This document shows, piece after piece, positions 1 to 64,000 of a DNA stretch of 64,000 nt; within the stretch, counting starts at the first letter, position 1, and each line of letters begins with the position of its first letter. This stretch comes from Bdellovibrionales bacterium (GTDB lineage Bacteria > Bdellovibrionota > Bdellovibrionia > Bdellovibrionales > UBA1609): the NCBI GenBank assembly GCA_027459485.1, contig DAIDIG010000003.1:248001-312000 (forward strand). The letters are read 5' to 3'. The translations under genes were made by a program, and so were the position numbers. A model generated the notes under the pieces. That model had not been told where the DNA came from and ran no database searches. It saw only the letters and a list, made by a program, of their open reading frames with translations.

Positions 1-162
1 ATGAGTCATGAATCAGCCGTCGGCGGTACATGGCAAAAGCTCTACAACAAAGATCGAAGCATTTCGCTTAATGTTGAGTTTCTACAAGACGAATTTATCA
101 ATGGTGATGTTTCTACGAAATCGAATGCTATAAATTTCGGAGTGTCGTATGGGGTGCCGTAA
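1..162 (+). CDS. C-terminal end of an outer-membrane protein (partial)
   Basis: An open frame runs from the window edge to TAA at 160-162 and gives 53 residues. The ATG at base 1 is probably internal, because the protein has no signal peptide and reads like the last strands of a beta-barrel. Polar and aromatic residues alternate, and the protein ends in NFGVSYGVP, without the usual final Phe. Family unknown. It is a tail fragment of a gene starting upstream of the window. Confidence 0.5.
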   Translation: MSHESAVGGTWQKLYNKDRSISLNVEFLQDEFINGDVSTKSNAINFGVSYGVP

Positions 163-329
163 ATGGAGGGCCATAACTATGTGCAAGCTTGATAAACAAT
201 TTCGATTCATTATGAGACGATTAACCGCCGATTGTGCTCGCCCATTTGCACAATTCTCTTCAACGCTGTTAAATGTGCTAGGATGTATTCATGTGCGGCG
301 CGCGGCACGCACCACTGGGGGGACGTGAA

Positions 330-632
330 ATGCAAAGAAATAATTCTATTTTTAGCCGACTTCGCCGTTTATTCGTTTACTCGATTTTCGCGGGATTGAT
401 TTGTGGCCTGACTTCCGCGTGCTCAACGTACATTCGCCAAGTTGCCGGCAATAAACCTGCAGCGCCAGTGCAGCAAACAAGCAATCCCATACCTATGAAA
501 ATTACCCCAGGCGGTAAGATCGCTAGCGGATCGCAAGTGATGGCCGATTTTGACATCACACCCACTCAACAGACGGTTTCTGGCACGAAAGTCTCCTTGG
601 TTTTTAGTTTCTATCAAAACAGACCCGAATAG
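330..632 (+). CDS. small predicted lipoprotein
   Basis: The 100-residue protein starts at ATG 330, chosen over the ATG at 291 because it places a short basic N-terminus (RLRRLF) directly before a hydrophobic stretch and a lipobox (LTSAC, Cys at about residue 31). The mature part is about 70 residues and ends in a beta-like segment with no family I recognise. Signal peptidase II processing and membrane anchoring are inferred from the lipobox. It lies just upstream of khpA on the same strand and may share its transcript. Confidence 0.6.
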   Translation: MQRNNSIFSRLRRLFVYSIFAGLICGLTSACSTYIRQVAGNKPAAPVQQTSNPIPMKITPGGKIASGSQVMADFDITPTQQTVSGTKVSLVFSFYQNRPE

Positions 633-663
633 CGTCTAGCCGCTTTTGTTTGGGAGGTGGCGC

Positions 664-936
664 TTGCAAGTCATAGTTAAAAGGGGCGCTGATAACAGCT
701 CAAGTCTCAGAAATCTAATTGAGTTTTTGGCGAAGGCTCTTGTCGATTATCCGGAACAAGTTGAAGTGAAGGAAATTCCCGGAGAACAAACGACGGTTTT
801 CGAGCTACGAGTAGCAAAAGGTGACCTGGGCAAAGTTATCGGCAAGCAAGGCAAAAACGCCCAATCCATGCGCACTATTCTCAATGCGGCTAGCACTAAG
901 ATACAAAAACGAACAGTCCTAGAAATCGTCGAATAA
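664..936 (+). CDS. khpA: KH-domain RNA-binding protein KhpA
   Basis: This 90-residue protein is a single type II KH domain with the RNA-binding GxxG loop in GKVIGKQGKN, followed by the conserved helix (AQSMRTILNAA). KhpA proteins are usually 75-90 residues and pair with KhpB/Jag to bind many RNAs, with roles in cell division and envelope control. The start is TTG at 664: GGAGGTGG at 652-659 ends four bases before it, and the longer ATG frame from 646 has no such site. Its usual neighbours rpsP and rimM are not seen here. It marks the last chromosomal gene before the integrated element. Confidence 0.88.
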   Translation: MQVIVKRGADNSSSLRNLIEFLAKALVDYPEQVEVKEIPGEQTTVFELRVAKGDLGKVIGKQGKNAQSMRTILNAASTKIQKRTVLEIVE

Positions 937-1136
937 GACTTCCGAGCCTTCCCGCCGTCACACGCGCGATCTCAAAATTAGACGCGCCGTGGGTAAAATA
1001 AATAATTTTACTAAGTAAAAAAGTTTTTACCTTTTTGAGTGCGAGATCGATTTTATCGTGTGCTCGCGAAATGGCATAGATTTTGATCATTGGTCTTTTC
1101 TAGCAACTAATTTTTGGTTTGCAGAAAGGATCAAAA

Positions 1137-1478
1137 ATGAAACTTCAACTTCTATCCACTGAAGCCATCGAGACACATTCGCGGGGGCCAAAAAGGCGCC
1201 GAATACGTGCAGCCGATATTTTTAAATCTTGCCCCGCGTGCCATTCAACTGATCTCATCGCGTTCGAAGGCGAAGTGCTCTGCTGTCAATGCCCTTGGGA
1301 TAGTCTTCAGGCAAGCGTTGACACAGGCCTTATGGACTCAGTTTGCGGTCGCCCCGCTCGGCAAGCAAAAAGGCAAGCAAAAAGGCAAACATCAACGACT
1401 GAGAACCCCGCTCTACCCGCTAACAAACCCAATCGGTCCAAAAACATAAATGCCGTTGAGAAAAAAATCACGGCTTAA
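1137..1478 (+). CDS. small zinc-ribbon protein, element-borne
   Basis: The 113-residue protein starts at ATG 1137, with GAAAGGA seven bases upstream. It has a central four-Cys zinc ribbon (CPAC ... CCQC, about residues 32-53) flanked by basic tails (KRRRIRA and a repetitive RQAKRQAKRQ). The ribbon suggests nucleic-acid or protein binding; no family is recognised. It is the first gene of the element and is followed by a second, unrelated zinc-ribbon gene. It may be element regulation or cargo. Confidence 0.6.
   Translation: MKLQLLSTEAIETHSRGPKRRRIRAADIFKSCPACHSTDLIAFEGEVLCCQCPWDSLQASVDTGLMDSVCGRPARQAKRQAKRQTSTTENPALPANKPNRSKNINAVEKKITA
1360..1390 (+). repeat. 12-bp tandem repeat inside the zinc-ribbon gene
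   Basis: About 2.6 copies of GGCAAGCAAAAA stand head to tail. They encode the basic RQAK repeats. Being a multiple of three, copy number could change without breaking the frame. Confidence 0.75.
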
Positions 1479-1500
1479 CAAAACGAAAGGAATAAAATAA

Positions 1501-1710
1501 ATGAATTTTTCAATTTGCCCTCGATGTGGCATCGAAGCTTTCGAGCATTTATCTACGCACTCGCACTGTATTGAGTGTGGATATTCACCACTCGGCGACA
1601 CTGCCGAATGTAAAACGTGGCGACATCTGGAATTTTGCACATCCGACAAATACCCAGGTTTACACGAGCTATGGCCCTGTCATTATCAGTTTCCACGTCG
1701 ACTTTTATGA
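1501..1710 (+). CDS. small zinc-ribbon protein, element-borne
   Basis: This 69-residue protein opens with a rubredoxin-like ribbon (CPRCG ... CIECGYSP, residues 6-30). Further Cys and His residues in the tail may add metal ligands. AAAGGA lies about eight bases before the ATG. The gene sits 22 bases after the preceding zinc-ribbon gene, probably in one transcript. Function unknown; it may be too short for more than binding a partner or nucleic acid. Confidence 0.55.
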   Translation: MNFSICPRCGIEAFEHLSTHSHCIECGYSPLGDTAECKTWRHLEFCTSDKYPGLHELWPCHYQFPRRLL

Positions 1711-1810
1711 GGCCGCTTGATTGCTATGATTTTTATTTATGGAGCATTGGCGAGCTAAAACTCCCGAAAACCCTTGAACCAAACCTTAACTTTTAGAGGA
1801 GAATTCTAAA

Positions 1811-2071
1811 ATGAATGCAAAACCCTTCGACATAATTGTCGCAAAAGAATACCAGACAAAAATTGACGGGAAAACCGTTAAAAGGACCATTTGGAATAGA
1901 GTCGGCTGTGCCTGGCCATCGAGATCCTACGAATCGATTAGCTTTGAGCTCTACCTGATCCCAGGGCAGCGCTATGTGATCCGCCTTAAAGAACGCGAAA
2001 CCGCTGACCTACGAAACGATGACTCAAACACACAAGTGCCAACAACTACCGAACAGACAAATAACCAATAA
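1811..2071 (+). CDS. hypothetical protein, element-borne
   Basis: The 86-residue protein is preceded by a clear AGAGGAG site. The first two thirds read like a small beta-rich fold (alternating hydrophobic residues, ISFELYLIPGQRYVIRL); the tail is a polar Thr/Gln/Asn stretch. This resembles small single-domain proteins seen at the head of conjugation operons, but I recognise no family. It lies 16 bases upstream of the pilin-like gene. Confidence 0.55.
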   Translation: MNAKPFDIIVAKEYQTKIDGKTVKRTIWNRVGCAWPSRSYESISFELYLIPGQRYVIRLKERETADLRNDDSNTQVPTTTEQTNNQ

Positions 2072-2087
2072 ATCGAAAGGACAAAAA

Positions 2088-2360
2088 ATGAACAAACGAA
2101 ATCTATTTTTATTGAGCGCAATTCTTTTTATCTGCCCATTTGCTAACGCCTCGGTTGAATCGTCGCTTATGGGCCTTAAAGACGTGCTTCTCACTTCGAT
2201 TCTGCCGGTCTTTGCCGTTATCGGAATCAGTTTTGCAGCATTTAGCTTTTTTACCGGAAACCCACGAGCCAAAGAACATCTGATGTACGCAATTGCGGGT
2301 GCTGCCATTTGTTTTGGGGCACAATCAATCGTTGATCTTTTAAGTCGGGTGGTGCGATGA
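2088..2360 (+). CDS. virB2: VirB2/TrbC-like pilin subunit
   Basis: A 90-residue protein with a signal peptide (cleavage near ANA-SV, about residue 20) and two further hydrophobic segments separated by a short polar loop (TGNPRAKEHL). This size and topology is typical of VirB2/TrbC prepilins, which form the conjugative pilus. GAAAGG lies upstream of ATG 2088. The stop overlaps the start of the next gene (ATGA at 2357-2360), and the position before VirB3- and VirB4-like genes fits. Assignment is by topology and gene order, not by a conserved motif. Confidence 0.75.
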   Translation: MNKRNLFLLSAILFICPFANASVESSLMGLKDVLLTSILPVFAVIGISFAAFSFFTGNPRAKEHLMYAIAGAAICFGAQSIVDLLSRVVR

Positions 2361-2698
2361 AAACGTGTCCAACAAGTAACATGAACCGCTCCCAATTATG
2401 GGGATTTGAGGTGAGCCACATTGTGATCTCACTTGGCATGCTTTCAGTGTCCGATATTTTTTTAAACATTATCGGCGCTCCACTAATGCTCGCCTGGGGA
2501 TTTGGGCTTCTCACCCTTGCGGGCTTACGATTCGTCTCGCACGGGCAAAAAAACGGGCATCTCGAACTTCTCATGCGGTTCATATTAGAGCCACATATAT
2601 TCTTGGGCCACGGCGGCCGGGTACGAGGTCCAGTAATCCCATTGACTTCGGGGCCAGTAACTTCGTTGACTTTGGCTTCGACTTTGGGGGCACGATGA
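2357..2698 (+). CDS. virB3: VirB3/TrbD-like T4SS membrane protein
   Basis: A 113-residue protein with two closely spaced membrane segments (about residues 20-55) and a longer polar C-terminus. It overlaps the pilin gene and the VirB4 gene by four bases each, so translation is probably coupled. VirB3-type proteins sit in the inner membrane with the VirB4 ATPase and support pilus assembly; in some systems the two are fused. The C-terminal third (Gly/Pro/Ser/Thr-rich) looks poorly conserved. Called from size, membrane pattern and context. Confidence 0.65.
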   Translation: MKTCPTSNMNRSQLWGFEVSHIVISLGMLSVSDIFLNIIGAPLMLAWGFGLLTLAGLRFVSHGQKNGHLELLMRFILEPHIFLGHGGRVRGPVIPLTSGPVTSLTLASTLGAR

Positions 2699-4755
2699 CC
2701 AAGTATTCACTTACAAAACAAGTTCTTGGCACCGAATGGTTAAGTGACGGGGTTGTTACCGCTCAAGACGGCACTCTATTAAAGGCGTTTCAAGTCGAGC
2801 CGCTTACAAGCGGAAATCTCGAGGACGGCTTTAATGGTCCGATCTCCGACAATTTTTTTGCAAAGCTCTCTGAACTTCTCACACGCCTTCCAAGCCATTT
2901 TGATGGCCACGCCATACTTCAACGCCGGCAACTTTCTAATTCCGAAATTGGCGGATTTAAAACAACACTCTACTTTTTCGAAAAAGTTGAAAAGGCCGAA
3001 AGTTATTCCCACATTAATGCGCTACTGACTGAACTTAAAATGGCACCAAAACCGCTCGCGCAAGATTCTTTCGCATTTTTGTTATCTGGCGTATTCGGGA
3101 GCCCCGTCCTGGCCGGCCGATTACCTGATCTCACTTGGGAAAAAGACTCAATCCGCGTCAAAGATCAGGTCATTCGTGCACTGAGCTTAACTGAACTCCC
3201 CCAGGTCACTTGGAAAGGATGCTTTCAGGCAATTTTTGAAGCCCCAAGTGAATTTACATTATCGCTTCGCTTTTTTATACCTGAGCGGACAAGAATAAAG
3301 CGCCAGCTTGAAACCAAACGTCGCGTAAGCCATGCGCTATCAATCACGACCTCGCTTGAAGTTAAAAATATTGAATCTAACTCCGTTCTTCACTCATCAG
3401 AAGAAACTCTAGAGCGAATTCTAATCAACAAAGAAACGCTTTTTGAAATTTCGCTCGGCGTTTTACTCCTCGGCACAAATGCGGACACAATTAGACTTTC
3501 GCACGATCTTGAGCGTGTCGTCGCAGGAATCGGCAATGCCGGCATTTATATCGAGGAGCTTGGGTCTTTACCAGTATTAAGGAGTCATATTCCGGGTAAC
3601 CGTGTGCTCGGCATTCGAAAAATGCCGATCTTAACAGAAAACCTGGCCCACATTTTCCCGCTATTTCACGATTATTCAAGAGCACAAAACGCATCACATC
3701 TCGAACTTCGGTCACGAAGTGGCGAAGTGTCGCACTTAAATTTATTTTCGCGCGAGAATTTAAACTTTAACGCCTTTATTTGCGGAGCTTCGGGATCAGG
3801 TAAATCGTTTTTGATGAATGCAATTTTAACCTCGACGTTGAAAGACGATAAACGCTCAAGACTTTGCATATTTGACGTCGGCGGCTCATATAAGCGCATT
3901 GTCGAATCAAACGGCGGCCAAAGCTTAAGCCTCAGTAGCGCGCAAGCGCGCGCACTCATCGCAAGTTTTGTTCGGATTTTTCCGACCGATGCAAACGGAT
4001 TCTTTCGAACTTTCATCGAAACGCTTTGCGGCTCGGGCAGTCATATTACCCATTCCCACGCTGTCGCAATCGACGATTTGATTCATGAATTGATAGGCGA
4101 ACACCTTAAAATTCGCAGGCTAATAGAGCTTGCCGAAAAGCGACCGGAGCGGTTTTACCATGACATTGCCCACTGGTTAAAACCGCACGTCACATTTGAC
4201 GACGTCGAGGCACGCCCCGATCTCGTTGAAACAATTAAAGGTCAAGTTTCGGCATTTGATTTTAAGGAACTTGATTCCGATCCTGTGTTGCAAAAAACAA
4301 CGATACTACTTCTAACTGAACTTTTGTGGCGTGACCTATCGGCCGGGCGCTATTCGCACACCCTTATAGTATTTGACGAAGTCTGGCGTTTTTTTTCGCA
4401 AAGTAAGTCGTTTTTAGAAGAAATGTACCGCACACTTCGAAAATATAAAGCCGGTATTGTATCCATCACGCAAAGCCTTGCCGACTATGGGGACGAAGCG
4501 TTTGCTAAAATGCTATTTACCAATAGCTATACAAAAATTTTCTTACAAAATGGCGCCGCAGCCGAATATTTGCGAGAAACGTTTGATTTACCGAATTCTG
4601 ATATCGCACGCGCCTTATCTGTTTCATCTAAAAAACCCGATTACTCCGAATTCTTTGTTCTGACTCCGACGATGAGTCAGATCTTTCGACTCTATCCGAC
4701 TGAAGAATTTTACAAACTCGCTAATACCGAAAACATCGCACAAAACCCCAGCTAA
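2695..4755 (+). CDS. virB4: VirB4/TraC-family T4SS ATPase
   Basis: A 686-residue cytoplasmic ATPase that energises pilus biogenesis and transfer. The Walker A motif GASGSGKS is at about residue 364, and the Walker B motif (LIVFDEVW) is at about 560, followed by the arm typical of the family (KYKAGIVSITQS). The N-terminal 350 residues match the less conserved CagE/TrbE/VirB region. Length is somewhat short for VirB4 (usually about 790-850). It overlaps the VirB3-like gene by four bases. This is the firmest marker that the block is a conjugation system. Confidence 0.93.
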   Translation: MTKYSLTKQVLGTEWLSDGVVTAQDGTLLKAFQVEPLTSGNLEDGFNGPISDNFFAKLSELLTRLPSHFDGHAILQRRQLSNSEIGGFKTTLYFFEKVEKAESYSHINALLTELKMAPKPLAQDSFAFLLSGVFGSPVLAGRLPDLTWEKDSIRVKDQVIRALSLTELPQVTWKGCFQAIFEAPSEFTLSLRFFIPERTRIKRQLETKRRVSHALSITTSLEVKNIESNSVLHSSEETLERILINKETLFEISLGVLLLGTNADTIRLSHDLERVVAGIGNAGIYIEELGSLPVLRSHIPGNRVLGIRKMPILTENLAHIFPLFHDYSRAQNASHLELRSRSGEVSHLNLFSRENLNFNAFICGASGSGKSFLMNAILTSTLKDDKRSRLCIFDVGGSYKRIVESNGGQSLSLSSAQARALIASFVRIFPTDANGFFRTFIETLCGSGSHITHSHAVAIDDLIHELIGEHLKIRRLIELAEKRPERFYHDIAHWLKPHVTFDDVEARPDLVETIKGQVSAFDFKELDSDPVLQKTTILLLTELLWRDLSAGRYSHTLIVFDEVWRFFSQSKSFLEEMYRTLRKYKAGIVSITQSLADYGDEAFAKMLFTNSYTKIFLQNGAAAEYLRETFDLPNSDIARALSVSSKKPDYSEFFVLTPTMSQIFRLYPTEEFYKLANTENIAQNPS

Positions 4756-4799
4756 TCTGCCTTTCCCGCACGCTTTTAAAATTTTATTGGGAGACTTTG

Positions 4800-5477
4800 A
4801 TGAAAAAATCAGTTTTAATTTTTTTCTGCATTTTTGCCTTTACACCAAGTGCGCATGCGGATTGGTTCGGTGCTGATCTTGCTTACCTCGCGCAAATTGT
4901 TCAAAACACGCTTGGCACACTTAACGCTCTAAGCGAACAAAACGAGTACTGGAGCGACGATCTCGCCGGCATCAATGACAAAATTAGTCGCCTAAAAACA
5001 ATTGAAAATTTAGTCGAGCCGTCCTCCTGGAGCAAATGGCGGAATCCGAGCGAAGCTCTGAAGCGACTTAAACTCATCTACGACACCATGCCCGAAGAAT
5101 ATCACAATAAAAAGTCTGACCTCATTGAAAACGAGATTTCAGACGCCATGACACTTGTCGCGCAAGTTAGCCCCAATGCGAGGAGTGCATATGAGTCAGG
5201 GCGTGAACTTGAACGCCGTGGGGAATACGTCTCACCTGGAGTTGCCGAGAAGCTAACGGCTTCAGGTATTGGCTCGATGCTTGAGGTGCAGTCGCAAACC
5301 ATGATCCTTGAAAGCCATATCACAAGTCTACTTGCCCAGATGTTAGCAAATGCAAACGAAAAAGAAACGAGGTCTGTTGTATCTCGCGGTAGAGCCTTCG
5401 TGGACGTTTCCAAGAGTTTGAATCCACATAAATCTAGTTTTTCGCGCCAAGTTCTAAATTTTCGGGCGGTGCTATAA
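4800..5477 (+). CDS. VirB5/TrbJ-like exported T4SS protein
   Basis: The 225-residue protein has a clear signal peptide (cleavage near AHA-DW, about residue 21) and a long helical mature region. This fits VirB5/TrbJ proteins, minor pilus or periplasmic components. ATG 4800 is chosen over the TTG three bases earlier, with GGGAG just upstream. Its stop is coupled to the next gene (TAATG at 5475-5479). The family is poorly conserved, so the call rests on signal peptide, helix content and position between VirB4 and VirB6. Confidence 0.7.
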   Translation: MKKSVLIFFCIFAFTPSAHADWFGADLAYLAQIVQNTLGTLNALSEQNEYWSDDLAGINDKISRLKTIENLVEPSSWSKWRNPSEALKRLKLIYDTMPEEYHNKKSDLIENEISDAMTLVAQVSPNARSAYESGRELERRGEYVSPGVAEKLTASGIGSMLEVQSQTMILESHITSLLAQMLANANEKETRSVVSRGRAFVDVSKSLNPHKSSFSRQVLNFRAVL

Positions 5478-6409
5478 TGACTTACCCATCACACAGCACC
5501 CCGAGCATTGGTCCGAAAGTGGCGCACGCCGCCCTTCCAACAATTGAAAACTACGATAAGCTTGTCCCCATCGCGCACGCTCTTTATCAACACACAAGTC
5601 ATCTCGCCTGGCAGATGCTATTGCCACTATTTTTACTCTCGGTTGCAATCGGATATTCAACTGAACTTGGTGTCACGGGCTCGGTCATTGTTCGATTAAA
5701 ACGCCTTGTGCTCGTCATGATTTTACTTGTGGCGTTTCCGACACTAGCCGAACTTTGCCAAAACGTCGGCGTTGAGATTGCAAAATCGATCGACAATATG
5801 GCGGGCATTGACATGATACTTCGCGCAGCCGCCGCTAAAGCGCACGAATATTCTTTTAATTTATCAAGCCTTCTCAACATGGGTAATGACCTCGTGATGG
5901 CACTTTTTGTGACCGGCACCTATATCCTTCTTGTTTTAGCCCGCTATTTTCTCCTCGCTTTTCAGCATTTTTTTTGGCTCGTGCTCGTCACAACTGGCCC
6001 GTTTTTAATTCTTGCTACCCTTTTTGAATCGGCCTCTGGTGTGACAAGGGCACTTTTTAAATCAATGATTCAGGTGTCATGTTGGCCGATCATTTGGGCC
6101 ATACTTTCAGCGTTTTTAAAAGCATTGCCGTTTTCGCACACCTATTACATGGACCCCAATCAGATCACGGTCATTACACTTAATCTCATTATTGCAATTG
6201 CGCTCTTATTTTCGCCGTTTCTTGTTTCGCACTTCACAGAAGGTGTCATTCACACAGGCGCAGGGGAGCATTTACGCCGTCACGCCGTGCGTGCCGCAAC
6301 GGTTGGCGGAGGAAAAGTCTTATTCGTTACAAAATCGGTTGCATCAGCTGCCACTCGTTCAACCCGCGATTTTAATCCCGCTCGCTTTAAACCCGGATCA
6401 AAACAATAA
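5477..6409 (+). CDS. virB6: VirB6/TrbL-like polytopic T4SS protein
   Basis: A 310-residue polytopic membrane protein with about six hydrophobic segments between residues 40 and 255 and a basic C-terminal tail. VirB6/TrbL proteins form the inner-membrane part of the channel and contact the DNA substrate. Order (after VirB5, before VirB9/VirB10) and topology support the call. It starts at the base where the VirB5-like gene stops, implying coupled translation. Confidence 0.8.
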   Translation: MTYPSHSTPSIGPKVAHAALPTIENYDKLVPIAHALYQHTSHLAWQMLLPLFLLSVAIGYSTELGVTGSVIVRLKRLVLVMILLVAFPTLAELCQNVGVEIAKSIDNMAGIDMILRAAAAKAHEYSFNLSSLLNMGNDLVMALFVTGTYILLVLARYFLLAFQHFFWLVLVTTGPFLILATLFESASGVTRALFKSMIQVSCWPIIWAILSAFLKALPFSHTYYMDPNQITVITLNLIIAIALLFSPFLVSHFTEGVIHTGAGEHLRRHAVRAATVGGGKVLFVTKSVASAATRSTRDFNPARFKPGSKQ

Positions 6410-6422
6410 GAGGAAGGTAAAA

Positions 6423-7106
6423 ATGAAAAAGATAATATTGTTCATAGGTCTCATTTTTGAGTCGAATTTGGCGTTTTCACTTTCGCCGGCATCGTTTCCG
6501 GTTTTTTTAAAAGAAGGTTTTAGCACTGTTCTTGAATTTTCCGCGCCGCCGACGGAGGTTGTCTTGGGCGATCCAAGACACTTTATGGTCCAGAAACTTC
6601 AAGACGCGCTTGTCGTAAAGCCGCTTGTACCAAACGCAAGTTCAGACATGTTTGTCTACTTCCGCGCTCTCGAGCCCAGGCTTTTCGTACTCACGGCTTC
6701 AAACAAAGTCACACCAACGTTTTTTAAACGCTTTGGGACTGAGCTCGCGTTTCAAGCACCGCCCCAGGTCTCGGAAATAAAAAAGCGTACTCGGTTTTTA
6801 TATCGCGAGTCCCTTCGAGTTCTATCGGCACGCTTTAGTTCAAAAAAGGACTATTTAACCGTCGCGGCTGAAATTTCGGCCGGGTCCAACCAAATGCTTA
6901 AACCCGCCTGGACGCGAGCGCATCTTTTATTCCACGGCAAATCGATTCTGCCACTTAAACTTTGGTCAGAACGCCGAGAAATTCAAAAGGACTCGCGTGT
7001 GAAGTGCCGATTTATATTTTTAAAGCCAAATCTTTCGCGCCATTTGTGGCAGGTCTTACTCGTCATTCCGCTTTCGAGAAATCGAACCTTGTCGGCGCGT
7101 CTCTAG
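6423..7106 (+). CDS. VirB9/TrbG-like T4SS protein, possibly frameshifted
   Basis: From ATG 6423 (AGGAAGG upstream) the protein has a signal peptide and a beta-rich domain reminiscent of VirB9/TrbG N-domains (EFSAPPTEVVLGDPRHF, then KPLVPNASSDMFVYFRA). Such proteins build the outer core ring with VirB7 and VirB10. The last 45 residues are Arg/Leu-rich and unlike the rest. An overlapping frame at 6962-7162 reads more like protein (VPIYIFKAKSFAPFVAGL), suggesting a frameshift around 6,960-7,000. At 227 residues it is also short for VirB9. The domain call is moderate, the frameshift tentative. Confidence 0.6.
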   Translation: MKKIILFIGLIFESNLAFSLSPASFPVFLKEGFSTVLEFSAPPTEVVLGDPRHFMVQKLQDALVVKPLVPNASSDMFVYFRALEPRLFVLTASNKVTPTFFKRFGTELAFQAPPQVSEIKKRTRFLYRESLRVLSARFSSKKDYLTVAAEISAGSNQMLKPAWTRAHLLFHGKSILPLKLWSERREIQKDSRVKCRFIFLKPNLSRHLWQVLLVIPLSRNRTLSARL

Positions 7107-7127
7107 AACAATTGAAGGGTAAAGAAT

Positions 7128-7967
7128 ATGAAAAATCCAAATTCAAAATTAGAGCGAGCTAAGAAAAAGCTCACAGCCCGCTGGCAAGGGGCTGACATTC
7201 CAGGTTCCGCGCCACGATTTCAGCTATCGCTATTTTCTAAAGATGTTTTTACGTACTTCGCATTTCCGATTCTATGCATAGTCGGATTTAAATCCTGCGA
7301 GCTTTTAATTCACAAGGTGCGCGCCCACCACGAATCAACAACCAGTGATTCGACTTCCGAGCAAGAAAATTACAATTCGCCGCAGTCACAAATAATTAGC
7401 TTCGTTAATTCGCATCCGCGTTCGCGCTATTATGGAATCGCTCGGCGATCTCCTGGCACACTGGTTAAGGTAAGGCTACTAAATGTCGTTGATACTTACG
7501 CAAACGCCCCTGTTGATGTCGAAATTATTGACTCGGGCCTTGGCAAAAACCTCATTGGTTCAACAATTCTTGGAACCGCATCGGGCGAGGACGCTTATCG
7601 TCGAGTCAATATTGAATTTAATATGGTTCGAAGAGCAAATAATCCGGGGAGCGCAATACCGATAAAAGCTCGCGCCCTTAGCCTTGACGGCACGCTTGGG
7701 CTTGCGGCTCAAAAGAAAGACGGATTTTTTGCTAGATCAGCCCTTGATGCCGAAAGTTCAGGCGACAACATGGCTCAAAGTAAAATTGGTAATTCCGGAA
7801 CACTTGACGGCATGATTGCTCGCGCACTGGCGTCAGGGCTTCTTCAGGAGTTTGGTTCAGATAATCGGTCAGAGCAAAATCATTCACAACTTTTGACACT
7901 TAAACCAATGACTGAATTCTATGTTGAACTGACAAGCTATTTCCCGGCCTCAGGCGGCGCAGAGTGA
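7128..7967 (+). CDS. virB10: VirB10/TrbI-like T4SS core protein
   Basis: A 279-residue protein with one membrane segment near the N-terminus (about residues 35-58), a polar linker, and a C-terminal beta-barrel domain typical of VirB10/TrbI (GTLVKVRLLN, NLIGSTILGTA, then NIEFNMVR). VirB10 spans both membranes and gates the channel. It is shorter than usual (about 380-450), mainly through a short periplasmic linker. It follows the VirB9-like gene and precedes the coupling protein. Confidence 0.82.
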   Translation: MKNPNSKLERAKKKLTARWQGADIPGSAPRFQLSLFSKDVFTYFAFPILCIVGFKSCELLIHKVRAHHESTTSDSTSEQENYNSPQSQIISFVNSHPRSRYYGIARRSPGTLVKVRLLNVVDTYANAPVDVEIIDSGLGKNLIGSTILGTASGEDAYRRVNIEFNMVRRANNPGSAIPIKARALSLDGTLGLAAQKKDGFFARSALDAESSGDNMAQSKIGNSGTLDGMIARALASGLLQEFGSDNRSEQNHSQLLTLKPMTEFYVELTSYFPASGGAE

Positions 7968-8021
7968 CAGCGTAATGACCTGCGTTGTGATGGCCCAATA
8001 ATCGAAGGAGAAAAAACGAAA

Positions 8022-9608
8022 ATGAACACTCAAAATACAAATGACACTCACCAAAACCGAAGTCTTGGGATGCTTTTAACCGGCATAATGGGTCTTGTGG
8101 CTTATGAATTTTATTCGTCGCTTGATACGGCCGAGAAAATCTTATTTTGGCTTATGATGCCAGCAGTCGGCTTTCCGTTGGGCGTACTTCTTTTTGATCG
8201 ATATTCTAAATGGGGAAAAGCAAAAAGAAAGCGAATCGAAACGATAAAAGAAATTCCGCCGGAGCTACTTTTATCATCGCCTACGAGTATTTACTTAGGC
8301 CATGATTTGAATCTAGATATTGATGTTTATTTGCCAGACGAAGTTCGTTGCCGCCACGTTCACCTTGTTGGCGGCTCTGGATTTGGCAAAACCAACACAC
8401 TTCAAAATTTTATCAAGCAAGATTCAGATCGTGGACTTGGCATGATCATTCTTGATGGCAAAGGTGAGATTTCTTTTTTAAATTGGCTAAAAAGTGTCGT
8501 GCCAAAAAACCGGCTTTGCGTATTTGATCTAAGTGATGAAAAAAGCATGGGTTATAATCCGCTCTCGGACGGCTCGCCGCTTGAAGCCGCCCAAAGGCTT
8601 TACTCGTCTCTCACCTGGAGTGAGCCGTTTTACGCCGCGAAAGCGCGGGCAGCGCTTCAAACTATTTTTCAAAACCATTTTAAACTAAAAAAGAAGAATC
8701 CTTCGATCAAGGAATTGGCCGAATATCTTGATACTCCACAAAGTTACAGTTCGATTGCGACATCGCCCAGTTATCCGCCAAAGCTTGCAACGGAAGATTA
8801 TATGGGAATCGCCGGGCTTCGCGATCAAATAAATTCGCTTTGCACGGGGCACTTGGATAATATTTTATCTCCGAGTGATCGCTCAGAAATTAACTTGGGG
8901 TCAACACAAGACGGTAAAGTCTTATACTTTAGACTTCAAAGTTCACTTGCAACGCAGATTGCGTCAAATACTGGAAAGCTTCTTATTAACCACATCAATT
9001 TTTTGGCCGGAACGGCGCATAGAAACGGGCAGGCAAACAAAGCCAAACTCGTTCCAACCTATTTTGACGAGTTTGCGACGTTTGTGTGCCCCGAATTTGC
9101 AGACCTTATTTCAAAAGCCAGGTCGGCGGGCTACGCCCTTCATTTTTCCCACCAAAGTAAAGGGGATCTTGAGGACGTATCAAAAGGCTTTCTCGGGCGA
9201 ATTACCGATAACTCCGCGACCAAAATCATAATGCATATAAATGATCCCGATTCAGCCGATTTTTTTGCTAAATCCTTTGGCACATCCAAATACCAAAAAG
9301 TCACCCAGCGAATTACAAATGCCAAAGACGCCGATGACGCCGAACTTGTTGGTGAGGGGTCGAGTCGCGAAGCCCATAGATATAAAACATCTCCTGATGA
9401 ACTGAAATCACACCCGACAGGAGTGGGTTCGGTTCTTATTGCCCACGGCAAAGACACGGCTCATGGAGCATCTGATTTTTTTAAAATTAGGTTTCCGCCA
9501 ATACCAAAAGAGGTCGAAGAATCTAAGTCTCAAACTGAGACAAATGCTAACCTAAAGTCCATTAATAACTCAGACATTATTAAAATTGATATTTATGATA
9601 AGATATAG
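8022..9608 (+). CDS. VirD4/TraD-family conjugative coupling protein
   Basis: A 528-residue DNA-translocating ATPase that brings the substrate to the channel. Two N-terminal membrane helices (about residues 15-70) precede Walker A (GGSGFGKT, about 117) and Walker B (PTYFDEFA, about 347). The C-terminal motor region carries the conserved HQSKGDLE and DNSATKIIMH segments. GAAGGAG stands upstream of the start. A coupling protein argues for conjugation rather than only protein secretion. It is followed directly by the mobile mystery pair. Confidence 0.9.
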   Translation: MNTQNTNDTHQNRSLGMLLTGIMGLVAYEFYSSLDTAEKILFWLMMPAVGFPLGVLLFDRYSKWGKAKRKRIETIKEIPPELLLSSPTSIYLGHDLNLDIDVYLPDEVRCRHVHLVGGSGFGKTNTLQNFIKQDSDRGLGMIILDGKGEISFLNWLKSVVPKNRLCVFDLSDEKSMGYNPLSDGSPLEAAQRLYSSLTWSEPFYAAKARAALQTIFQNHFKLKKKNPSIKELAEYLDTPQSYSSIATSPSYPPKLATEDYMGIAGLRDQINSLCTGHLDNILSPSDRSEINLGSTQDGKVLYFRLQSSLATQIASNTGKLLINHINFLAGTAHRNGQANKAKLVPTYFDEFATFVCPEFADLISKARSAGYALHFSHQSKGDLEDVSKGFLGRITDNSATKIIMHINDPDSADFFAKSFGTSKYQKVTQRITNAKDADDAELVGEGSSREAHRYKTSPDELKSHPTGVGSVLIAHGKDTAHGASDFFKIRFPPIPKEVEESKSQTETNANLKSINNSDIIKIDIYDKI

Positions 9609-9645
9609 CTGTTCAAGAAACATGATGAATGATAAGTTAAATATT

Positions 9646-10149
9646 ATGAAAACAAGTAAAAGGAACCTTCTATTACAGAGGCAAATTATTGAGAAAAAAG
9701 TCAAGCCGTGGGTTCGTTTGCGTGATAGTTCACCCCCGAAGTCTGGCTGGATAAGGGCAATAAGGGGCGCATTAGGGATGAATACGCGCCAACTCGCAGA
9801 GCGTGTCGGCGTCAATCAGCCTGCCATTACACAACTCGAAAATCGCGAGGCGACCAAAAAAGTGACCCTTGACCTTTTAGACCGAGTCGCATCGGCAATG
9901 GACTGTAAACTCGTTTATGCAATCGTGCCAAATTCGCCATATAAAACCTTAGACGAAATTGTTGATGAGCATGCCAGCCGGTCTGCCGCCAAGTTGATTC
10001 GATCGGTGGGTCACTCGATGCAGCTCGAAGCACAAGGGCTTGATAACGACGATATCAAGCAACAAACAATGCGACTGACACACGAACTAAAATCAAAAAT
10101 TGACTCTCGAATATGGGACGAGCGTTCAAAAAAGAAAGGAGGCAAATAA
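9646..10149 (+). CDS. mobile mystery protein A (XRE-type regulator)
   Basis: The 167-residue protein has an XRE helix-turn-helix (MNTRQLAERVGVNQPAITQL, about residues 45-64) between a basic N-terminus and a helical tail. This architecture, directly followed by a Fic protein, matches mobile mystery protein A (TIGR02612), known to occur with protein B on mobile elements. The start could also be ATG 9622 or 9625; 9646 is chosen because the family begins with the basic helix. A role as DNA-binding repressor or antidote of the pair is inference. Confidence 0.85.
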   Translation: MKTSKRNLLLQRQIIEKKVKPWVRLRDSSPPKSGWIRAIRGALGMNTRQLAERVGVNQPAITQLENREATKKVTLDLLDRVASAMDCKLVYAIVPNSPYKTLDEIVDEHASRSAAKLIRSVGHSMQLEAQGLDNDDIKQQTMRLTHELKSKIDSRIWDERSKKKGGK

Positions 10150-10152
10150 ACA

Positions 10153-10749
10153 ATGGCGGATTTAAAATTTATATATCCGCCAGGTGCGACCCCGCTTGAT
10201 CCCGATGAATCGGCTGGCCTAATACCTGACTACGTTTCAACTCAAGGTGAGCTCAACGTGCTAGAGCAAGAAAACATTGTCGAAGCGCACGCTTGGGCAA
10301 GAAAGAAAGTGCATGGCGATATTTTAAACGTTTCGTTTGCCCTCGAACTTCACAAACAAATGTTTGGGCGCGTTTGGAAATGGGCAGGCCGACCGCGCGT
10401 TTCAAATAAAAACATCGGCGTCAGCCACGAACAGATTAACGCGAAGCTCTCGGCACTCCTTAAAGACACGGACCACTGGATAAAAAATCAAACGTATAAC
10501 TGGGATGAGATCGGCGCACGATTTCATCATCGACTCGTATCTATCCATGTCTTTTCAAACGGCAACGGCCGTCATGCTCGTCTTATGACCGATATTCTGC
10601 TTGAAAAATACCGCCAATCTCCGTTTACCTGGGGTGCCACTCAGAGTTCACTTGAAGTCCAAAGCACCGTTCGAAAAAACTATATTTCCGCTTTAAAATC
10701 CGCCGACCAGGGTGATTTAAAAGAACTTATCCGCTTTGTCAGAAGCTAA
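10153..10749 (+). CDS. mobile mystery protein B (Fic family)
   Basis: A 198-residue Fic/DOC protein with the active-site motif HVFSNGNGRHAR at residues 132-143, complete with the catalytic His and the anion-binding GNGR. Fic proteins usually transfer AMP or similar groups to hydroxyl side chains. The partner gene ends three bases upstream, giving the TIGR02612/TIGR02613 pair. I see no obvious inhibitory (S/T)xxxE(G/N) helix within this protein. The pair resembles a toxin-antitoxin module, but its function is not settled. Confidence 0.88.
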   Translation: MADLKFIYPPGATPLDPDESAGLIPDYVSTQGELNVLEQENIVEAHAWARKKVHGDILNVSFALELHKQMFGRVWKWAGRPRVSNKNIGVSHEQINAKLSALLKDTDHWIKNQTYNWDEIGARFHHRLVSIHVFSNGNGRHARLMTDILLEKYRQSPFTWGATQSSLEVQSTVRKNYISALKSADQGDLKELIRFVRS

Positions 10750-10750
10750 A

Positions 10751-10768
10751 GTCGGCTGTGCAGCCGAC
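10751..10768 (+). terminator. short hairpin after the Fic gene, possible terminator
   Basis: GTCGGCT and AGCCGAC form a perfect 7-bp stem around a 4-base loop directly after the fic stop codon. No T-run follows, so a Rho-independent terminator is only weakly supported; an mRNA-end stabiliser is equally possible. Confidence 0.35.
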
Positions 10769-10870
10769 GTAAGCACACAACTTTAAATCCAGGCTTTCCC
10801 GCTCACAAATTGCCAAAAAATCAAATGGCGCGAAGTTGCAATTGCTGCGCGCTCGACAAGGAGAAAATCT

Positions 10871-11200
10871 ATGAAAACACCGTATCGAATCGTATTCGCC
10901 GCATTCCTACTTTCAATAACCGCTTGTTCAACTTTCAATCGATCTGTCCTACTTGGCGGCGCACTTGGTGCAACTGCCGTCGCATCTGCCGTCTCAGCTG
11001 GTGAACATTCAGCAGGTATCACGCCGAAATCAAATGATATTACAAGCGCCGCGCTCGTCGGTCTCGGGCTTGGTGTCATTACTGCGTCGATTATTCAAAA
11101 TGCCAACTCGCAAGACGACGAAAGTAAGCAATCTGGTCCAAAGATGTACTTTGGCGACTTGCCGCCAAGCCCATTTGTGTTCCCTCGGTCGCAAAACTAA
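10871..11200 (+). CDS. small lipoprotein, element-borne
   Basis: A 109-residue protein with signal sequence and lipobox (ITAC, Cys at about residue 17), followed by a Gly/Ala-rich hydrophobic segment and a short polar C-terminus. AAGGAG precedes the start. In conjugation loci, small lipoproteins often act as VirB7-like stabilisers or entry-exclusion proteins; nothing in the sequence decides between these. It stands apart from the virB block, after the Fic gene. Confidence 0.6.
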   Translation: MKTPYRIVFAAFLLSITACSTFNRSVLLGGALGATAVASAVSAGEHSAGITPKSNDITSAALVGLGLGVITASIIQNANSQDDESKQSGPKMYFGDLPPSPFVFPRSQN

Positions 11201-11212
11201 GGAGGATTGAAA

Positions 11213-11539
11213 GTGAAAAACCGAATACAGTTTACGCTCACTGATGAAACGCTAAAAATCGTAGAAGATACGTTCAAAGAGGTGACCCAAAACTTTAAAA
11301 CTGGCTCGATCAACTATTCTGATGTCATAAACGAAATGATTCTCACCTCAAGGGTTGACGTCAAATCGCTTCAACATAAGAAGACAAATTTGCGTCGCTC
11401 GCTTCGCGTGATGGCAAAAGATCCAAGTATTGATTATGAGGCCGCTATCGAATTGCTAAACAAAATGAAGCCAAAGCCGGCCAAGAATAGCTCGAAAGCA
11501 AAAGTCGAGACGGAGGCGCAAAGTGAAAGCACCGAATAG
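11213..11539 (+). CDS. small accessory DNA-binding-like protein
   Basis: The 108-residue protein starts at GTG 11213, seven bases after GGAGG (11201-11205); a TTG at 11207 is too close to that site. The N-terminus alternates like a ribbon-helix-helix strand (NRIQFTLTDETLKIV), followed by helices and a Lys-rich tail. That layout is common in mobilisation accessory proteins that sit on oriT, but no family is confirmed. Its end overlaps the start of the next gene by 17 bases, implying a shared operon. Confidence 0.5.
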   Translation: MKNRIQFTLTDETLKIVEDTFKEVTQNFKTGSINYSDVINEMILTSRVDVKSLQHKKTNLRRSLRVMAKDPSIDYEAAIELLNKMKPKPAKNSSKAKVETEAQSESTE

Positions 11540-12407
11540 GCCGTTTGGCCGTGGTCCACAAATCCTGTTAACGCTTGCTGAACATGGGCCGCTTTCGGCT
11601 CGCGGACTCACCAGAATGCTCACTCCCACCATTCAACGAAAAAAGCTAAACGAGGCGTTGGGCCGTCTTCTTAGGCGGAATTTGATAATCAAGCTACACG
11701 CCAGGCTATTTGGCGATGGCGGCATCTTTTACCAGATCAACCAAAACCCAAAAGTGTGGGGTGAAGTTTCGCTAATGACTGGCCTTGCAACAAAGTCACT
11801 TTTTCAGCCGCAGTTCCGATCCGTTGAGCTTATCCATTCAGAAGCCTGCGCCATTTGGGCGACGGCGCTTGAACGGCTAAACCCGCACTCGATTTTGCTT
11901 CGCGATTTTTCGCTTCGCAACTCACGGATGGCCAGGCAAATCCTACTTGAGGTCGATAATGACATCGATTTGATTCCAGATTTGTTGATTGCAGTTCTAT
12001 CTGACGACAGAAAGACGCTTGTGTCAGTTGCCGTCGAGATCGAGAGATACATGAAAACGGATTTGCGAACACTAATAAAGCTTAACCGCTTTGCTGCAGG
12101 GTCACGCCTTGATGGAGTGATTTGGCTTTGCGATAACGACGGGATTTCTGAGCGGCTAAAGCGGCTATATAACACTCGCGTGAAGGATCGTGCGCACAGG
12201 ATAAATAACTACGGGAGTAACTTCATGCTGTTTCAAGATGAATGTTTTCCGGCTTCGATACCGACCTTTAGTTTGCAAAATGCCGAAAACAAATCCGTCG
12301 ATTTTAACTTGTGGATTAGGGAACTTCAGTCGAAGAATTTGCATGAGCGCTTTGATGCCAAATTCAATGACCGTGGTGCGGACCACGGACGTTTACAATA
12401 CGCGTAA
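11523..12407 (+). CDS. winged-helix protein with PD-(D/E)xK-like core, possible replication/relaxation protein
   Basis: The 294-residue protein opens with a winged-helix region (ILLTLAEHGPLSARGLTRML, residues 14-33). A middle domain follows with IPD at about 158 and VAVEIERYMKT about 20 residues later, as in restriction-like PD-(D/E)xK nucleases. This arrangement resembles the Replic_Relax family of mobile elements. GTG 11523 follows GGAGG with good spacing. Because no classical relaxase is seen and a large palindrome lies just downstream, it is the best candidate for the DNA-processing protein of this element. The family call is from memory of patterns and uncertain. Confidence 0.5.
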   Translation: MKAPNRPFGRGPQILLTLAEHGPLSARGLTRMLTPTIQRKKLNEALGRLLRRNLIIKLHARLFGDGGIFYQINQNPKVWGEVSLMTGLATKSLFQPQFRSVELIHSEACAIWATALERLNPHSILLRDFSLRNSRMARQILLEVDNDIDLIPDLLIAVLSDDRKTLVSVAVEIERYMKTDLRTLIKLNRFAAGSRLDGVIWLCDNDGISERLKRLYNTRVKDRAHRINNYGSNFMLFQDECFPASIPTFSLQNAENKSVDFNLWIRELQSKNLHERFDAKFNDRGADHGRLQYA

Positions 12408-12455
12408 ATCTGCTAGTCCGGAAGAAAACTAAAAGAAGTTTAGATGTTTAACCAC

Positions 12456-12586
12456 TCCCGCCAGTCCGCCAGCTTCCCCTCTGAAGCTCCGTGACCCCTC
12501 CCTACCTACATTACTAAAGTAATGTAGCATTTCATGCAGCGGTAGAAAGGGGTCACGGAGACAGGGAAGCTGGCGGACTGGCGGGA
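12456..12586. repeat. large nested palindrome, candidate oriT or replication site
   Basis: Perfect 23-bp arms at 12456-12478 and 12564-12586 enclose perfect 13-bp arms at 12487-12499 and 12548-12560. Inside, a 10-bp hairpin with an AA loop lies at 12506-12527. The asymmetric loop continues with about 20 unpaired bases. The outer arms contain GCC/GGC steps (CCGCCAG...). The position between the putative DNA-processing gene and the excisionase gene fits an origin of transfer or a regulated recombination site. No T-run makes a simple terminator unlikely. Confidence 0.85.
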
Positions 12587-12609
12587 AAACCAAAAAGAGG
12601 AATAAAAAA

Positions 12610-12894
12610 ATGAAGCAGTTAGTCCATACAAAATCATTTGTGTGTCCTGCTGAGTCAGCTATAAGATCAAACCCGGTTAGTCAGCTCTTTGAAAAAAAAA
12701 TAGCTCGTGAACATGCTTTACTGGAGAAACCGAGATGGTTCACAACCAGTGAAGCAGCTCAATATTTAAGGGTCTCGGTCAATAGTATAAAAACTATGGT
12801 GTACCGAGGTAAGATTCAGGTTTATAAGCTCGGAAGGCGTAATCGCTTTCTGCGCGATGACCTCGAGCGGCTGATCGTACTTCCAAAACATTAG
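12610..12894 (+). CDS. excisionase-like HTH protein
   Basis: The 94-residue protein carries a MerR-like/HTH_17 helix-turn-helix at residues 40-90 (FTTSEAAQYLRVSVNSIKTM, then GRRNRFLRDDL), as in excisionases and small element regulators. It has a roughly 38-residue polar N-terminal extension. AAGAGG lies upstream. It ends ten bases before the integrase gene, the classical xis-int order, so a role in directing excision or regulating int is likely. Confidence 0.8.
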   Translation: MKQLVHTKSFVCPAESAIRSNPVSQLFEKKIAREHALLEKPRWFTTSEAAQYLRVSVNSIKTMVYRGKIQVYKLGRRNRFLRDDLERLIVLPKH

Positions 12895-12904
12895 GAGGTA
12901 GAAA

Positions 12905-14158
12905 ATGCCGCAAAAACAAGTCTTATATAAAGGAATAAAAAAGCTCGTCGTCACAGTAGCCGTATCGTGCAAGGATCATCCCTCCGGACGATTCCAGCTC
13001 AAACGGACGTATGATAATATCGACGTTAATTCTCCGAAGGCAAATTCGCTTGAACGCGAACTTCTTCGCGCGGCGGAAAGGCAAAAGGCGTTGCGCGAAC
13101 ATCAGGGCAAAACATGGGAAGTTTTACTGAATTTGTACGGCGACCATACCAATACGCTAGTCCGCAACGGTGAATGGTGCCAGAGCCCTCAAACCTTCGA
13201 TGAATCACTGCGGTCAATGTATAAATGGACGAAGCCTTGGTTTGATCTCATCGCGGCTCAAATCAGCGCGTATGATGTGACAAGGCTACTCCATAACATG
13301 AAGGACGAAGGTTGCGCTGATGTGACTTTGCAAAAAATGCGAGCCAATATCAAAAAGGTATTCGAGTTCGGTTTTTTGTATGAGCACGTGCGCGGCATAA
13401 AGCAAAGTCCGACGACTGGCGTGACAATCGCCAGCCGCCGCCGAATGCGGACTGAAATTTTACGCGACGACGAGATCGTAAAACTCCTCTCCTACGCTAA
13501 GGAATACGAACCGACTTGGTATTTTATTTGGGCATTTGCAGTGTATACAGGTTGCCGAAATGGCGAGCTTTACGCACTAAAATGGTCAGATATAAATTTT
13601 GAAGATCGTATGATCACAGTCCAACGGTCCTATAATAAAAAATATAAAGTCGAAAAATCGACCAAGACTGGCGAGTGGAGGCACGTTTCGATTTGCCCAC
13701 CACTTTGGGAAATCGTACAGGAGTTAAAACGGATGCACGACCACGATGTCGAACGCGGCGAATGTAACCACGTCGGCTACGTTCTTCCGCGCCCCGGTTC
13801 CTGGCAAAATGGCGAACAAGCCAGTAAGCTTCGTAAGTTTTGTGAGGAGATCGGCATTACGCCCGTTTGTTTTCACACCCTTCGAGCGTGCTTTGCCACG
13901 GAACTTCTAAAGCGTGGCGTTGCCGTTCCAAGCGTGATGCGGGCCGGCGGTTGGACAAGCGTAAAGACGATGATGCACTACGTGCGTTTATCAGGAATGG
14001 ATGACAAGGGGATCACCGATCCACTTGATTATCGTTCACCTGATCCGGTCGAAGCGAACAAGAAGTTAATGGCCGCAGTCGGAGAAAAGTTTGAGGGCGT
14101 TCACGAAGCTGTGGTAATTCCGCTTATGAGCAGAAAATTGCCAAGTAGCTTGAGGTAG
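12905..14158 (+). CDS. int: tyrosine-recombinase integrase
   Basis: A 417-residue integrase. The N-terminal half holds an AP2-like arm and a SAM-like core-binding domain; the catalytic domain follows from about residue 195. Active-site residues are visible: Arg218 (TGCRNGEL), a Lys in the beta hairpin (STKTGEWR), His324 and Arg327 (HTLRA), Trp350 in the second His position (AGGWTS), and the nucleophile Tyr359 (MHYVR). The enzyme should be active. GGAGG stands before the ATG. It is the last gene of the element, next to the presumed attachment site. Confidence 0.93.
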   Translation: MPQKQVLYKGIKKLVVTVAVSCKDHPSGRFQLKRTYDNIDVNSPKANSLERELLRAAERQKALREHQGKTWEVLLNLYGDHTNTLVRNGEWCQSPQTFDESLRSMYKWTKPWFDLIAAQISAYDVTRLLHNMKDEGCADVTLQKMRANIKKVFEFGFLYEHVRGIKQSPTTGVTIASRRRMRTEILRDDEIVKLLSYAKEYEPTWYFIWAFAVYTGCRNGELYALKWSDINFEDRMITVQRSYNKKYKVEKSTKTGEWRHVSICPPLWEIVQELKRMHDHDVERGECNHVGYVLPRPGSWQNGEQASKLRKFCEEIGITPVCFHTLRACFATELLKRGVAVPSVMRAGGWTSVKTMMHYVRLSGMDDKGITDPLDYRSPDPVEANKKLMAAVGEKFEGVHEAVVIPLMSRKLPSSLR

Positions 14159-14226
14159 CTCGAAAGTACCGACCCTGGAAACCTCTAGGGTCTAAGTGCT
14201 TAAATCGACTTACCCAGTTGCGATGC

Positions 14227-14393
14227 AACCAACTTCAGACACCCATCGCATCTCATCGTTACTCCTCGCTCGCTTCGCTGCGACATGCGATTACGCATGC
14301 CTCACTTCGTTCACTCGTCGCGCCTCGATCTGCTCGGGTCTCTTCGTTGGCACTGAAACCGTTGGTGGCGGCGATGGGTATCTGAAGTTGGTT
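14227..14393. repeat. long inverted repeat downstream of the integrase
   Basis: Arms at 14227-14249 and 14371-14393 match at 22 of 23 positions; the one mismatch would be a G:T pair in RNA. They enclose 121 bases rich in CTCGCTCGCTTCGCTGCG-like motifs. It could be an integrase arm-site array, a strong RNA structure, or a small non-autonomous element. Confidence 0.85.
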
Positions 14394-14421
14394 TTACTTG
14401 AGTGAATTTCGGACTTATCTC

Positions 14422-14461
14422 GAACCTGGAGGTTCACAAAAGTAGCAGGATGCTACTTTTG
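14422..14461 (+). terminator. two adjacent hairpins after int
   Basis: GAACCT-GG-AGGTTC (14422-14435) is followed by CAAAAGTAGCA-GGA-TGCTACTTTTG (14437-14461), a perfect 11-bp stem whose right arm ends in TTTT. The second looks like a bidirectional terminator closing the element and insulating the minus-strand gene that converges from the right. Confidence 0.5.
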
Positions 14462-14523
14462 CGCGCGAGCCCTGAGCGCGAGCGAAGGGTCGAGGCCAAG
14501 GATGGCCGAGACAAATCCTCCGA

Positions 14524-15285
14524 CTACTCAGCCCTTTTCATCGAAAATTCCGCAACCACCGGCAAGTGATCAGACAGGCGCGCCCAGAGTTTTTTGTGCG
14601 GGTGCCAGGCGGAGGCGGCGGCTAAATTGCGAAAATAGATTCGATCAAGCGGCAACACAGGCAAAAGACTCGGATACGTGAGCGCGTAGCGCCCGTTCAC
14701 CGCCCGATAAGCGTCGCTGCAACCGAGTTTGTTCAGCAATGGCTCACTCGCGGTTTTGTGAACGTCGTTGAAATCGCCGGCGAGTATGAGCGGCGCCTCT
14801 TGTGGCACGTGACTGACGACCCGACTCACAATCGCATTCATTTGTCTTTGGCGGTAAGCTTCGAGAAGCCCGAGATGCACGCAAATGGCGTGAAGAGGCT
14901 CACTCGATCGATCGATTCGAATGGTCGCATGCAAAAGCCCGCGGCTTTCGTAAGACGACTCAGAAATGTCGATGTTCTCTGAAGATAAAATTTCGTAACG
15001 GCTGAGAATGGCGTTGCCGTGATGCCCGTGAGGGTAAATCGCGTTTTTGCCGTAGATAAAATGCGGCCACAACTCCTCGGCCAAAAATTCAAATTGCGTC
15101 AGATCGGGCCAATCGGCAATTTTACCTTCGTGGCCCCGGTGCGCCCCGTGAATCTCTTGAATGAACACGACGTCGGGGTCAACCTTGCGAATCGCATCAC
15201 GCATTTGATGCAAAGTGAACTTTTTGTTTCGCCAACCGAAACCCTTGTGGATGTTGTAGGTCAAGACGCGAAGGGACGGGTTCAT
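14524..15285 (-). CDS. endonuclease/exonuclease/phosphatase-family hydrolase
   Basis: The 253-residue protein has the EEP fold motifs in order: LTYNIHKG at the start, DPDVVFIQEIHG (metal-binding Glu), HAICVHLGL, LAGDFNDVH, and a final LSDHLPVV with the catalytic Asp-His. No signal peptide. It overlaps the cardiolipin synthase gene by four bases (ATGA), and this hydrolase-plus-PLD pairing is frequent in bacteria, suggesting work on phospholipids or nucleic acids. Substrate cannot be read from sequence. Confidence 0.88.
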   Translation of the reverse strand: MNPSLRVLTYNIHKGFGWRNKKFTLHQMRDAIRKVDPDVVFIQEIHGAHRGHEGKIADWPDLTQFEFLAEELWPHFIYGKNAIYPHGHHGNAILSRYEILSSENIDISESSYESRGLLHATIRIDRSSEPLHAICVHLGLLEAYRQRQMNAIVSRVVSHVPQEAPLILAGDFNDVHKTASEPLLNKLGCSDAYRAVNGRYALTYPSLLPVLPLDRIYFRNLAAASAWHPHKKLWARLSDHLPVVAEFSMKRAE

Positions 15286-16658
15286 AGTACGGGCCCCAAC
15301 AGTCGACTAAGACCTTCGATTAAAATCCAAAACAGATTTTCGCGCGGCCAGGACAGACATTTTGCTGCGGGTAATTCCAGAAACCACTTTTCAACGTCTT
15401 CAATTTCACGTTCAGCGAAAACCACGACTTCGAGTTCGTAATTGTAAATCAGGCTTCTCATATCAAAATTCGCTGAACCTACGATAGCATAGCTGTCATC
15501 AACGATGAACGCTTTGCCGTGCATGAGTTTAGAAACAAAATGGATGCAGAGCCCTGAAGGAAACAAGTGGCGCAAATATGAACGTCGAACGAGGTCAAGC
15601 AACCAATGATCGGAATGCTCGGGCAGCCAAAGCTTGACGTCAACGCCGCGTCGCGCGGCAAGTTCCAACCCTTTAGTGAGCGATTCATCCGGCACAAAAT
15701 ACGGAGTGGCGATCCAAATTCTCCGTTCAGCTTTGTAGATAGAGGTCAGGTAAAAATCGTACAAAGCGTCGTTCGATACGTCGGGCCCGCTCGCGATAAA
15801 TTGAACATGCCCCGGGCTTTTGTGTGTCGGCGCGTTCACAGTTTTAGATTGAGTCCCGTTAGCGGCAAACTCCCAGTCCCGCTGAAAAATCGCCTCGAGA
15901 TCGGCGACTCCGTCGCCACGCATTTTGAGCGCCAGATCGATCCACCGTTTTTGCTTCGGGCCCTGGTATTCTTCGGCGATATTCATCCCGCCGACCAGCG
16001 CCGATTGCCCATCGATCAAAATCATTTTTCGATGATTGCGCAGATTCGTACGGCCGTGCATCGGGTTATGAAGAAGCGGCATGAAGTGCATGACTTCACC
16101 GCCGCATTTCTTGAGCTTTTTAAACGAAGGGCTGCGCGTCCAAAGCACTCCCATTGTATCGACAAGCACTCGAACTTCGACACCGGCCTGTGCTTTAATT
16201 TCGAGTTCGCGTAGCACTTCGCGCCCAACCGAATCGTTCGCAAAAATATAAATGGTAATGTGAATCGACGTCTTGGCCGAGCGAATGAGACCTAGCATTT
16301 CTGTGAGGGCTTTTGGCCCTGATGAGACAAGTTGAACATCGTCGATTGGTCCTGTCGGGCGCAACCCCAAATTTAATATGAACCTTGCCATGTCGTCTGG
16401 GCCGTCAAAATCAGAAGCCGCAGTTCGGACTTTTGCAATCGGCTTCGGCTGTCGCGCGCTTTTTTTTAATTTTCGATCAGTAATGATTAAGTAGAGCGGA
16501 ATTGCCACGTACGGCAAGACAAGGAGGAACAAGATCCACGCCATCACACTGCCAGGCGATCGCCGCGAACGCAAAACAAACGAAATAAAAAACATTATGG
16601 CGGTCGCTGTGACAGCCGCAAGTAGATGCCGTTCGACCCAAAGCTTAACCCAAAGCAT
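15282..16658 (-). CDS. cls: cardiolipin synthase-type phospholipase D protein
   Basis: A 458-residue membrane protein with two N-terminal helices and two PLD motifs: [17 protein letters not shown] and [18 protein letters not shown]. The family joins two phosphatidylglycerols into cardiolipin and glycerol. The start at 16658 ([11 protein letters not shown]) is preferred to 16769, because upstream codons fall in a decayed kinase gene and add no family-like sequence. The C-terminus overlaps the EEP gene. Confidence 0.88.
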
Positions 16659-16967
16659 GCCAGCCGTCTGCGGGCTGAACGGGTGGCAATATTGGGAGCG
16701 TAAAGTGGAAGGTGCTGCCTTCTCCAACCTGGCTTTCGACCCAAATTTTACCGCCGTGGGCGTCAACAACGCCTTTGCAAATCGAGAGACCTACGCCAAC
16801 GCCAATGTCCCTGTGATCTTTCAACTGCAAATAACGTTCGACTTCTTCAACCTTAAACCGCGCCGCCGCTTTTCTCAGAATTTCCTTTTTCTGTTTAAAC
16901 AACTCAACGAAGCCGCCCACTCTCGCGTCGCGTTGTCGTCCACTAGAAGTATATTGATTCTTTCCAT
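16645..16967 (-). pseudogene. remnant of a receiver/histidine kinase gene
   Basis: Reading from ATG 16967 gives a receiver-domain start ([16 protein letters not shown]) that stops after about 30 codons. In the neighbouring frame, ending at 16645, lies the C-terminus of a histidine kinase ATPase domain ([18 protein letters not shown], then [11 protein letters not shown]). The kinase core, phospho-His and most of the receiver are gone. Both ends survive, the middle is deleted and the frame is shifted. It abuts cls, whose start lies within its last bases. Confidence 0.8.
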
Positions 16968-17259
16968 CGCCCGCCTGCCATTCCATCTGTTTTGTTCAAC
17001 TGCAAAATGGCGGCCATAGATATTGGGCTAAAAAAATGAGCAAATTGTGGAATTATTCCTCGTAAGAAAATGCCTGAGCCGATTTGGCAAAAATATATGG
17101 GACAATTAGCGCACAGGCACTATAACCGTGACTTTGCAAGTTGGAGTGATCGGGATGTACACACGTGCCGCTCGAAACTCGTAACGCTTACCAGGCGAGT
17201 CGCGCGATCGCGGTTTTTATTGTATAGAATGATTGCACGCACACTTCGAGGAGGTCAAA

Positions 17260-17790
17260 TTGCATCCTTGGCATGGAGTTGAGATCGGGACCGACGCCCC
17301 CAAAATCGTAAACGCCGTGATCGAAGTGCCGAAAGGTTCAAAATTAAAATACGAACTAGATAAACAGAGCGGGCTCATCAAAGTCGATCGAGTGCTTTTT
17401 AGTAGCGTCCATTACCCTGCGAATTATGGGTTTATTCCGCGCACGTACTGTGAGGACTTAGACCCGATCGACGTGCTCGTCTTGGGCCAAGAACCGGTCG
17501 TGCCGCTGACGATTATGCGCGCCAAAATCATCGGCGTCATGCGCATGCAAGACCAGGGTAAAACCGACGACAAACTGATTGCCGTTCACACCGACGACCC
17601 CGAGTACTCGCATTACAACACCATCGACGAACTGCCGCCTCATCGCATGGTCGAAATCGAACGTTTTTTCGAAGAGTACAAAGTTCTGGAGAACAAGAAA
17701 GTCGTCGTTGAAAAACGACTCGGTCTGAGCGACGCTTTTCAGATACTGTCTGCCGCGATTCAATCGTATCAGCAAAACTTTCGTGAATGA
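17260..17790 (+). CDS. ppa: inorganic pyrophosphatase, family I
   Basis: A 176-residue soluble enzyme that hydrolyses pyrophosphate to two phosphates. Family I residues are in place: [25 protein letters not shown], and the acidic signature [11 protein letters not shown] with three metal-binding Asp. The start is TTG 17260, five bases after GAGGAGG (17248-17254). A longer ATG frame from 17233 lacks that support. The 290 bases upstream hold no gene; TATAGAAT near 17223-17230 may be its -10 element. Confidence 0.95.
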
Positions 17791-17799
17791 AAGGCGCTC

Positions 17800-18228
17800 A
17801 TGTTTTCAAGACTATTTAAGTTTTTAATTTTATTTCTCGCGATTTCAGGATTGGCTTTTATCGCCACCACCCAATTGGGCGTTCAATTCGGTACGACGGA
17901 TTTTTGGGATTATCACGGGCTCCTTTTTTTAATTGCGATTGCACTTTTTCCCCGCCTGACATTGCTTCTTTCGAGCGTCCCGTTCGGCGGTCTTTTCTGG
18001 TGGCTCGGGTGGCTATTTGCGCCGCGAATTCTTGTGGCCATACTCGCCACGATTACGTACTGGAATCATAACCCGATTCTCGTGACGCTTTCGTGGTTGG
18101 TTGCGATCGGTCTCGAAAGTTCTGAAAAAAGCGTGATGATTTACCGAACCCGTCGAATGGGTCGAACTGGCGAACATTACCAGTCTGAGAGAGAAATTAT
18201 TGACGTCACCCCGACGCGACGATCTTGA
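17800..18228 (+). CDS. small integral membrane protein
   Basis: A 142-residue protein with about four hydrophobic segments (residues 5-24, 39-59, 62-80 and 84-108) and a basic, polar C-terminus. GAAAGG lies nine bases upstream of the start. It begins nine bases after ppa, probably in one operon. No family recognised; the aromatic WDYHGLLFLIAIALFPR segment may help a search. Confidence 0.6.
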   Translation: MFSRLFKFLILFLAISGLAFIATTQLGVQFGTTDFWDYHGLLFLIAIALFPRLTLLLSSVPFGGLFWWLGWLFAPRILVAILATITYWNHNPILVTLSWLVAIGLESSEKSVMIYRTRRMGRTGEHYQSEREIIDVTPTRRS

Positions 18229-18254
18229 ATTGCACTTGCGGCGACGGCGTCCGT

Positions 18255-19070
18255 CTAATGAACCTCAAACGCGCCGAACCCAATGCTCAAAAAACTGATA
18301 TCGTCTTGAAGTCCGTACCACGAGACGTGAGTGTACGAATAAGCCAAAGTAAACCGGTCTCTCGTGCCGAATTGGTAACCGGCCTCAGCGGTTTCGGATT
18401 GCCCGCCGCGAGTTGGTAAATCAGCCGAAGCGGCCGGGTAATCACCCCACTTACTCGCCGATTGGTTCACATGTCCACTCGTTTGAAAAGCTTGAACTGA
18501 GGCCCCCATAAATAATAATGATTGATTTCCCGGCCGATAACCGATTGATGCGCCGGCATCGGCACCGAGAAATTGGCTGGCCGCACTCCACGGATAACCG
18601 CCCGCTCCGAAAACATCTTTTTGATCACCCGAGATACTCTGGCCGCCGGCATCAAGGTGGCAAAAAATGGCCGAAGACCAAACATGCGCACCCGCCTCGC
18701 TGTAGGCATCGCCGAGTATTTGTTTTTTTGCCATCAGCTGAACGTTGGGGGCGAGCGAACCCAGGCCGACAAAATCCGTGGCAACACCGAACTCCCATTT
18801 TTTACCCGCCGAATAGTCGAGACCACCCATCGCGAGTGTCGCCTTGCCAAGGTCGGGCGGCGAGTTCACGTTCAACGGCCGCGCGGCCGCATCGTCAACC
18901 AAAGTCATTTGTTCACCGGGAGATGTATTTGCGACAATCGCCACTTTACCAGGTTGATCGGTAAAAGCTTCGGGCGTTTCAACTGTTGCGACAGGGCCCT
19001 GCGTATACAAAGTCGTGCAACCGCACAGTACAACGATCAGAATTGCACCGAATAAAACCGCGACTTTCAT
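18255..19070 (-). CDS. lipoprotein with beta-rich, barrel-like body
   Basis: The 271-residue protein starts at MKVAVLF (an upstream ATG at 19085 adds five residues). The lipobox VLCGC puts the lipidated Cys near residue 17-18. The mature part alternates polar and aromatic residues, and ends in strands such as RFTLAYSYTHVSW and FLSIGFGAFEVH, resembling an outer-membrane porin-like fold attached to a lipid anchor. Family unknown. It converges on the upstream membrane-protein gene. Confidence 0.6.
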   Translation of the reverse strand: MKVAVLFGAILIVVLCGCTTLYTQGPVATVETPEAFTDQPGKVAIVANTSPGEQMTLVDDAAARPLNVNSPPDLGKATLAMGGLDYSAGKKWEFGVATDFVGLGSLAPNVQLMAKKQILGDAYSEAGAHVWSSAIFCHLDAGGQSISGDQKDVFGAGGYPWSAASQFLGADAGASIGYRPGNQSLLFMGASVQAFQTSGHVNQSASKWGDYPAASADLPTRGGQSETAEAGYQFGTRDRFTLAYSYTHVSWYGLQDDISFLSIGFGAFEVH

Positions 19071-19194
19071 TTGGCAGATATCCATATGTATGAAGGCGAA
19101 GGTCTAGCGGTTACATAGAAGAAAATCAAGACTCGAATCGAAAATCTGGACACCTCACTGAGAATAATGAAATATCGTAAAAGGAGGGTCATTT

Positions 19195-19875
19195 ATGCGA
19201 TCAAAACCTTGGGCCATCAAAGCCATATCGATTACTCTTCTACTCGTCCCTTTGGCACTGCTCGCGATGTTCTACGTTTCGAAATCGATGGGGCGCATCA
19301 CACGGATCTCAACGAGCACCGTTGAGCTCGTTTGTCTCTTCGGTATCGCGAGCGTCGTGACGGCCTATAGTGTGTGGCGCGTCCGCATTTGGGGCTATGC
19401 TTTATTATTTATTTTCGGTTTAGTCGTCGTCATAGCCGACACCCAACAACTCATTCGTGACCCAAAAAGTCTGAACCCGTTTTATTTCGTCGATCTCGCA
19501 ATGATCGCGTGTGCATTTTTTTTACTGACCAGAAAGCGCGTTCGCGAAGTTTACTTTAACCCAAAGGTCAGATGGTGGGAGCGCCCGAAGCGCCACCACG
19601 TCGAATTCGACGGTTCGTTTGAGATCGGCAGCGAGCGAATCACAGCTCCTATATTAGATATTTCAATCGGTGGTTGTTTTGCCGATATGCAAGCGCCTTC
19701 GCAAATCGGCGAGAGTATCAAAGTCAAAATCAGTCACAGTAACGCTGAACTCTCGTGCGAGGGGCGAATTGTCCGAGTGAGTGACAATCCGCGCGGCGCG
19801 GGCATCATGTTTACAAACCTATCAAAATCAAATCGCCGGCAAATCAAACAAATAATAAAGACTCTACAAGCTTAA
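19195..19875 (+). CDS. membrane-anchored PilZ-domain protein
   Basis: Four membrane helices fill residues 5-120; a PilZ domain follows to the end (226 residues). The second PilZ motif is intact (LDISIGGCF), but the first, usually RxxxR, reads RHHVE, with Glu in place of the second Arg. Cyclic di-GMP binding may therefore be weak or lost. AGGAGGG precedes the ATG. PilZ domains usually turn c-di-GMP levels into motility or envelope responses. Confidence 0.8.
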   Translation: MRSKPWAIKAISITLLLVPLALLAMFYVSKSMGRITRISTSTVELVCLFGIASVVTAYSVWRVRIWGYALLFIFGLVVVIADTQQLIRDPKSLNPFYFVDLAMIACAFFLLTRKRVREVYFNPKVRWWERPKRHHVEFDGSFEIGSERITAPILDISIGGCFADMQAPSQIGESIKVKISHSNAELSCEGRIVRVSDNPRGAGIMFTNLSKSNRRQIKQIIKTLQA

Positions 19876-19880
19876 AAAAT

Positions 19881-20421
19881 TTATGTCCGCGCAAGCAAAA
19901 ACGCTTCAGCGCGACCGGCACGTAAACCATCGGACCGCTGAGCAAAATAGCGTTGATACAAGTCATCGCCAGAAACGTATGCAGCGGATTTAAAACCTGC
20001 GCTTTTCGCGAGATCCATCATTTCAGTCGGAGTAAACAGACTGCCGCTTTTGCTTCCACGCCTGCGGCCCCGGTTGATCCACTTCGAAGATCTGCATGCG
20101 CGAAGCAATATCGGCCCGGCGTTGAGCAAACGTGTCGAGGCCCGCTCCTAAAATTAAATATTGAGAAACACCCCTACTCGCTTCATCTGTCACGACATCT
20201 TCAATAAAGCGAGCACGCCCCACCACGGACGCTCGCATCCCTCTAGAAAATTCGAGGTTCATATCCGGCCGATCGCGCCACAACTCTTCATCGACCAGCT
20301 TGACGCCCACCTCGTCTATTAAAATGTGCGGTTCGGCGTCGACCTGCAGATGCAAAGCCCGCCAGAGAGCCACCCGAACCGCCGTGTGCTCGGGGGCAAT
20401 CAAGTCTTGATTTAACGTCAT
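19881..20421 (-). pseudogene. remnant of a TIGR00027-type SAM methyltransferase
   Basis: The N-terminal part (20421 to about 20055) keeps the family start, the SAM loop LILGAGLDTFAQR and FEVDQPGPQAWKQKR. The C-terminal part (about 20050 to 19881) sits in another frame with SLFTPTEMMDLAKSAGF and YFAQRSDGLRAGRAEAF. Together they make about 180 residues, against roughly 270-300 in the family. About 100 middle residues are missing and the frame is broken at the junction. Confidence 0.82.
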
Positions 20422-20539
20422 CGTTGAAATGATACACGTGAAGCGCTATTTTTCAACGAAACGCCGACTTTAAAGAAACGTCTTGAAGCGAAATTCAGGC
20501 ATCATGTTTGCATTTTTAAAAAGAGAGAAAGGAGCAATT

Positions 20540-21001
20540 ATGCCAAGACATCGATATGAAGATGAAGAGTACGATGAAGATAGAGGCAGAACTTCTCACG
20601 GGCGCTCGTCTCGAAGCCGGCGAAGTGGATCTATGTCAACCGAAGGAGCGGGCCGATTAGGAGGGCGAAGTACGGCGAGAAGCCATGGTCGTGAATTTTA
20701 CGAAGATATCGGTCACCGTGGCGGAGAACGTGTCGCGCGCGAATATGGGCCGGAATTCTACTCTGAGATCGGCAGAAAGGGCGGACGTCGCGTAGCCGAG
20801 GAATATGGCCGACCGTATTATGAAGAGATCGGTCACAAAGGCGGCGAAGCGGTATCGCACAAATACGGCCCCGAGTTTTATTCGGATATCGGGCGGAGAG
20901 GTGGACGTTCGCGCGGAGACGAAATGCAACGGTCGAGTGGGCGCGGCCGCAGCCGATACGATGAAGACGAAGAAGACCGCGATCGTGACTGGGACCGCTA
21001 A
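20540..21001 (+). CDS. KGG-repeat stress-type protein
   Basis: A 153-residue, highly charged protein with four repeats of about 22 residues, each ending in an (H/R)(R/K)GG block after GPEFYSEIG-like sequence. This is the pattern of the KGG family (stress-induced, GsiB/YciG-like proteins). The N-terminus is acidic/basic mixed (RYEDEEYDEDRG); the C-terminus is a string of Asp, Arg and Glu. AAAGGAG precedes ATG 20540. Such proteins are largely disordered and appear under desiccation or general stress. Confidence 0.8.
   Translation: MPRHRYEDEEYDEDRGRTSHGRSSRSRRSGSMSTEGAGRLGGRSTARSHGREFYEDIGHRGGERVAREYGPEFYSEIGRKGGRRVAEEYGRPYYEEIGHKGGEAVSHKYGPEFYSDIGRRGGRSRGDEMQRSSGRGRSRYDEDEEDRDRDWDR
20691..20910 (+). 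repeat. 66-bp coding tandem repeats of the KGG protein
   Basis: About 3.5 imperfect 66-bp units run in phase with the codons. They share GAATTYTAC...GATATCGG...GGCGGA-like cores and have diverged mainly at third positions, pointing to old duplications kept under protein selection. Confidence 0.65.
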
Positions 21002-21048
21002 TTCAGATCGCGGCTAAAGCCCGGCAAAAATTCGCCGATAAGGGGGTG

Positions 21049-21525
21049 ATGAGACGTTTACTGCACGTGGTGAGCGCTATCGCGGTTTTGACCGGGCTTG
21101 AGTTCTACTATGCTAACTTTATTGTTCCAAAACGAGACACCACCGGAAAAGTAACCATGGCCGTTACGACGGGCGTGATCGATACCGGTGAAAAATCGCC
21201 CGACCACTTAATATACGTCCTCAAAAAGAAAAAATACGTCTGGATTGATCAGAAATGGTATCACTTTAACCCTGAGCACGTTTACCTGATCCAAGGCGTG
21301 CCCACACTTTTCATTAGAAGCCGATCAAAAAAAGAATCGAAGGCGGCCGACGCCGGGACATTGGTTTGGGACCAGAAAATCATTTCGAACTTGAACAGGA
21401 TGTTAATTAACAATCCGCTCAAAGTGTACACTCCGACCGGAATGAAGGCTCTCGTCGATGCTGCAAAAGCGACACAAAAAGAAATGCAGGCGCGCACAGC
21501 TGAAATCGATAGCCAAACTCAATAA
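21049..21525 (+). CDS. anchored protein of unknown function
   Basis: The 158-residue protein has one N-terminal membrane helix (residues 5-20) and a soluble, mostly extracytoplasmic domain. That domain carries a Lys-rich strand (LKKKKYVWIDQKWYHF) and a C-terminal helix. GTG 21046 and ATG 21049 are both possible starts; AAGGGGG overlaps the former. It ends 20 bases before the polyferredoxin gene on the same strand. It may serve that electron-transfer module, but no family is recognised. Confidence 0.6.
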   Translation: MRRLLHVVSAIAVLTGLEFYYANFIVPKRDTTGKVTMAVTTGVIDTGEKSPDHLIYVLKKKKYVWIDQKWYHFNPEHVYLIQGVPTLFIRSRSKKESKAADAGTLVWDQKIISNLNRMLINNPLKVYTPTGMKALVDAAKATQKEMQARTAEIDSQTQ

Positions 21526-21545
21526 ACAGCGCTTACTATAAACGA

Positions 21546-22622
21546 ATGAAGTCGAAGCGTTCGAGCGCCGAGATCCTTTTTCTCATTTTATTTTACCCGA
21601 TTCTGCTGTCATTTTATTTGATATACAAATACCCAACCTGGTTTGTTAGCGCCGACAAGGTCGCCTCAACATTCTATTGGTTTCATATGTCCACTTCATT
21701 TTGGTACGCCACAGCTTATACCGCTGTCGTTTGCTCGATTGCCGGTTGGGTCGTGTGGCGCGGCAAAACTCCTTACGGCAAAGATAAGAATAAGCCGCTC
21801 AGCCCTTATCAACGTAAAAAATTCGCCAGCATCTTTGTCGCTCAACTAGTGTTTTTTTATTTGGTGCCCTACATTCTACCGTTGATTTTACATCACCACT
21901 CGTTATTCACCGATTCGTACGAGCCGGTGAACAAAAACGCATATGTGTACGTATATAACGGATTCACTTCACTCGGCGGTTTTGCTTATATTTTTGTGGT
22001 TGTCCCCGTATCGGTTTGGTTTTTCGGTAAGCGCTATTGCTCATGGTTTTGCGCCTGCGGAAATTTGGCCGAAGTCATCGGCATCACGCCTTGGGGCAAC
22101 CGCTGGGTAACCGAGCGCACCCCCCGCGGGCCGACGGCTCGCAAATGGGAAGCCTTACAGTATATCGTTCTCGGTTTTGCCGTTGCGTTCGGTATCGTAT
22201 TGTTTTTACAGACTTGGAAGGTGATTTCAGCCCCGAATTTAGTCACAGCTCTACGCCAATTTCAAGATCTCGCAATTGATCTTATATTCGGAGCGTTGGT
22301 TGGACTCGGGGCTTACCCACTGTTGGGAACACGTATGTGGTGTCGATACGGCTGCCCGCTCGCCGCCGGCATGAGACTTTACGGCAAGTATGCGAAATCG
22401 CAATTTCAGGTCGTGGCAAACGACGGCTGCAAAGGTCTAAATTTATGTACAACTCAGTGCCCGATGGGAATAGACGTCGCCAGTTACGCCCATGAAAATG
22501 GCGTCGCAACGCAAGGCCAATTCGGATTACAAAATTCGCCATGCATCGGCTGCGGCGGCTGTATCGATATTTGCCCCGTTCAGGCTTTGTCATTTAAAAA
22601 AATTCTTGGCGGAACTTCATAA
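21546..22622 (+). CDS. NapH/CcoG-like membrane polyferredoxin
   Basis: A 358-residue protein with about five membrane helices. It has two cytoplasmic Cys motifs of the NapH/NosR type (CSWFCACGN at about 168, CRYGCPLA at about 269). The C-terminal ferredoxin region carries CKGLNLCTTQCPMG and CIGCGGCIDICPVQ, enough for two 4Fe-4S clusters. These proteins pass electrons across or along the inner membrane. The stop overlaps the start of the reductase gene (TAATG), so the two products likely work together. Partner and acceptor are unknown. Confidence 0.85.
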   Translation: MKSKRSSAEILFLILFYPILLSFYLIYKYPTWFVSADKVASTFYWFHMSTSFWYATAYTAVVCSIAGWVVWRGKTPYGKDKNKPLSPYQRKKFASIFVAQLVFFYLVPYILPLILHHHSLFTDSYEPVNKNAYVYVYNGFTSLGGFAYIFVVVPVSVWFFGKRYCSWFCACGNLAEVIGITPWGNRWVTERTPRGPTARKWEALQYIVLGFAVAFGIVLFLQTWKVISAPNLVTALRQFQDLAIDLIFGALVGLGAYPLLGTRMWCRYGCPLAAGMRLYGKYAKSQFQVVANDGCKGLNLCTTQCPMGIDVASYAHENGVATQGQFGLQNSPCIGCGGCIDICPVQALSFKKILGGTS

Positions 22623-23758
22623 TGTCGGCGCCTCTACTCCACCTTACTGTCGGCGTCGTCTCTTTACTTTTGTTAATTGTCGCCAGTCGTTTTGCCGCTC
22701 ACCGGTACGGCGCCGGTGAAGATTCACATTCACTAAATGACCCCAGCACTCGCTGGATCGGCAAAGAGCGGGTGCAGCTCATCGCAATCGTGGATGAAGC
22801 TCAGGATATCAAAACGTTCACCGTGCAACGAGCGGACGGCAAAGCGTTCCCGCCTTTTCGTGCCGGGCAATTTCTGAGCTTTCAGATCGGCGAAGACTCT
22901 AAACAAGTTCGCTCCTATTCGATCGCTTCGAGTGCCGATCAGTCTCAAACGCGAGTTGACGTGGCGATCAAAAGGCTCGAGGGCGGCTTCGGCTCGCAAT
23001 GGTTTCACGAGCGCAAAGTTGGAGAGTGGCTTTGGGCGTACGGCCCATCCGGCCGGTTCACGGATGTCTCAGCCGGCCAAGAACTTCGTGTTTTCATTGC
23101 TGGCGGCATCGGCATCACACCCATCCTATCGATGATTCGTACTCGCATCGCGCGAAATGCGCCCGGCCGCATGGTTCTTATTTATGGAGTTCGATCCCCC
23201 AATGATCTTGCATTCGATTCAGTACTTCGCGAACTCGCGTCGAACAAAATGCAACTGACTTATGTACCGCTATTTTCGGAGGCGCCACCACGCCAACGGA
23301 TCACGCTCGATATCGTCCGCCAGTACGTGGCAAATTTAGCTGACGCGCGCTTTTTTATTTGCGGCCCGACGGCGATGAACGATTCAATCACGGGCGATCT
23401 GCTGGCGGCCGGCGTTAGGGAAGATCTCATCCACGACGAAAAATTTGTATCAAAGACGATGCTCGATCCCGCCCTTTTGCGTGAGCGAGAGGCCATTGTT
23501 CGCGTCTCGACGCAGTCATATTTGTATGCAGGCCGCGAGTCGCTTCTCGATTTTCTCGAAGGCCACGGCGTGAATGTGGCATCAGCCTGCCGAAGCGGCG
23601 TCTGCGGCAGTTGTAAATGCGTTGTACGCGGCGAGTACGAGGCCCTCACGGACACCGGCCTCTCGCGCGTCGAAAAACAACTCGGCTACACGCTCACGTG
23701 CGTGACCTATCCGAAGAATGGGTCTCAACTGGAAGTGGTTCTGCCGGGAACAGTTTGA
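22622..23758 (+). CDS. flavin oxidoreductase with C-terminal 2Fe-2S domain
   Basis: The 378-residue protein has an N-terminal hydrophobic anchor, an FNR-type module (FAD motif RSYSIASS; nucleotide motif AGGIGITPILSM) and a plant-type ferredoxin domain with CRSGVCGSCKC plus a later Cys (TLTCVTYP). This is the build of hybrid-cluster-protein or flavohaemoglobin-like reductases, moving electrons from NAD(P)H to FAD to 2Fe-2S. It is coupled to the polyferredoxin gene upstream. Its 3' end overlaps the convergent TVP38 gene by 65 bases. Confidence 0.87.
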   Translation: MSAPLLHLTVGVVSLLLLIVASRFAAHRYGAGEDSHSLNDPSTRWIGKERVQLIAIVDEAQDIKTFTVQRADGKAFPPFRAGQFLSFQIGEDSKQVRSYSIASSADQSQTRVDVAIKRLEGGFGSQWFHERKVGEWLWAYGPSGRFTDVSAGQELRVFIAGGIGITPILSMIRTRIARNAPGRMVLIYGVRSPNDLAFDSVLRELASNKMQLTYVPLFSEAPPRQRITLDIVRQYVANLADARFFICGPTAMNDSITGDLLAAGVREDLIHDEKFVSKTMLDPALLREREAIVRVSTQSYLYAGRESLLDFLEGHGVNVASACRSGVCGSCKCVVRGEYEALTDTGLSRVEKQLGYTLTCVTYPKNGSQLEVVLPGTV

Positions 23759-24413
23759 TCGACACAAACCGCGCCGCCAACGGAAAAATCGCCAAAAGCA
23801 AAAATGCTATCAATACCGCAGGGGTCATAATGTCATGCAGCGAATTCAACTGCGCGAGCCGAGTGCCCGCGTTCACATACAAAATGGCTCCTGGGATCAT
23901 ACCCACCTGACTCACCCAGTAGTACCGCCATGGTCGAATCGAAGTCAGACCCATTAGAAGGTTGATCAGCCAAAACGGAACCACCGGATTCAGTCGCAAT
24001 GAAAGTAAATACGCAATTTCGTTTCGAGCCACACCAGCTCGCAACTTCTTGAGCATAAATCGATATTTATCTTCGATCAGCTTTCGAAAGACCGACCGTG
24101 CTAATAAAAACGCGATAGTGGCCCCGATGGTCGCGGCAAATGACGCGAGAAACAAGCCGACCCAGAGCCCGAACAAACTGCCGGCCAGCAGTGTGAGAAT
24201 CGTCGCGCCCGGAAAAGAAATCGACGTGAGTGCGATGTAAATCGCGCAAAATGCCATGGCGGCTGAAAATGGGTGGGCGTGCCGATAAACGTCCCACTGC
24301 AATCGGTGTGTTTTCAAATAACCCAACGTAACGGAGTGCAAGAGCGCAAATTTGTAAATCAGTGCAAAGCCGATGACTGCAAGTAGAATCCATCGTTTTG
24401 ATCGCTCACGCAT
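23694..24413 (-). CDS. TVP38/TMEM64 (SNARE-associated/DedA-like) membrane protein
   Basis: A 239-residue protein with about five membrane helices and the family core: FPGATILTLLAGSLFG, then RLNPVVPFWLINLLMGLT and WVSQVGMIPGAILYVNAG. The start at 24413 (MRERSKRW) overlaps the end of kdpD by eight bases, so it is probably the last gene of the kdp operon. Members affect lipid trafficking and envelope stress. The 65-base overlap with the convergent reductase gene is unusual. Confidence 0.85.
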   Translation of the reverse strand: MRERSKRWILLAVIGFALIYKFALLHSVTLGYLKTHRLQWDVYRHAHPFSAAMAFCAIYIALTSISFPGATILTLLAGSLFGLWVGLFLASFAATIGATIAFLLARSVFRKLIEDKYRFMLKKLRAGVARNEIAYLLSLRLNPVVPFWLINLLMGLTSIRPWRYYWVSQVGMIPGAILYVNAGTRLAQLNSLHDIMTPAVLIAFLLLAIFPLAARFVSIKLFPAEPLPVETHSSDRSRT

Positions 24414-27114
24414 TTTCAATATCTTTTGCAGCTTCTCGAGGCAGCGTCGGACTTTCAGATAAAGGCAACTCGATTGAGAAGGTAGCACCGCCCTCAGCCC
24501 GATTGTGCACCTGAACATCTCCGTTGTGAATTTCAGCAATCCCCTTCACGATTGATAGACCAAGGCCCACACCGCCTGGCGGCGTGCCCGGAGCGCGAAA
24601 AAATTTATCGAACACTTTGCTGAGAAGCTTTTCAGGTATACCCGGCCCACTGTCGTCGACCGATAGAAAAATACGTGACCCTTCGATTTTGGCCGAAATT
24701 CGAATGACGGAACCGGGCGCGCTGTAAATCGCGGCGTTCAGCAATAAGTTGGCAAGGGCGTGCTCCATCAGACGAAAATCCATGAGCACCAACGGCAGCG
24801 CTTCGGGTATTTGTATTTCGAGCTTGTGGCCGCTCAAATTTTTCTGTAGCTTTTTAATAGTCACGCTCACAAGGTCGTGCAGATCTTGCCATTGCCGATC
24901 GAGCGCGAGAATGCCGCTGTCGAGACGGCTCATATCGAGCAAGTTTTCAATAACATGATTCAGTCGATCCCCGGCGTCGAGCAAATGGTGCGCGAGTTCA
25001 CGCACATACTGCGGATTTTTTGAATTGTTTTCGTCTTCGAGCGCCGTTGCTGTGCCGATAATGGCGGTTAGCGGGGTGCGCATCTCGTGTGAGATTGAGT
25101 TGAGCAATGTCTGATGTATTTTCTCGGACTCTTTCAACCGATCGGCTTCGCGCAATCGTTTTTCGAAAAAGTGACGCTCGAGTGAAATCGCCAATTGCGT
25201 TGCGATCGAATGGAGCATGTTGTCTTGCTCCAAATTCAATTTGCGGTTCGACTTCGGCCGATATACGAGTACGCCGACATTTCGGTCCGGAGCCTTGAGC
25301 GGCACATAAAGCGCCTTAGCTTCAGACAAAGTTTCGGTCGACCATCCCGCCATTTTGCCCGCGCTGAAGGCCCACGCGGCAACCGCTTGTTCTTTTTCAG
25401 TTAGGTGCGGCTGTGGCGAATACGGTTTGTATTCGTCGGCCATCAGTTTACCTTCGGCCGAAGCTATGATTATGGCGCAATCTCCGTCCAAGAGACGCCC
25501 AACCCGCGCGTTGATCTTCGATAAAAATTCATCTTTGTTCCGGCTGCCGGCAATATCCTGTGAAATCTCAAAAAGCGCATTGGTGCGATCTTCACGATCG
25601 CGCAAGACTCGCTCATGTGACCGAATTCGGTTGGTTAAATAGCCGGTGACAACCGCCGTAGTGAGGTAAATGAGAATCAAAATGAGGTCGGCCGACTCGC
25701 GAATAGAAAACATAAACCGCGGCGGAATGAAAAAGTAATCCCAAATGAAAGCGCTCAAAACCGCGATAAAAAAAGTCGGGCCGATGGTCGCGAATAAACC
25801 GACCCCCAACACTCCGAGAAGAAAAATAAACCCCACCGCTAAATAACCGATGACAGAGCTCAAAAGCCCGCAGAGAACCGACATGGCAATAAGAAACAAA
25901 AAGGCATTCCAATAGGTGATCGGACGGCTAAAGTGTTCGATCTTTGTCAAGAACGGCGGGCGGTATTTGGGCTTACCGTCTTGCCGTATGACGTGAACGT
26001 CGACTTCTAAACTCTCGCGCACCAATCGATCGAGAAGAGTTCCGCCTTCAACGACATCGCGAAAGAATCGCTTTGTCGGGCGACCGACAACGACTTGCGT
26101 GACGTTTTTTTGTCGCGCAATTCGTCGGAGCGCCGTCGGCACGTCCGTATCGGTCGTGGTGACGACTTCGGCGTTCAGCTCGCGCGCGAGCTCAATGTTC
26201 TTGGCCAGTTGCGCTTGATCTTCGTCGTTGAGCGGAACGCCCGTATCGATGTGCGCTGCGATCCAAGGCGCTTCGAGATTATAAGCCAGCCGCCGTGTCG
26301 CGCGAATGACCTTTTCAGAATAGGGGCTGTGGCTCACCGCAACCATCAGACGCTCATTGGTCTGCCACGGGCCCGAGGCTTGCCGTAAGTCGGGAAACTG
26401 CTGAAGCTCTTGATCAACCCGCTCGGCCGTCACGCGCAAAGCGATTTCGCGAAGTGCTGTTAAACTGTCAGATTTAAAAAAATGCTTTGCCGCCTGTTCA
26501 GCTTTTTCGCCGAGATAAACCTTGCCCTCTTTCAAGCGCCGCAACAATTGGGCGGGAGTGATATCGATCAATTCGATCTGTGTCGCACGCTCGAGAATCG
26601 AGTCGGGCACTGTCTCGCGAATCGGCACGCCAGTAATTTGCTCCACGAGATCTTTGCGACTTTCAAGGTGCTGAACGTTCAAGGTTGTGTACACTTCGAT
26701 ACCGGCCGCCAGAATTTCGAGCACATCTTGGTAACGCTTTTGGTGCCGCGACCCCGGCGCGTTGGTGTGCGCCAATTCGTCGACCAAAACCAGTTGCGGC
26801 TTTCGCGCGATAATTGTGTCGAGATCCATCTCGGCAATCGATACGCCTTTATATGTGATTTGTTTGCGCTCGATGGCCGGTAACGATTGAGCGAGCGCCA
26901 TTGTCTCGGCGCGACCGTGGGTTTCGACAATGCCGATGACGACGTCGATGCCGTCTTTTTGGCGCTCAATTGCGGCGCGCAACATCGAATAGGTTTTGCC
27001 CACGCCGGCGGACATGCCGAGAAAAATTCGCAGCGGGGCTATGGCAGCTTTCTGTTCTTCTTCGCTTATCGCCTGTAAAAGTTGATCGGGATCAGGCCGT
27101 CCGTCATCTCTCAT
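24406..27114 (-). CDS. kdpD: KdpD osmosensitive potassium sensor kinase
   Basis: A 902-residue histidine kinase in full KdpD order: N-terminal KdpD domain with the P-loop GMSAGVGKTYS (about residue 33), a Usp domain (about 245-370), four membrane helices (about 395-500), a GAF-like domain, HisKA with the phospho-His in SISHEMRTPLTAII (about residue 670), and an ATPase domain with GVGLGLSIVKG. It senses low potassium and controls KdpE. It starts within the stop of kdpC (ATGA). Its partner gene kdpE lies 5 kb away. Confidence 0.95.
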   Translation of the reverse strand: MRDDGRPDPDQLLQAISEEEQKAAIAPLRIFLGMSAGVGKTYSMLRAAIERQKDGIDVVIGIVETHGRAETMALAQSLPAIERKQITYKGVSIAEMDLDTIIARKPQLVLVDELAHTNAPGSRHQKRYQDVLEILAAGIEVYTTLNVQHLESRKDLVEQITGVPIRETVPDSILERATQIELIDITPAQLLRRLKEGKVYLGEKAEQAAKHFFKSDSLTALREIALRVTAERVDQELQQFPDLRQASGPWQTNERLMVAVSHSPYSEKVIRATRRLAYNLEAPWIAAHIDTGVPLNDEDQAQLAKNIELARELNAEVVTTTDTDVPTALRRIARQKNVTQVVVGRPTKRFFRDVVEGGTLLDRLVRESLEVDVHVIRQDGKPKYRPPFLTKIEHFSRPITYWNAFLFLIAMSVLCGLLSSVIGYLAVGFIFLLGVLGVGLFATIGPTFFIAVLSAFIWDYFFIPPRFMFSIRESADLILILIYLTTAVVTGYLTNRIRSHERVLRDREDRTNALFEISQDIAGSRNKDEFLSKINARVGRLLDGDCAIIIASAEGKLMADEYKPYSPQPHLTEKEQAVAAWAFSAGKMAGWSTETLSEAKALYVPLKAPDRNVGVLVYRPKSNRKLNLEQDNMLHSIATQLAISLERHFFEKRLREADRLKESEKIHQTLLNSISHEMRTPLTAIIGTATALEDENNSKNPQYVRELAHHLLDAGDRLNHVIENLLDMSRLDSGILALDRQWQDLHDLVSVTIKKLQKNLSGHKLEIQIPEALPLVLMDFRLMEHALANLLLNAAIYSAPGSVIRISAKIEGSRIFLSVDDSGPGIPEKLLSKVFDKFFRAPGTPPGGVGLGLSIVKGIAEIHNGDVQVHNRAEGGATFSIELPLSESPTLPREAAKDIENA

Positions 27115-27692
27115 TTCGACCCAGTACTAGCAATTCTATCCAGTGCCAAGTTTAACTCAAGTACGTTCACACGCGGTTCGCCAAAAATATCCCATTGCCG
27201 TCGCTGAACATATTTTTGCACAAGATCCATGACTTGATTAAAAGCCATCCTCCGCGCTTTGGCAACACGCCGTACTTGATATATCGCGGCTTGGGGGCTG
27301 ATATCAGGGTCTAAACCACTGCCCGAAGCAAACAATAAATCTTGCGGCGGTTCGGTCACCATATCCGGGTCCGCTTTTGATAGCTGACGCCGGCGTTTAT
27401 CGAATGCCATTTTTAAATCAACGCTGGTAGGCCCTAAATTCGATGCGTTCGACGGGAGCGGGCTAAACCCCGCCGCCGATGGCCGCGGCCAAAAATATTT
27501 ACGGTTTTTAAATTGTTGCTCGATCAGAAGAGACCCGATCGGACGGCCATTATCGTAAACGATACTGCCTCTCACTTTTTCGGGGAAGAATACATCCCCG
27601 ATTCCGGTAACAGCGAACGGATAGACCAACCCGGTCAGGCACGTCATAAATATAAACATTCTGAGTGACGGGATTATTTGTCTCATGCCCAC
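27111..27692 (-). CDS. kdpC: potassium-transporting ATPase subunit KdpC
   Basis: A 193-residue protein with one N-terminal membrane helix and the conserved KdpC segments: [23 protein letters not shown] and the Asn/Leu-rich end ([12 protein letters not shown]). KdpC stabilises the KdpFABC complex and raises ATP affinity. It overlaps kdpB by ten bases and kdpD by four, consistent with strict co-translation. Confidence 0.95.
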
Positions 27693-29794
27693 CCCATTGC
27701 GCTGATGATCAAGTCTATCAATTTGATTCCGATAAATGGAGCCACCAATCCGCCCAAGCCGTAGATCAGCAAATTGCGACGAAGGACAAGTGACGCCCCC
27801 ATCGCGCGATACTTCACACCTTTCAACGCAAGCGGGATCAGCGCCACAATCACGAGCGCGTTAAAAATGACCGCACTCAAAATCGCGCTCTCGGGCGAGT
27901 GAAGGTGCATGACGTTGAGTGCGCCGAGCGGGCCCTGCGTTGATCCATTGAGCAAATAGAGCGTACTGAAAAGCGCCGGCAAGATGGCAAAATACTTGGC
28001 CACGTCGTTGGCGATACTGAACGTCGTGAGCGACCCACGAGTCATCAGAAGTTGCTTGCCGATTTCGACAATCTCGATCAGCTTGGTCGGGTTGCTGTCG
28101 AGATCGACCATATTGCCCGCTTCGCGAGCGGCTTGAGTGCCGGTATTCATCGCGACACCGACGTCGGCTTGCGCTAAGGCGGGGGCGTCGTTTGTGCCGT
28201 CGCCCGTCATCGCGACAAGATGACCTTTGGCTTGCTCGTCGCGAATGCGGCGCAATTTTGTTTCGGGGGTCGCTTGTGCCATAAAATCGTCAACCCCGGC
28301 TTCGGCGGCAATCGCGGCGGCGGTGAGTGGATTATCGCCCGTGATCATGACCGTGCGGATCCCCATTTTTCGAAGTTCAGCGAAGCGTTCTTTGATACCG
28401 CCTTTTACGATATCTTTCAGCTGTACGACGCCCAAGATTTCATTTTGTTCCGCGACCACGAGTGGCGTTTGACCTTTTTTTGCGATTTCCTCAACAATCG
28501 GATCGAGCTCTGAAGGTAGCCGTCCGCTATTTGTGCGCACCAGATTTTTGATCGCGTCGACGGCACCTTTGCGAATGGAGCGAACACGTCCATTTTCTTG
28601 AATGTCGATACCGCTCATTCGTGTTTGGGCTGAAAACGGAACGAATTTCGCATCGTGCGGTTGAACACTCGACGCTCGCATCGCAAATTTTTCTTTGGCA
28701 AGAACGACGATCGAACGGCCTTCGGGCGTTTCATCTGAAAGCGACGCCAGCTGTGCTGCTTCAGCCAAGCGCTCAATCGAGACCCCGTGCATGGGCATAA
28801 AATCCGTCGCCATCCGATTGCCGAGCGTAATGGTACCCGTCTTATCGAGCAGCAAGACATCTATATCACCTGCCGCTTCGACAGAACGGCCGCTGGTCGC
28901 GATCACGTTGCGCCGAATGAGACGGTCCATGCCGCTGATCCCGATGGCGCTCAAAAGTCCGCCAATTGTCGTCGGGATCAAACACACAAGCAATGCGATC
29001 AAAACCGGAACAGTCACGATGTGCGAAAGGTCTTGGTGACTGGCGGCGCCGCTGTAATCGGCGAATGGTTTAAGCGTCATCACGGCCAAAAGAAAAACGA
29101 TGGTCATCCCCGAAAGAACAATACTGAGCGCGATTTCGTTCGGAGTCTTTTGCCGTTTAGCTCCTTCGACCAGCGCGATCATGCGATCAAGAAACGTATG
29201 GCCTTGCTCAGCGGTGATTCGCACTAAAATCCGATCGCTGATGACTCGCGTACCGCCGGTGACAGCGCTGCGGTCTCCCCCGCTTTCGCGAATCACCGGC
29301 GCCGATTCGCCGGTGATCGCCGATTCGTCGACGCTGGCAATCCCCTCTGTGACCTCGCCGTCACCCGGGATAATATTGCCGGCCTCGCAAATCACAATAT
29401 CGCCTTTTTTTAATTCCGCCGCATTCACACTCGATTCTTTGCCGCCCTTCAGTAGCCGCGCCACGGTCGAAGTTCGGGTTTTGCGCAGTTCGGCCGCTTG
29501 CGCCTTGCCGCGGCCTTCAGCGATCGCTTCGGCAAAATTCGCGAACAAAACAGTAAACCACAGCCACAATGAAATTTGGAACTCAAACCCATGCGAGCCG
29601 TTGCCAATATGAAAAACCGCGTAGCACGTCGATATAAGAGCGCCGACTTCGGTGACAAACATCACCGGGTTTTTTATTTGTATACGTGGGTCCAGCTTCG
29701 TCACAGCTTCTTTCAAAGCGGGAACTAAAATCTCCGGGTTCTTCCAGCTACTTTTGTTTTTCTTTGTTACGCTGGCCACAACCGTTTCAGCCAT
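27683..29794 (-). CDS. kdpB: potassium-transporting P-type ATPase subunit KdpB
   Basis: A 703-residue P-type ATPase, the energy-coupling subunit of KdpFABC. The actuator loop ITGESAPV, phosphorylation motif LLDKTGTIT with the catalytic Asp, and the hinge [18 protein letters not shown] are all intact. About seven membrane helices. Length matches the family (about 680-700). It lies 39 bases after kdpA. Confidence 0.96.
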
Positions 29795-29833
29795 TTTCTT
29801 CTCCTCTGCGCATCGGCATCGTCGCCGAGCTCA

Positions 29834-31528
29834 TTAAAATGTCATACCCCGAAGCATGAGAAAGTGCTCGACAATAGGGCCAAGCGACAACGCCGGCAAA
29901 AAGGTCAAAGCCCCGACGATCACGATGACCCCGACCAAAAGAATACCGAAGATCGCCGTATCGGTCGAAAATGTCCCGCTCGAAGGCGGCGCGATTTTCT
30001 TTTTCACAAGATAGCCGGCGATGACGAGGCATGGGATGATCACCGCGAACCGGCCGATCAGCATCGCACCTGCAAGCATCAGATTATAATAAACGGTGTT
30101 GGCGTTAAGCCCGGCGAAGGCACTGCCGTTATTATTGGCGGTCGAGGTGAACGCGTACAAAATTTCGGTGAGACCGTGCGGACCATGGTTGGCGAGGCTC
30201 GAAAGCCCAGTCGGTAAGACAGCCGAGATCGCCGCGCCTATCAGCACAACCGCACACGGCGCGAGAATCCCCAATATCGCCATTTGCACTTCTGACGCTT
30301 CGATTTTTTTACCCATGTATTCGGGCGATCGCCCCACCATAAGCCCCGAGAGAAAAACGGTCAGGATGACGAACAAAAGCATGCCGTACATCCCCGCCCC
30401 GACACCGCCGAAAATCACCTCGCCCATCATCATATTGAACAAGGCAATTCCACCGGCAAGAGGCGAGAGACTCGCGTGCATAGCATTGACCGACCCGTTT
30501 GAAGCCACTGTTGTCGCCGTCGACCAAATAACGCTGTTGGTGACGCCGATTCGAGTCTCGATACCCTCCATCAGATTCGACATGTGAAAAATCGGATTGG
30601 GCACGCGTTCCGCTAACAATGAAATCGCTAGGCCCCCCAACCAGACGAGCAACATGACGATGAATAATGTCCACCCCTCGCGCGGGCGTTTCGCCATTCG
30701 CCCATAGGTAAATGTCAGAGCCGCCGGTATGAGCAAAATCGCGAGCATCTCGATGAAATTCGAAAGCGGAGTGGGGTTCTCCATAGGTGTCGCGCTATTC
30801 GTGTTAAAAAAGCCGCCGCCGTTTGTGCCGATCTGTTTGATCGCGACTTGCGAAGCCGCCGGCCCGAGTGGGATCGTCTGCTTGGCGCCCTCGACGGTCA
30901 CGACATCCTTGTACGACCGAAATGTTTGAACGACACCCTGGCTCATCAGCGCGACGGCGACTATGAATGAAAGCGGGAGCAATATGTAAACCGTGCCGCG
31001 CACAAGATCGACCCAAAAATTGCCGAGCGAACCGTCGTCGTTTTTCTTTAAAATTCCGCGAGCCAACGCTAAAAAAACCGCGAGACCTGTCGCAGCACTT
31101 AAGAAATTTTGCACGGCGAGCCCCGCCATTTGGGTCAGATACGACATCGTCGTCTCGCCCGCATACCCCTGCCAATTCGTGTTCGTCATGAAACTGACAG
31201 CGGTGTTCAGCGCCGAATCCCACGACACATTTGCAAACTGCTGGGGGTTGAGCGGCAACGAATGCTGAAAAAGTTGAAGCAAAAATACCGCGAGAAATCC
31301 GAATAGATTAAACCACAAGACGGCTTTCAAATATTCGCGCCAATCCATTCTCGCTCGCGGGTCAACCCCCGCAGCTCGATAACCCAGCTTTTCGAGCCCG
31401 CCGAGAACCGGCGTCAAAAACGTTCGCTCGCCTTCGAGCACACGCGCCATATACCCGCCGAGAACAGGAGTCAGCGCGATCAACGCAATGACATAAAGTG
31501 CCACTTGAACAAAATCTTCGAAATTCAT
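29834..31528 (-). CDS. kdpA: potassium-transporting ATPase subunit KdpA
   Basis: A 564-residue channel-like subunit with about ten membrane helices. Selectivity-filter regions are recognisable: TNTNWQGYAGE, GTNGGGFFNTNSATP and TSTANNNGSAFAG. It selects and carries K+, while KdpB supplies energy. It lies 50 bases after kdpF and heads the larger part of the operon. Confidence 0.96.
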   Translation of the reverse strand: MNFEDFVQVALYVIALIALTPVLGGYMARVLEGERTFLTPVLGGLEKLGYRAAGVDPRARMDWREYLKAVLWFNLFGFLAVFLLQLFQHSLPLNPQQFANVSWDSALNTAVSFMTNTNWQGYAGETTMSYLTQMAGLAVQNFLSAATGLAVFLALARGILKKNDDGSLGNFWVDLVRGTVYILLPLSFIVAVALMSQGVVQTFRSYKDVVTVEGAKQTIPLGPAASQVAIKQIGTNGGGFFNTNSATPMENPTPLSNFIEMLAILLIPAALTFTYGRMAKRPREGWTLFIVMLLVWLGGLAISLLAERVPNPIFHMSNLMEGIETRIGVTNSVIWSTATTVASNGSVNAMHASLSPLAGGIALFNMMMGEVIFGGVGAGMYGMLLFVILTVFLSGLMVGRSPEYMGKKIEASEVQMAILGILAPCAVVLIGAAISAVLPTGLSSLANHGPHGLTEILYAFTSTANNNGSAFAGLNANTVYYNLMLAGAMLIGRFAVIIPCLVIAGYLVKKKIAPPSSGTFSTDTAIFGILLVGVIVIVGALTFLPALSLGPIVEHFLMLRGMTF

Positions 31529-31578
31529 AATTTTACCTTTTCTTGAATTGTGCCTTGATAGACGGTTGCGCGCGCGCC

Positions 31579-31662
31579 TTAAAATTTTTCAGGGTTTAAC
31601 AGTGTGTAAACGAGATACCCTAAAACACCCATTCCGATGATGCCGACCACGATGAAATCCAT
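31579..31662 (-). CDS. kdpF: KdpF small membrane subunit
   Basis: A 27-residue protein: one hydrophobic helix starting MDFIVVG and ending TLLNPEKF. The ATG lies nine bases after AGGAGG (31672-31677, minus strand). Length, single helix and position directly before kdpA identify KdpF, which packs between KdpA and KdpB and stabilises the complex. It is shorter than usual gene-finding limits. Confidence 0.9.
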   Translation of the reverse strand: MDFIVVGIIGMGVLGYLVYTLLNPEKF

Positions 31663-31708
31663 TGGTGCGCGCCTCCTTTTGCAGAGCTCAAGTTTAAGCC
31701 GCCGACCC

Positions 31709-31730
31709 GTAAAAAATCTGTAAAAAATCT
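31709..31730 (-). promoter_or_regulatory. tandem 11-bp repeat, candidate KdpE operator
   Basis: A perfect head-to-tail duplication, AGATTTTTTAC twice on the minus strand, lies 47-68 bases before kdpF. Spacing of one helical turn and the T-run ending TTTTTTAC resemble the E. coli kdp operator, where KdpE binds tandem T-rich half-sites. Function is inferred from sequence and position. Confidence 0.6.
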
Positions 31731-31777
31731 CGTTTTTTGCGGAGGGTGATGGAACGCGTTATCTACCTTCGTTCACA

Positions 31778-32188
31778 ATGAACGTAAAGCAAACCGATTT
31801 TTTCAAGAAGGTTTCCCGCTCCTACGGCGGTGACCTCCTCACGAAGCGCAAAGGGCGGCTGAAGTCCATGGCCAATGTCGGCAATCACCTTCATCTTCAT
31901 CTGCAGTTGACGAATCGGCATACGTATCGCGCTTTCATCCGAGCGGTGACCAGCGCGATTATGATGACAGTGACAGGCGCTTCACGCTGGAACAAAGAGG
32001 CGCTCGCGAAATTGCGCGATGCCCGAAAGAAGTTTTGGGATCGCCGACCCTTTTCGCGAATCGTCTCGGGGTTTAAGGCCGAGCTGCGGTTGCGGGATTA
32101 CGTCTATATGAATGAACTCGAATCGAACGGGTTCAAGCGCGATCACGCGAGATTTTATATCAGTTGGCGGCCGAGCGATTCGAGTTAG
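31778..32188 (+). pseudogene. Y1 (IS200/REP-type) transposase remnant
   Basis: A 136-residue frame with the HUH motif (NHLHLHLQL) and, near the end, the Tyr helix (LRDYVYMNELE) followed by the usual GFKRDHARFY. The N-terminus (YGGDLLTKRKGR) is also family-like, but the stretch normally linking it to the HUH strand is missing, roughly 40-50 residues. The protein is therefore probably inactive. No flanking ends are visible. It lies divergent to kdpF and may have moved into the pst-kdp junction. Confidence 0.65.
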
Positions 32189-32462
32189 ATTTTTGGTTGC
32201 GACCAGCTAACAGCGCTGTCACCAGACCTGGAACGTCATAACCATACCCGATGCAAGTATATTCCTGACCGCCGATCGTGATCGGCTTTTTCTCTTTTAA
32301 TAACCGCCCGCCGATACGTTCACTAATTCGAGAAACGATTTGCACAGAGCTAAGGTCAGCGCAGCACCAAATCCCTGTGCCAGGATAAGCACTGCGCCAC
32401 GCGTTCACATGAACTCGCGCGATCGCTCCCGCATCGCTCGCAATGGCCCTTCTGATTTTCAT
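32160..32462 (-). pseudogene. GNAT acetyltransferase remnant with internal deletion
   Basis: The 100-residue frame begins like a GNAT enzyme (MKIRRAIASDAGAIARVHV, then NAWRSAYPG). It then jumps at about residue 30 to a GNAT C-terminus (SERIGGRLLKEKKPITIGG, then GYGYDVPGLVTAL). The acetyl-CoA-binding middle, about 70-80 residues, is gone although the frame is open. The 3' end overlaps the transposase remnant by 29 bases. Confidence 0.65.
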
Positions 32463-32567
32463 AATTCAATTATTGGCACACTCGGCCCACGGTCGACAAT
32501 ACTGGGCTTGAAGCGCGGCATCTGCAAACATTATCGTCGGTCGCTTGGTGATATTTTTGAGAATCGT

Positions 32568-33254
32568 TCACACGATCCGATACCCGATGCCGGGCTCGGT
32601 CAATATGTGCGATGGGTGCGCCGAATCCGATTCGATTTTTTTTCTAAGTTGAGCGACGTAGATTCGCAAGTAATGCGTTTGATCGATGGCGGTGCGGCCC
32701 CACACTCCCATGAGGAGTTGTGTTTGCGGCACAACTTTGCCGCGATGGCGCACCAAAGTGCGAAGCAATTCGTATTCGGTCGATGTCAATTTTACCGGCT
32801 GATCACCGCGGCGAATTTCTCGGGTGTTGATATTGACTTCGAGGTCTCCCGATCTAAACACTGGAGTCGCTTCCGAGTCTTGGTGATGGCGTAAGCTCAC
32901 GCGAACCCTGGCCAGAAGCTCAGGCGTGCCGAACGGCTTTGTCAAATAGTCATCCGCCCCGGCATCGAGCAGCGCCACCTTGGCCGCTTCGGCATCGTTC
33001 ACAGTGAGAACGATAACGGGTACCGTCGTCCATCGGCGAAGCGCACGCAAAACGTCCAGACCGTTCATGTCGGGTAAACCCAAATCTAGAATGATCAAAT
33101 GCGGATGAAACTCTTCGGCGTTCTTTAAACCGTCTTGGCCCGTTGCCGCCTCGGCGACTTCAAAACCATTATTTACTAAATGGAGTCGCAGAATGTTTCG
33201 GATCGCCCGTTCGTCGTCGATGATCAATATTCTACTAGATAAGGCGCGATTCAT
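32568..33254 (-). CDS. kdpE: KdpE response regulator
   Basis: A 228-residue OmpR-type regulator: receiver domain with the phospho-Asp in LIILDLGLPDMNGLD (about residue 57) and Lys in YLTKPFG, then a winged helix. KdpE hallmarks are the ALRRWTTVPVIVL stretch and HYLRIYVAQLRKKIE near the C-terminus, ending in GIGYR. It should act with KdpD on kdpFABC. It begins only 12 bases after pstB, so it appears to be transcribed with the phosphate-uptake genes. Confidence 0.92.
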   Translation of the reverse strand: MNRALSSRILIIDDERAIRNILRLHLVNNGFEVAEAATGQDGLKNAEEFHPHLIILDLGLPDMNGLDVLRALRRWTTVPVIVLTVNDAEAAKVALLDAGADDYLTKPFGTPELLARVRVSLRHHQDSEATPVFRSGDLEVNINTREIRRGDQPVKLTSTEYELLRTLVRHRGKVVPQTQLLMGVWGRTAIDQTHYLRIYVAQLRKKIESDSAHPSHILTEPGIGYRIV

Positions 33255-33266
33255 TCAGCTCAATGC

Positions 33267-34088
33267 TCAGCCAAAATCACCCATCACATAGGCTTTGGTG
33301 AGACTTTGTTTGGGGTCGTTAAACAGCGACCGAGTCGGACCAAACTCGACCATTTCGCCCATATACATGAGGGCCGTGTAATCCGCAACTCGAGCCGCTT
33401 GCTGCATGTTATGGGTGACCATCACGACCGTGTAATCTTTCTTGAGTTCGTGAATCAATTCCTCGATTTTTGCGGTGGCGATTGGGTCAAGAGCCGACGT
33501 CGGTTCGTCGAGGAGTAAAACATCCGGCTTCACCGCAATGGCCCGGGCGATGCACATACGCTGTTGCTGGCCGCCAGAAAGACTTGTACCGCTTTGCTTG
33601 AGCTTGTCTTTGACCTCAGGCCAGAGTGCTGCTTTCTCAAGCGCCCACTGCACCCGCTCCCGCATCTGGCTGGAAGAAAGTTTTTCATGTAATCGTACGC
33701 CGAACGCAATGTTTTCATATATCGACATCGGAAACGGCGTCGGCTTTTGAAAAACCATGCCGATTTTCGATCGTACGTGATTCACGTCACACGCCGAACT
33801 GAGGATATCGTGCCCGTTCAAAAAGATTTTGCCGGCCGCGCGGTGGTGCGGATAAAGCTCATAAATGCGGTTAAACGCCCGCAGTAGCGAGGATTTGCCG
33901 CAACCCGAAGGTCCGATGAAGGCCGTCACGCATTTTTCAGGGATTCTCACACTGACGTTTTTGAGCGCGTGAAAATCGCCGTAGTAAAAGTTCAAATTGC
34001 GAACTTCCAATTTGACCGCTCTTTCAACAATGGGTTGCACCAACGCCGATTGCCGAAACGGGATGTTGATTATGGGTTGTGTTTCCAT
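33267..34088 (-). CDS. pstB: phosphate ABC transporter ATP-binding protein PstB
   Basis: A 273-residue ATPase with Walker A ([16 protein letters not shown]), the PstB-typical [16 protein letters not shown], signature [16 protein letters not shown] and Walker [13 protein letters not shown]. It powers PstCA-mediated phosphate import. The start at 34088 follows AAGGAGA; a longer frame from 34139 is less likely. It is 47 bases downstream of pstA. Confidence 0.95.
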
Positions 34089-34135
34089 ACGATCTCCTTC
34101 GCGAGTCGGCATAGTATCGCCCGGCCTCGCGCGAT

Positions 34136-34981
34136 TCATATATTCCGCGCGGAGTACTTCGCCAGCCCGCGCGCCGTGATGTTAATGACTAAGACGCTCA
34201 AAGTGATCAATAAAGCTCCTGCCCATGCCAGGTGTTGCCAATCGTCATAAGGGCTCATGGCAAACTGAAAAATCACAATCGGTAAGCTCGCCATGGGTTT
34301 TGACAAATTGGTGTTCCAAAACTGATTGTTGAGGCTCGTAAATAAGAGCGGCGCCGTTTCGCCGCTAATTCGCGCAATGGCGAGAAGAACGCCGGTCAGA
34401 ATTCCAGTCTTCGCCGAGCGGTACGTGATCGATGCGATGACACGCGATTTTGACGCTCCCAAAGCTGCGGCCGCTTCACGCAATTGGTTCGGCACCATTT
34501 TCAGCATGTTCTCAGTACTCGAAACGACGACGGGCACCAAGATCACAGCGAGCGCGACCACTCCCGCCCAGCCGGAAAAATGACCTGTGCGCGCGACAAT
34601 CAGCGCGTAGGCGAAAAAGCCGATAACCACTGAAGGGGCCGATAACAAAACATCGTTAATCAACCGGATGACGCCGGCCACGCGATGGGCTCGGTCGCCA
34701 TATTCGGCGAGGTACGTGCCCGCAAGAATGCCAAGCGGTGTGCCGATAACGGTCGCCACGCCGGTGATGATCACGCTACCCATGATCGCGTTGAGCAATC
34801 CACCCGATTCACCAGGCGGAGGTGTCATCTGAGAAAACACCTGGGCGCTCAAAGCCGGCCACCCGTTTTTAACGAGAGTCCACAGTATAGCCCCAAGAAA
34901 AAACAGGCCGAACGCCATTGCCACGCACGCCAGGGCGAGACAAATAAAATTGATCAGCGCACGTTTTCGTTGCCGGGTCAT
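34136..34981 (-). CDS. pstA: phosphate ABC transporter permease PstA
   Basis: A 281-residue permease with six membrane helices and the family loop [23 protein letters not shown]-like EAA motif (about residues 168-190). With PstC it forms the phosphate channel. It overlaps pstC by four bases (ATGA), so translation is coupled. Confidence 0.94.
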
Positions 34982-35916
34982 ATGGGCGCTCCTACGGTGC
35001 GTGAAGTAATCCGGCGCAATATCCAGCGAGCTCCGCCGAGAACGATAAAAGTAATTACAAATAAAATAAGCCCGAGCTCAATTAACGAGGATGTGTACAT
35101 CGGCCCAACGGCTTCGGTGAATTCATTGGCAAGCGTCGACGAAATGGTCGCGCCAGGCATAAATAATGCGTGTGTGAGTTCGTGCGCATTGCCGATCACA
35201 AAGGTCACGGCCATCGTCTCACCAAGCGCTCGGCCCAGGCCAAGAAATATGCCGCCGATCACGCCCGACCGCGATTGGGGTAAAACAATGCGCGAGGTGA
35301 CTTCCCATGTCGTGGCGCCCATACCGTAAGCCGATTCTTTCATCATCGGTGGTACCAACGCGAACACGTCGCGCATCACAGCGCTGATAAACGGGATGAT
35401 CATGATGGCCAAAATAAAACCAGCGGTGAAAACGCCGATGCCGATAGGGGCACCTTGAAACCAGCCGCCGATCACCGGCCAGCTCCCCACATGGGCGATG
35501 AGCCATGGTTCGAAGTGAGCAGCGAAATAGGGCGCAAAAATAAAAAGCCCCCACATGCCAAAGATGATGCTCGGGATCGCCGCTAGGAGATCAATTGCAA
35601 CACCGAGTGGACCACGCAAAAATCCCGGTGCGAGCTCCGTTAAAAAAAGTGCGATGCCAAAGCTCACAGGCACCGCAATTATTAGCGCGATTGCCGAGGT
35701 GACGAGCGTGCCGTATATCGGGACGAGCGCGCCGAAATTCTGCGCGACGGGGTCCCATGTCGCCGAGGTTAAAAAACCGGCGCCGAAATGTTGAAGCGAG
35801 AGACGACACCCCATCCAAAGAACGAATAAAATCGCGACAAGCGTAATCGGGACAACCCAAGCGGCCAACCAAGCGGCGCGCTCAAACATAGCATCGAGTA
35901 ACACTCCGGGCCGCAA
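34978..35916 (-). CDS. pstC: phosphate ABC transporter permease PstC
   Basis: A six-helix permease with PstC segments IPSIIFGMWGLFIFAPYF, SAYGMGATTWEVTSRIVLP and GRALGETMAVTFVIGN. The start is uncertain. TTG 35916, five bases after GAGGGG, gives 312 residues and fits the family and this genome's TTG habit. ATG 35889 and TTG 35970 are alternatives. It lies just after pstS. Confidence 0.92.
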   Translation of the reverse strand: MRPGVLLDAMFERAAWLAAWVVPITLVAILFVLWMGCRLSLQHFGAGFLTSATWDPVAQNFGALVPIYGTLVTSAIALIIAVPVSFGIALFLTELAPGFLRGPLGVAIDLLAAIPSIIFGMWGLFIFAPYFAAHFEPWLIAHVGSWPVIGGWFQGAPIGIGVFTAGFILAIMIIPFISAVMRDVFALVPPMMKESAYGMGATTWEVTSRIVLPQSRSGVIGGIFLGLGRALGETMAVTFVIGNAHELTHALFMPGATISSTLANEFTEAVGPMYTSSLIELGLILFVITFIVLGGARWILRRITSRTVGAPI

Positions 35917-35971
35917 TTCGGCCCCTCGACTGCGAAGTTTGTCTGATTGAACCGCTGTTGACGCGAGCAAA

Positions 35972-37030
35972 TTAAAGTCCGATCTCAAGCGGCGCACCGT
36001 TTTGCATCTTGAGCGCCGTTTGCCATGTGTGAACGATTTCACCAACCGCTTTTTTCGGGATTGGGACATAATCCAGTTTTTCAGCCGCGCCAACACCGCT
36101 GGTGTAAGCCCAATGTAAGAAGTGTAAAACTTCGCGCGTTTGCGCCGGGTTGGCTTGCGTCTTTTGCATCAAAATAAAAGTGGAACCGGCAATCGGCCAG
36201 CTCGCACGCCCGGGGGCATCGGTCAAAATCAAATGATAGTCTTTGGCCTTGCCCCACTCGGCACCGGCCGCGGCGGCTCGAAAAGACTTCATCGTCGGTT
36301 CTACAAATTTACCGGCACGATTTTTAACCTGCGCGTAAATCATTTTATTTTGTTGGGCGTAAGCGTATTCAACGTACCCGATCGAACCGTCGATTTGTTT
36401 CACGTACGAGGCAACGCCCTCGTTGCCTTTGCCACCCACCCCAACAGGCCAGTTGACGGCGGTTCCCTCACCCACACGCGTCTTCCAATCCGCGCTTTCT
36501 TTCGACAAGTAATCCGTCCAAATAAACGTCGTGCCCGAACCGTCGGCGCGGTGAACCACCATGATCGCTTGGTTCGGCAACTTCACTCCCCGATTGAGCT
36601 TCGCGATTTGCGGGTCATTCCATTTTGTGATTTTGCCCAAATACATCTCGGCAAGAAGAGAACCTGTGAGCTTGAGTTGGCCGGGCTTCACACCGGCCAA
36701 GTGCACGACCGGGACCGTCGCACCGCTGATGATCGGAAATTGCACCAGATTGTTTTTCACCAGATCGGCATGCTCGAGCGGCATATCCGACGCGCCGAAG
36801 TCGACGGTTTTAGATTCGATTTGATGGATGCCTCCGCCTGAGCCGATCGATTGATAATTGATTTGGTCGCCCGTGATCTTTTGGTAAGTGGCCGCCCACT
36901 TCGCAAGGACGGGGTAGACAAAAGTCGAGCCAGCGCCGGTGATGGTTGTCGCCCGACCCTTAAGCGAGACAATCATTGCTAAGACAGAAATTGAGAGCGT
37001 GACAACTGCGGATCGAGTGTTGTTTTTCAA
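35972..37030 (-). CDS. pstS: phosphate-binding periplasmic protein PstS
   Basis: A 352-residue periplasmic receptor with signal peptide (cleavage near RAT-TIT). Phosphate-binding motifs are visible: TGAGSTFVYPVL, SVDFGASD-like TVDFGASDMPL and RADGSGTTFIW. It starts at TTG 37030, seven bases after GGAGG. First gene of pstSCAB; phoU does not follow. Confidence 0.94.
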   Translation of the reverse strand: MKNNTRSAVVTLSISVLAMIVSLKGRATTITGAGSTFVYPVLAKWAATYQKITGDQINYQSIGSGGGIHQIESKTVDFGASDMPLEHADLVKNNLVQFPIISGATVPVVHLAGVKPGQLKLTGSLLAEMYLGKITKWNDPQIAKLNRGVKLPNQAIMVVHRADGSGTTFIWTDYLSKESADWKTRVGEGTAVNWPVGVGGKGNEGVASYVKQIDGSIGYVEYAYAQQNKMIYAQVKNRAGKFVEPTMKSFRAAAAGAEWGKAKDYHLILTDAPGRASWPIAGSTFILMQKTQANPAQTREVLHFLHWAYTSGVGAAEKLDYVPIPKKAVGEIVHTWQTALKMQNGAPLEIGL

Positions 37031-37160
37031 AGCCGAACCTCCGGGTTATACCTTACCTATAGGGTCTGCCGGGCGCCGTTTCAAATCCCAACATTCGTTC
37101 AAATACAATCCTATTGGAGTAAACTGCAGGCTTAACTATAAGGGGCGGCAAGGAAATCAT

Positions 37161-37181
37161 GATGACAATTTTTGTTAACAG
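37161..37181 (-). promoter_or_regulatory. Pho-box-like half-sites upstream of pstS
   Basis: The minus strand reads CTGTTAAC-AAAAA-TTGTCATC about 130 bases before pstS. Both halves resemble the CTGTCAT half-site of PhoB boxes, but the spacing is 13 instead of 11 bases. Weak evidence for phosphate control. Confidence 0.3.
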
Positions 37182-37255
37182 CCATGCAAAACATACGCGT
37201 GGCTTTAGCTTGGTGGTTGCCCAATGATTTTTCTCAGTTATTTCAAGCCGAGCGC

Positions 37256-39130
37256 TCACCGATAGAATCGCCCGAACTCGCGAAGCGCCGTCACAATTTC
37301 GGGCATGTTGAGTTGCGGATGATCGATCGGACGGTAGTGTTGATCGACGACCTCGTAATCGCCATTGGGTTTCAACAAGATAATCTGATTTTGTTTTGAA
37401 ATCGCATAATCGTATTCGCGATCCATCAGTACCCACGGTATCACCGTTTTACCGAACAGATCGTGCCCGCTCGAGTATTCTTTCGTGGGAGTGGTGCACC
37501 CCAAGACGTGTTTCACAAATGTCGGCGCGAGATCGAAGTGTTCCGTCCGCCGGGTGATTTGAGAAGGCGCACGGCCCGGCCAGTAAACCACCATCGGCAC
37601 GTGCGTTTGCGCCGGCGAATAATTCGAATTGTGCCCCCAATAGTTTAAGTGGTTATCGTTAAATTCTTGCCCGTGGTCGGACGAAATCAAAATCACTGTA
37701 TTATCGAGCATACGAAGCGCGCGCATGCGATCGAGCACCTGCCCGATCATGCCGTCGACAAATAGCGCGGCATTTTGATAACTGTTGCGGACCGGCGTCG
37801 GGTCGGCGTCGTTATTGAGAAGCATATAGTTTTTTGACGCCCAATCCGGCATGAATTTCTTTTTAAACCCCGGCGGCACGCTATAACCGTGGCAAGAATC
37901 GTAAAACATAAAACCAAAAAATGGCTTTTTAGACGTGGATACGTGCGCTGAGCCTTGTGCATTCGCCCCCGCTTGCTGATTTAAAAACTGAAGCATGTCG
38001 GTCGTGATTTCACGGTCGCGATTGTAATCGCGTTGCGCCTTCGAAATGAGTCGCAAATTCGGAATGTCGAGAAAAACCGTTTGGTCGAATTCGGGCTTGG
38101 TCAGAGGTGCGCTGCCATAAATGCCGAAATTGTAACCGTCGCGCGCGAACTGCTCCATCATCACGGGCCGCACGTGTTCGTTCATCGCCACGCGAAAGTA
38201 CGTGCCCGGGATGCCGTAAAACATCGAGAACAAACCATAACGAGTGGTGTTGCTGTTACTGTAATGGTTGAGAAAGACATTCGACTCCTGGCTCAGCTTG
38301 TAGACGTTCGGCATGATGTTCGCGTCGATCATATCTGAGCGAAGCGCATCCACTAGAATCCACATCACGTTGAGCGGTTTTTTCGGCGGAGTACATTGCA
38401 GCGGGGCGAGCGGATAATGAAACGAACTATTTTCGTCAGGCACTCGCATTTCTTGACGCTTTCGATACTCCGCCACGTTGAGCAAATGGTGCTGTGCCAG
38501 AAAATCCTGTGCCTCAGCGGGCACTGAAAACGGTAAGACCGAATCGATGCGAGTAATAGGAGAATAAAACATCGCGCTCGCGTAGATGTGAATCACATGC
38601 ATGGCAATGAGCGAGAAAAAGTAAAACCCGGCGAGAGCGCGGCCCCACTTGCGCTTTTCGATGAGCGGCACTTTGCGATCGATCCACCGCGCGGCCGCAT
38701 ATTCGCCGCCCAACAACGCCAAAAATACGGCCCCTAACGTGAGCCAGCTTTGCCAAGAAAAATAAATAATCTGCCCATGGCCGTGCAGCAGCAGATCCAG
38801 TACCATCCCGTTGATGTGAAAGCGGTATTGGCCGTAAACGAACGTGTCGATGAAATAGATAAGAACAACAAACGTCAAAAGAATCGCCGCGACCCCGCGA
38901 TGCCAGTCAACTTTTGAAAGCAGCCACAGTGGTAACAAAAACACCGAAAGAAGAAGAAAGGTCAAAGCCGCGAGATGGCCGTTCCAGTAAAAGAAAACGA
39001 AAAGCCACGCCCAAGGGCTGGCAGGAATCAAATGCGCCTGCACCAGATAAAGCGAGCCGATGAGCTCGGCGAGCCAAAGATTAAAAACGCCGTACCAAAA
39101 AAGCCACGGCCAAAATTTCGTACGAGACAT
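37256..39130 (-). CDS. YejM/PbgA-like membrane sulfatase
   Basis: The 624-residue protein has five N-terminal membrane helices (DUF3413-like, residues 5-190) and a periplasmic sulfatase-fold domain (VMWILVDALRSDM at about 255, ISSDHGQEFND at about 500). Thr within NTTRYGLFSMFYG stands where LTA synthases have their nucleophile. In E. coli the related YejM controls LPS synthesis through LapB rather than acting as an enzyme. Whether this one is catalytic is open. Divergent from the hydrolase gene at 39213. Confidence 0.87.
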   Translation of the reverse strand: MSRTKFWPWLFWYGVFNLWLAELIGSLYLVQAHLIPASPWAWLFVFFYWNGHLAALTFLLLSVFLLPLWLLSKVDWHRGVAAILLTFVVLIYFIDTFVYGQYRFHINGMVLDLLLHGHGQIIYFSWQSWLTLGAVFLALLGGEYAAARWIDRKVPLIEKRKWGRALAGFYFFSLIAMHVIHIYASAMFYSPITRIDSVLPFSVPAEAQDFLAQHHLLNVAEYRKRQEMRVPDENSSFHYPLAPLQCTPPKKPLNVMWILVDALRSDMIDANIMPNVYKLSQESNVFLNHYSNSNTTRYGLFSMFYGIPGTYFRVAMNEHVRPVMMEQFARDGYNFGIYGSAPLTKPEFDQTVFLDIPNLRLISKAQRDYNRDREITTDMLQFLNQQAGANAQGSAHVSTSKKPFFGFMFYDSCHGYSVPPGFKKKFMPDWASKNYMLLNNDADPTPVRNSYQNAALFVDGMIGQVLDRMRALRMLDNTVILISSDHGQEFNDNHLNYWGHNSNYSPAQTHVPMVVYWPGRAPSQITRRTEHFDLAPTFVKHVLGCTTPTKEYSSGHDLFGKTVIPWVLMDREYDYAISKQNQIILLKPNGDYEVVDQHYRPIDHPQLNMPEIVTALREFGRFYR

Positions 39131-39212
39131 GATTTTTCATATACCCGACCAAACGACAGGCAGGGAAGCCCGTTTTTGCCAAATAGCAAAAACTGTTCGT
39201 ACAATTGAAACA

Positions 39213-40190
39213 ATGAGCTTACACGTGCATCTGTGGGGAATTCGAGGGTCGCTCCCAAGTCCGCTCACACCCGCTACAATCGAGGAGAAAATCGGATCGG
39301 CTATCCGAGCTTACGAAAAAGATCGCGCGTACATCAAAGATATTGCCACGTTTGTCAAAGGCCTACCGCAGACCATCGGCGCCGGGTACGGCGGCCATAC
39401 ATCTTGCATTGAAGTCCAAACGCCGAAATCGCGCATGATCGTCGATGGCGGCAGCGGCATTCGCGTGCTCGGCGAAAAGTTGATGCTTGAGGCGTGCGGA
39501 GCCGGGCGCGGCGTCGTTCACATTTTGATGACGCATTTTCACTGGGATCACCTGATCGGACTGCCGTTTTTCACGCCGATTTTCGTGCCTGGCAATCAAA
39601 TTCATTTTCACGCCGTGCAGCCCGAACTCGAAGAAAATATTCGCCGCGTTTTTTGTAAGCCGAACTTCCCCGTCGCGTTTGAAAACTTGCCGGCAAAAAT
39701 CCAATTTCATCGTTTGAAGCCGCGCGAGCCGCATGTCTTTGCCGATCTGACGATCACACCTTACCAACTGGATCACCCGGACCCGTGTTGGGGCTATCGC
39801 TTCGAGCATGACGGCAAAGTGTTTTCACATTGCGTGGACACCGAATGTCTACGCGTGACACGCGAAGCGCTGGGGCCGGATCTCCCGCTTTATCAAAATG
39901 TCGATTTGATGACGTTTGATGCACAGTACACATTCTTAGAGGCATCCGAGCGAGTGAACTGGGGTCACGCATCAGGGCCGATCGGGATTGATCTGGCTCT
40001 ACGCGAAAAGGTGAAAAAGATTTTATTCATTCACCACGATCCGGGCGCCAATGATTCAAAAGTGATCGATGCCGAGCGACAGACCCGTGAATATTACGAC
40101 TCCGTACTCGCCGCTGCCCGTGCCAAAGGCGAATCGATCACTCCCCTCGACTGGCAATTTGCTCGCGAGGGGATGAGTTTTACCGTTTAA
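39213..40190 (+). CDS. metallo-beta-lactamase-fold hydrolase
   Basis: A 325-residue soluble protein with the metal motif LMTHFHWDHLIGLP, upstream DGGSGIRVLG, and later His/Asp ligands (LDHPDPCWGYRF, FIHHDPG). The order and the CIEVQTPKSRMIVDGG segment recall phnP/cAMP phosphodiesterase-type members. ATG 39213 opens directly with the conserved WGIRGSLPSP strand; upstream in-frame codons are not family-like. Substrate unknown. Confidence 0.85.
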   Translation: MSLHVHLWGIRGSLPSPLTPATIEEKIGSAIRAYEKDRAYIKDIATFVKGLPQTIGAGYGGHTSCIEVQTPKSRMIVDGGSGIRVLGEKLMLEACGAGRGVVHILMTHFHWDHLIGLPFFTPIFVPGNQIHFHAVQPELEENIRRVFCKPNFPVAFENLPAKIQFHRLKPREPHVFADLTITPYQLDHPDPCWGYRFEHDGKVFSHCVDTECLRVTREALGPDLPLYQNVDLMTFDAQYTFLEASERVNWGHASGPIGIDLALREKVKKILFIHHDPGANDSKVIDAERQTREYYDSVLAAARAKGESITPLDWQFAREGMSFTV

Positions 40191-40196
40191 ACGATT

Positions 40197-41060
40197 CTAT
40201 TTTTTGGACAGTTCGCAGTGCGTGCGCCAAACACGTTCAATCTGGTCGATGAGCTCGGGCATTTCGCGAAGTGGGATCGAGGTTGGCCCGTCGCAAAGAG
40301 CTTCGTCGGGATTGGGATGGGTTTCGACAAAAATGCCATCGACTCCGACGGCCATTGCGGCACGCGCGAGAGCCGGAGCCATTTTTCTGCGACCGCCGCT
40401 TTTACCCTGAAGAGCACCGGGCATCTGCGTTGAATGCGTGATATCCATGATGACGGGTTGGCCGGTTTCGCGCATTTCTACAAGACCTGTCATATCATTA
40501 ATCAACCGGTGATACCCAAACGTCGTACCGCGTTCGCACAGTAAGACTTTACGATTTCCAGCCGATGCTGCTTTTTTAACGATCGACGCCATGTCTTCGG
40601 GAGCGAGAAACTGCCCCTTTTTAAGGTGCATGACTTTACCGGTTTTTGCGACTTCTATGACAAGGTCCGTTTGCCGGCTGAGAAACGCCGGAATTTGCAA
40701 GACGTCGGCCACTTCGGCAACGGCTTCGACTTGAATTGTCTCATGGACATCAGTCAGTATCGGACAACCGACTTTGCTCTTAATGCGCCCGAACGACTCC
40801 AGAGCCTTTCGCATTCCAGGCCCGCGAAAACTTTCGACGCTTTGTCGATTCGCCTTATCGAACGAACACTTAAGAATCCACGGCACGCCCTTTTCAGCCG
40901 TGAGCCGCTTGAGTTCCTGCGCGACTTCGATGACCATTCCCTCATCTTCGATGATGTCGGGACCGGCGAATAACACCCAATTTTTACCGTCGCCCCACGT
41001 GTAAGAGCGACCTTGAAAATTCAATGTGACAGGTTCAGCGAGTGGTTTGAAATCAGTCAT
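40197..41060 (-). CDS. kdsA: 3-deoxy-D-manno-octulosonate-8-phosphate synthase
   Basis: A 287-residue enzyme that joins phosphoenolpyruvate and arabinose-5-phosphate into Kdo-8-phosphate for LPS. Conserved loops: LKCSFDKANRQS, GPGM, TDVHE, CERGTTFGYHRLINDM and THSTQMPG. The start at 41060 lies only 15 bases from the divergent kdsC start and has no clear ribosome site. An upstream ATG at 41096 would overlap kdsC. Confidence 0.95.
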   Translation of the reverse strand: MTDFKPLAEPVTLNFQGRSYTWGDGKNWVLFAGPDIIEDEGMVIEVAQELKRLTAEKGVPWILKCSFDKANRQSVESFRGPGMRKALESFGRIKSKVGCPILTDVHETIQVEAVAEVADVLQIPAFLSRQTDLVIEVAKTGKVMHLKKGQFLAPEDMASIVKKAASAGNRKVLLCERGTTFGYHRLINDMTGLVEMRETGQPVIMDITHSTQMPGALQGKSGGRRKMAPALARAAMAVGVDGIFVETHPNPDEALCDGPTSIPLREMPELIDQIERVWRTHCELSKK

Positions 41061-41075
41061 AATTTGCACTATGTT

Positions 41076-41690
41076 ATGACCATGACCCAACAACAAGTCA
41101 AACGATTGCGCAAGATCAAATGTCTCGCATTCGATGTCGATGGCGTTTTAACAGATGGCGGAGTTTACTTTGGCGGGGCGATCAATGGCCCGACGAACAG
41201 CACATCGATTGATCAAGTGCGCAATGATTGGCGACGTGTATTCAATATCCGCGACGGTTTAGGGATTATTTTACTCCACGAGCAGGGCTATCAAACAGCA
41301 TTCATCACGTTGAGTCGCGCGATGGATATCCGACTGCGTGCCGAAAATTTGAAAATTCGACATTTTTTTGATTTCGCCCGCGACAAGGGCGCATGTTTCG
41401 ATGAGCTACTGCAGCGGAGCGGATTGAAAGCCGACGAAATAGCATTTATCGGCGATGACGTGATCGATTTGCCGGTATTTAAAAAATGCGGGCTGGCGGC
41501 AGCTCCAGCGGATGCGCACCCCACGGTATTGAAAGCGGCTCACGTCGTCACAAAATCTCGTGGAGGCCACGGCGCGGCTCGTGAAATGTGCGACTTGGTG
41601 CTCCGTTACGGCGCATTTGCGGAGCGGGCAAACCGCGTTACGGCCGAATCGAAAATGAATTCGAACTCATCTATCGCTTTGACTAAATGA
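41076..41690 (+). CDS. kdsC: 3-deoxy-D-manno-octulosonate-8-phosphate phosphatase
   Basis: A 204-residue C0-type HAD phosphatase removing phosphate from Kdo-8-phosphate. Motif I AFDVDGVLTDGGVYF, the ITLSRAM variant of motif II (Thr/Ser region) and motif IV GDDVIDLPVF are present; KSRGGHGAARE matches the family C-terminus. It is divergent from kdsA, completing the pathway step. The start could be ATG 41076 or 41082. Confidence 0.93.
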   Translation: MTMTQQQVKRLRKIKCLAFDVDGVLTDGGVYFGGAINGPTNSTSIDQVRNDWRRVFNIRDGLGIILLHEQGYQTAFITLSRAMDIRLRAENLKIRHFFDFARDKGACFDELLQRSGLKADEIAFIGDDVIDLPVFKKCGLAAAPADAHPTVLKAAHVVTKSRGGHGAAREMCDLVLRYGAFAERANRVTAESKMNSNSSIALTK

Positions 41691-41777
41691 CCCGCGTTCG
41701 GCGCGCAGCCGATCGCGTCGCAGTACTGGCCGCTTCGACGAAAGAAAAATAAAACAGCTGCCTGTGAGGCGCAAATC

Positions 41778-42851
41778 ATGACAAATACGACAATCGAAAA
41801 AAGACTGTTCGCAAAACCGCTTCTCGGTCTCTGCTTTTTACGAAGCCTCCACTATTTTTTAGAATACCAAATTATGCAAACTCTGAGCGCGATTTACACG
41901 CAATCGCCGCGGATCTCAGCTCGCTTCACTCCTGAAAGCTGGTCACTACTCGCCACAGAGCTTCGCGCATTATTTGAAACCGACGTGCTCAACGTATTGA
42001 ATAGCCGCTTACCTGCGCGCATTTTATGGACAGAATCCCCTCTCTCGCATCTTAAGCGCGTGCCGAAAATCGTATTCGATGGAATACTCCTCAGTAGAAG
42101 GCGAAAAAGACGAAAGTCTCGAGATTTCAGTGATGACGCGCATTCGCGACTCGATGGCTTACCCGATTATTATCGTTGCAACTTCCATTTTCAAACGGAC
42201 GGTTATTTGAGCGAGCATAGTGCCGAGCTGTATGATCATCAGGTCGAGCTACTATTCGCTGGTGCCGCCGATGCTATGAGACGCATTGTTTTGCCTGAAG
42301 TCGTACAATTATTTGACGAGCGGGGCGCTGATAGCTTGTCAGCTTCTTCGCCGGCGCCCTTTGCAATTTTAGAACTGGGCTGCGGGACGGGCTCAATGAC
42401 AAAAAACGTTCGACTGGCGTTTTCCTCAGCTGAAATAGTCGCAACGGACCTCAGTGAGCCCTACCTAAAAAAGGCGCGTCGTCGATTAAAGGGCGTGCGG
42501 TTTGTTGAGGCCGATGCGGCGAAATTACCATTTAAGGATGAGGCTTATGATCTCGTGTTTTCAGTATTCATGTTTCATGAGTTGCCGCGCGAAGTGAGAA
42601 ATCAGGTTATTCAAGAAGTGAAGCGAGTATTAAAACCGGGCGGGATCTTTTTCTACGTGGACTCTCTGCAGTTGGATGACAGGCCGAATTTTAATCATAT
42701 CTTGAGAAACTTTCCGCGCGATTTTCACGAGCCGTACTATTTGAATTACATCGAATCGCCGATGCGCGATCTGATCGAGCCCGCCGGATTTCGCACGCTC
42801 ACAACTCGCTTCGGATTTTTGGCCAAAGGCGAAGTATTTAAGAAAATTTAG
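41778..42851 (+). CDS. class I SAM-dependent methyltransferase
   Basis: The 357-residue protein has a C-terminal Rossmann methyltransferase with the SAM loop ILELGCGTGSM (about residue 197), VATDLSEPYLKKA and FSVFMFHELP. The N-terminal 150 residues are helical and may recognise the substrate or a partner. Follows kdsC after 87 bases. The 3' end overlaps convergent msrA by four bases. Substrate unknown. Confidence 0.85.
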   Translation: MTNTTIEKRLFAKPLLGLCFLRSLHYFLEYQIMQTLSAIYTQSPRISARFTPESWSLLATELRALFETDVLNVLNSRLPARILWTESPLSHLKRVPKIVFDGILLSRRRKRRKSRDFSDDAHSRLDGLPDYYRCNFHFQTDGYLSEHSAELYDHQVELLFAGAADAMRRIVLPEVVQLFDERGADSLSASSPAPFAILELGCGTGSMTKNVRLAFSSAEIVATDLSEPYLKKARRRLKGVRFVEADAAKLPFKDEAYDLVFSVFMFHELPREVRNQVIQEVKRVLKPGGIFFYVDSLQLDDRPNFNHILRNFPRDFHEPYYLNYIESPMRDLIEPAGFRTLTTRFGFLAKGEVFKKI

Positions 42852-43336
42852 CGATCACGCAAAATATGGCAAACGGCACCGCCGGTTTGATCGAAATATT
42901 TTTGATGGTAGCCTTCCGCCTCGAAGAATTCAGATACCGGTTCAATAACCGTCACGGCTTTGCGCTTGAATACGCCCGAAGCATCAAAGCGCGCCTTCGA
43001 AAATTCGGCTTCATCTCGCTGTAAAGGCGAATGGTAAAAAATGGCGGAGCGGTATTGCGTCCCGACGTCAGGCCCTTGCCTGTTCAATTGTGTCGGGTCA
43101 TGCAAACGCCAAAAAAAAGCGAGAAGCTCGCTATAGCTCACGCGCTCAGAATCGAATTCAACTTCGACTGCTTCAGCATGACCAGTTTCACCTGTTTTAA
43201 CTTGATTGTAAGTTGGGTTTTTCGTTCGCCCGCCGACGTAGCCAACGCGGGTGCGTGTGACTCCGGGGATACGGTCGAGGATGTGCTGAACGCCCCAGAA
43301 ACAGCCGGCGGCGAATGTGGCTTTTTCAATCTTCAT
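42848..43336 (-). CDS. msrA: peptide methionine-S-sulfoxide reductase MsrA
   Basis: A 162-residue enzyme with the catalytic Cys in [10 protein letters not shown] (residue 12), [16 protein letters not shown] and YHQKYF. It reduces the S form of methionine sulfoxide. No signal peptide is visible, whereas msrB upstream has one. It overlaps msrB by four bases. Confidence 0.95.
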
Positions 43337-43878
43337 TTCGGCGCACTAGCGTGAGATGTACCCGAATGATCAAACAATTTTAAGTATTCGCCGTAGCCTT
43401 CTTTTTTGAGATCTTCTTTCGGTATAAAACGCAGCGACGCCGAGTTGATGCAATAGCGCATACCGGTAGGCTGCGGGCCATCGTTAAAGACGTGGCCTAA
43501 GTGCGATCCGCTCGCGCTAGCGTGAACTTCGGTTCGCGTGATGAACAACCGGCGATCTTTGCGAGTGCCGACAAACTTTTTGTCAATGGGTTTGGTAAAA
43601 CTCGGCCAGCCCGTCCCGGAGTCGTATTTGTCCGTCGAACTAAACAGCGGCTCACCACTTACTACATCGACGTATATGCCTTCGCGGTGGTTATCCCAAT
43701 ACGCATTTTTAAACGGCGCTTCGGTGTCTTCTTTCTGAGTGATATTAAATTGTTCGGGGGTCAGCTCTTTTTTAAGTTCCTCTTCAGACGGCTTTTTATA
43801 GTTTTTCTCATTCCAAGCCATGGCTATCGACCCTCTCAAAACAGAAGCAGTTAACATTAAAATGGCAAGTTTTCTCAT
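43333..43878 (-). CDS. msrB: exported peptide methionine-R-sulfoxide reductase MsrB
   Basis: A 181-residue protein with a signal peptide (cleavage near AMA-WN) and the MsrB core: [17 protein letters not shown] and the catalytic Cys in [11 protein letters not shown]. The two CxxC zinc motifs usual in one subclass are replaced (VVSGEPLF), so this is the zinc-free form. Works on the R isomer, probably in the periplasm. Operon with msrA. Confidence 0.94.
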
Positions 43879-43940
43879 AGACTCTAGTTTTACACTAGGG
43901 TGTACGATGACTTCAAGTTCTGGCTGTCTTACTTGCCGGA

Positions 43941-44846
43941 TTAGGGAATCTGAATTCGACGAACAAAGGCGCCTTTCAGCACTTCATTTTGATTGGCCTG
44001 ATAGGCCAATGCCAGTTTTTTCGTTGAGAAGCGGCCGACCAGCACCCGATGCCATTTCTTACCATTGACCACTGCGGCCCGCTGTTCGACGTCTACGCCC
44101 TTTAATCCCATTTTGGTAATCTTCGCATCAGCCAACGACTTTGTCGGGAATGCGCCAACTTGTAGCGCGTAATAATGATCCTTTTTTAGCGTGGGCGCGC
44201 TCGCCGACGCTGCCGTCGCCCCAATCGCCACTGCCGTCGGCGTGACAGTTGCGGATTTCTGCGCAGTCGGGGTGGCCATCGCTAAAGCTTGGTGCACGCG
44301 ATGAGCGAATTTCTTATGAAGTGGAATTAGTTTAATTTTTGGCGCTTCCGGCGAATTTGCATTCGTTTCGATTTCGGGAACTGATTCGCCCGCAGCCGCT
44401 GGAATATCAGTCGCCGATGGCTCGCGATCGTACGATTCGTCAGCGCTTGGTCGCTGCAAAAGCGAAACGACGACGGCAAAAGGTTCATTATACTTTTGCG
44501 AAAGTTTCTCTTGCAGCTCTTTGGCCTCAGCTTTTTTGGTGAATTTACCTACGGCAACCTTGTACCAAACTTCACCTCGAACGAACGTCGGGTAATATCG
44601 AACGTCGCTCAATTTTTCAGAGCGAAGTTCATCAGCGTGACTGATGGCATCCCCCTCATTCAGATACGAGGCGACCTGTACCGTGTACGGATATTTCTTT
44701 ATCTCGTCCGCGCTCATATGTCCGCGATCAGAATCCGCCTGAGCAATCATATAAGAGTGCATCAGCTCGTCGATAGCTGAACTGGCGTGCGCCGACCAAT
44801 AGCTGGGTGTGCAAAGAATTATAAAGACGATCAGAAGTTTTTTCAT
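43941..44846 (-). CDS. exported protein with two SPOR domains
   Basis: The 301-residue protein has a signal peptide (to about residue 22) and two SPOR repeats: [16 protein letters not shown] at about 53 and [16 protein letters not shown] at about 222, with a Thr/Ala/Pro-rich linker. SPOR domains bind denuded peptidoglycan at division septa, so a periplasmic role in cell-wall remodelling is likely. No catalytic domain. Confidence 0.85.
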
Positions 44847-44919
44847 TTGGGAGCTCCTGCAATAGGCATCCAGACGTCCCTATCGGCTGGAACTCCCGCA
44901 AAATAAACTGGACGAAAGG

Positions 44920-45978
44920 TTAGTTACCTCTGGCGCGGCGAATAGCGTCTAATAATCGATCGCCGCCACAATCGAACGTCGACTCGAGCCATTCCTGACG
45001 AGACATTGCCCCTGCTGAGCTCGTCAAATTTGTTTGAGCACTTTTACTAGAATCAGCCGTGCACGATCGATCCTCAATTTCTAACGGGGGGCTTTCCGTT
45101 AAATAGACCGGTGCAATACCCGACAAATCCCTTAACATATTTGGCCGCGGTAACCCCCAATGCCATCTCAGCGAGAGATCGGCGCCGCCGTGTTCTGGGT
45201 CCACACCGACGATCGCGCTATGATGCCCGTCTTCCGTCCACACAACTTGGCCGGTCGGCAATTGAGTGGCGTCCATTAGCAGAAGAAATTCATTTTGCGC
45301 AGCCCATTTCATATTTGATGGGGCTATTCGAACGGTCGGGGCAATTTTCGATGAAAATTCGTGCCGCCCTTCGCGTTTTTCTTCGAGGTAAACGGCACGC
45401 CATCGGCTATAGGCGTTTTGCTCCAAAACGTATTGGTAAAGTGTCTCGTAAATCTTCACGAGCGACAATCCGCTGTTCCAAAGCTTCCCGTTATCCGCTC
45501 CGGCGAAACTTGTATACGCGTCGCCCAACCCGACTCGAGCCCATAGCTTTTGAAATCCGAAACTGCCGAGGCGATTCGCCTCACGAGTAATTTCAGTTTT
45601 GATCTGGTTATCGGCAGGGATCAACCGCCCCTTATTCAAAACGAGGTACTTTTTTGAAAACGGCTCATTTGCGGCCTGGTTAACTAGCAAACGAAGTTTT
45701 TCAGTAGCTGCAATAGCGCCGGCCTTGGTTTGGGCGGACTCAAATAAATGCGGAAGTAAAATTTGAAGAAGATGTATGGCCACTCGTTTTGCTGGCGTAC
45801 CTAGTGGCGGAGTTTGCACTTTTAAGTCATCCTGCGACGCCATGAGCAACTCCGGGCAATCTTTTTCGATCATGGCTCTCAGGGCGGATTGATTCGCCGC
45901 CAGTTCGCGCGAAACAGAAGCTCGGGCCTGCAAACAAAATAGACAACCAAGAATAACAAACAGATTACGGGCGATCAT
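44920..45978 (-). CDS. secreted protein of unknown function
   Basis: The 352-residue protein starts at ATG 45978, behind GAGGAG. It has a signal peptide (cleavage near ARA-SV) and no recognised domain. The body has helical N-terminal and beta-rich middle parts, a segment VVWTEDGHHSAIVGVDP with His/Asp residues, and paired Cys near the end (EDRSC..., STFDCGG) that may form a disulfide. Probably periplasmic or exported. Confidence 0.6.
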   Translation of the reverse strand: MIARNLFVILGCLFCLQARASVSRELAANQSALRAMIEKDCPELLMASQDDLKVQTPPLGTPAKRVAIHLLQILLPHLFESAQTKAGAIAATEKLRLLVNQAANEPFSKKYLVLNKGRLIPADNQIKTEITREANRLGSFGFQKLWARVGLGDAYTSFAGADNGKLWNSGLSLVKIYETLYQYVLEQNAYSRWRAVYLEEKREGRHEFSSKIAPTVRIAPSNMKWAAQNEFLLLMDATQLPTGQVVWTEDGHHSAIVGVDPEHGGADLSLRWHWGLPRPNMLRDLSGIAPVYLTESPPLEIEDRSCTADSSKSAQTNLTSSAGAMSRQEWLESTFDCGGDRLLDAIRRARGN

Positions 45979-46112
45979 GGGGCTCCTCGCATGAAATGAA
46001 TGTGAGTGAAGCAAATACGCGGCCAGGTCGCGGGTGTTTCAAATACGATTGGCGAGTGCTTTATATCACATTTTGCTTTGAGCGCTGGCAAAATGTTTGA
46101 CAGGTTGCCAAT

Positions 46113-47180
46113 TTACGAGCGCCCGGCGATTTGGCGATTCGTCCGTTTGGCGTAGCGGGAAAAGTTGATCACGCCCGACACCACGTCAAATTCAAGTTCG
46201 CATTGAGTGCAAATGGCATTGTGATCTTCAAAAAGCTGCAGGGCGGAGCGACACGAGGGGCAACACACAATATCTAATATGTCTTTGACTTGCTGAATGC
46301 CCCGTTGCCGATGAACGTCGGCGGGGCGAGCCCAGACCTGCAATTCACCGATCGGCAGACGCAAACGTACGTCCATTACTCCCAACAACCGACAGCCCCA
46401 TCGTAAAATTCGCGCGAGCCACCGGCTATGCCGCTCGAAACGCGAAAGAAGATCATGCACACGCAAATGAATCGGCGCCGGCTTCATTTTCAGTACTTCA
46501 AAGCCGCATTGCTCAAGCATAGATTTTAACGTTTCGGGAGTGAAATAAAGATAACTGCGGTCTGGATCTATGTGATACCACCGGCGCCCCAAAAGACGTG
46601 CGGACAAACTCTGCAAATTGGGTGTCACGATATGCAGTACGCCCCCACTCCATAATGATTCGCGAATTTCTTTGAGCAATCCCTTCGGATGACTCACATA
46701 TGAAATCACGTCGAACAAAGTCACCAGGTCGAATCGCGCTGTTTGAACCGGTATTTTCTCGGGCGAACAGATGAAGCCGTTGAGGCCGTACTGCTCACGC
46801 GCATGCAAAACGGCGTACTCTGACACATCGGTGACGTAGACATCCCAACCACGGCGTCTTGCCGCCTCACCCATATGGCCGAGGGCGCAGCCGACGTCGA
46901 GTAAGCGACCGACCCGATTACCTAGAATTTTTTCAGATTCTTCGAGGCGCTGAGTAAAGGTTCGCAGATGATTCGAGAATTCAGATCGGTACAAATGATA
47001 AACTCCGTTTGGGTTCAGAGAGATGTAATCGCGCTTATAGACGATGGTGTATTCGGGCGCCGGCGTCGGTACGTACACCATGCCGCAATCTGTGCACTCC
47101 ACGATGTCGTGCCCCTTAAAAGCATGAAGATTTCGTGAATTCGGACTTTCGCATAGTGGACATTCAAGCCCAGTTCTCAT
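46113..47180 (-). CDS. SAM methyltransferase with terminal zinc ribbons
   Basis: A 355-residue protein in three parts: an N-terminal zinc ribbon (CPLC ... CTDCG, residues 7-33), a methyltransferase domain ([13 protein letters not shown] at about 90, then [14 protein letters not shown]), and a C-terminal Trm112-like ribbon ([10 protein letters not shown] ... [10 protein letters not shown]). Such proteins often modify sugars or lipids in envelope polymer loci, but no such locus surrounds it. Divergent from the HIT gene. Confidence 0.82.
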
Positions 47181-47198
47181 ACTTTAGGTTTCGGATTT

Positions 47199-47540
47199 AT
47201 GACGACCATTTTTAAGAAGATTATTGACAAAGAGATACCGGCAAAAGTCTTATACGAAGATGACCTATGTCTCGCCTTTCACGACGTAAACCCGCAAGCT
47301 CCGACTCACGTTTTGGTCATTCCTAAAAAAGAAATCCGCTCGCTCAACGAAGCATCGACCGAAGATAAGTCACTTTTAGGTCATTTGTTATTCGTGTGCC
47401 CGACGATCGCTCGCCAAATCGGAATTGCCGAAAACGGATATCGGGTGGTCGTGAATACAAACGACGACGGCGGCCAAACAGTTTTTCATTTGCATTTGCA
47501 TATCCTTGCAGGTCGGGCGTTGACATGGCCACCAGGCTAG
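47199..47540 (+). CDS. HIT-family nucleotide hydrolase (HinT-like)
   Basis: A 113-residue protein with the histidine triad as [11 protein letters not shown] near the C-terminus and the usual [10 protein letters not shown] and [12 protein letters not shown] strands. HinT-like enzymes hydrolyse aminoacyl- or phosphoramidate-adenylates. The end overlaps the next gene by 16 bases. Confidence 0.93.
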
Positions 47541-48457
47541 CCCTCGCGGTCTTTGCCTCTCTCCTTGTTTCATCACCGTTTTCAACAATGGCCCAGACGC
47601 CCAATGAACTCCCGCCCCCTCACGGGGCTTTGCTTCAGCAGGCCACGCAAATTGAGCTCACGCGGATTCAACTCGAAGGTTATCGCAACGAACTTGAAAT
47701 GTTCGGTATCGGTCAAGAGCTTGGACTTGGCAAAGAGCTGAGCGACGAATCCATCCGCCGGTACAACAGTTGGCTCAAATACTACGCATTTTCACTTCGC
47801 AATATAGCGCTAAACACATTCAACTTCGGCCGACTTTTATTTACTGGAAACGAGACTCGACTTCTCGACGAATGGCGCGTGCAATCTGCACAATTGGATC
47901 ACACGATCGCGGCGTTGAAAATTGCATATGACATTATGGGCGAACGCGACACTAACCTGCAAAATGCTTTTGCGATTGCTGATTCGGAGCCCAAATATGC
48001 GGCTGTTCGAACTTGGGTGAACAAGCTCAAGCATAGTCAATGGGCTCAAGATGTAATGTTCGACGGAACATTACCGATGCGCCCGGTGTTGCCGTCCGAT
48101 TTGGGCCTTTATTTTAGAACCGATTTCATTGATGAAGATTGGAAGACTCTCCTTGCCGAGCAAGGAAATATCGTAAACGTTTACATATTCTGGCGCGGGG
48201 CTGCAGCAGTCTCCACTTTCGGGCAATCTTCGCTCGGCCGCAAAGTAGCCGAAACATTGCGGCTCAATAAATTGGTTGATGCGATTAAAAAATTACCAAA
48301 GTCGTTGCAAGGACCAACCCTTTGGATGATCTACGAGACAGCAGACGGCTGTACAATTCGCTACTTTCAAGTCGCATACGTTGCCGCCCACCATCTTGGT
48401 CGTACAGATTTCGTTCGAGTCACGCGTCAACTAAAACGATTCAAGCCGTTTCGATAA
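47525..48457 (+). CDS. secreted helical protein of unknown function
   Basis: The 310-residue protein starts at ATG 47525 inside the end of the HIT gene. A signal peptide (cleavage near TMA-QT) is followed by a mostly helical domain and one more hydrophobic patch ([15 protein letters not shown]). No family recognised. Its 3' end meets a convergent phosphatase gene six bases away. Confidence 0.6.
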
Positions 48458-48462
48458 TGGTG

Positions 48463-49179
48463 TTAACGCCATTCTGCTTTTATTTTTTCTACGTCTTGCT
48501 CAAATCGCGCATTTTTAGATAACTGGGCGAAGATCAAATCGGCTAATTTCTTGCCGGCCCTGATATCCGTCGGGTAATGCACTCCCGCAAGAATGCGGTC
48601 GCGAGCAACCTGATCGGCTCTCTCGAGATACTGTGCACCATGAGCCGGATCGATATCCGATAGCACGAGAGCCATCACGCGACTGACAGTCGTGTGGCCG
48701 CTCGGGTATGAAAATGACCGGCTTTTGCCCACGCACGGTTCGACGTTGTTGTGACTGATGTAGGGCCGCGGCCGCTTGAAATCGTTCTTAGCTTCGAAGA
48801 CAAAATGCGCGGTCAATAAAAACGCCTGATGCAGAATCGGCGTGGCCACTTTTAACTCGTGGGCGGTCAGAACGTGATATTTTGGGCCGAAAAATTTTTC
48901 GGCATGAAGGGCGTCTCGTTCACCTCGAGCGCGCTCGCATTGCGCAGAGGTGCGCTCCTTTTGCCATTGCAAAAGCGTTGTCAAATCGGCCCGATCTTGC
49001 GGCGAATTGAGCCCCGGCATCGGGGGCAATTCTTTTTCGGCTTCTTGCGGAGTAAGGCCGATGGCAAACTCCGACGTTGGCAGTTTGTGCCATCCAATAC
49101 GGTGGCCAGCACGGGCGTTCAACGAAAATCCGGTTGCGAATAAACATGTTGCAGTCGCGAATAGCAGCTTACTTTTCAT
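48463..49179 (-). CDS. class A acid phosphatase (PAP2 family)
   Basis: A 238-residue periplasmic protein: signal peptide (cleavage near ARA-GH), then the phosphatase signature in three parts: KNDFKRPRP, SYPSGHTTVSR and DRILAGVHYPTD (Asp where class A usually has Ser). The Lys, two Arg, two His and Asp of the active site are present. It follows the RsmI-like gene by 17 bases. Confidence 0.87.
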   Translation of the reverse strand: MKSKLLFATATCLFATGFSLNARAGHRIGWHKLPTSEFAIGLTPQEAEKELPPMPGLNSPQDRADLTTLLQWQKERTSAQCERARGERDALHAEKFFGPKYHVLTAHELKVATPILHQAFLLTAHFVFEAKNDFKRPRPYISHNNVEPCVGKSRSFSYPSGHTTVSRVMALVLSDIDPAHGAQYLERADQVARDRILAGVHYPTDIRAGKKLADLIFAQLSKNARFEQDVEKIKAEWR

Positions 49180-49196
49180 TTTTCCGACTCCGACTT

Positions 49197-49904
49197 TCAA
49201 TTCTCGCTCCGATTTTGATTCCCCGATTGGTCATATCGCAAAAGCATGAACTCCGCCTTTTCATCACCGGCGTCACGGACCAGCCGCAAAATTTCACTGA
49301 ATGTTCCTTCTAGCACGAGTTCCGACGGCTGGGTCAAGTTCAAGCCGAGAAGGGCTCGCGCTTTGGGCGCCTTTTGCCCAAAATATTCAAGAAGCGGGAT
49401 AAGCCGATAAGGCGTATCCATAATGACCCAAGCACGCGGCTCGGCGATAACATTTAGAAGTGCTCGCTCGCGTTCTGAAGTCTCGCGCGGTAAAAAACCA
49501 AAAAATACAAACGAACGGATTGGTTCCGATGTTAAGCTAAGCAAAGTCGTGAGGGACGAGGCCCCTGGTAAGGCGGTTACTGCCACCTTGCGATTGCGAC
49601 AGAGTTTCACGAGTGCCGGGCCAGGGTCGGCAAATCCCGGCGTGCCACAATCGCTGACCAGCGCGACAGTGTGCTTCGCGCACAATTCACACAGGTCGAT
49701 GACTTCTTTTGGTTTCGTGTGCTCGTTCAATAGGTAAATCGGCTTTTCTTTTTCATTCTCGTTCGTGATGCCGATTTTTTTAAGTAGCGTCGAGGTGGGG
49801 CGATACTCTTCACCGATCACGGCATCGCAGCTTTTTAAGATTTCGCGTGCGCGGTCCGTTATATCCCCCCAATTGCCGATAGGGGTTGCGACAATGTAAA
49901 GCAT
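49197..49904 (-). CDS. rsmI: RsmI-like 16S rRNA cytidine-2'-O-methyltransferase
   Basis: A 235-residue tetrapyrrole-methylase-fold enzyme with YIVATPIGNWGDITDRA, VSDCGTPGFADPGPALV and ALPGASSLTTLL. RsmI methylates C1402 of 16S rRNA. It ends about 50 residues before the usual length (about 280), lacking the C-terminal part. The N-terminal Y-I-V-A-T-P-I-G-N motif is diagnostic. Confidence 0.85.
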   Translation of the reverse strand: MLYIVATPIGNWGDITDRAREILKSCDAVIGEEYRPTSTLLKKIGITNENEKEKPIYLLNEHTKPKEVIDLCELCAKHTVALVSDCGTPGFADPGPALVKLCRNRKVAVTALPGASSLTTLLSLTSEPIRSFVFFGFLPRETSERERALLNVIAEPRAWVIMDTPYRLIPLLEYFGQKAPKARALLGLNLTQPSELVLEGTFSEILRLVRDAGDEKAEFMLLRYDQSGNQNRSEN

Positions 49905-49917
49905 GAACTCAACCCTT

Positions 49918-50370
49918 CTAGGATCCCGGTGGCGATCCGGTTGCCGGTATAGACGAATTTGACGGCGGCGCTTTCAGTGACGGATCGAAATAACGATGGT
50001 GGAGTTTCGGCTTCCAGTAAGCGGGCGGGTTGACAAGATGAAAATGAACTTTCGAATCAGTCGACGAACCTAAATTATTTTCGTTTGAATTATCCGAATC
50101 AGAGTTAACATCCGCCGGTTGTTGAGGGGGAAAATGCGGATTGAAATTTTGACCAGAAGACGGCGGGCCAGGTTCGAATTTTCGCCCACCAAACGGAGAT
50201 GGCACAGCCGACGGCGGTACCGGTGCGCCCTGTGGGCCGCTTGGACTGCCAAACACATCGTCATCATTATATCCCTCATCCGTTTGTGCGTGAACTCGAG
50301 TCGAGCTCAGCAACACATGAACACTCAAGAGACTACAGCAGACGATTATGAAAAGACGCCGAAAGCCCAC
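49918..50370 (-). CDS. secreted Pro/Ser-rich protein
   Basis: A 150-residue exported protein: signal peptide (cleavage near VHA-QT), then a low-complexity chain rich in Pro, Ser, Asn and Asp with a short central KVHFHLVNPPAYWKPKLHH segment. Probably disordered. Lies 13 bases upstream of the rsmI-like gene on the same strand. Confidence 0.55.
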   Translation of the reverse strand: MGFRRLFIIVCCSLLSVHVLLSSTRVHAQTDEGYNDDDVFGSPSGPQGAPVPPSAVPSPFGGRKFEPGPPSSGQNFNPHFPPQQPADVNSDSDNSNENNLGSSTDSKVHFHLVNPPAYWKPKLHHRYFDPSLKAPPSNSSIPATGSPPGS

Positions 50371-50392
50371 AGTGCGTGGTCAGCTCAATTAA

Positions 50393-50626
50393 TTACTGAG
50401 CTGCTTCTTTTTTGTGTTTCTTTTTCATGTGGCTTTTCTTTTTCCATGCATGGTGTTTTGCCATTTTTGCATGGTGCTTTTTCCAATGCGCAGCTTTTTT
50501 AGTCGGCGCATGTGCAGTTGCAGTAGCGGCCGGAGTTGTTCCAGCATCGCCGGCTGTGCTGGCTGCAGATTGAGCGTTCACAACAGCAGCAAAAGAAAGA
50601 GCTGCGAGTAAACCCAAGATTTTCAT
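50393..50626 (-). CDS. small exported His/Lys-rich protein
   Basis: The 77-residue protein has a signal peptide (cleavage near VNA-QS), an Ala/Thr linker and a C-terminal array of His, Lys and Trp (AHWKKHHAKMAKHHAWKKK). It could bind metals, polyanions or LPS; resembles acid-shock-type small proteins in layout only. AAGGAG stands before the ATG, and a 17-bp palindrome lies just upstream. Confidence 0.65.
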   Translation of the reverse strand: MKILGLLAALSFAAVVNAQSAASTAGDAGTTPAATATAHAPTKKAAHWKKHHAKMAKHHAWKKKSHMKKKHKKEAAQ

Positions 50627-50648
50627 AGGTATTCTCCTTTGTGTTCAG

Positions 50649-50665
50649 CTAGGGACCGTCCCTAG
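50649..50665. promoter_or_regulatory. 17-bp palindrome, candidate operator
   Basis: CTAGGGAC-C-GTCCCTAG is a perfect dyad with one central base, 23 bases before the start of the His/Lys-rich gene. Too compact for a terminator and without T-run; a repressor site is likely. Confidence 0.45.
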
Positions 50666-50796
50666 ACATTCGGCCGCATTTGACGCGATAATTACTTTTG
50701 ATGCAAGCGGTTGTTGGGTTTTTTGACAATATGAGTTAAACACCGCGTGGGAGTTTTCGCATTTTCGTTCGACAGAATTCCGTCGGTGGAAAATTA

Positions 50797-52080
50797 ATTT
50801 TAGACCCTTTATCGCGAGACGAAGATTCAAAGCTCGCGTCATGGCGGCGTTCTACGTTCTGGGTTTGCCTCATCGGTTACATAGGATATTACTTGTGCCG
50901 TGCGAATTTGCCGGCGGCGTTCCCGCTCTTGAGCCTGGCCTTTCATTACTCGAATACGCAGTTGAGCTATATCGGAGCCTTTTCCGAAGCTGCTTACGCT
51001 TTAGGCAAGTTCATCAATGGGCCGCTGGCGGATAAATTTGGCGGCAAAAAAGTTTTTATAGTCGGGCTTGCCGGCGCCGTCGGCTTTAACGTGCTATTTG
51101 CCTTGAGCCACACCCTCCTCGCCTTCATTTTAGTTTGGTGCGTGTGCCGGTATTTTTTATCGATGGGCTGGGGCGGCGTCGTAAAAATGATCGGGCACTG
51201 GTACCCTCCCGAAAAAAACGGAACCGTAATGGGGTTTATTTCAATCAATTTTCAGTTTGGTGGAGTGCTCGGTACAATTCTCGCCGGCTACCTTGTCGCG
51301 TGGGGTCTCGGGTGGCGGGCTGTCTTTATCGTTCCGGCCCTTTTAGCTCTCGCGGTTTTGATTTGGTCAGGGTTCAACTCGCGCGAAAAGCCAGGCGACG
51401 TGATCGCCGGGGCGCACGTCGACCGTTCGCATGCCAATATATCGCTTACTGTTGTACGCGCGGATGACAAGATCTCGGTGCGGAAAATCATCCGCTCGCT
51501 TTTGAGCCTGAGTTTATTCCGTCAATTGTTGACCTTCAGTTTCTTGATGCACGTGTTGCGCTCGTTCTTCTTTTTTTGGATCGCCAAGTTTCTGGTCGAT
51601 ATCGGCATGCATGATTCAAGCGCGATCTTAAGTTCGGCTCTGTTCCCGCTATTCGGCTGCGTCGGGACGATTCTTTTAGGCTGGTACACGGACCGCGTGA
51701 GCCCGGGCGATCGCGCTAAACCCATGTGGATCATGCTCGTGCTTCTTGCCGGGTGTCTGCTGCTCGTCACTGAAGTTATTCACTCCCCCACGATGGTGGT
51801 CGCCTTGATGTGCGCCTGTGGGTTTCTCGTGCTGGCGCCGTATTCGATGTCGGCCGGCGCGCTCACGCTCGATATTGCGGGCCCCGACGCCGCAGCAACG
51901 AGTGCCGGGCTTCTCGATGGAGTCGGCTATATCGCCGGCGCTCTCGCCACTTTCATCGGCGGCTATGTATCGGATCATTTTGGCTGGCCGACTGTCTTTC
52001 GCTTTCTCGCGTGTGCCGCACTGGTAGCGGCCTTCAGCGCCTACCTCATGAGCCGTGGATTTCAGCGAACCGGCGGCTGA
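50797..52080 (+). CDS. GlpT/UhpC-like MFS organophosphate transporter
   Basis: A 12-helix major facilitator with family motifs GYYLCRANLPAAFP in helix 1, ADKFGGKKVFIVG, MGWGGVVKMIGHWYPP and GYVSDHFGWPTVF. The first standard start codon, TTG 50893, lies inside helix 1. The frame upstream still encodes typical sequence (FWVCLIGYIG) without ATG, GTG or TTG. ATT 50797, six bases after GGTGGA, may be the start, or the 5' end is frameshifted. It converges on a GlpQ-like gene, suggesting uptake of glycerol-3-phosphate or a similar ester. Confidence 0.8.
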   Translation: MLDPLSRDEDSKLASWRRSTFWVCLIGYIGYYLCRANLPAAFPLLSLAFHYSNTQLSYIGAFSEAAYALGKFINGPLADKFGGKKVFIVGLAGAVGFNVLFALSHTLLAFILVWCVCRYFLSMGWGGVVKMIGHWYPPEKNGTVMGFISINFQFGGVLGTILAGYLVAWGLGWRAVFIVPALLALAVLIWSGFNSREKPGDVIAGAHVDRSHANISLTVVRADDKISVRKIIRSLLSLSLFRQLLTFSFLMHVLRSFFFFWIAKFLVDIGMHDSSAILSSALFPLFGCVGTILLGWYTDRVSPGDRAKPMWIMLVLLAGCLLLVTEVIHSPTMVVALMCACGFLVLAPYSMSAGALTLDIAGPDAAATSAGLLDGVGYIAGALATFIGGYVSDHFGWPTVFRFLACAALVAAFSAYLMSRGFQRTGG

Positions 52081-52098
52081 ATAGAAAATGATAAATTA

Positions 52099-53388
52099 TT
52101 ATGGACCGGTAACCGTGACGCCGTTGCATTGGGCCAAATAGCGGGCGCGAAATTTGGCCGCTAGATCGGGGAAGTCCGTGAATAATCCGTCGATCCCGAG
52201 CGCGAAAAACTGATTGAATTCGGCGTCTTCACTGCCGCCGTAAAACTTGCGAACATCCGCATCATCGGCACGAAACGTCCACGGCATCACGTTGAGACCG
52301 ACCAAATGAGCGTCGTGTACAAACGACGTCGGCTTTGGCAGTGACTTTGATTTTTCATTGAGCGGGATAATGTAGCTTTTGTCGGGTGAAACCCAGTCCG
52401 CATAGCGCGCGATTTTACGCAAACCCTTGGCTGTGGCCATATCACCATAAGTGAGCTTACCACCCGCTGCCGCGACATCGGCCGGCTGAAGTGTCGGGTC
52501 ATCGAGAAGTTGCATAAGCTCGACCTTCACCATTTTTCGAAGCCGCTTTAAATTGCTGATTTCCATCGACTGAATGATGACCGGCGCCTTGTATTTGTTG
52601 TAACCGTATTTGTTTAGCAGCCGCACCAGTTCGCGTTCCGGGTCAAACCCGAGCTTATGAAAATAAGTTGAATGCTTAATTTCGGGGATCAGACCGATCG
52701 GATGCCTGCGCTTCGCCTGCTCGTCTTTAGCGATTTGCAAATACTCTTCAAATGTCAAAATGTCGTATTTTCCGTCGTCTTTATGCGAACGGTACGAGAG
52801 CCGTTCCTTCGCTTTGAGTTTTTTGATCTGCGCGAGCGTCAAATCTTCACTGAAAACCCCTTTCTCTTTAACTCCGTCGACTACTTTTTCTGTTATTAAA
52901 TTGGGGTATACCTGATCGGCATTCGTGGTATCTGAAAGATTGTTTTCATGGCGCACGATGAGAATGCCATCCTTCGACATTTCAAGATCGGGCTCGATGT
53001 AATCAGCGCCGAGTTCAAGCGCCAAACGGTACGAGCGCTCCGTTTCTTCAGGTACATAGGCCGGCGCCCCACGATGCCCCACAACCAGCGGTCTGTAAAA
53101 CCGGCCACGCAAGGGTTTTGGAACACGCGTCGAGTCGCCATTTTCAGGGCAAATAATTGTGACGGAGTGAGCCGGCACCGGGTTGGGCAGCAGTTGGCTC
53201 GACGGTTGTTGGCCTGGTGGCTGTTGGCGGCTTGGTAGCTGATTGGCCGCCTGTGAATTCGCTTTGGCCTTAGTCGTAGCGATCTTCTGGCTAACCATTG
53301 GGGCGGACTTCTCGCTAACCAATTGACAAGCGGTGAGAACAAACGAAGTTACAACGATGGTTACTGTTAGATACAAAGCTGTTTTCAT
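52099..53388 (-). CDS. glpQ: glycerophosphodiester phosphodiesterase lipoprotein
   Basis: A 429-residue protein with lipobox (LTAC), a Ser/Gln/Pro-rich linker to about residue 95, then the GDPD barrel: VVGHRGAPAYVPEETERSY, ADYIEPDLEMSKDGILIV and GLIPEIKH. It splits glycerophosphodiesters into glycerol-3-phosphate and an alcohol at the cell surface or in the periplasm. The neighbouring MFS gene would import the product. Confidence 0.9.
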   Translation of the reverse strand: MKTALYLTVTIVVTSFVLTACQLVSEKSAPMVSQKIATTKAKANSQAANQLPSRQQPPGQQPSSQLLPNPVPAHSVTIICPENGDSTRVPKPLRGRFYRPLVVGHRGAPAYVPEETERSYRLALELGADYIEPDLEMSKDGILIVRHENNLSDTTNADQVYPNLITEKVVDGVKEKGVFSEDLTLAQIKKLKAKERLSYRSHKDDGKYDILTFEEYLQIAKDEQAKRRHPIGLIPEIKHSTYFHKLGFDPERELVRLLNKYGYNKYKAPVIIQSMEISNLKRLRKMVKVELMQLLDDPTLQPADVAAAGGKLTYGDMATAKGLRKIARYADWVSPDKSYIIPLNEKSKSLPKPTSFVHDAHLVGLNVMPWTFRADDADVRKFYGGSEDAEFNQFFALGIDGLFTDFPDLAAKFRARYLAQCNGVTVTGP

Positions 53389-53464
53389 AGTTTCAATGTC
53401 GTAACAGGTGTCGCGCAGTTGAGTCCATAAAAAAAATGCGGCACACTGCTAGCACGAGGGCTTA

Positions 53465-54841
53465 ATGAAAGATTCAGTTGTTGTATTTTTTTTCGCGGCT
53501 TTTTTGTTGACTTGCGCGAGCTCCGCGCTGGCCACGACAAGTGCCGGTGACGACTCGGCCAGTTCGCTCCCCCAATTGGGTGGGCCGGCTCAAATTCTCA
53601 CTTTAGATGACGCACTCTCGGCCGCGCGCGATCATAATCCGGAGCTCAAGAAACTCAGTTACAAAGCGGATGCGGCCCGCCTCGGCAAGTGGGCGGCGAT
53701 TTCGGGTTACCTGCCGCATTTGTCGGCACAGGCCGTTCAATATTTCGATGCGCAATATGCCCAAATGGGGATTTTATTCGGTACGCCCCCCAACCCGATA
53801 TTCATGCCGCAGGCATTCCCGCAAGCCGATATGCGACTCGAAGCTTCGATGACGATTTTTGACGGCCTCGCCACGTACAACAATTTCAGGGCGGCCAGCG
53901 AAACCGCACAAGCCGCCGATTTGCAATACGGCCGCGCAAGTTTTCAACTCGATGAATCCGTTCGCATGCAATTCTGGAAGGCGCTCGCCGCCAGCCTTCT
54001 CGCGCAAGTCGCCGATCAAAATATAAAAACCTTGAACGATCACTTAAAGCTTGTTCGCGAAGGCCGACATGCGGGAGTGAGCACCAATTACGACGTGCTC
54101 CGCATCGAAGCCGAACTCGACGAAGCCCAGGCGCAAAAACTGCTGGCTGACGACAACAAAGCCGATAGCGAGCGCGATCTTCTCGATCTTTTGGGAGTTT
54201 TAGGCGGCCATGTCGAGCTGCGAGGCGATCTCCCGGCGCCGAGCCGCGATCGTATTCCGGCCAATTTGAATCTGGATTTGTCGAAGCGGCAGGACGTCGC
54301 CGCGCAAACGAAAATGGAATTGGCGGCTTCGCACAAAAATATGGCGGCGCTCGGGGCCTGGTTCCCGCGCGTAGAACTTTTTGCCGATGAAGATTATTAC
54401 CACTTTGGAGCGTTCAGCCCTATGGTCGTCGATCAGCCCGGATATCAAAACGATTGGGCGTACGGCGTGCGGCTAACTTGGAACATTTTTGACGGTGGCG
54501 CTTCGATTGCCAACAAAGGAATCGAAAAGGATTTGTACGAAGAGGAACGGCAGAGCACGCGCCGCTTAGACTTGACCTCGACGAGCGAGTTCGCACGATG
54601 GAGGCGCCGTTATCTCTACAATTGCGCTCTGTATGAAGCGAGCCTCCACACGGTCGACAAATCGCAAGAAAGCGTTCGACTCGCGCAGATCGGCGTTCGG
54701 GCGGGAGTGAAAACCAACACCGAGGCGCTCGATGCTGAACTCGAACTGTTCCGCGCCCGGGCCGGAGTGATTCAATCGCAAGTCGACGCGGCCGAAGCGC
54801 TCGCAAAACTCGAACTCGCCGTCGGCCACCGTCTCTATTAA
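53465..54841 (+). CDS. TolC-family outer-membrane efflux protein
   Basis: A 458-residue protein: signal peptide (cleavage near ALA-TT), then two repeated helical halves separated by a strand region (PNPIFMPQ, and WAYGVRLTWNIFDGG). The periodic Ala, Leu and Gln in the helices and the C-terminal AGVKTNTEALDAELELF are typical. It forms the exit duct for type I secretion or RND pumps. No pump genes are adjacent. Confidence 0.9.
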   Translation: MKDSVVVFFFAAFLLTCASSALATTSAGDDSASSLPQLGGPAQILTLDDALSAARDHNPELKKLSYKADAARLGKWAAISGYLPHLSAQAVQYFDAQYAQMGILFGTPPNPIFMPQAFPQADMRLEASMTIFDGLATYNNFRAASETAQAADLQYGRASFQLDESVRMQFWKALAASLLAQVADQNIKTLNDHLKLVREGRHAGVSTNYDVLRIEAELDEAQAQKLLADDNKADSERDLLDLLGVLGGHVELRGDLPAPSRDRIPANLNLDLSKRQDVAAQTKMELAASHKNMAALGAWFPRVELFADEDYYHFGAFSPMVVDQPGYQNDWAYGVRLTWNIFDGGASIANKGIEKDLYEEERQSTRRLDLTSTSEFARWRRRYLYNCALYEASLHTVDKSQESVRLAQIGVRAGVKTNTEALDAELELFRARAGVIQSQVDAAEALAKLELAVGHRLY

Positions 54842-55031
54842 TTGGTGCCAGACACTTTGGTCTCGGAAAGTGCCGCAACAGAAAACTTGACCGGTACACC
54901 TGAACTTTCAGACATGCGATTGCAAGCCGCGTTTGACCAGGAAAACTAAGCATCGGCTAATCAAAAAAATGAGCAAGATTATGACGCGATATCGCTAGCA
55001 AAACGCTCGTGACACCTTTAATCTACTGCTC

Positions 55032-56348
55032 ATGTTTTCACCGCTACGCGAATTACATGAAGCGCAGACATTCGGCAAAGGCGATACGCTCGTCGTTTTC
55101 GGCGAGGTGTTCGAGCGCGGTTATGTGAATGGGCTTATCGACATTGCGAAAGCGCGGGGCTTAAATGTCGTCTACACGACGGTTGGCCGCCGCCACAGCG
55201 CGAGCGCGAACGAATCTCAAAGTTTGCGCGCACTGACGGCCGAAGAACTTACCGAAAAGGGTCAGTCGCCGCTCATTAACATCCCCCTCGAAGCCGGCTT
55301 TGACCTAGACCCCGGGAATGACAGCGACGCCAATTCGCGGCCAGTTGATCAGCTAAAAGGATACGGCTTAACCGGGTGGGAAGACGCCCGTCTCGATTGG
55401 CAATCAATCGAACGATCGCGCCAACGAGGGGTTGAACGCTTTCGCGATTCAGTTAAACAGTTTTTGGTTGAACTGCGCAAGCACGCTGATGTCAGAAAAA
55501 ATCTTATTTTCGCGCATACCATGGCCGGCGGCTTTCCGCGCGCGAAGGTCGTCATGCCAATAGCCAATAAAATATTCAAGGGCTCTGGCGCACGCTACTC
55601 GTCGAGTGAAGTTTTTTGGAGTGGCGACATCGGCCGCTTGTGCGCGATGAGCTTTCAAGAGGTGACCGCTGAAACTTATCGCCATCTCATCGAACTCTCG
55701 ACCCCGCTTCGCAGCGAAATTGAATCAAACGGCGCGAGCGTTCACTACCTTGGCTTTGGGTATCATGGTAACGAAGCTCTCATCGGTGACAAATACGAAT
55801 GGTACTCGTATTCGCCGTATTTACAGGGGTACGCAAAGATTCAGCTCGAGAATATTTCAAAAGAAGCATTCGCCGCAGGAGTTAAGTCGACAGTTTTCAA
55901 CGTGCCCGAAATTCTCACGAACAGCAGTAGTATTTTTTTAGGGGTCGAAGTGTCGCTGTATTCACTTCTACGCGCACTGAAAAAAGAAGGCCCCGGTTCG
56001 CCGCGTACTCGTGAAATCCTCGAGCGCGCAAAGGCGAAGCTGAAAGACGGCGCGACGCTCGACGATATCGACCGCATCACGCAGCAGTATTTGACCAACC
56101 CCGCCGTTCGCGATTGGCCGAAATTCGAAGGCTGGCCGCAGCACAACGGGCCAGAACAAATGGAGTTGATGCGATCGGCTTCGTCTGCCTTAATCGACCT
56201 TCACAAAAACCCTAAAGATTTAATGACAGCCGAACTGAGTGAAGTCGTTTTTCGCGCTTGCGGTAAAGTCATGTTCAACGAAATAGCGGCACCCCGGGCA
56301 CCTGTCGCTTGGATCGGTCACGACCTGGTCGCGAAACTTACGGTTTAG
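55032..56348 (+). CDS. conserved hypothetical protein with Rossmann-like start
   Basis: A 438-residue soluble protein. The first 50 residues alternate strand and helix as in a nucleotide-binding fold (TLVVFGEVFERGYVNGLI, then LNVVYTTVGRR), but no clear GxGxxG is seen. The middle has FAHTMAGGFPRAKVVMP and SGDIGRLCAMSF. No signal peptide. Family not recognised; the good coding pattern and length make it real. It overlaps the convergent lipoprotein gene by 11 bases. Confidence 0.65.
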   Translation: MFSPLRELHEAQTFGKGDTLVVFGEVFERGYVNGLIDIAKARGLNVVYTTVGRRHSASANESQSLRALTAEELTEKGQSPLINIPLEAGFDLDPGNDSDANSRPVDQLKGYGLTGWEDARLDWQSIERSRQRGVERFRDSVKQFLVELRKHADVRKNLIFAHTMAGGFPRAKVVMPIANKIFKGSGARYSSSEVFWSGDIGRLCAMSFQEVTAETYRHLIELSTPLRSEIESNGASVHYLGFGYHGNEALIGDKYEWYSYSPYLQGYAKIQLENISKEAFAAGVKSTVFNVPEILTNSSSIFLGVEVSLYSLLRALKKEGPGSPRTREILERAKAKLKDGATLDDIDRITQQYLTNPAVRDWPKFEGWPQHNGPEQMELMRSASSALIDLHKNPKDLMTAELSEVVFRACGKVMFNEIAAPRAPVAWIGHDLVAKLTV

Positions 56349-58929
56349 CCGAATTTTTCGGGCGGCATACGTATGCGGCATTAGATGACTCGGCCAACAC
56401 CGTCAGCACGTTTAATATACCTGCCCGATCAATCGACATGCGCGGTAAATCCTGTTGCGTGCTGAATTTATGCCAGTAAATCATTTTCTGTAATATGTCG
56501 CGAATTCCAGCGCGTGCGCTTTGCACTCCCCTATTGAAGTACCAAAAATTATTCCAATAGACCGGCGGCAAATCGATTACGGCAGTCGGGCTGCGCTGAT
56601 ATTGAATCAAAAAGGCAAAAATCGACTCCAGCGTATCGGTGCTAAGATTTAATGGATCAAATTTGTGCCCCAGAATGATAATTGGTTTTTTTTGCAACTC
56701 AACTTGCACCTGCCGAGCCAAATAGCCGTGAAACCGGTTGAATGCATTCATGATTTCATACTGATCGAGCACTCCATTTTGGTCGCGATCGTAAACCGTA
56801 AATATCGTCTCGACATAATGAAGCACTGTCGCAATCGTCGCGATTTCAGAAAACTCAATGTACTTTTTCGACGAGTTGCACGGGTAACGCGCAATATCCT
56901 CGAGGTTGTACACCACGTTATTTTGGTCTCTCAAACTCAGACGCGAAAATGCCTGCTGTAATCCTGGCAAATTCGCGAATTCATCTAAATGGTGATCAAA
57001 AAAATGCTTCGCAAAACAAGCGCGCGGTATAACCGGGATATTAAAGACATCCTTCGGTAATTTAGACACGTCGATTTTCTCATTCTTATCCCCGTCTTGC
57101 CAGCAGGTGACGAACATCTCATTATAGATTTGGTTGCGAACCTGCCCACCCGACCAGAGTTCGGTGATGTATTCCATAATTTGATCGAAGTTGAAAAGAC
57201 GATGGGCTTTGTGGTCACCTGGCCAATCTATTCCGTCGCCTGCGTAGGTGAAAAGTTTACCCTCAATAAACGACTTACTGCCCGAACCGTACTTCGGATA
57301 CATAAACTGCAAGTCCTGACCGAGGCCGTGAACTGTATTGTAGAACATTTCCATCTCAGATTCGGTCACTCCAGTTTTTGTCCAGTCGCCGTTGAGCGCG
57401 GCAATTCGGTCGTCGGATGCAAATCCGCGTACTAAAAGACGTGCCAGACTGTGAATGATGTTCATGTACGTCAGATCGGTCATTCCGTATTTTACGCCGT
57501 ACTGACTGAGGTACCCCCGTGGCATAATGTAGGCACGTCGATCGATGTGCTTATGATTATCGCCGTTGTCTACGACTTGCCTTCCATCTTTGAAAAACGG
57601 CGGGATATTTTCGATGATTTTCTGAATTTCTTGCCCACGCGGATCTGCGTAATTGAAGATAAACGGACTCAAATCGAAATCATTTACCTTCGTTTCAAAA
57701 CTTTTCAAGGTCTTAGGGTCGAGAAGCGCCTTAGAGCTAAAGCCGAGACTCTCTTTCGCACGATCGCTTAAGTAGCTTTGCGTATCCGCCCATAAGTCGA
57801 ATTCGTTTTGAAGTTGACCCAGTTGACTTCGTGAAAGTCCCGTTACAACCAGGCCTTTGCTTTGCGTGGTTGGATCACGCAATGCCTTAGCGACGGCATA
57901 ACGATAGACATCATCGATGGATTTAACTCGCAACCCGTTCAGATAATCAGCTGCACCGAGCGCGGCAAGCAATCGATCCGTCGAATCGAAGGTAATCACG
58001 TTGTTGGGTAAGTGATCGATCGTGCGCCCAATCAAATCAAATATGTTGCGCACTGTCGCGATCAAAATATCGAGATTGGGCCCATATGTATAGGGACCGT
58101 GACGAATCGCTTTGTAGTTAACGATGGCCGAATAGACGGCTGTGATCGAATCAAATAGGACTGGCCAATCCGCCGGTTCGATCTCGTTCGAGAATGTGCC
58201 AGTGACAACGTATCGGTGTGCTTGCACAAGTTGAGTGAAAACCTGCGGCGACATACTTTTCGGGTGGAGCTTCTTCCAATTCAAAAATGCCTGTGCGTCT
58301 CCGATGAGACGCTCGAGAGAATCTAACCGGTACGGCTGATCGTTGCCTTGTAAGAGATTGGCGATGTCGCGAGCCGACTGTTGCAACTGGATTCGAGCCT
58401 GATCAAGCGTCGCCCGATCGACTGAAAAATCCTTGTCATTCACATGGCTGTAGAGCTGGACGTAGGGCAAATTGGCTATCGCTTCGCTTTGAAGAAGCGT
58501 GACAAGATCGATCATCTTGGTGATTTCGCTGTCCGTAATCAACGCGCGGCTGCCGCCGACGATTACAACCTTGAGATCCATAATGTCTTGGGTAAATTGG
58601 TCCGACATTTGTTGATTCGATGATAAATAATGGATATTTAAGAATCGTTGCAGATCTTTCGGGTTATACTCGCCTTTGCGACGATCCGATGTAAAAATCA
58701 TGAAGCGATTCAAAGCGGTTCGAATACAACCGCCGAATGCCTTCACTTCGTCGGCATTCAGTTTACCGTTCAGGTAATTGGTTACCTTCTGCCCGATCTC
58801 TGACATGCACGAATATCGGCCCATATTCAGCGACAATGGGCCGGCCGGCGGATTGCGATCATGTAGCCAGCCACAACCGGCCAGACCCAATATCAGTGCC
58901 GACAGTAGAAGCCTCCGCTTAATAGACAT
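56338..58929 (-). CDS. large lipoprotein with EF-hand motif
   Basis: An 863-residue lipoprotein (lipobox LAGC at about residue 19). Mostly helical, with a canonical EF-hand loop near residue 725-736 (DRDQNGVLDQYE) and a second acidic loop (DGDKNEKIDVSK, about 632). Calcium binding is likely. Its start overlaps the end of the upstream barrel gene by 11 bases, so the two are co-translated and may form an outer-membrane pair. No enzymatic domain recognised. Confidence 0.72.
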   Translation of the reverse strand: MSIKRRLLLSALILGLAGCGWLHDRNPPAGPLSLNMGRYSCMSEIGQKVTNYLNGKLNADEVKAFGGCIRTALNRFMIFTSDRRKGEYNPKDLQRFLNIHYLSSNQQMSDQFTQDIMDLKVVIVGGSRALITDSEITKMIDLVTLLQSEAIANLPYVQLYSHVNDKDFSVDRATLDQARIQLQQSARDIANLLQGNDQPYRLDSLERLIGDAQAFLNWKKLHPKSMSPQVFTQLVQAHRYVVTGTFSNEIEPADWPVLFDSITAVYSAIVNYKAIRHGPYTYGPNLDILIATVRNIFDLIGRTIDHLPNNVITFDSTDRLLAALGAADYLNGLRVKSIDDVYRYAVAKALRDPTTQSKGLVVTGLSRSQLGQLQNEFDLWADTQSYLSDRAKESLGFSSKALLDPKTLKSFETKVNDFDLSPFIFNYADPRGQEIQKIIENIPPFFKDGRQVVDNGDNHKHIDRRAYIMPRGYLSQYGVKYGMTDLTYMNIIHSLARLLVRGFASDDRIAALNGDWTKTGVTESEMEMFYNTVHGLGQDLQFMYPKYGSGSKSFIEGKLFTYAGDGIDWPGDHKAHRLFNFDQIMEYITELWSGGQVRNQIYNEMFVTCWQDGDKNEKIDVSKLPKDVFNIPVIPRACFAKHFFDHHLDEFANLPGLQQAFSRLSLRDQNNVVYNLEDIARYPCNSSKKYIEFSEIATIATVLHYVETIFTVYDRDQNGVLDQYEIMNAFNRFHGYLARQVQVELQKKPIIILGHKFDPLNLSTDTLESIFAFLIQYQRSPTAVIDLPPVYWNNFWYFNRGVQSARAGIRDILQKMIYWHKFSTQQDLPRMSIDRAGILNVLTVLAESSNAAYVCRPKNSAKP

Positions 58930-60442
58930 AGGTCAGCCCCCCGATGAGCCGGTCGTTCCCTCGATAGATAGAAATAAAGCTGGTGCTATTCTCAGACGAC
59001 GCCGGCAGCCCGAACAGATCGCCTGCCAACGACCATGTCCAATGTGGATCATATTTGTAATTCACCATCGACTGAATCCAGACGCCTTGATCATTGATCG
59101 AGTAATTGTATGCGACTTCACCATCGAGACCGGATTTTGCGCCTTGCCAAAGCGCGTGGTGAAACTGCACACCGAGAAGCTTATCGAACGCTAAGCGATC
59201 AGCCGACGATTCGATGTTGCCATTTACGATTGTATCCGCTTGAGGGTTCGTTTGTTTCACGCGATTGACATAACTCACGCTGAGATCCGAGTGAGGCAAT
59301 CCGACTTGCTCCAGGTTTTGCCGATAGATCATCCCCATGTAATCCGAATCGATGAGTTGCGACTGCAAATAATTCGAATTAGCCGGCAAATTCGGATTAT
59401 CAAACCGCTCCCATGTATTTGAGAGCACGACTTCGCTATTGTCCCCTAATCGATACCCCGCTTCAGCCGTCAAAACGTGCTCTTGAATCACCATCGGGAT
59501 AATGGGGACGTTCACGGTATCCGTGCCGACGTCTTCTGTTGGAGTTTCAACAAGATGAAACTGGTTCATTGGCTTTTGCGCAGCCGACGCCCTAAAAAAA
59601 GGCCCTTCGTCTTCACGGCCGAACTCCGTCATCAGGGCGAACGTCGGCTGAAAAACGATTTTACTGATGTTGACCGAGGCAATTGAATAATTGAAGGTGG
59701 ATTCTGCGTTGCCCGTCGTAATTTGCGAAACCGGCGCGCGAAACCAGCGGTTGTCGGACGTGATCTGCCCGTTGCTTGCCTGATAGTCGGGCTCCTGATC
59801 GGGTAAAAATATATCCGAGGCAAAAAGCACGACGCGATAGTTGTCTTCGTTGAAATGCGCGAACAGGCCGGTCAAACCCTGCGTGATCGGGTCGGCGGCA
59901 TCCCAGCGAGCGAGCGGCTGCCAAATCCCCAAGTGCCAATAGTCATCGAGCTCCGACCAGCTTTGCAACTCACGACCGACAGACAGCTGAAAATGCTTCG
60001 AAGGGGTCAACAGCGACCAATAGGCATTCGGCAAACCGATTTCAAAATGCGTGCCTTCGCTCATCGGCAAAACCGCCAATCCATCGGTCTCGAAACTCGT
60101 TTTTATGCCAGCGTCGCTTAAATGCTCATGATAAAAACCAAATGCCGCGATCGCTTGCGTGTATTGACTGAATTGATCTTTCGACTGCGCGCCTTGGGGG
60201 TTGTAATCGTATTGCTGCATTTCCATCGAAAGATAGTTGTCGGCTGAAGAATGCGGTGAAGCCTCTACGGGGAGCGGCATAGTCACGCTTTCTTCGTCTT
60301 GAGCTTCGGCGGAATGAGACGATACACAAATGGCCGCGCAAACCAAGGCGACGACGACGCAGACTCGCCCGAAAACCCCCGCTATTTTAGGCAGACGAAG
60401 ACACGAATGCCTTATCTGGCAAAAACTAGAATAAAGTCCCAT
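58919..60442 (-). CDS. outer-membrane beta-barrel protein
   Basis: A 507-residue protein: a long N-terminus with signal peptide (cleavage near AEA-QD), then repeated amphipathic strands with aromatic girdles (YWSLLTPSKHFQLSVGREL, GLDGEVAYNYSI), ending in GGLTYVY. Substrate unknown. The stop overlaps the start of the EF-hand lipoprotein gene. The true start could be an internal codon, since the first 25 residues are not signal-like. Confidence 0.72.
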   Translation of the reverse strand: MGLYSSFCQIRHSCLRLPKIAGVFGRVCVVVALVCAAICVSSHSAEAQDEESVTMPLPVEASPHSSADNYLSMEMQQYDYNPQGAQSKDQFSQYTQAIAAFGFYHEHLSDAGIKTSFETDGLAVLPMSEGTHFEIGLPNAYWSLLTPSKHFQLSVGRELQSWSELDDYWHLGIWQPLARWDAADPITQGLTGLFAHFNEDNYRVVLFASDIFLPDQEPDYQASNGQITSDNRWFRAPVSQITTGNAESTFNYSIASVNISKIVFQPTFALMTEFGREDEGPFFRASAAQKPMNQFHLVETPTEDVGTDTVNVPIIPMVIQEHVLTAEAGYRLGDNSEVVLSNTWERFDNPNLPANSNYLQSQLIDSDYMGMIYRQNLEQVGLPHSDLSVSYVNRVKQTNPQADTIVNGNIESSADRLAFDKLLGVQFHHALWQGAKSGLDGEVAYNYSINDQGVWIQSMVNYKYDPHWTWSLAGDLFGLPASSENSTSFISIYRGNDRLIGGLTYVY

Positions 60443-60501
60443 CCCGCGCCGACTATACCATTTCTCAAAGGGCTCTCGAATGAGATGTTTGTAAGTGTAA
60501 T

Positions 60502-63060
60502 TTATTCAGAAAAGGCGTGAAGCGCCCGAGCAAGCCATCGACCTGTTTCACTTCGCTGAGATTTGGCAACATCTTCAGGGTGTCCGTTTGCAACAATTTC
60601 ACCGCCCGCGCGGCCGCCGTCGGGGCCGAGGTCGACCAACCAGTCGCACGACTTGATGACATCGAGATTATGCTCAATTACGACAACTGTATTACCTTGC
60701 TCGACCAGCCCTTGAAGCAGTTCAACAAGTTTACGAATATCCTCGAAGTGAAGACCTGTTGTCGGCTCGTCCAGAATGTAAAGCGTGCGGCCCGTGCCTC
60801 GTTTAGACAACTCTTTTGAAAGCTTGATCCGTTGCGCTTCGCCGCCCGAAAGTGTCGTTGAACTCTGACCCAGCGAAAGATAATCGAGACCCACGCGATG
60901 GAGCGTTTCGAGTTTGCGTCGGATCACGGGATGATGGCGAAAAAATTCGAGTGCATCCGCGACTGACATTTTCAAAACGTCGGCGATCGATTTATCTTTG
61001 TATTTGATCGCGCGCGTCTCCGGATTATACCTCGCTCCTTGGCAGGTTTCGCATGTCACGTATACATCCGCGAGAAAATGCATTTCGACGCGAACCATTC
61101 CGCCGCCTTCGCAGGCCTCGCAACGGCCACCTTTTACGTTGAAACTGAATTGGCCGGGTTTATAACCACGAATTTTTGCATCCGGCAGGTTCGCGAACAA
61201 ATCTCGAATCAATGTAAACAACCCGACATACGTTGACGGCGTCGACCTTGGCGTGCGCCCGATCGGCTTTTGATTGATCTGAATGACGCGATCGATGTGC
61301 TCAAGCCCGTCTATCTTGGCGTGATCGGCAACCCAAGTGCTCGAACCGTAGAAATGCCGAGCGAGCGCGCGATAAAGCGTATCGATAATGAGAGTGGATT
61401 TGCCGCTGCCCGAAACGCCGGTTACCCCACAGAATGTGCCGAGCGGGATTTCAAGATCAACATTCTTCAAATTGTTACCGTGCGCCCCGAGCACCCGCAA
61501 TTTTTGCCCGCTGCCGCTTCGTCGCTGGTTCGGCACGGGAATTCGCTCGCGCCCGCTCAAATATTTACCCGTGAGGCTTTTGGATGAATCGGCAATTTGC
61601 GCCGGAGTGCCGACCGCCATGACTTCACCACCCATACGCCCGGCTCCCGGTCCGATATCGATCACGTAGTCGGCCGATCGGATTGTCTCTTCGTCGTGTT
61701 CAACGAGAAGAACGGTGTTACCGCGATCGCGCAGCTCTTTCAAAATCTCGAGCAGCCGATGATGATCGCGCGGGTGAAGACCGATGCTCGGTTCATCGAG
61801 CACATACAATACGCCGACAAGGCTGGAGCCGACTTGCGTGGCAAGTCGAATGCGTTGCACTTCGCCGCCCGACAATGTGCGCGTCGGCCGATCAATCGAG
61901 AGATAACCCGTCCCGACCCGCAACATGTATTCGAGACGCGTCTGGATTTGCCGCAAAATCTTTTCGGCAATCATCTGATCGCGCGCTTCAAATGTTATGT
62001 TACTCCAAAAATCATGTAAGTCGGTGGCGGCCAAACGCGATAGCTCGGCGATGTTCTTGCCGGCCACATCGACATTCAGAGCTTCTTTGCGAAGTCGCGC
62101 ACCATGACACTCAGGGCATGTCTCGTAAACTTGTTCTTCGTCGGCCGCATCGGCGTCGTCGTCGACATTAACTTCGTCTAACTCTCCGCCAATGACGCCC
62201 AGACCGTGGCACGAGGGACAGGCACCGCGCGGGTTGTTGAAGCTGAAGAATCGCGGTTCCATTTCCGGGAAGCTAAACGCGCAGACAGGGCAAGCGCGGT
62301 GGACCGAGTACACGCGCGGTTTCGACTCTCCCGCCACTTCAATCGTCACAATCCCCTTCGAAAGACCAAGTGCCCGATTGATGCTTTCGCGTAAGCGGGG
62401 GACGAATCGCTCCTCGTTCACCAGCTTGTCAATGAGCAGGTCAATATCGTGGCGTTTATGTTTTTCGAGCTTACGCGCCTTTTCGAGCTCCACCCAAACA
62501 CCGTCCACTTTCGCACGAAGAAAGCCCTTCTTTAGCCACTTTTGAAAGTCGGTCAGATATTCGCCTTTTTCACTTTGCGCCATCGGTGAGAGCACCAAGA
62601 ATTTCGAACCGGCGGGTAAGCGGCGAATTTCATCGACAATTTGCTCGGGCTTCGTCGATGTCACAGGCACTTGATGAATCGGGCACTTCGGTCGGCCTAC
62701 TCGGGCGAACAGCAATCGCATGAAGTCGTAAATCTCGGTAACAGTCCCGACAGTCGATCGCGGGTTGGTTGAAATAGATCGCTGATCGATGGCAATGGAG
62801 GGTGAAAGGCCCGTGATACTGTCGACGGCCGGCTTTTCAAGTTGCTCCATAAAATTGCGCGCATAGGCCGACAAACTCTCGACATAGCGACGCTGACCTT
62901 CGGCGTAGATCGTGTCAAAGGCGATGGTCGATTTGCCCGAGCCGCTCAACCCCGTGATCACCGAAAGCTTTCGCCTCGGTATCCGAATATCGATGTTTTT
63001 CAGGTTGTGCCCGCGAGCACCCTTGACAACTATGAAGTCTCTTTCTGACAGTTCGGACAT
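60502..63060 (-). CDS. uvrA: excinuclease ABC subunit A, insertion domain missing
   Basis: An 852-residue UvrA with both ATPase halves: Walker A TGLSGSGKSTIAFDT and TGVSGSGKSTLIIDT, signatures TLSGGEVQRIRLA and TLSGGEAQRIKLS, and the UvrB-binding region near residue 125-230. Zinc Cys pairs are present (CPVC...CPSC, CPEC, and CEAC...CETC). Between the first zinc module and YETCPECHG only about 25 acidic residues remain, where E. coli has about 120. The insertion domain that helps grip DNA is therefore missing. UvrA finds damage in nucleotide-excision repair. Confidence 0.95.
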   Translation of the reverse strand: MSELSERDFIVVKGARGHNLKNIDIRIPRRKLSVITGLSGSGKSTIAFDTIYAEGQRRYVESLSAYARNFMEQLEKPAVDSITGLSPSIAIDQRSISTNPRSTVGTVTEIYDFMRLLFARVGRPKCPIHQVPVTSTKPEQIVDEIRRLPAGSKFLVLSPMAQSEKGEYLTDFQKWLKKGFLRAKVDGVWVELEKARKLEKHKRHDIDLLIDKLVNEERFVPRLRESINRALGLSKGIVTIEVAGESKPRVYSVHRACPVCAFSFPEMEPRFFSFNNPRGACPSCHGLGVIGGELDEVNVDDDADAADEEQVYETCPECHGARLRKEALNVDVAGKNIAELSRLAATDLHDFWSNITFEARDQMIAEKILRQIQTRLEYMLRVGTGYLSIDRPTRTLSGGEVQRIRLATQVGSSLVGVLYVLDEPSIGLHPRDHHRLLEILKELRDRGNTVLLVEHDEETIRSADYVIDIGPGAGRMGGEVMAVGTPAQIADSSKSLTGKYLSGRERIPVPNQRRSGSGQKLRVLGAHGNNLKNVDLEIPLGTFCGVTGVSGSGKSTLIIDTLYRALARHFYGSSTWVADHAKIDGLEHIDRVIQINQKPIGRTPRSTPSTYVGLFTLIRDLFANLPDAKIRGYKPGQFSFNVKGGRCEACEGGGMVRVEMHFLADVYVTCETCQGARYNPETRAIKYKDKSIADVLKMSVADALEFFRHHPVIRRKLETLHRVGLDYLSLGQSSTTLSGGEAQRIKLSKELSKRGTGRTLYILDEPTTGLHFEDIRKLVELLQGLVEQGNTVVVIEHNLDVIKSCDWLVDLGPDGGRAGGEIVANGHPEDVAKSQRSETGRWLARALHAFSE

Positions 63061-63557
63061 AAACCATAGAGTTCTAGCACATGCCCGGTCAGAAGAAACC
63101 CATTATTGCGTGCGACTAAAGATTGCAATTCTTCAATGTCTCGATTTTCGAATTCGATAATGCGGCCGCAGTTGGTGCAGGCCAAATGATCGTGGTGCCC
63201 TCGTGGAGTGAGCTCGTACTTTGCCGGCAAGCCCCCCATGCGCACTTCAGTGACGAATCCGTTTGCAGCCAAAAGTTTCAAGAGTCGGTAAACCGTTGCA
63301 AATCCGATATCGGCGTGCGATCGGCTGACGCGGTCATAAATCTCTTGCGCCGTCGCGTGAATGCGACCACGCGCGAGGGCACCCAAAATCGCTAATCTCT
63401 GGTCAGTGACCTTGAGGTTCATATCGCGCAGAATCCGTTTGAGCGACTCTTTGTCGGCACGATCTTGTAATCTTTGCCGGTCCGCGATGATGTCAGCCGA
63501 ATTGATGGATTTGTTAGAGCGACCTGTTTGCAGCGTCGGAGCGTCTTTTGCTTTCAC
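63030..63557 (-). CDS. fur: Fur-family regulator
   Basis: A 175-residue metal-dependent regulator with a roughly 40-residue N-terminal extension, winged helix (VTDQRLAILGAL ... GFATVYRLLKLLAANGFV), the metal-binding GHHDHLACTNCGRIIEF and a second CPNC. It may be Fur, PerR or Zur type; residues alone do not settle this. The 3' end overlaps the uvrA start by 31 bases, so uvrA may be co-expressed. Confidence 0.88.
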   Translation of the reverse strand: MKAKDAPTLQTGRSNKSINSADIIADRQRLQDRADKESLKRILRDMNLKVTDQRLAILGALARGRIHATAQEIYDRVSRSHADIGFATVYRLLKLLAANGFVTEVRMGGLPAKYELTPRGHHDHLACTNCGRIIEFENRDIEELQSLVARNNGFLLTGHVLELYGLCPNCQKETS

Positions 63558-63579
63558 AGATTTTTACTCCGCCAGCCGT

Positions 63580-64000
63580 TCATTCGACTCGAAAGCCGCC
63601 CGGCACGCCTTTGACAACCTTAGCGACGGCCGAATGCGGATGAAGACTTTCTTGGTGTTCGACGTAAATGGAGTAGTCGGCGTACGCAATCGCAGCTTCA
63701 AACGCTGCCCGCAGCTTGCGAGCCGCGTCTTCGCAGAACATGAGGTTATCGCCATTGAGACGCGCAAATTCTTGTTCATCAATTCGCTTCACGGCTGTTT
63801 GCACCGGTGTTCCGAGTGCGCTTTCGGTATGATCGATAACCGAAATCCACTCCCCTAATCGCGTCGATCTGGGGGCCGCGAACTCGACCGCGATTTTAGC
63901 CAGGCTTCGCTGCGCGTGCGGCGTCGCGACTTTCACGTTTTCACTGGTCAACCACTCCGCGACATCGTCAAGGTCGAGATCCTTACCCGCATGAGCGTCG
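63580..64000 (-). CDS. folE2: GTP cyclohydrolase FolE2, C-terminal part
   Basis: The reading frame continues past the window edge; 139 residues are visible. Family landmarks are present: TPHAQRSLAKIAVEF, LGTPVQTAVKRIDEQEFA, NGDNLMFCEDAARKL and VEHQESLHPHSAVA. FolE2 (GTP cyclohydrolase IB) makes dihydroneopterin triphosphate for folate or queuosine, independent of zinc. It lies 22 bases upstream of the fur-like gene. Confidence 0.92.
   Translation of the reverse strand, partial: DAHAGKDLDLDDVAEWLTSENVKVATPHAQRSLAKIAVEFAAPRSTRLGEWISVIDHTESALGTPVQTAVKRIDEQEFARLNGDNLMFCEDAARKLRAAFEAAIAYADYSIYVEHQESLHPHSAVAKVVKGVPGGFRVE

Follow-up and report, generated by a model that had tools for sequence, protein, structure and literature searches.

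How does a conjugative element that seems to carry no relaxase prepare its DNA for transfer? The question is raised by a compact element at about 1.1-14.5 kb (positions 1137-14461) of the window, a 64,000-nucleotide stretch of the Bdellovibrionales bacterium contig DAIDIG010000003.1. The first-pass annotation described a conjugative element without a relaxase of any known MOB class, and named a 294-residue protein beside a large palindrome as the only candidate for DNA processing. That protein is here placed in the MOBC class, and the outcome is a new family of MOBC elements without VirB8 and VirB11, together with a proposed MOBC oriT core that crosses phyla and has possibly been noted before.

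Gene content and spread of the element

The genes of the element all lie on the plus strand. The first conserved one encodes a small Zn-ribbon-like protein (1501-1710) with weak zinc-ribbon matches, and is followed by a gene for a small conserved protein with no function assigned (1811-2071); both have same-place homologues in related elements. The channel proteins named in the first-pass annotation hold up to unequal degrees. The conserved VirB2 pilin (2091-2360; Pfam TrbC 1.1e-7), the VirB4 ATPase (2695-4755; TIGR02746 3.4e-39, TIGR00929 2.4e-36) and the VirD4-type coupling protein (8022-9608; TrwB_AAD_bind 1.1e-12, TraG-D_C 2.3e-10) are confirmed by direct Pfam or NCBIfam matches. The VirB9-like protein (6417-7106) stands through its family, CagX being matched by 5 of 12 members (best 1.5e-4), and the VirB10-like protein (7128-7967) more weakly, by its position and by TrbI, which 2 of its 13 relatives in the family match (best 0.0026). 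Conserved order points to the VirB5-like protein (4797-5477; weak DUF4141) and the VirB6-like membrane protein (5477-6409; TrbL 0.035), as does their likeness to VirB5 (25% identity, 9e-16) and VirB6 (33% identity, 5e-42) of L096, the locus of a second, different T4SS element in the source genome. The VirB3-like protein (2357-2698), which has no family match, is named for its conserved place between virB2 and virB4.

The coupling protein gene is followed by an accessory slot, occupied here by mobile mystery protein A (9643-10149; HTH, TIGR02612 8e-41) and mobile mystery protein B (10153-10749; Fic, TIGR02613 8e-70, Fic 2.2e-10), which form the known "mobile mystery" A/B pair. Two small conserved proteins come next. 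The first (10871-11200) has a lipoprotein-type signal, with a Cys19 invariant in 16 members, and possibly serves in a VirB7-like role. The second (11207-11539), encoded upstream of the relaxase gene and conserved in 16 loci, is a candidate relaxosome accessory factor. Pfam gives it no convincing family match and lends no support to an RHH assignment. Beyond the relaxase gene and the palindrome lie the two integration genes, whose earlier naming is also upheld by direct matches: an excisionase gene, xis (12610-12894; HTH_17 2.2e-13), and a tyrosine integrase gene, int (12905-14158; Phage_integrase 1.6e-19).

Relaxase, coupling protein, VirB4, other T4SS genes and integrase are thus all found in one unit, the gene content by which an integrative conjugative element (ICE) is recognized, and the element is probably an ICE of Bdellovibrionota whose transfer is predicted from its sequence. 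A search of related genomes recovers its 15-gene order in more than 12 Bdellovibrionota genomes, although several of the compared loci are akin to each other and the counts are not counts of independent events. The shared order begins with the Zn-ribbon gene, the small-protein gene, virB2-3-4-5-6-9-10 and the coupling protein gene, and continues with the accessory slot, the lipoprotein gene, the second small-protein gene, the gene of the 294-residue type, the palindrome, xis and int. Loci with this order occur across the phylum in numerous genera and families, although contig ends interrupt some of the loci, and the recurrence of the order, together with the T4SS and xis/int genes, bears out the initial description of a compact conjugative element. 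The source genome holds a second copy of the element, in which the counterpart of the 294-residue protein is 55% identical. All named contigs with the element belong to Bdellovibrionota or Oligoflexia except one titled "Streptomyces griseus", probably a mislabel. Searches at the element ends (1137 and 14461) found no convincing flanking direct repeat, and searches for att repeats, an empty site and a tRNA target found none. No description of a Bdellovibrionota MOBC ICE was found among the open-access papers searched.

As first annotated, the element contains no gene for VirB8 or VirB11. Related loci carry the same gene set, so that neither the element nor its relatives have the VirB8 and VirB11 that mark a canonical Gram-negative VirB/VirD4 system. 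Most Gram-negative T4SSs require all 11 VirB proteins (PMC12857230), and the element might therefore have lost these two, and with them self-transmission, and depend on another T4SS. The second T4SS of the source genome, which holds the only VirB8-type match in that genome, would be one such helper. Against such dependence, the same reduced set recurs with long intact reading frames in many genera, where decay would look otherwise, and VirB11 is missing from the F system too. Loss of self-transmission is accordingly considered unlikely, and a reduced channel that would serve its own element is preferred.

The 294-residue protein

Searched singly against Pfam, NCBIfam, the PDB and plasmids, the 294-residue protein (11523-12407) returns nothing significant, every match falling below every curated cut-off. 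Its class becomes visible once relatives are used. With matches counted at E<=1, NCBIfam NF041423 (MobC_subf, MobC family replication-relaxation protein) detects 16 of the 18 members, at 2.8e-8 for the best of them, and Pfam PF13814 Replic_Relax detects 7, at 1.1e-4 for the best. In profile-profile comparison with hhalign, the family reaches a probability of 99.3 (231 columns) against 19 Replic_Relax proteins from its own phylum, 94.9 against enterococcal relaxases of the pAM373/TraX type and 90.9 (41 columns) against CloDF13-type MobC, while controls (14 other families of the same element and reversed profiles) reach at most 1.8. The catalytic half by itself still scores 98.4 with the local Replic_Relax proteins and 88.6 with the enterococcal TraX-type relaxases.

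The motif and the predicted fold agree with this placement. The motif PD...A-x-E-x-E-x3-K (D153, E172, E174 and K178) is kept in nearly all members and aligns with FEIELTMKT of pAM373 and, as VAFEVERTVKS, with CloDF13-type MobC. An AlphaFold2 model (pLDDT 84.5) places a winged helix first and an alpha/beta domain after it, with D153 at the beginning of one strand and E172 and E174 on the neighbouring strand. The N-terminal winged helix, as in TraX, is supported by both the model and a fold search. Against the PDB, the model retrieves winged-helix regulators and restriction-enzyme matches that are only weak; a viral fold search retrieves uncharacterised phage proteins of like length, such as Gp146 of Bacillus phage G (E 1e-5). 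Neither fold search returns a named MOBC structure.

MOBC relaxases are PD-(D/E)xK nucleases, and TraX of pAD1 carries a winged helix (PMC12857230). Given this description, the family and profile-profile matches, the aligned motif and the winged-helix model, we classify the protein as a divergent MOBC ("replication-relaxation") relaxase, with nicking as its predicted activity. The first-pass annotation was right to see in it a DNA-processing protein with winged-helix and PD-(D/E)xK-like parts and to draw attention to the adjacent palindrome, and mistaken in placing the relaxase outside the known MOB classes. A standard MOB relaxase detected by profile search was its own stated ground for refutation, and with relatives included the profiles supply one. 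They place the protein in MOBC and not in a new relaxase class. The element ceases to be the exception it seemed, conjugative yet devoid of a relaxase: divergent MOBC enzymes escape single-sequence scans. Across members, identity to the window protein is only 26-54%, against 62-78% for VirB4, yet the poorly conserved protein keeps its position before the palindrome and xis/int.

Tyrosine-recombinase relaxases exist (PMC12857230), and the integrase might act as the relaxase, as TcpM (MOBM) does for pCW3, leaving the MOBC-like protein as a DNA-binding accessory factor only. Locus L030, where PD and ExE are gone from the MOBC-like protein and int is retained, would fit such a division of labour. 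Yet Int looks ordinary by its Phage_integrase match and its xis neighbour, likeness between the integrases of different elements often amounts to only about 30%, the MOBC motif is kept in nearly all members, and MOBC plasmids have palindromes similar to this one. A relaxase role for the integrase is thus most improbable, and the MOBC protein is retained as the predicted nicking enzyme.

The palindrome as a candidate oriT

The large palindrome noted beside the gene of the 294-residue protein is real (12456-12586), and it is kept 3' of the relaxase gene in 15 elements. It forms a two-tier hairpin with variable outer arms (12456-12479, partnered with 12563-12586), a 13-bp inner stem and an asymmetric left-hand bulge of seven bases. 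The inner arms are CTCCGTGACCCCT (12487-12499) and AGGGGTCACGGAG (12548-12560), with a core of TGACC and GGTCA that is TGACT and AGTCA in two elements and is extended to TTCCTGACCA/TGGTCAGGAA in many members. Over the 15 elements, 99.5% of inner-stem cells are paired. Compensatory, two-sided changes occur at 7 of the 13 pairs (23 cells), against a single cell with a one-sided change; the covariation score is reached by none of 500 shuffles, and slid versions of the stem bring pairing down to 33-53%. In the outer arms, the own partner is the best pairing in 9 of 15 elements and the second or third best in the rest. A direct-repeat relaxase binding site, as reported for pAD1, was looked for at the element and none was seen.

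A similar core stands beside other MOBC relaxases. In all eight enterococcal MOBC plasmids compared (pAM373 and seven others), the palindrome close to the relaxase gene, taken as the longest inverted repeat detected there, is two-tier with a TGACCA/TGGTCA core, and seven of them have the TTCCTGACCA/TGGTCAGGAA form. CloDF13 carries GTGGTC...GACGGGG twice in opposite orientations upstream of mobB, where 0.03 would be expected by chance, and we take it to be nicked at GGGTG/GTCGGG (the slash marks the nick). For the MOBC element ICEKp1 the listed nic is GGTTG/GTCGCG (PMC7755788), and pMET1, which is related to CloDF13, reportedly has two nic sites within an inverted repeat (PMC2262945). The second T4SS element of the source genome is quite different from the one studied, carrying a VirB8 and a serine-recombinase-like gene; there a MOBC-like protein is followed by CGTGACCACC/GGTGGTCACG. 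Among 21 Replic_Relax loci, TGACCAC...GTGGTCA hairpins occur in 5 (0.07 expected) and inverted repeats with GGTCA arms in 8. The 49 kb of chromosome flanking the element contains no core palindrome.

With a GGTCA core recurring in palindromes beside MOBC relaxases, an oriT is the simplest reading, and the palindrome is very probably the oriT of the element. Because each arm holds the core, two mirrored nick sites would be expected. By analogy with the listed MOBC nic, the candidate nicks fall at G/GTC in either arm, on the upper strand at 12551/12552 and, mirrored, on the lower strand at 12495/12496. An intergenic palindrome with so stable a hairpin could also terminate transcription or encode a structured RNA. 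This is rather improbable given that the GGTCA core accompanies MOBC relaxases in three phyla and lies upstream of the gene in enterococci, and that 23 two-sided cells against one one-sided cell is unlike a G-U-tolerant RNA. That one-sided (G-U) changes are almost absent suggests that selection acts on the DNA and not on an RNA. For the oriT reading, the wider proposition is that Bacillota, Pseudomonadota and Bdellovibrionota have MOBC relaxases that all act on one type of oriT, in which each arm of a palindrome holds a (T)GGTCA-type core; the case for and against it is about evenly balanced.

Proposed mechanism and known systems

Taken together, an ICE whose MOBC relaxase nicks the palindrome at its GGTCA core and feeds a reduced VirB channel is a highly probable model. 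Xis and Int would excise the element. The relaxase, perhaps aided by the 11207-11539 protein, would use its winged helix to bind the two-tier palindrome, and its PD-(D/E)xK site would nick one strand beside the conserved core. The VirD4-type protein would then pass the nicked strand to a VirB2-3-4-5-6-9-10 channel lacking VirB8 and VirB11, in which the small lipoprotein might stand in for VirB7. Direct support comes from the genes present, their recurrence as a unit, the profile-based assignment to MOBC, and the conservation and covariation of the palindrome; the palindrome's role as oriT, the position of the nick, the accessory protein's part in the relaxosome, and transfer of the element at all, are predicted parts of the model. 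Points against the model are the sub-threshold scores of the window protein when searched singly, the PDB fold matches to winged-helix regulators and, weakly, to restriction enzymes, and the failure to find att sites or a direct-repeat binding site of the pAD1 kind.

Besides defining a compact Bdellovibrionota element family, the analysis makes the GGTCA palindrome a testable cis-site prediction for the MOBC class. The MOBC reaction is an open question, with no covalent intermediate observed (PMC12857230). One kind of oriT, if true, would allow MOBC oriTs to be located by a rule of sequence, and would hint at the way in which a relaxase resembling a restriction enzyme nicks DNA and joins it again with no covalent link detected. 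In the Bdellovibrionota family, the conserved oriT would feed a T4SS functioning with neither VirB8 nor VirB11.

The PF13814 Replic_Relax proteins of other Bdellovibrionota elements share both domains and the motif with the relaxase described here (hhalign 99.3), but they form a separate family, and PF13814 fails to detect the window protein. TraX of pAD1 and Orf8 of pAM373, from enterococcal pheromone plasmids, likewise combine a winged helix with a PD...ExE..K nuclease domain, and a two-tier palindrome with a TGACCA/TGGTCA core lies beside their genes. They differ in their very low sequence identity, in residing on plasmids rather than integrated elements, in a palindrome upstream of the gene and, for pAD1, in a reported direct-repeat binding site (PMC12857230) of a kind not seen at the Bdellovibrionota element. 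MobC of CloDF13 and related Klebsiella plasmids has a PDxL...AFEVER.xKS motif and a GTGGTC nic-type core like those of the element, although CloDF13 is mobilizable only, unlike an element with its own T4SS gene set. ICEKp1 and pMET1 have VirB1-11, including VirB8 and VirB11 (PMC2262945), both of which are missing from the Bdellovibrionota element. In the CloDF13/ICEKp1/pMET1 group the oriT lies upstream of mobB, whereas the candidate oriT of the element lies 3' of its relaxase gene.

Cargo of the accessory slot

The accessory slot of the window element lies between the genes for the coupling protein and the small lipoprotein (9643-10749), and the same slot is found at loci L017, L019, L020, L024-L028, L031 and L034. 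Its contents differ among loci, comprising an HTH/Fic pair, a PIN domain, a GNAT with a partner, an HTH with DUF6932, or Schlafen/AlbA_2, and look like toxin-antitoxin or defence cargo. The window's own genome holds a second copy of the element family at L017 (G000:C1:455500-475400), where the integrase differs and a Schlafen/AlbA_2 gene occupies the slot. The window element carries the HTH/Fic pair there.

A rearranged relative and possible satellite units

At L020 (G181), a relative is rearranged at about 6.8-10.1 kb, with virB9/virB10 and coupling-protein pieces inverted in orientation. This same Bdellovibrionota-type element also sits on L064 (CALQIT020000006.1), a contig titled Streptomyces griseus that is probably a mislabelled MAG. 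Units at two further loci combine a relaxase-type gene, palindrome, xis and int at L018 (about 1.7-4.3 kb) and L030 (about 0-4.1 kb), and neither contig carries T4SS genes. These units are possibly mobilizable satellites. The PD and ExE residues are missing from the L030 relaxase-type protein.

A distinct T4SS element and khpA-like genes in the same genome

The genome of the window harbours a second, distinct T4SS element at L096 (G000:C3:24000-43900, about 4.9-17.8 kb of the locus), which encodes VirB2, a VirB4-type protein (918 aa), VirB5, VirB6, VirB8, VirB9, VirB10, a coupling protein and a MOBC-like protein (14173-14982), together with a serine-recombinase-like gene and, at about 15020-15112, a GGTGGTCACG palindrome. 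Three khpA-like genes occur in this genome, one directly adjoining the window element (window 646-936) and the others at G000:C3:231534-231773 and G000:C9:93278-93511.

The mobC gene in CloDF13 and its Klebsiella relatives

PLSDB classes the CloDF13 plasmid as non-mobilizable. In its record (L056, NC_002119.1), mobC is annotated only as fragments (6469-6963); the gene is intact in Klebsiella relatives.

Follow-up and report, generated by a model that had tools for sequence, protein, structure and literature searches.

Relaxases of the HUH type cut next to a hairpin, in single-stranded DNA, and remain covalently bonded to the resulting end. MOBC is a little-studied class of relaxases, which the accessible part of a review describes as the restriction-endonuclease, PD-(D/E)XK class; there the active site of TraX is given as confirmed by mutagenesis, a covalent intermediate as not observed for MOBC, and the recruitment and religation steps as unexplained (PMC12857230). 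The same text has TraX binding repeats that lie 70–120 bp from nic (PMC12857230).

Four kinds of described system come close to the locus studied here. First, the CloDF13-type MobC (NF041423, PF13814) has a winged helix followed by PD...ExE...K...R in the same order as in our protein and adjoins a coupling protein, and the CloDF13-type oriT region carries a nested repeat with CTGACCACCC/GGGTGGTCAG arms. Second, TraX/Orf8 of the Enterococcus plasmids pAD1/pAM373, which come from another phylum, features ADF...FEIE...K, and pAM373 has an intergenic repeat with TTCCTGACCA/TGGTCAGGAA. Third, the endonucleases BsaWI, PaqCI, Nt.BspD6I and BamHI share the fold of the C-terminal domain. Fourth, there are IMEs and islands with an oriT and no relaxase (iOriT); such oriT-only mobilizable elements form a described class in the accessible parts of two sources (PMC11389934, PMC5704250).

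We analyzed a stretch of 64,000 nucleotides from a Bdellovibrionales bacterium, called the window below. Its ORF at 11523–12407 is best explained as coding for the MOBC-type relaxase of an integrative and conjugative element (ICE), whose candidate oriT is the hairpin at 12456–12586 directly downstream; we give this reading a probability of roughly 90%. The features of the element are as follows.

2019–2360, + strand: VirB2/TrbC-like pilin (Pfam)
2695–4755, + strand: VirB4/TraC-like ATPase (Pfam/NCBIfam)
8022–9608, + strand: type IV coupling protein, VirD4/TraD-like (Pfam/NCBIfam)
11207–11539, + strand: small relaxosome accessory protein, predicted to bind DNA (iterated local HMM)
11523–12407, + strand: predicted MOBC-type relaxase of 294 aa with a winged helix and a PD-(D/E)xK domain (homology, fold models, residue conservation)
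11550–11738, + strand: winged-helix domain, residues 10–72 (AlphaFold2 model, PDB matches)
11820–12191, + strand: PD-(D/E)xK core, residues 100–223 (models, fold searches)
11979–12056, + strand: predicted active site, with D153 at 11979–11981, E172 at 12036–12038, E174 at 12042–12044 and K178 at 12054–12056 (conservation)
12456–12586, no strand assigned: candidate oriT, a nested inverted repeat with outer arms 12456–12478 and 12564–12586
12487–12560, no strand assigned: inner hairpin CTCCGTGACCCCT / AGGGGTCACGGAG, with arms 12487–12499 / 12548–12560
12551/12552, + strand: predicted nic, AGGG/GTCACGG (by analogy with CloDF13 GGGTG/GTCGGG)
12610–12894, + strand: excisionase, HTH_17 (Pfam/NCBIfam)
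12905–14158, + strand: tyrosine integrase (Pfam/NCBIfam)

The relaxase ORF, which starts with GTG, thus lies between the T4SS/coupling-protein block and xis/int, and the conjugation cassette that an initial annotation had placed around it is borne out by the VirB4-like, VirD4/TraD-like, pilin, excisionase and integrase genes. The accessory ORF, which had also been pointed out there, overlaps the start of the relaxase ORF. It has no significant Pfam match. An iterated local HMM seeded with it and its paralogue recovered 41 relatives when run on the 60 fetched loci, and those whose place was compared lie beside mobC or just beyond the hairpin. The genome of the bacterium (2.75 Mb) appears to contain four related ICE-like modules, each with a MobC-like gene and a hairpin: one in the window, and the others on contigs C1 (~460–472 kb), C3 (~32–39 kb) and C17. 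Coupling-protein and VirB4 genes were seen in three of the four, and the C1 copy was matched through DNA similarity. Two further observations concern the genes inside the element: a 'mobile mystery protein' A/B pair (HTH and Fic domain) occupies 9586–10749, between the coupling protein and the relaxase, and a small lipoprotein-like ORF at 10871–11200 is conserved in the paralogous ICE immediately before the accessory gene.

The nested palindrome reported in the initial annotation is real and far beyond chance: its outer arms are 100% paired, and its DNA fold has an energy of −60.8 kcal/mol against −21.9 ± 3.3 for shuffled sequences (z −11.7). A hairpin with arms of at least 13 nt was found within 350 nt downstream of 16 of the 19 homologous genes (that of the window and 18 others); the remaining three comprise two genes that run off the contig (L007, L035) and one with a mismatched copy (L036). 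These copies covary strongly and share a common plan, with an outer CCCGCC/GGCGGG, then CCCC/GGGG, and then CTCCNTGACCACT ... AGTGGTCANGGAG flanking a variable loop. At one locus (L013), the hairpin persists beside a gene for a degenerate protein; either recent decay or use in trans would be consistent with this.

We then built a covariance model (R1) from 15 hairpins of relaxase homologs, with no protein information used. It had matches in 58 of 140 genomes from the order and in 94 of 324 from the phylum. Of the 40 best places outside the training set, 38 were fetched, and two places in the bacterium's own genome brought the total of new ones to 40. A MobC-like gene (local HMM, E ≤ 4 × 10−4) on the same strand ends 27–389 nt upstream of the hairpin at 28 of these 40. 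At L149 (genome G069), the layout is reversed, with the hairpin preceding mobC, which starts 127 nt downstream, and the coupling protein. A MobC-like gene is missing beside 11 of the 40 hairpins, of which four lie at the edge of a contig. A coupling protein, which MOBC elements of the described kind encode alongside the relaxase and which the window also has, is found nearby at 26 of the 40 places, with VirB4 within 7 kb at 13. All four R1 places in the bacterium's own genome adjoin MobC-like genes. By our estimate, chance would produce such gene–hairpin adjacency at far below 1% of places, as no listed genome has more than seven MobC-like matches.

The hairpin also resembles a known kind of transfer origin. 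When R1 was run on ten MOBC loci (180,733 bases), it gave exactly one match at E ≤ 10 (L050, 1266–1411; E 4.6 × 10−6), which is the oriT region that precedes mobB in a CloDF13-type module, with its nested repeat and GGGTGGTC core; none was found at that threshold in the nine other loci, including the CloDF13 record and pAM373. The nic of CloDF13, reportedly treated by Nunez and de la Cruz in 2001, we take to be GGGTG/GTCGGG, and the CloDF13 record has these letters a single time, within the matching arm. Given this match to an oriT region that contains such a nic, we consider the hairpin a candidate oriT with a predicted nic at 12551/12552. The arrangement differs in that the oriT of CloDF13-type plasmids, which are mobilizable, precedes mobB, whereas the window hairpin lies downstream of the relaxase gene in an ICE.

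Of 56 hairpins examined by script, 52 yielded a perfect stem whose right arm contains the core (for L142, the outer stem was picked). The core reads GTGGTC in 36 of these stems and GGGGTC in 11, but stems were chosen for having TGAC or GACC in their left arm, so that its presence is partly by construction. The predicted nic in those stems has 3–6 pairs on its loop side and 4–11 on its outer side. Intergenic repeats with GACCA/TGGTC arms recur in the corresponding gaps of four plasmid loci (L156, L157, L158, L159) and beside the pAM373 relaxase, though the gap of the MOBC plasmid L160 has no such repeat. A ranking of all pentamers in 47 gap repeats of seven plasmids puts GACCA/TGGTC first by number of plasmids (6/7); the word itself had been looked for because of the hairpin. 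As a side observation, mobC is unannotated in the CloDF13 record (NC_002119.1) and broken by apparent frameshifts, with intact relatives in other plasmids.

The position of the hairpin just upstream of xis/int, in the window and in several relatives, raises the alternative that it is an attP of the integrase or a recombination-control site and that the protein is its accessory rather than a relaxase. This alternative could also draw on the seven hairpins that lack mobC within the stretch available (L120, L121, L129, L132, L138, L146, L153), all of which lie upstream of recombinase genes, tyrosine or serine. Yet these enzymes belong to two unrelated classes: the recombinase is a large serine recombinase at the three loci tested with Pfam (L121, L129, L138), as it is downstream of three hairpins with mobC present (L125, L126, L151), while the window has a tyrosine integrase. 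Moreover, a search flanking the element found no direct repeats marking an att site, and a search of the relatives for empty integration sites resolved none. Taken with the likeness to the CloDF13-type oriT region, this makes the attP alternative very unlikely in our estimate. On the reading of the hairpin as a candidate oriT, the seven loci without mobC would be hitch-hikers or remnants. L146 keeps the accessory, xis and int genes and is 97.9% identical to the ICE at L148 over 2269 nt, because of which it may be an ICE remnant. The other six are candidate oriT-only mobilizable elements; they resemble the iOriT elements in combining a hairpin and a recombinase with no mobC, and differ in that some of the hairpin loci may be ICE remnants and that their mobilization is a prediction.

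The hairpin might instead act as RNA: lying between the mob genes and xis, it could be a structured leader or a terminator. Its pattern of covariation is indeed what would also be expected of an RNA: in an alignment of 15 rows (A5), 93.7% of the cells pair, 22 of the 32 pairs have changed on both sides, and the covariation score of 0.423 exceeds that of all 500 shuffles (0.142) and of slid alignments (at most 0.103). However, the 18 pairs of helix 3 alternate between G-C and A-T with no G-U at all, and the few G-U cells of the alignment lie in the outer helices. Rfam has no family above threshold for the hairpin, only microRNA models under their gathering scores, and the arms correspond to a plasmid oriT region. 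We therefore regard the RNA alternative as highly improbable, though the oriT hairpin may in addition form a structure in a transcript.

Turning to the protein, the winged helix named in the initial annotation is recovered as residues 10–72 of a full-length AlphaFold2 model (mean pLDDT 83.8, pTM 0.82), with PDB matches to MarR/ArsR/PadR-type folds. As these winged helices filled most of the list that Foldseek and VIA-align returned for the whole chain, the C-terminal domain was modeled separately (mean pLDDT 84.1). This model matches restriction and nicking endonucleases, namely BsaWI (Z 8.5, rmsd 4.3, 159 aligned), PaqCI (Z 7.8, rmsd 3.8, 128 aligned), BstEII (Z 7.4, rmsd 3.6, 134 aligned) and the nickase Nt.BspD6I (Z 7.1, rmsd 5.0, 136 aligned), along with a Holliday resolvase (Z 6.8, rmsd 3.7, 100 aligned). 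The single Z values are middling and the Foldseek E-values modest (best 8.2 × 10−3); the weight of the predicted fold comes from one fold class making up most of the list. The models thus point to a winged helix followed by a PD-(D/E)xK-type domain, as in MOBC relaxases, and the window gene differs from the restriction and nicking endonucleases in its setting within a conjugation cassette with an oriT-like site.

The IPD...VEIE..K pattern noticed earlier is present as LIPDLLIAVLSDDRKTLVSVAVEIERYMK and constitutes the predicted active-site motif; the ExE stands in place of ExK, as in BamHI. The conservation of its acidic and lysine residues, proposed at the outset as a check, holds well in an alignment of 16 rows that includes the window protein (A1; identity down to about 26%): D153, E174 and K178 are each kept in 15 and E172 in 14. 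The exceptions are L013, which has no catalytic pattern (PS/DxD/Y), and L003, with N at E172. In a C-terminal alignment of 22 rows, with L013 left out, H105, P152, D153, E174, K178 and R182 are present in all. A loose PD..ExE..K pattern is common, matching 43 of the 258 ORFs of 240–340 aa in the fetched loci (the MobC-like genes themselves counted), and so we relied on the HMM and position rather than on the bare motif. By its predicted fold and conserved residues, the protein would hydrolyze DNA as a metal-dependent PD-(D/E)xK nuclease and could nick it. That it is a winged-helix transcription factor using a nuclease fold for binding only, as its winged helix, its operon position and the motif-less L013 homolog might suggest, is hardly credible when D, E, E and K are kept at these frequencies across such divergence, the same letters are invariant in eight MOBC relaxases, and a Pfam scan of the 19 ORFs of 291–14158 shows no other relaxase in the cassette.

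Relatives of the protein were found in 14 of 147 genomes, its own included, by whole-genome search, and its own genome has a paralog that is 54% identical; tblastn against plasmids and one scan of genome contigs with the window protein gave no match. Its assignment to MOBC rests on profile comparisons: hhalign of A1 against eight CloDF13-type and related MobC proteins from as many plasmid loci (A2) aligned them in full length and in the same domain order (Prob 97, E 1.3 × 10−10, 186 columns), with the window protein only 16% identical to MobC over the aligned columns, and the pAM373 relaxase alone aligned at E 2.8 × 10−6 over 190 columns. The initial annotation had set Replic_Relax and PD-(D/E)xK folds side by side as comparisons for its relaxase-like enzyme. 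Here the two coincide, because Pfam Replic_Relax (PF13814) includes both CloDF13-type MobC and the pAM373 relaxase.

No Pfam or NCBIfam model reaches its cut-off with the window protein, and no HUH family of Pfam is listed for it. The NF041423 model (MobC subfamily) matches residues 168–218 with 13.4 bits against a cut-off of 200 (15.4 bits for the paralog), and we therefore do not place the protein in that subfamily. Against PF13814, the window protein is not listed at E ≤ 1, nor the paralog at E ≤ 0.1; of the bridging relatives, L040 passes the gathering cut-off of 25.3 bits with 27.1, and L039 falls short with 21.8. Given the hhalign links, the Replic_Relax membership of the known relaxases and the class drawn by the review, we see the protein as a MOBC-type relaxase that is divergent and falls outside the curated model of the MobC subfamily, and the PD-(D/E)xK-type relaxase-like identity first suggested for it is supported by both the C-terminal fold and the profile alignment. 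Separately, a fifth winged-helix/PDxxxExE protein is encoded in the same genome (contig C2, 115401–118820); it is above the Replic_Relax cut-off and has no R1 hairpin. The Pfam family MobC (PF05713) is a relaxosome accessory. The accessible part of one paper appears to equate it with the MOBC relaxase (PMC11104534).

In the transfer scheme that we favor, the winged helix and the accessory protein would bind the hairpin oriT, with the latter helping the relaxosome to assemble. The PD-(D/E)xK nuclease would then hydrolyze one strand at the predicted nic, within the stem, and the VirD4-like protein would couple the relaxosome to the T4SS and deliver the strand. If it is the + strand that is cut, transfer of the ICE would lead into xis/int, and the mob and T4SS genes would enter last. 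When the two cut ends were co-folded, the stem re-formed with the nick flush, at −56.4 kcal/mol against −58.3 uncut, these energies being rough as the script requested DNA energies if available. A nic predicted inside the stem and the flush co-fold suggest a splint: the intact left arm of the transferred strand might bring both ends into contact by pairing with them, and, with an ordinary 3′-OH and 5′-phosphate at the cut, a host ligase could seal them with no covalent relaxase–DNA bond. The generalization that MOBC transfer origins are self-splinting hairpins, a design common to MOBC elements of Bdellovibrionota, Enterobacterales and Enterococcus and to their relaxase-less hitch-hikers, is tentative, and we hold it to be rather doubtful. 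If true, it would answer how MOBC elements recircularize, a question that the accessible part of the review leaves open (PMC12857230).

Our searches of an open-access library yielded no paper joining 'MOBC relaxases', oriT and inverted repeat; Bdellovibrionota and relaxase appeared only as single mentions of each term, and MobC with Bdellovibrio matched only work on a phage. The present ICE family has the predicted relaxase, the accessory and the candidate oriT side by side, and the GACCA/TGGTC signature of its nested hairpin is also found in MOBC plasmids of other phyla. Sequence searches with this signature might locate MOBC origins and their hitch-hikers. Finally, at 646–936 the window has a KhpA-like KH-domain ORF with 77% DNA identity to a copy ~17 kb upstream; more partial copies are found on contigs C9 and C1, and these copies possibly represent a duplication of the integration target.

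Follow-up and report, generated by a model that had tools for sequence, protein, structure and literature searches.

The window analysed here is a stretch of 64,000 nucleotides of a Bdellovibrionales genome, in which genes of conjugation and of integration lie around a nested palindrome (Table 1). An integrase, an excisionase, a T4SS ATPase and a coupling protein are found together, and judged by this gene content the element around the palindrome is an integrative and conjugative element (ICE). The search for its ends revealed no direct repeat of at least 12 bp between the tested flanks, and no empty site was found among five congeners. The small protein encoded before the relaxase gene looks RHH-like by eye. 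Between the coupling protein and relaxase genes (9586-10749) stand a gene for an XRE-type HTH protein and, 3' of it, one for a Fic/DOC protein, which may form a toxin-antitoxin pair or a regulatory pair of the Fic type. The same genome holds a second ICE of this family, which has a different gene at this place. A KhpA-like KH-domain gene (646-936) lies near the conjugation module, and similar stretches occur elsewhere in the genome (C3:231531-231746 and C9:93297-93474).

Table 1. Features at and around the nested palindrome; positions are those of the window unless a locus is named
Feature	Position	Strand	Basis or remark
TrbC/VirB2-like pilin	2019..2360	+	conjugation module
VirB4/TraC-like T4SS ATPase	2695..4755	+	conjugation module
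VirD4/TraD-like coupling protein	8022..9608	+	conjugation module
Small conserved protein, 110 aa, candidate auxiliary relaxosome protein	11207..11539	+	directly 5' of the relaxase gene in 13 loci
MOBC-like relaxase candidate, 294 aa	11523..12407	+	invariant P152-D153, E174, K178; PD-(D/E)XK-like motif
Outer arm, left (23 bp)	12456..12478	+	arm pairing; sequence differs yet is complementary in homologs
Asymmetric junction element TCTGAAG (consensus TCTAAAG)	12480..12486	+	conserved element in homologs
Inner arm CTCCGTGACCCCT, TGACC core (consensus TGACCACT)	12487..12499	+	pairing, homolog alignment
Third level: apical hairpin of 10 bp, differing among homologs	12506..12527	+	arms 12506-12515/12518-12527
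Inner arm AGGGGTCACGGAG	12548..12560	+	pairing, homolog alignment; contains predicted nic
Short junction ACA, opposite side (consensus AC)	12561..12563	+	conserved element in homologs
Outer arm, right (23 bp)	12564..12586	+	arm pairing
Excisionase (HTH_17 / TIGR01764)	12610..12894	+	domain match
Tyrosine integrase (PF00589)	12905..14158	+	domain match
Third MOBC locus, relaxase through hairpin	L156 1673-2612 = G000:C3:38172-39111		

The initial annotation had described a nested palindrome with perfect arms of 23, 13 and 10 bp at 12456-12586, placed between a DNA-processing candidate and xis, and our arm search recovered the same arrangement. The outer and the apical arms match at 100%, and the inner arms form a perfect core of 13 bp that extends to 20 bp at 90%. 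The site begins 48 bp past the gene of the MOBC-like relaxase (about 290 aa) and ends 23 bp ahead of xis-int. The 23- and 13-bp arms are the two longest in the window and the sole perfect arms of at least 12 bp in its 64 kb at spacers of up to about 130 bp, and the longest arm in 20 first-order Markov copies of the window was 14 bp; the arms of the palindrome exceed the chance expectation. The folding calculations that had been proposed gave -58.9 kcal/mol (z -15.1) for DNA and -98.1 (z -12.8) for RNA, both far more stable than the shuffled sequences.

The MOBC-like relaxase candidate

The 294-aa protein scored 13.4 bits against the NCBIfam model NF041423 (MobC), which lies under the curated cut-off of 200, and for this reason we call it MOBC-like and place it outside the strict NF041423 subfamily. 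Among the 13 homologs of its family, 11 match MobC_subf (best 3.4e-5) and 5 match Pfam Replic_Relax (best 1.7e-4), and hhalign of the family against two enterobacterial MobC proteins gave an E-value of 7e-6 and a probability of 84 over an alignment that covers PD...VAFEVERTxKS. These two family-level comparisons carry the MOBC assignment. The four residues P152, D153, E174 and K178 are invariant across the 13 members, and the conserved PD...ExE...K motif is aligned with that of MobC. MOBC relaxases have been described as relatives of the PD-(D/E)XK group, and no covalent DNA intermediate was detected for them (PMC12857230). The AlphaFold model of the window relaxase, made from a two-sequence input, had a pLDDT of 34, too low for a fold to be read from it, and a PDB sequence search returned no nuclease match.

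Conservation and covariation of the palindrome

The same nested hairpin is present in 13 other loci, 12 of which carry the relaxase gene upstream, while the remaining one is cut by a contig end. In an order-wide protein search, all close relaxase loci that were uncut and untruncated had the hairpin just downstream. The second ICE of the same genome (G000:C1:460601-460727; L004 5618-5709) is equipped with a relaxase, a hairpin, xis and int of its own, and its palindrome is an 82% identical copy at the equivalent place. At L156 1673-2485 the genome encodes a distant MOBC relaxase, its third, and downstream a serine recombinase; here the nested hairpin (2515-2612) starts 30 bp past the relaxase stop codon and has the core CGTGACCACC. 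The homologs keep both outer levels of the structure, and the apical third level differs in length and sequence. The position of the TCTGAAG junction holds a short hairpin in some distant relatives: a stem of at least 4 bp was seen on this 5' side in 21 of 69 copies, against 2 of 69 on the opposite side. A search of viral contigs brought up no relative.

The arm sequences differ among the close homologs and complementarity is retained. We quantified this on 14 cores aligned with MAFFT, an alignment that was not fitted to any structure. All 182 of 182 cells of the inner 13-bp stem are Watson-Crick pairs; seven of the 13 pairs have changed on both sides, whereas one-sided changes, and with them G-U, are absent. 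Pairing over the whole structure reaches 96.8%, compared with 32-48% in controls with a slid register. Absence of arm covariation in homologous elements would have spoken against the initial annotation; covariation is complete. RNA helices normally vary through G-U pairs. Since G-U is absent despite 23 double-change cells, the data point to a double-stranded DNA palindrome as the conserved feature. Of the selection on DNA or RNA structure that had been suspected, they favour the part concerning DNA over the part concerning RNA.

Distribution in the phylum

A first covariance model (R1) had matches in 55 of the 369 genomes of Bdellovibrionota, and a corrected model (R2) in 95 of 369. R1 acted largely as a sequence model, and R2, built in the right register, confirmed and extended its matches. 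The threshold for both was E 1e-3 per genome, and therefore about 0.4 false genomes would be expected over the 369, the E-values being rough owing to a short calibration.

We surveyed the flanks of 56 R1 places outside the starting set. A MOBC relaxase gene on the same strand accompanies 39 of these hairpins; in 37 cases it ends at the hairpin or shortly 5' of it (a few hundred bp at most) and in two it follows the hairpin. Downstream there is mostly either xis with a tyrosine integrase or a large serine recombinase, which are unrelated classes, and the serine recombinases lie about 200-1700 bp from the hairpin. No recombinase was seen at six loci, four of which have scant or no downstream sequence or a contig end. 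When the survey started from the relaxase genes instead, 30 loci were evaluable, and in 19 of them the longest perfect inverted repeat within 600 bp downstream measured 13-24 bp; within 600 bp upstream it never exceeded 10 bp. This downstream repeat is present at every uncut, intact close homolog and at several distant ones; the relaxases without it are mostly distant and one is truncated. Eight distant MOBC-like genes (L042-L045, L047, L049, L050 and L054) have no such hairpin within 600 bp downstream, and they may be served by an oriT at a different place or of a different type. Draft assemblies break in or beside the hairpin at L015 (2402-2464), L108, L119, L129 and L139, perhaps due to the palindrome itself or to its repeated copies, and the hairpin counts may therefore be underestimates.

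Copies without a relaxase gene

Fourteen hairpins that are uncut by contig ends (L089, L091, L092, L094, L095, L096, L100, L115, L124, L126, L128, L135, L136 and L140) have a recombinase downstream, and their upstream sequence, surveyed over up to 3 kb, contains no MOBC gene. We call them relaxase-less in the sense that a MOBC gene is absent, MOBC being the one relaxase family looked for in these islands. Extension of nine such loci by about 6-19 kb brought up no MOBC gene in any of the nine. L091, L094, L095 and L096 combine a near-identical serine recombinase and hairpin with differing upstream genes in four genomes. At L157, genes that appear by eye to be clpP-clpX-lon start about 9.6 kb upstream of this hairpin, and therefore the island has to be smaller than that on this side. 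Other neighbours, again named by eye, are katG-like (L095), dps-like (L091), methyltransferase-like (L089) and AbiE-like (L128), and they could be cargo or flanking host genes.

Islands of this composition seem to borrow the transfer machinery of another element. They resemble the iOriT elements, integrative mobilizable elements that consist of oriT and a recombinase and have no relaxase (PMC11389934), inasmuch as our 14 loci have a hairpin and a recombinase and no detected MOBC relaxase. For the islands described here, mobilization by a helper is a presumption.

Discussion

Our data argue that the palindrome serves a MOBC-type ICE as its oriT and that the MOBC-like relaxase encoded directly upstream acts on it, a reading to which we assign a probability of roughly 0.88. 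The oriT role was one of several candidates in the initial annotation, and it is now strongly supported by the arm covariation, by the linkage to MOBC relaxases, including the adjacent gene in the window, and by comparison with MOBC plasmids. A repeat search in CloDF13 detected CCGGCCCCCGTCAG/CTGACGGGGGCCGG at 9650-9783 enclosing the repeat GACCACCC/GGGTGGTC, that is, nested inverted repeats with a C/G-rich outer arm and an inner GACCACC/GGTGGTC core beside MOBC transfer genes. The junction of CloDF13 also carries a small hairpin on its 5' side, a trait shared with some distant copies of Bdellovibrionota. The CloDF13-type plasmids L057 and L148 have the same kind of repeat upstream of mobB, and four further MOBC plasmids of Enterobacterales (pYR8, pCE1681-B, Lelliottia plasmid unnamed3 and pKTa005_6) have perfect inverted repeats of 14-22 bp there, with the core GACCAC, or GACCAAC in one. 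R2, which was trained on Bdellovibrionota, detects the repeat of pYR8 from Yersinia ruckeri at E=2.5e-5; on the CloDF13 repeat it gave a non-significant 7.3 bits, and that repeat was found by the repeat search instead. In all these plasmids, CloDF13 among them, the repeat stands upstream of mobB-mobC, the region that holds their oriT. The linkage of the hairpin to MOBC-like relaxases spans two bacterial phyla.

The systems are not identical. The inverted repeat of the window has a core of the same type, although its TGACCCC is a covarying variant of the GACCAC-type core of the MOBC plasmids. The oriT of CloDF13 lies upstream of mobB-mobC, whereas the palindrome of the window stands 3' of the relaxase gene, between it and xis-int; the window relaxase is only distantly related to the MobC of CloDF13, and unlike that plasmid the window holds an integrated element with T4SS genes of its own. 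The enterobacterial plasmids differ also in the loop and the outer stem, and their records carry no oriT annotation. We take the nic of CloDF13 to be GGGTG/GTCGGG. When this site is aligned to the 3' inner arm, it falls on the invariant G-GTCA, which predicts nic on the + strand between 12551 and 12552; the - strand has the mirror position. As the palindrome at the nick site is almost perfectly symmetric, transfer of either strand might be possible. The order oriT-mobB-mobC is shared by CloDF13 and pMET1, and the nic of pMET1 is reported to lie within an inverted repeat (PMC2262945). By this description the MOBC transfer regions of pMET1 and HPI-ECOR31 are comparable to our element; they belong to another phylum.

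We infer recognition, nicking and its position, transfer and the mobilization of orphan islands. The element would first be excised by Xis-Int. The relaxase, probably aided by the small upstream protein, would then recognise the inner TGACC palindrome and nick it near G/GTCA, and one strand would leave by way of the VirD4/T4SS channel, whose genes lie at 2-10 kb.

One could argue that the hairpin serves replication, either as a single-strand origin (sso) that primes second-strand synthesis on the transferred ssDNA or, once the element is excised, as its double-strand or rolling-circle origin. Relaxase-adjacent hairpins do occur in sso regions, the ssDNA fold is very stable, and the oriT of ICEBs1 doubles as a double-strand origin (PMC4595007). 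By description, sso1 of ICEBs1 likewise has hairpins near the oriT of an ICE (PMC4595007), but its function depends on orientation and the element is of the MOBT type. However, the relaxases beside our hairpins are MOBC, the family that was looked for. What is conserved is a symmetric palindrome of double-stranded DNA with no tolerance for G-T, and it matches the repeats in the oriT regions of MOBC plasmids. We therefore consider a replication origin improbable as the explanation of the palindrome; such a role additional to oriT is possible.

The switch controlling xis-int that had been proposed is disfavoured by our data, whether it is imagined as an RNA switch, a terminator or an attenuator. 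The palindrome does stand 23 bp ahead of the xis start codon and has a strong RNA fold, but not a single G-U pair occurs where variation is common, and unrelated serine recombinases, often distant, also lie 3' of the hairpin. The same kind of repeat is found upstream of mobB-mobC in plasmids, the consensus scan showed no terminator-like or promoter-like site, and an Rfam scan gave no match, so that we regard this reading as very unlikely. An inserted MITE-like or REP-like palindrome with no role in its host element would account for the dispersed copies within the genome, and yet nearly every examined copy occupies the equivalent place beside relaxase and/or recombinase genes, the arms covary, and position and orientation are fixed in independent elements, which makes this idea barely credible. 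Both the terminator and the MITE readings were rejected on these grounds.

We return to the palindrome as a MOBC-type oriT. An oriT of this type is already known; what is new is its distribution across the phylum and the relaxase-less islands, and we met no description of an oriT from Bdellovibrionota in our literature searches. It is an even bet that MOBC ICEs and relaxase-less passenger islands form one transfer network throughout Bdellovibrionota on a single palindromic oriT, in which resident MOBC ICEs would act in trans to move interchangeable oriT-recombinase cassettes with varied cargo. The palindrome provides a structural signature for MOBC-type oriTs by which transfer origins become predictable across the phylum, and it exposes relaxase-less mobilizable islands that are missed by surveys based on relaxases. 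The hairpins also supply many natural substrate variants for tests of the mechanism of MOBC relaxases, whose reaction has shown no covalent DNA intermediate (PMC12857230).
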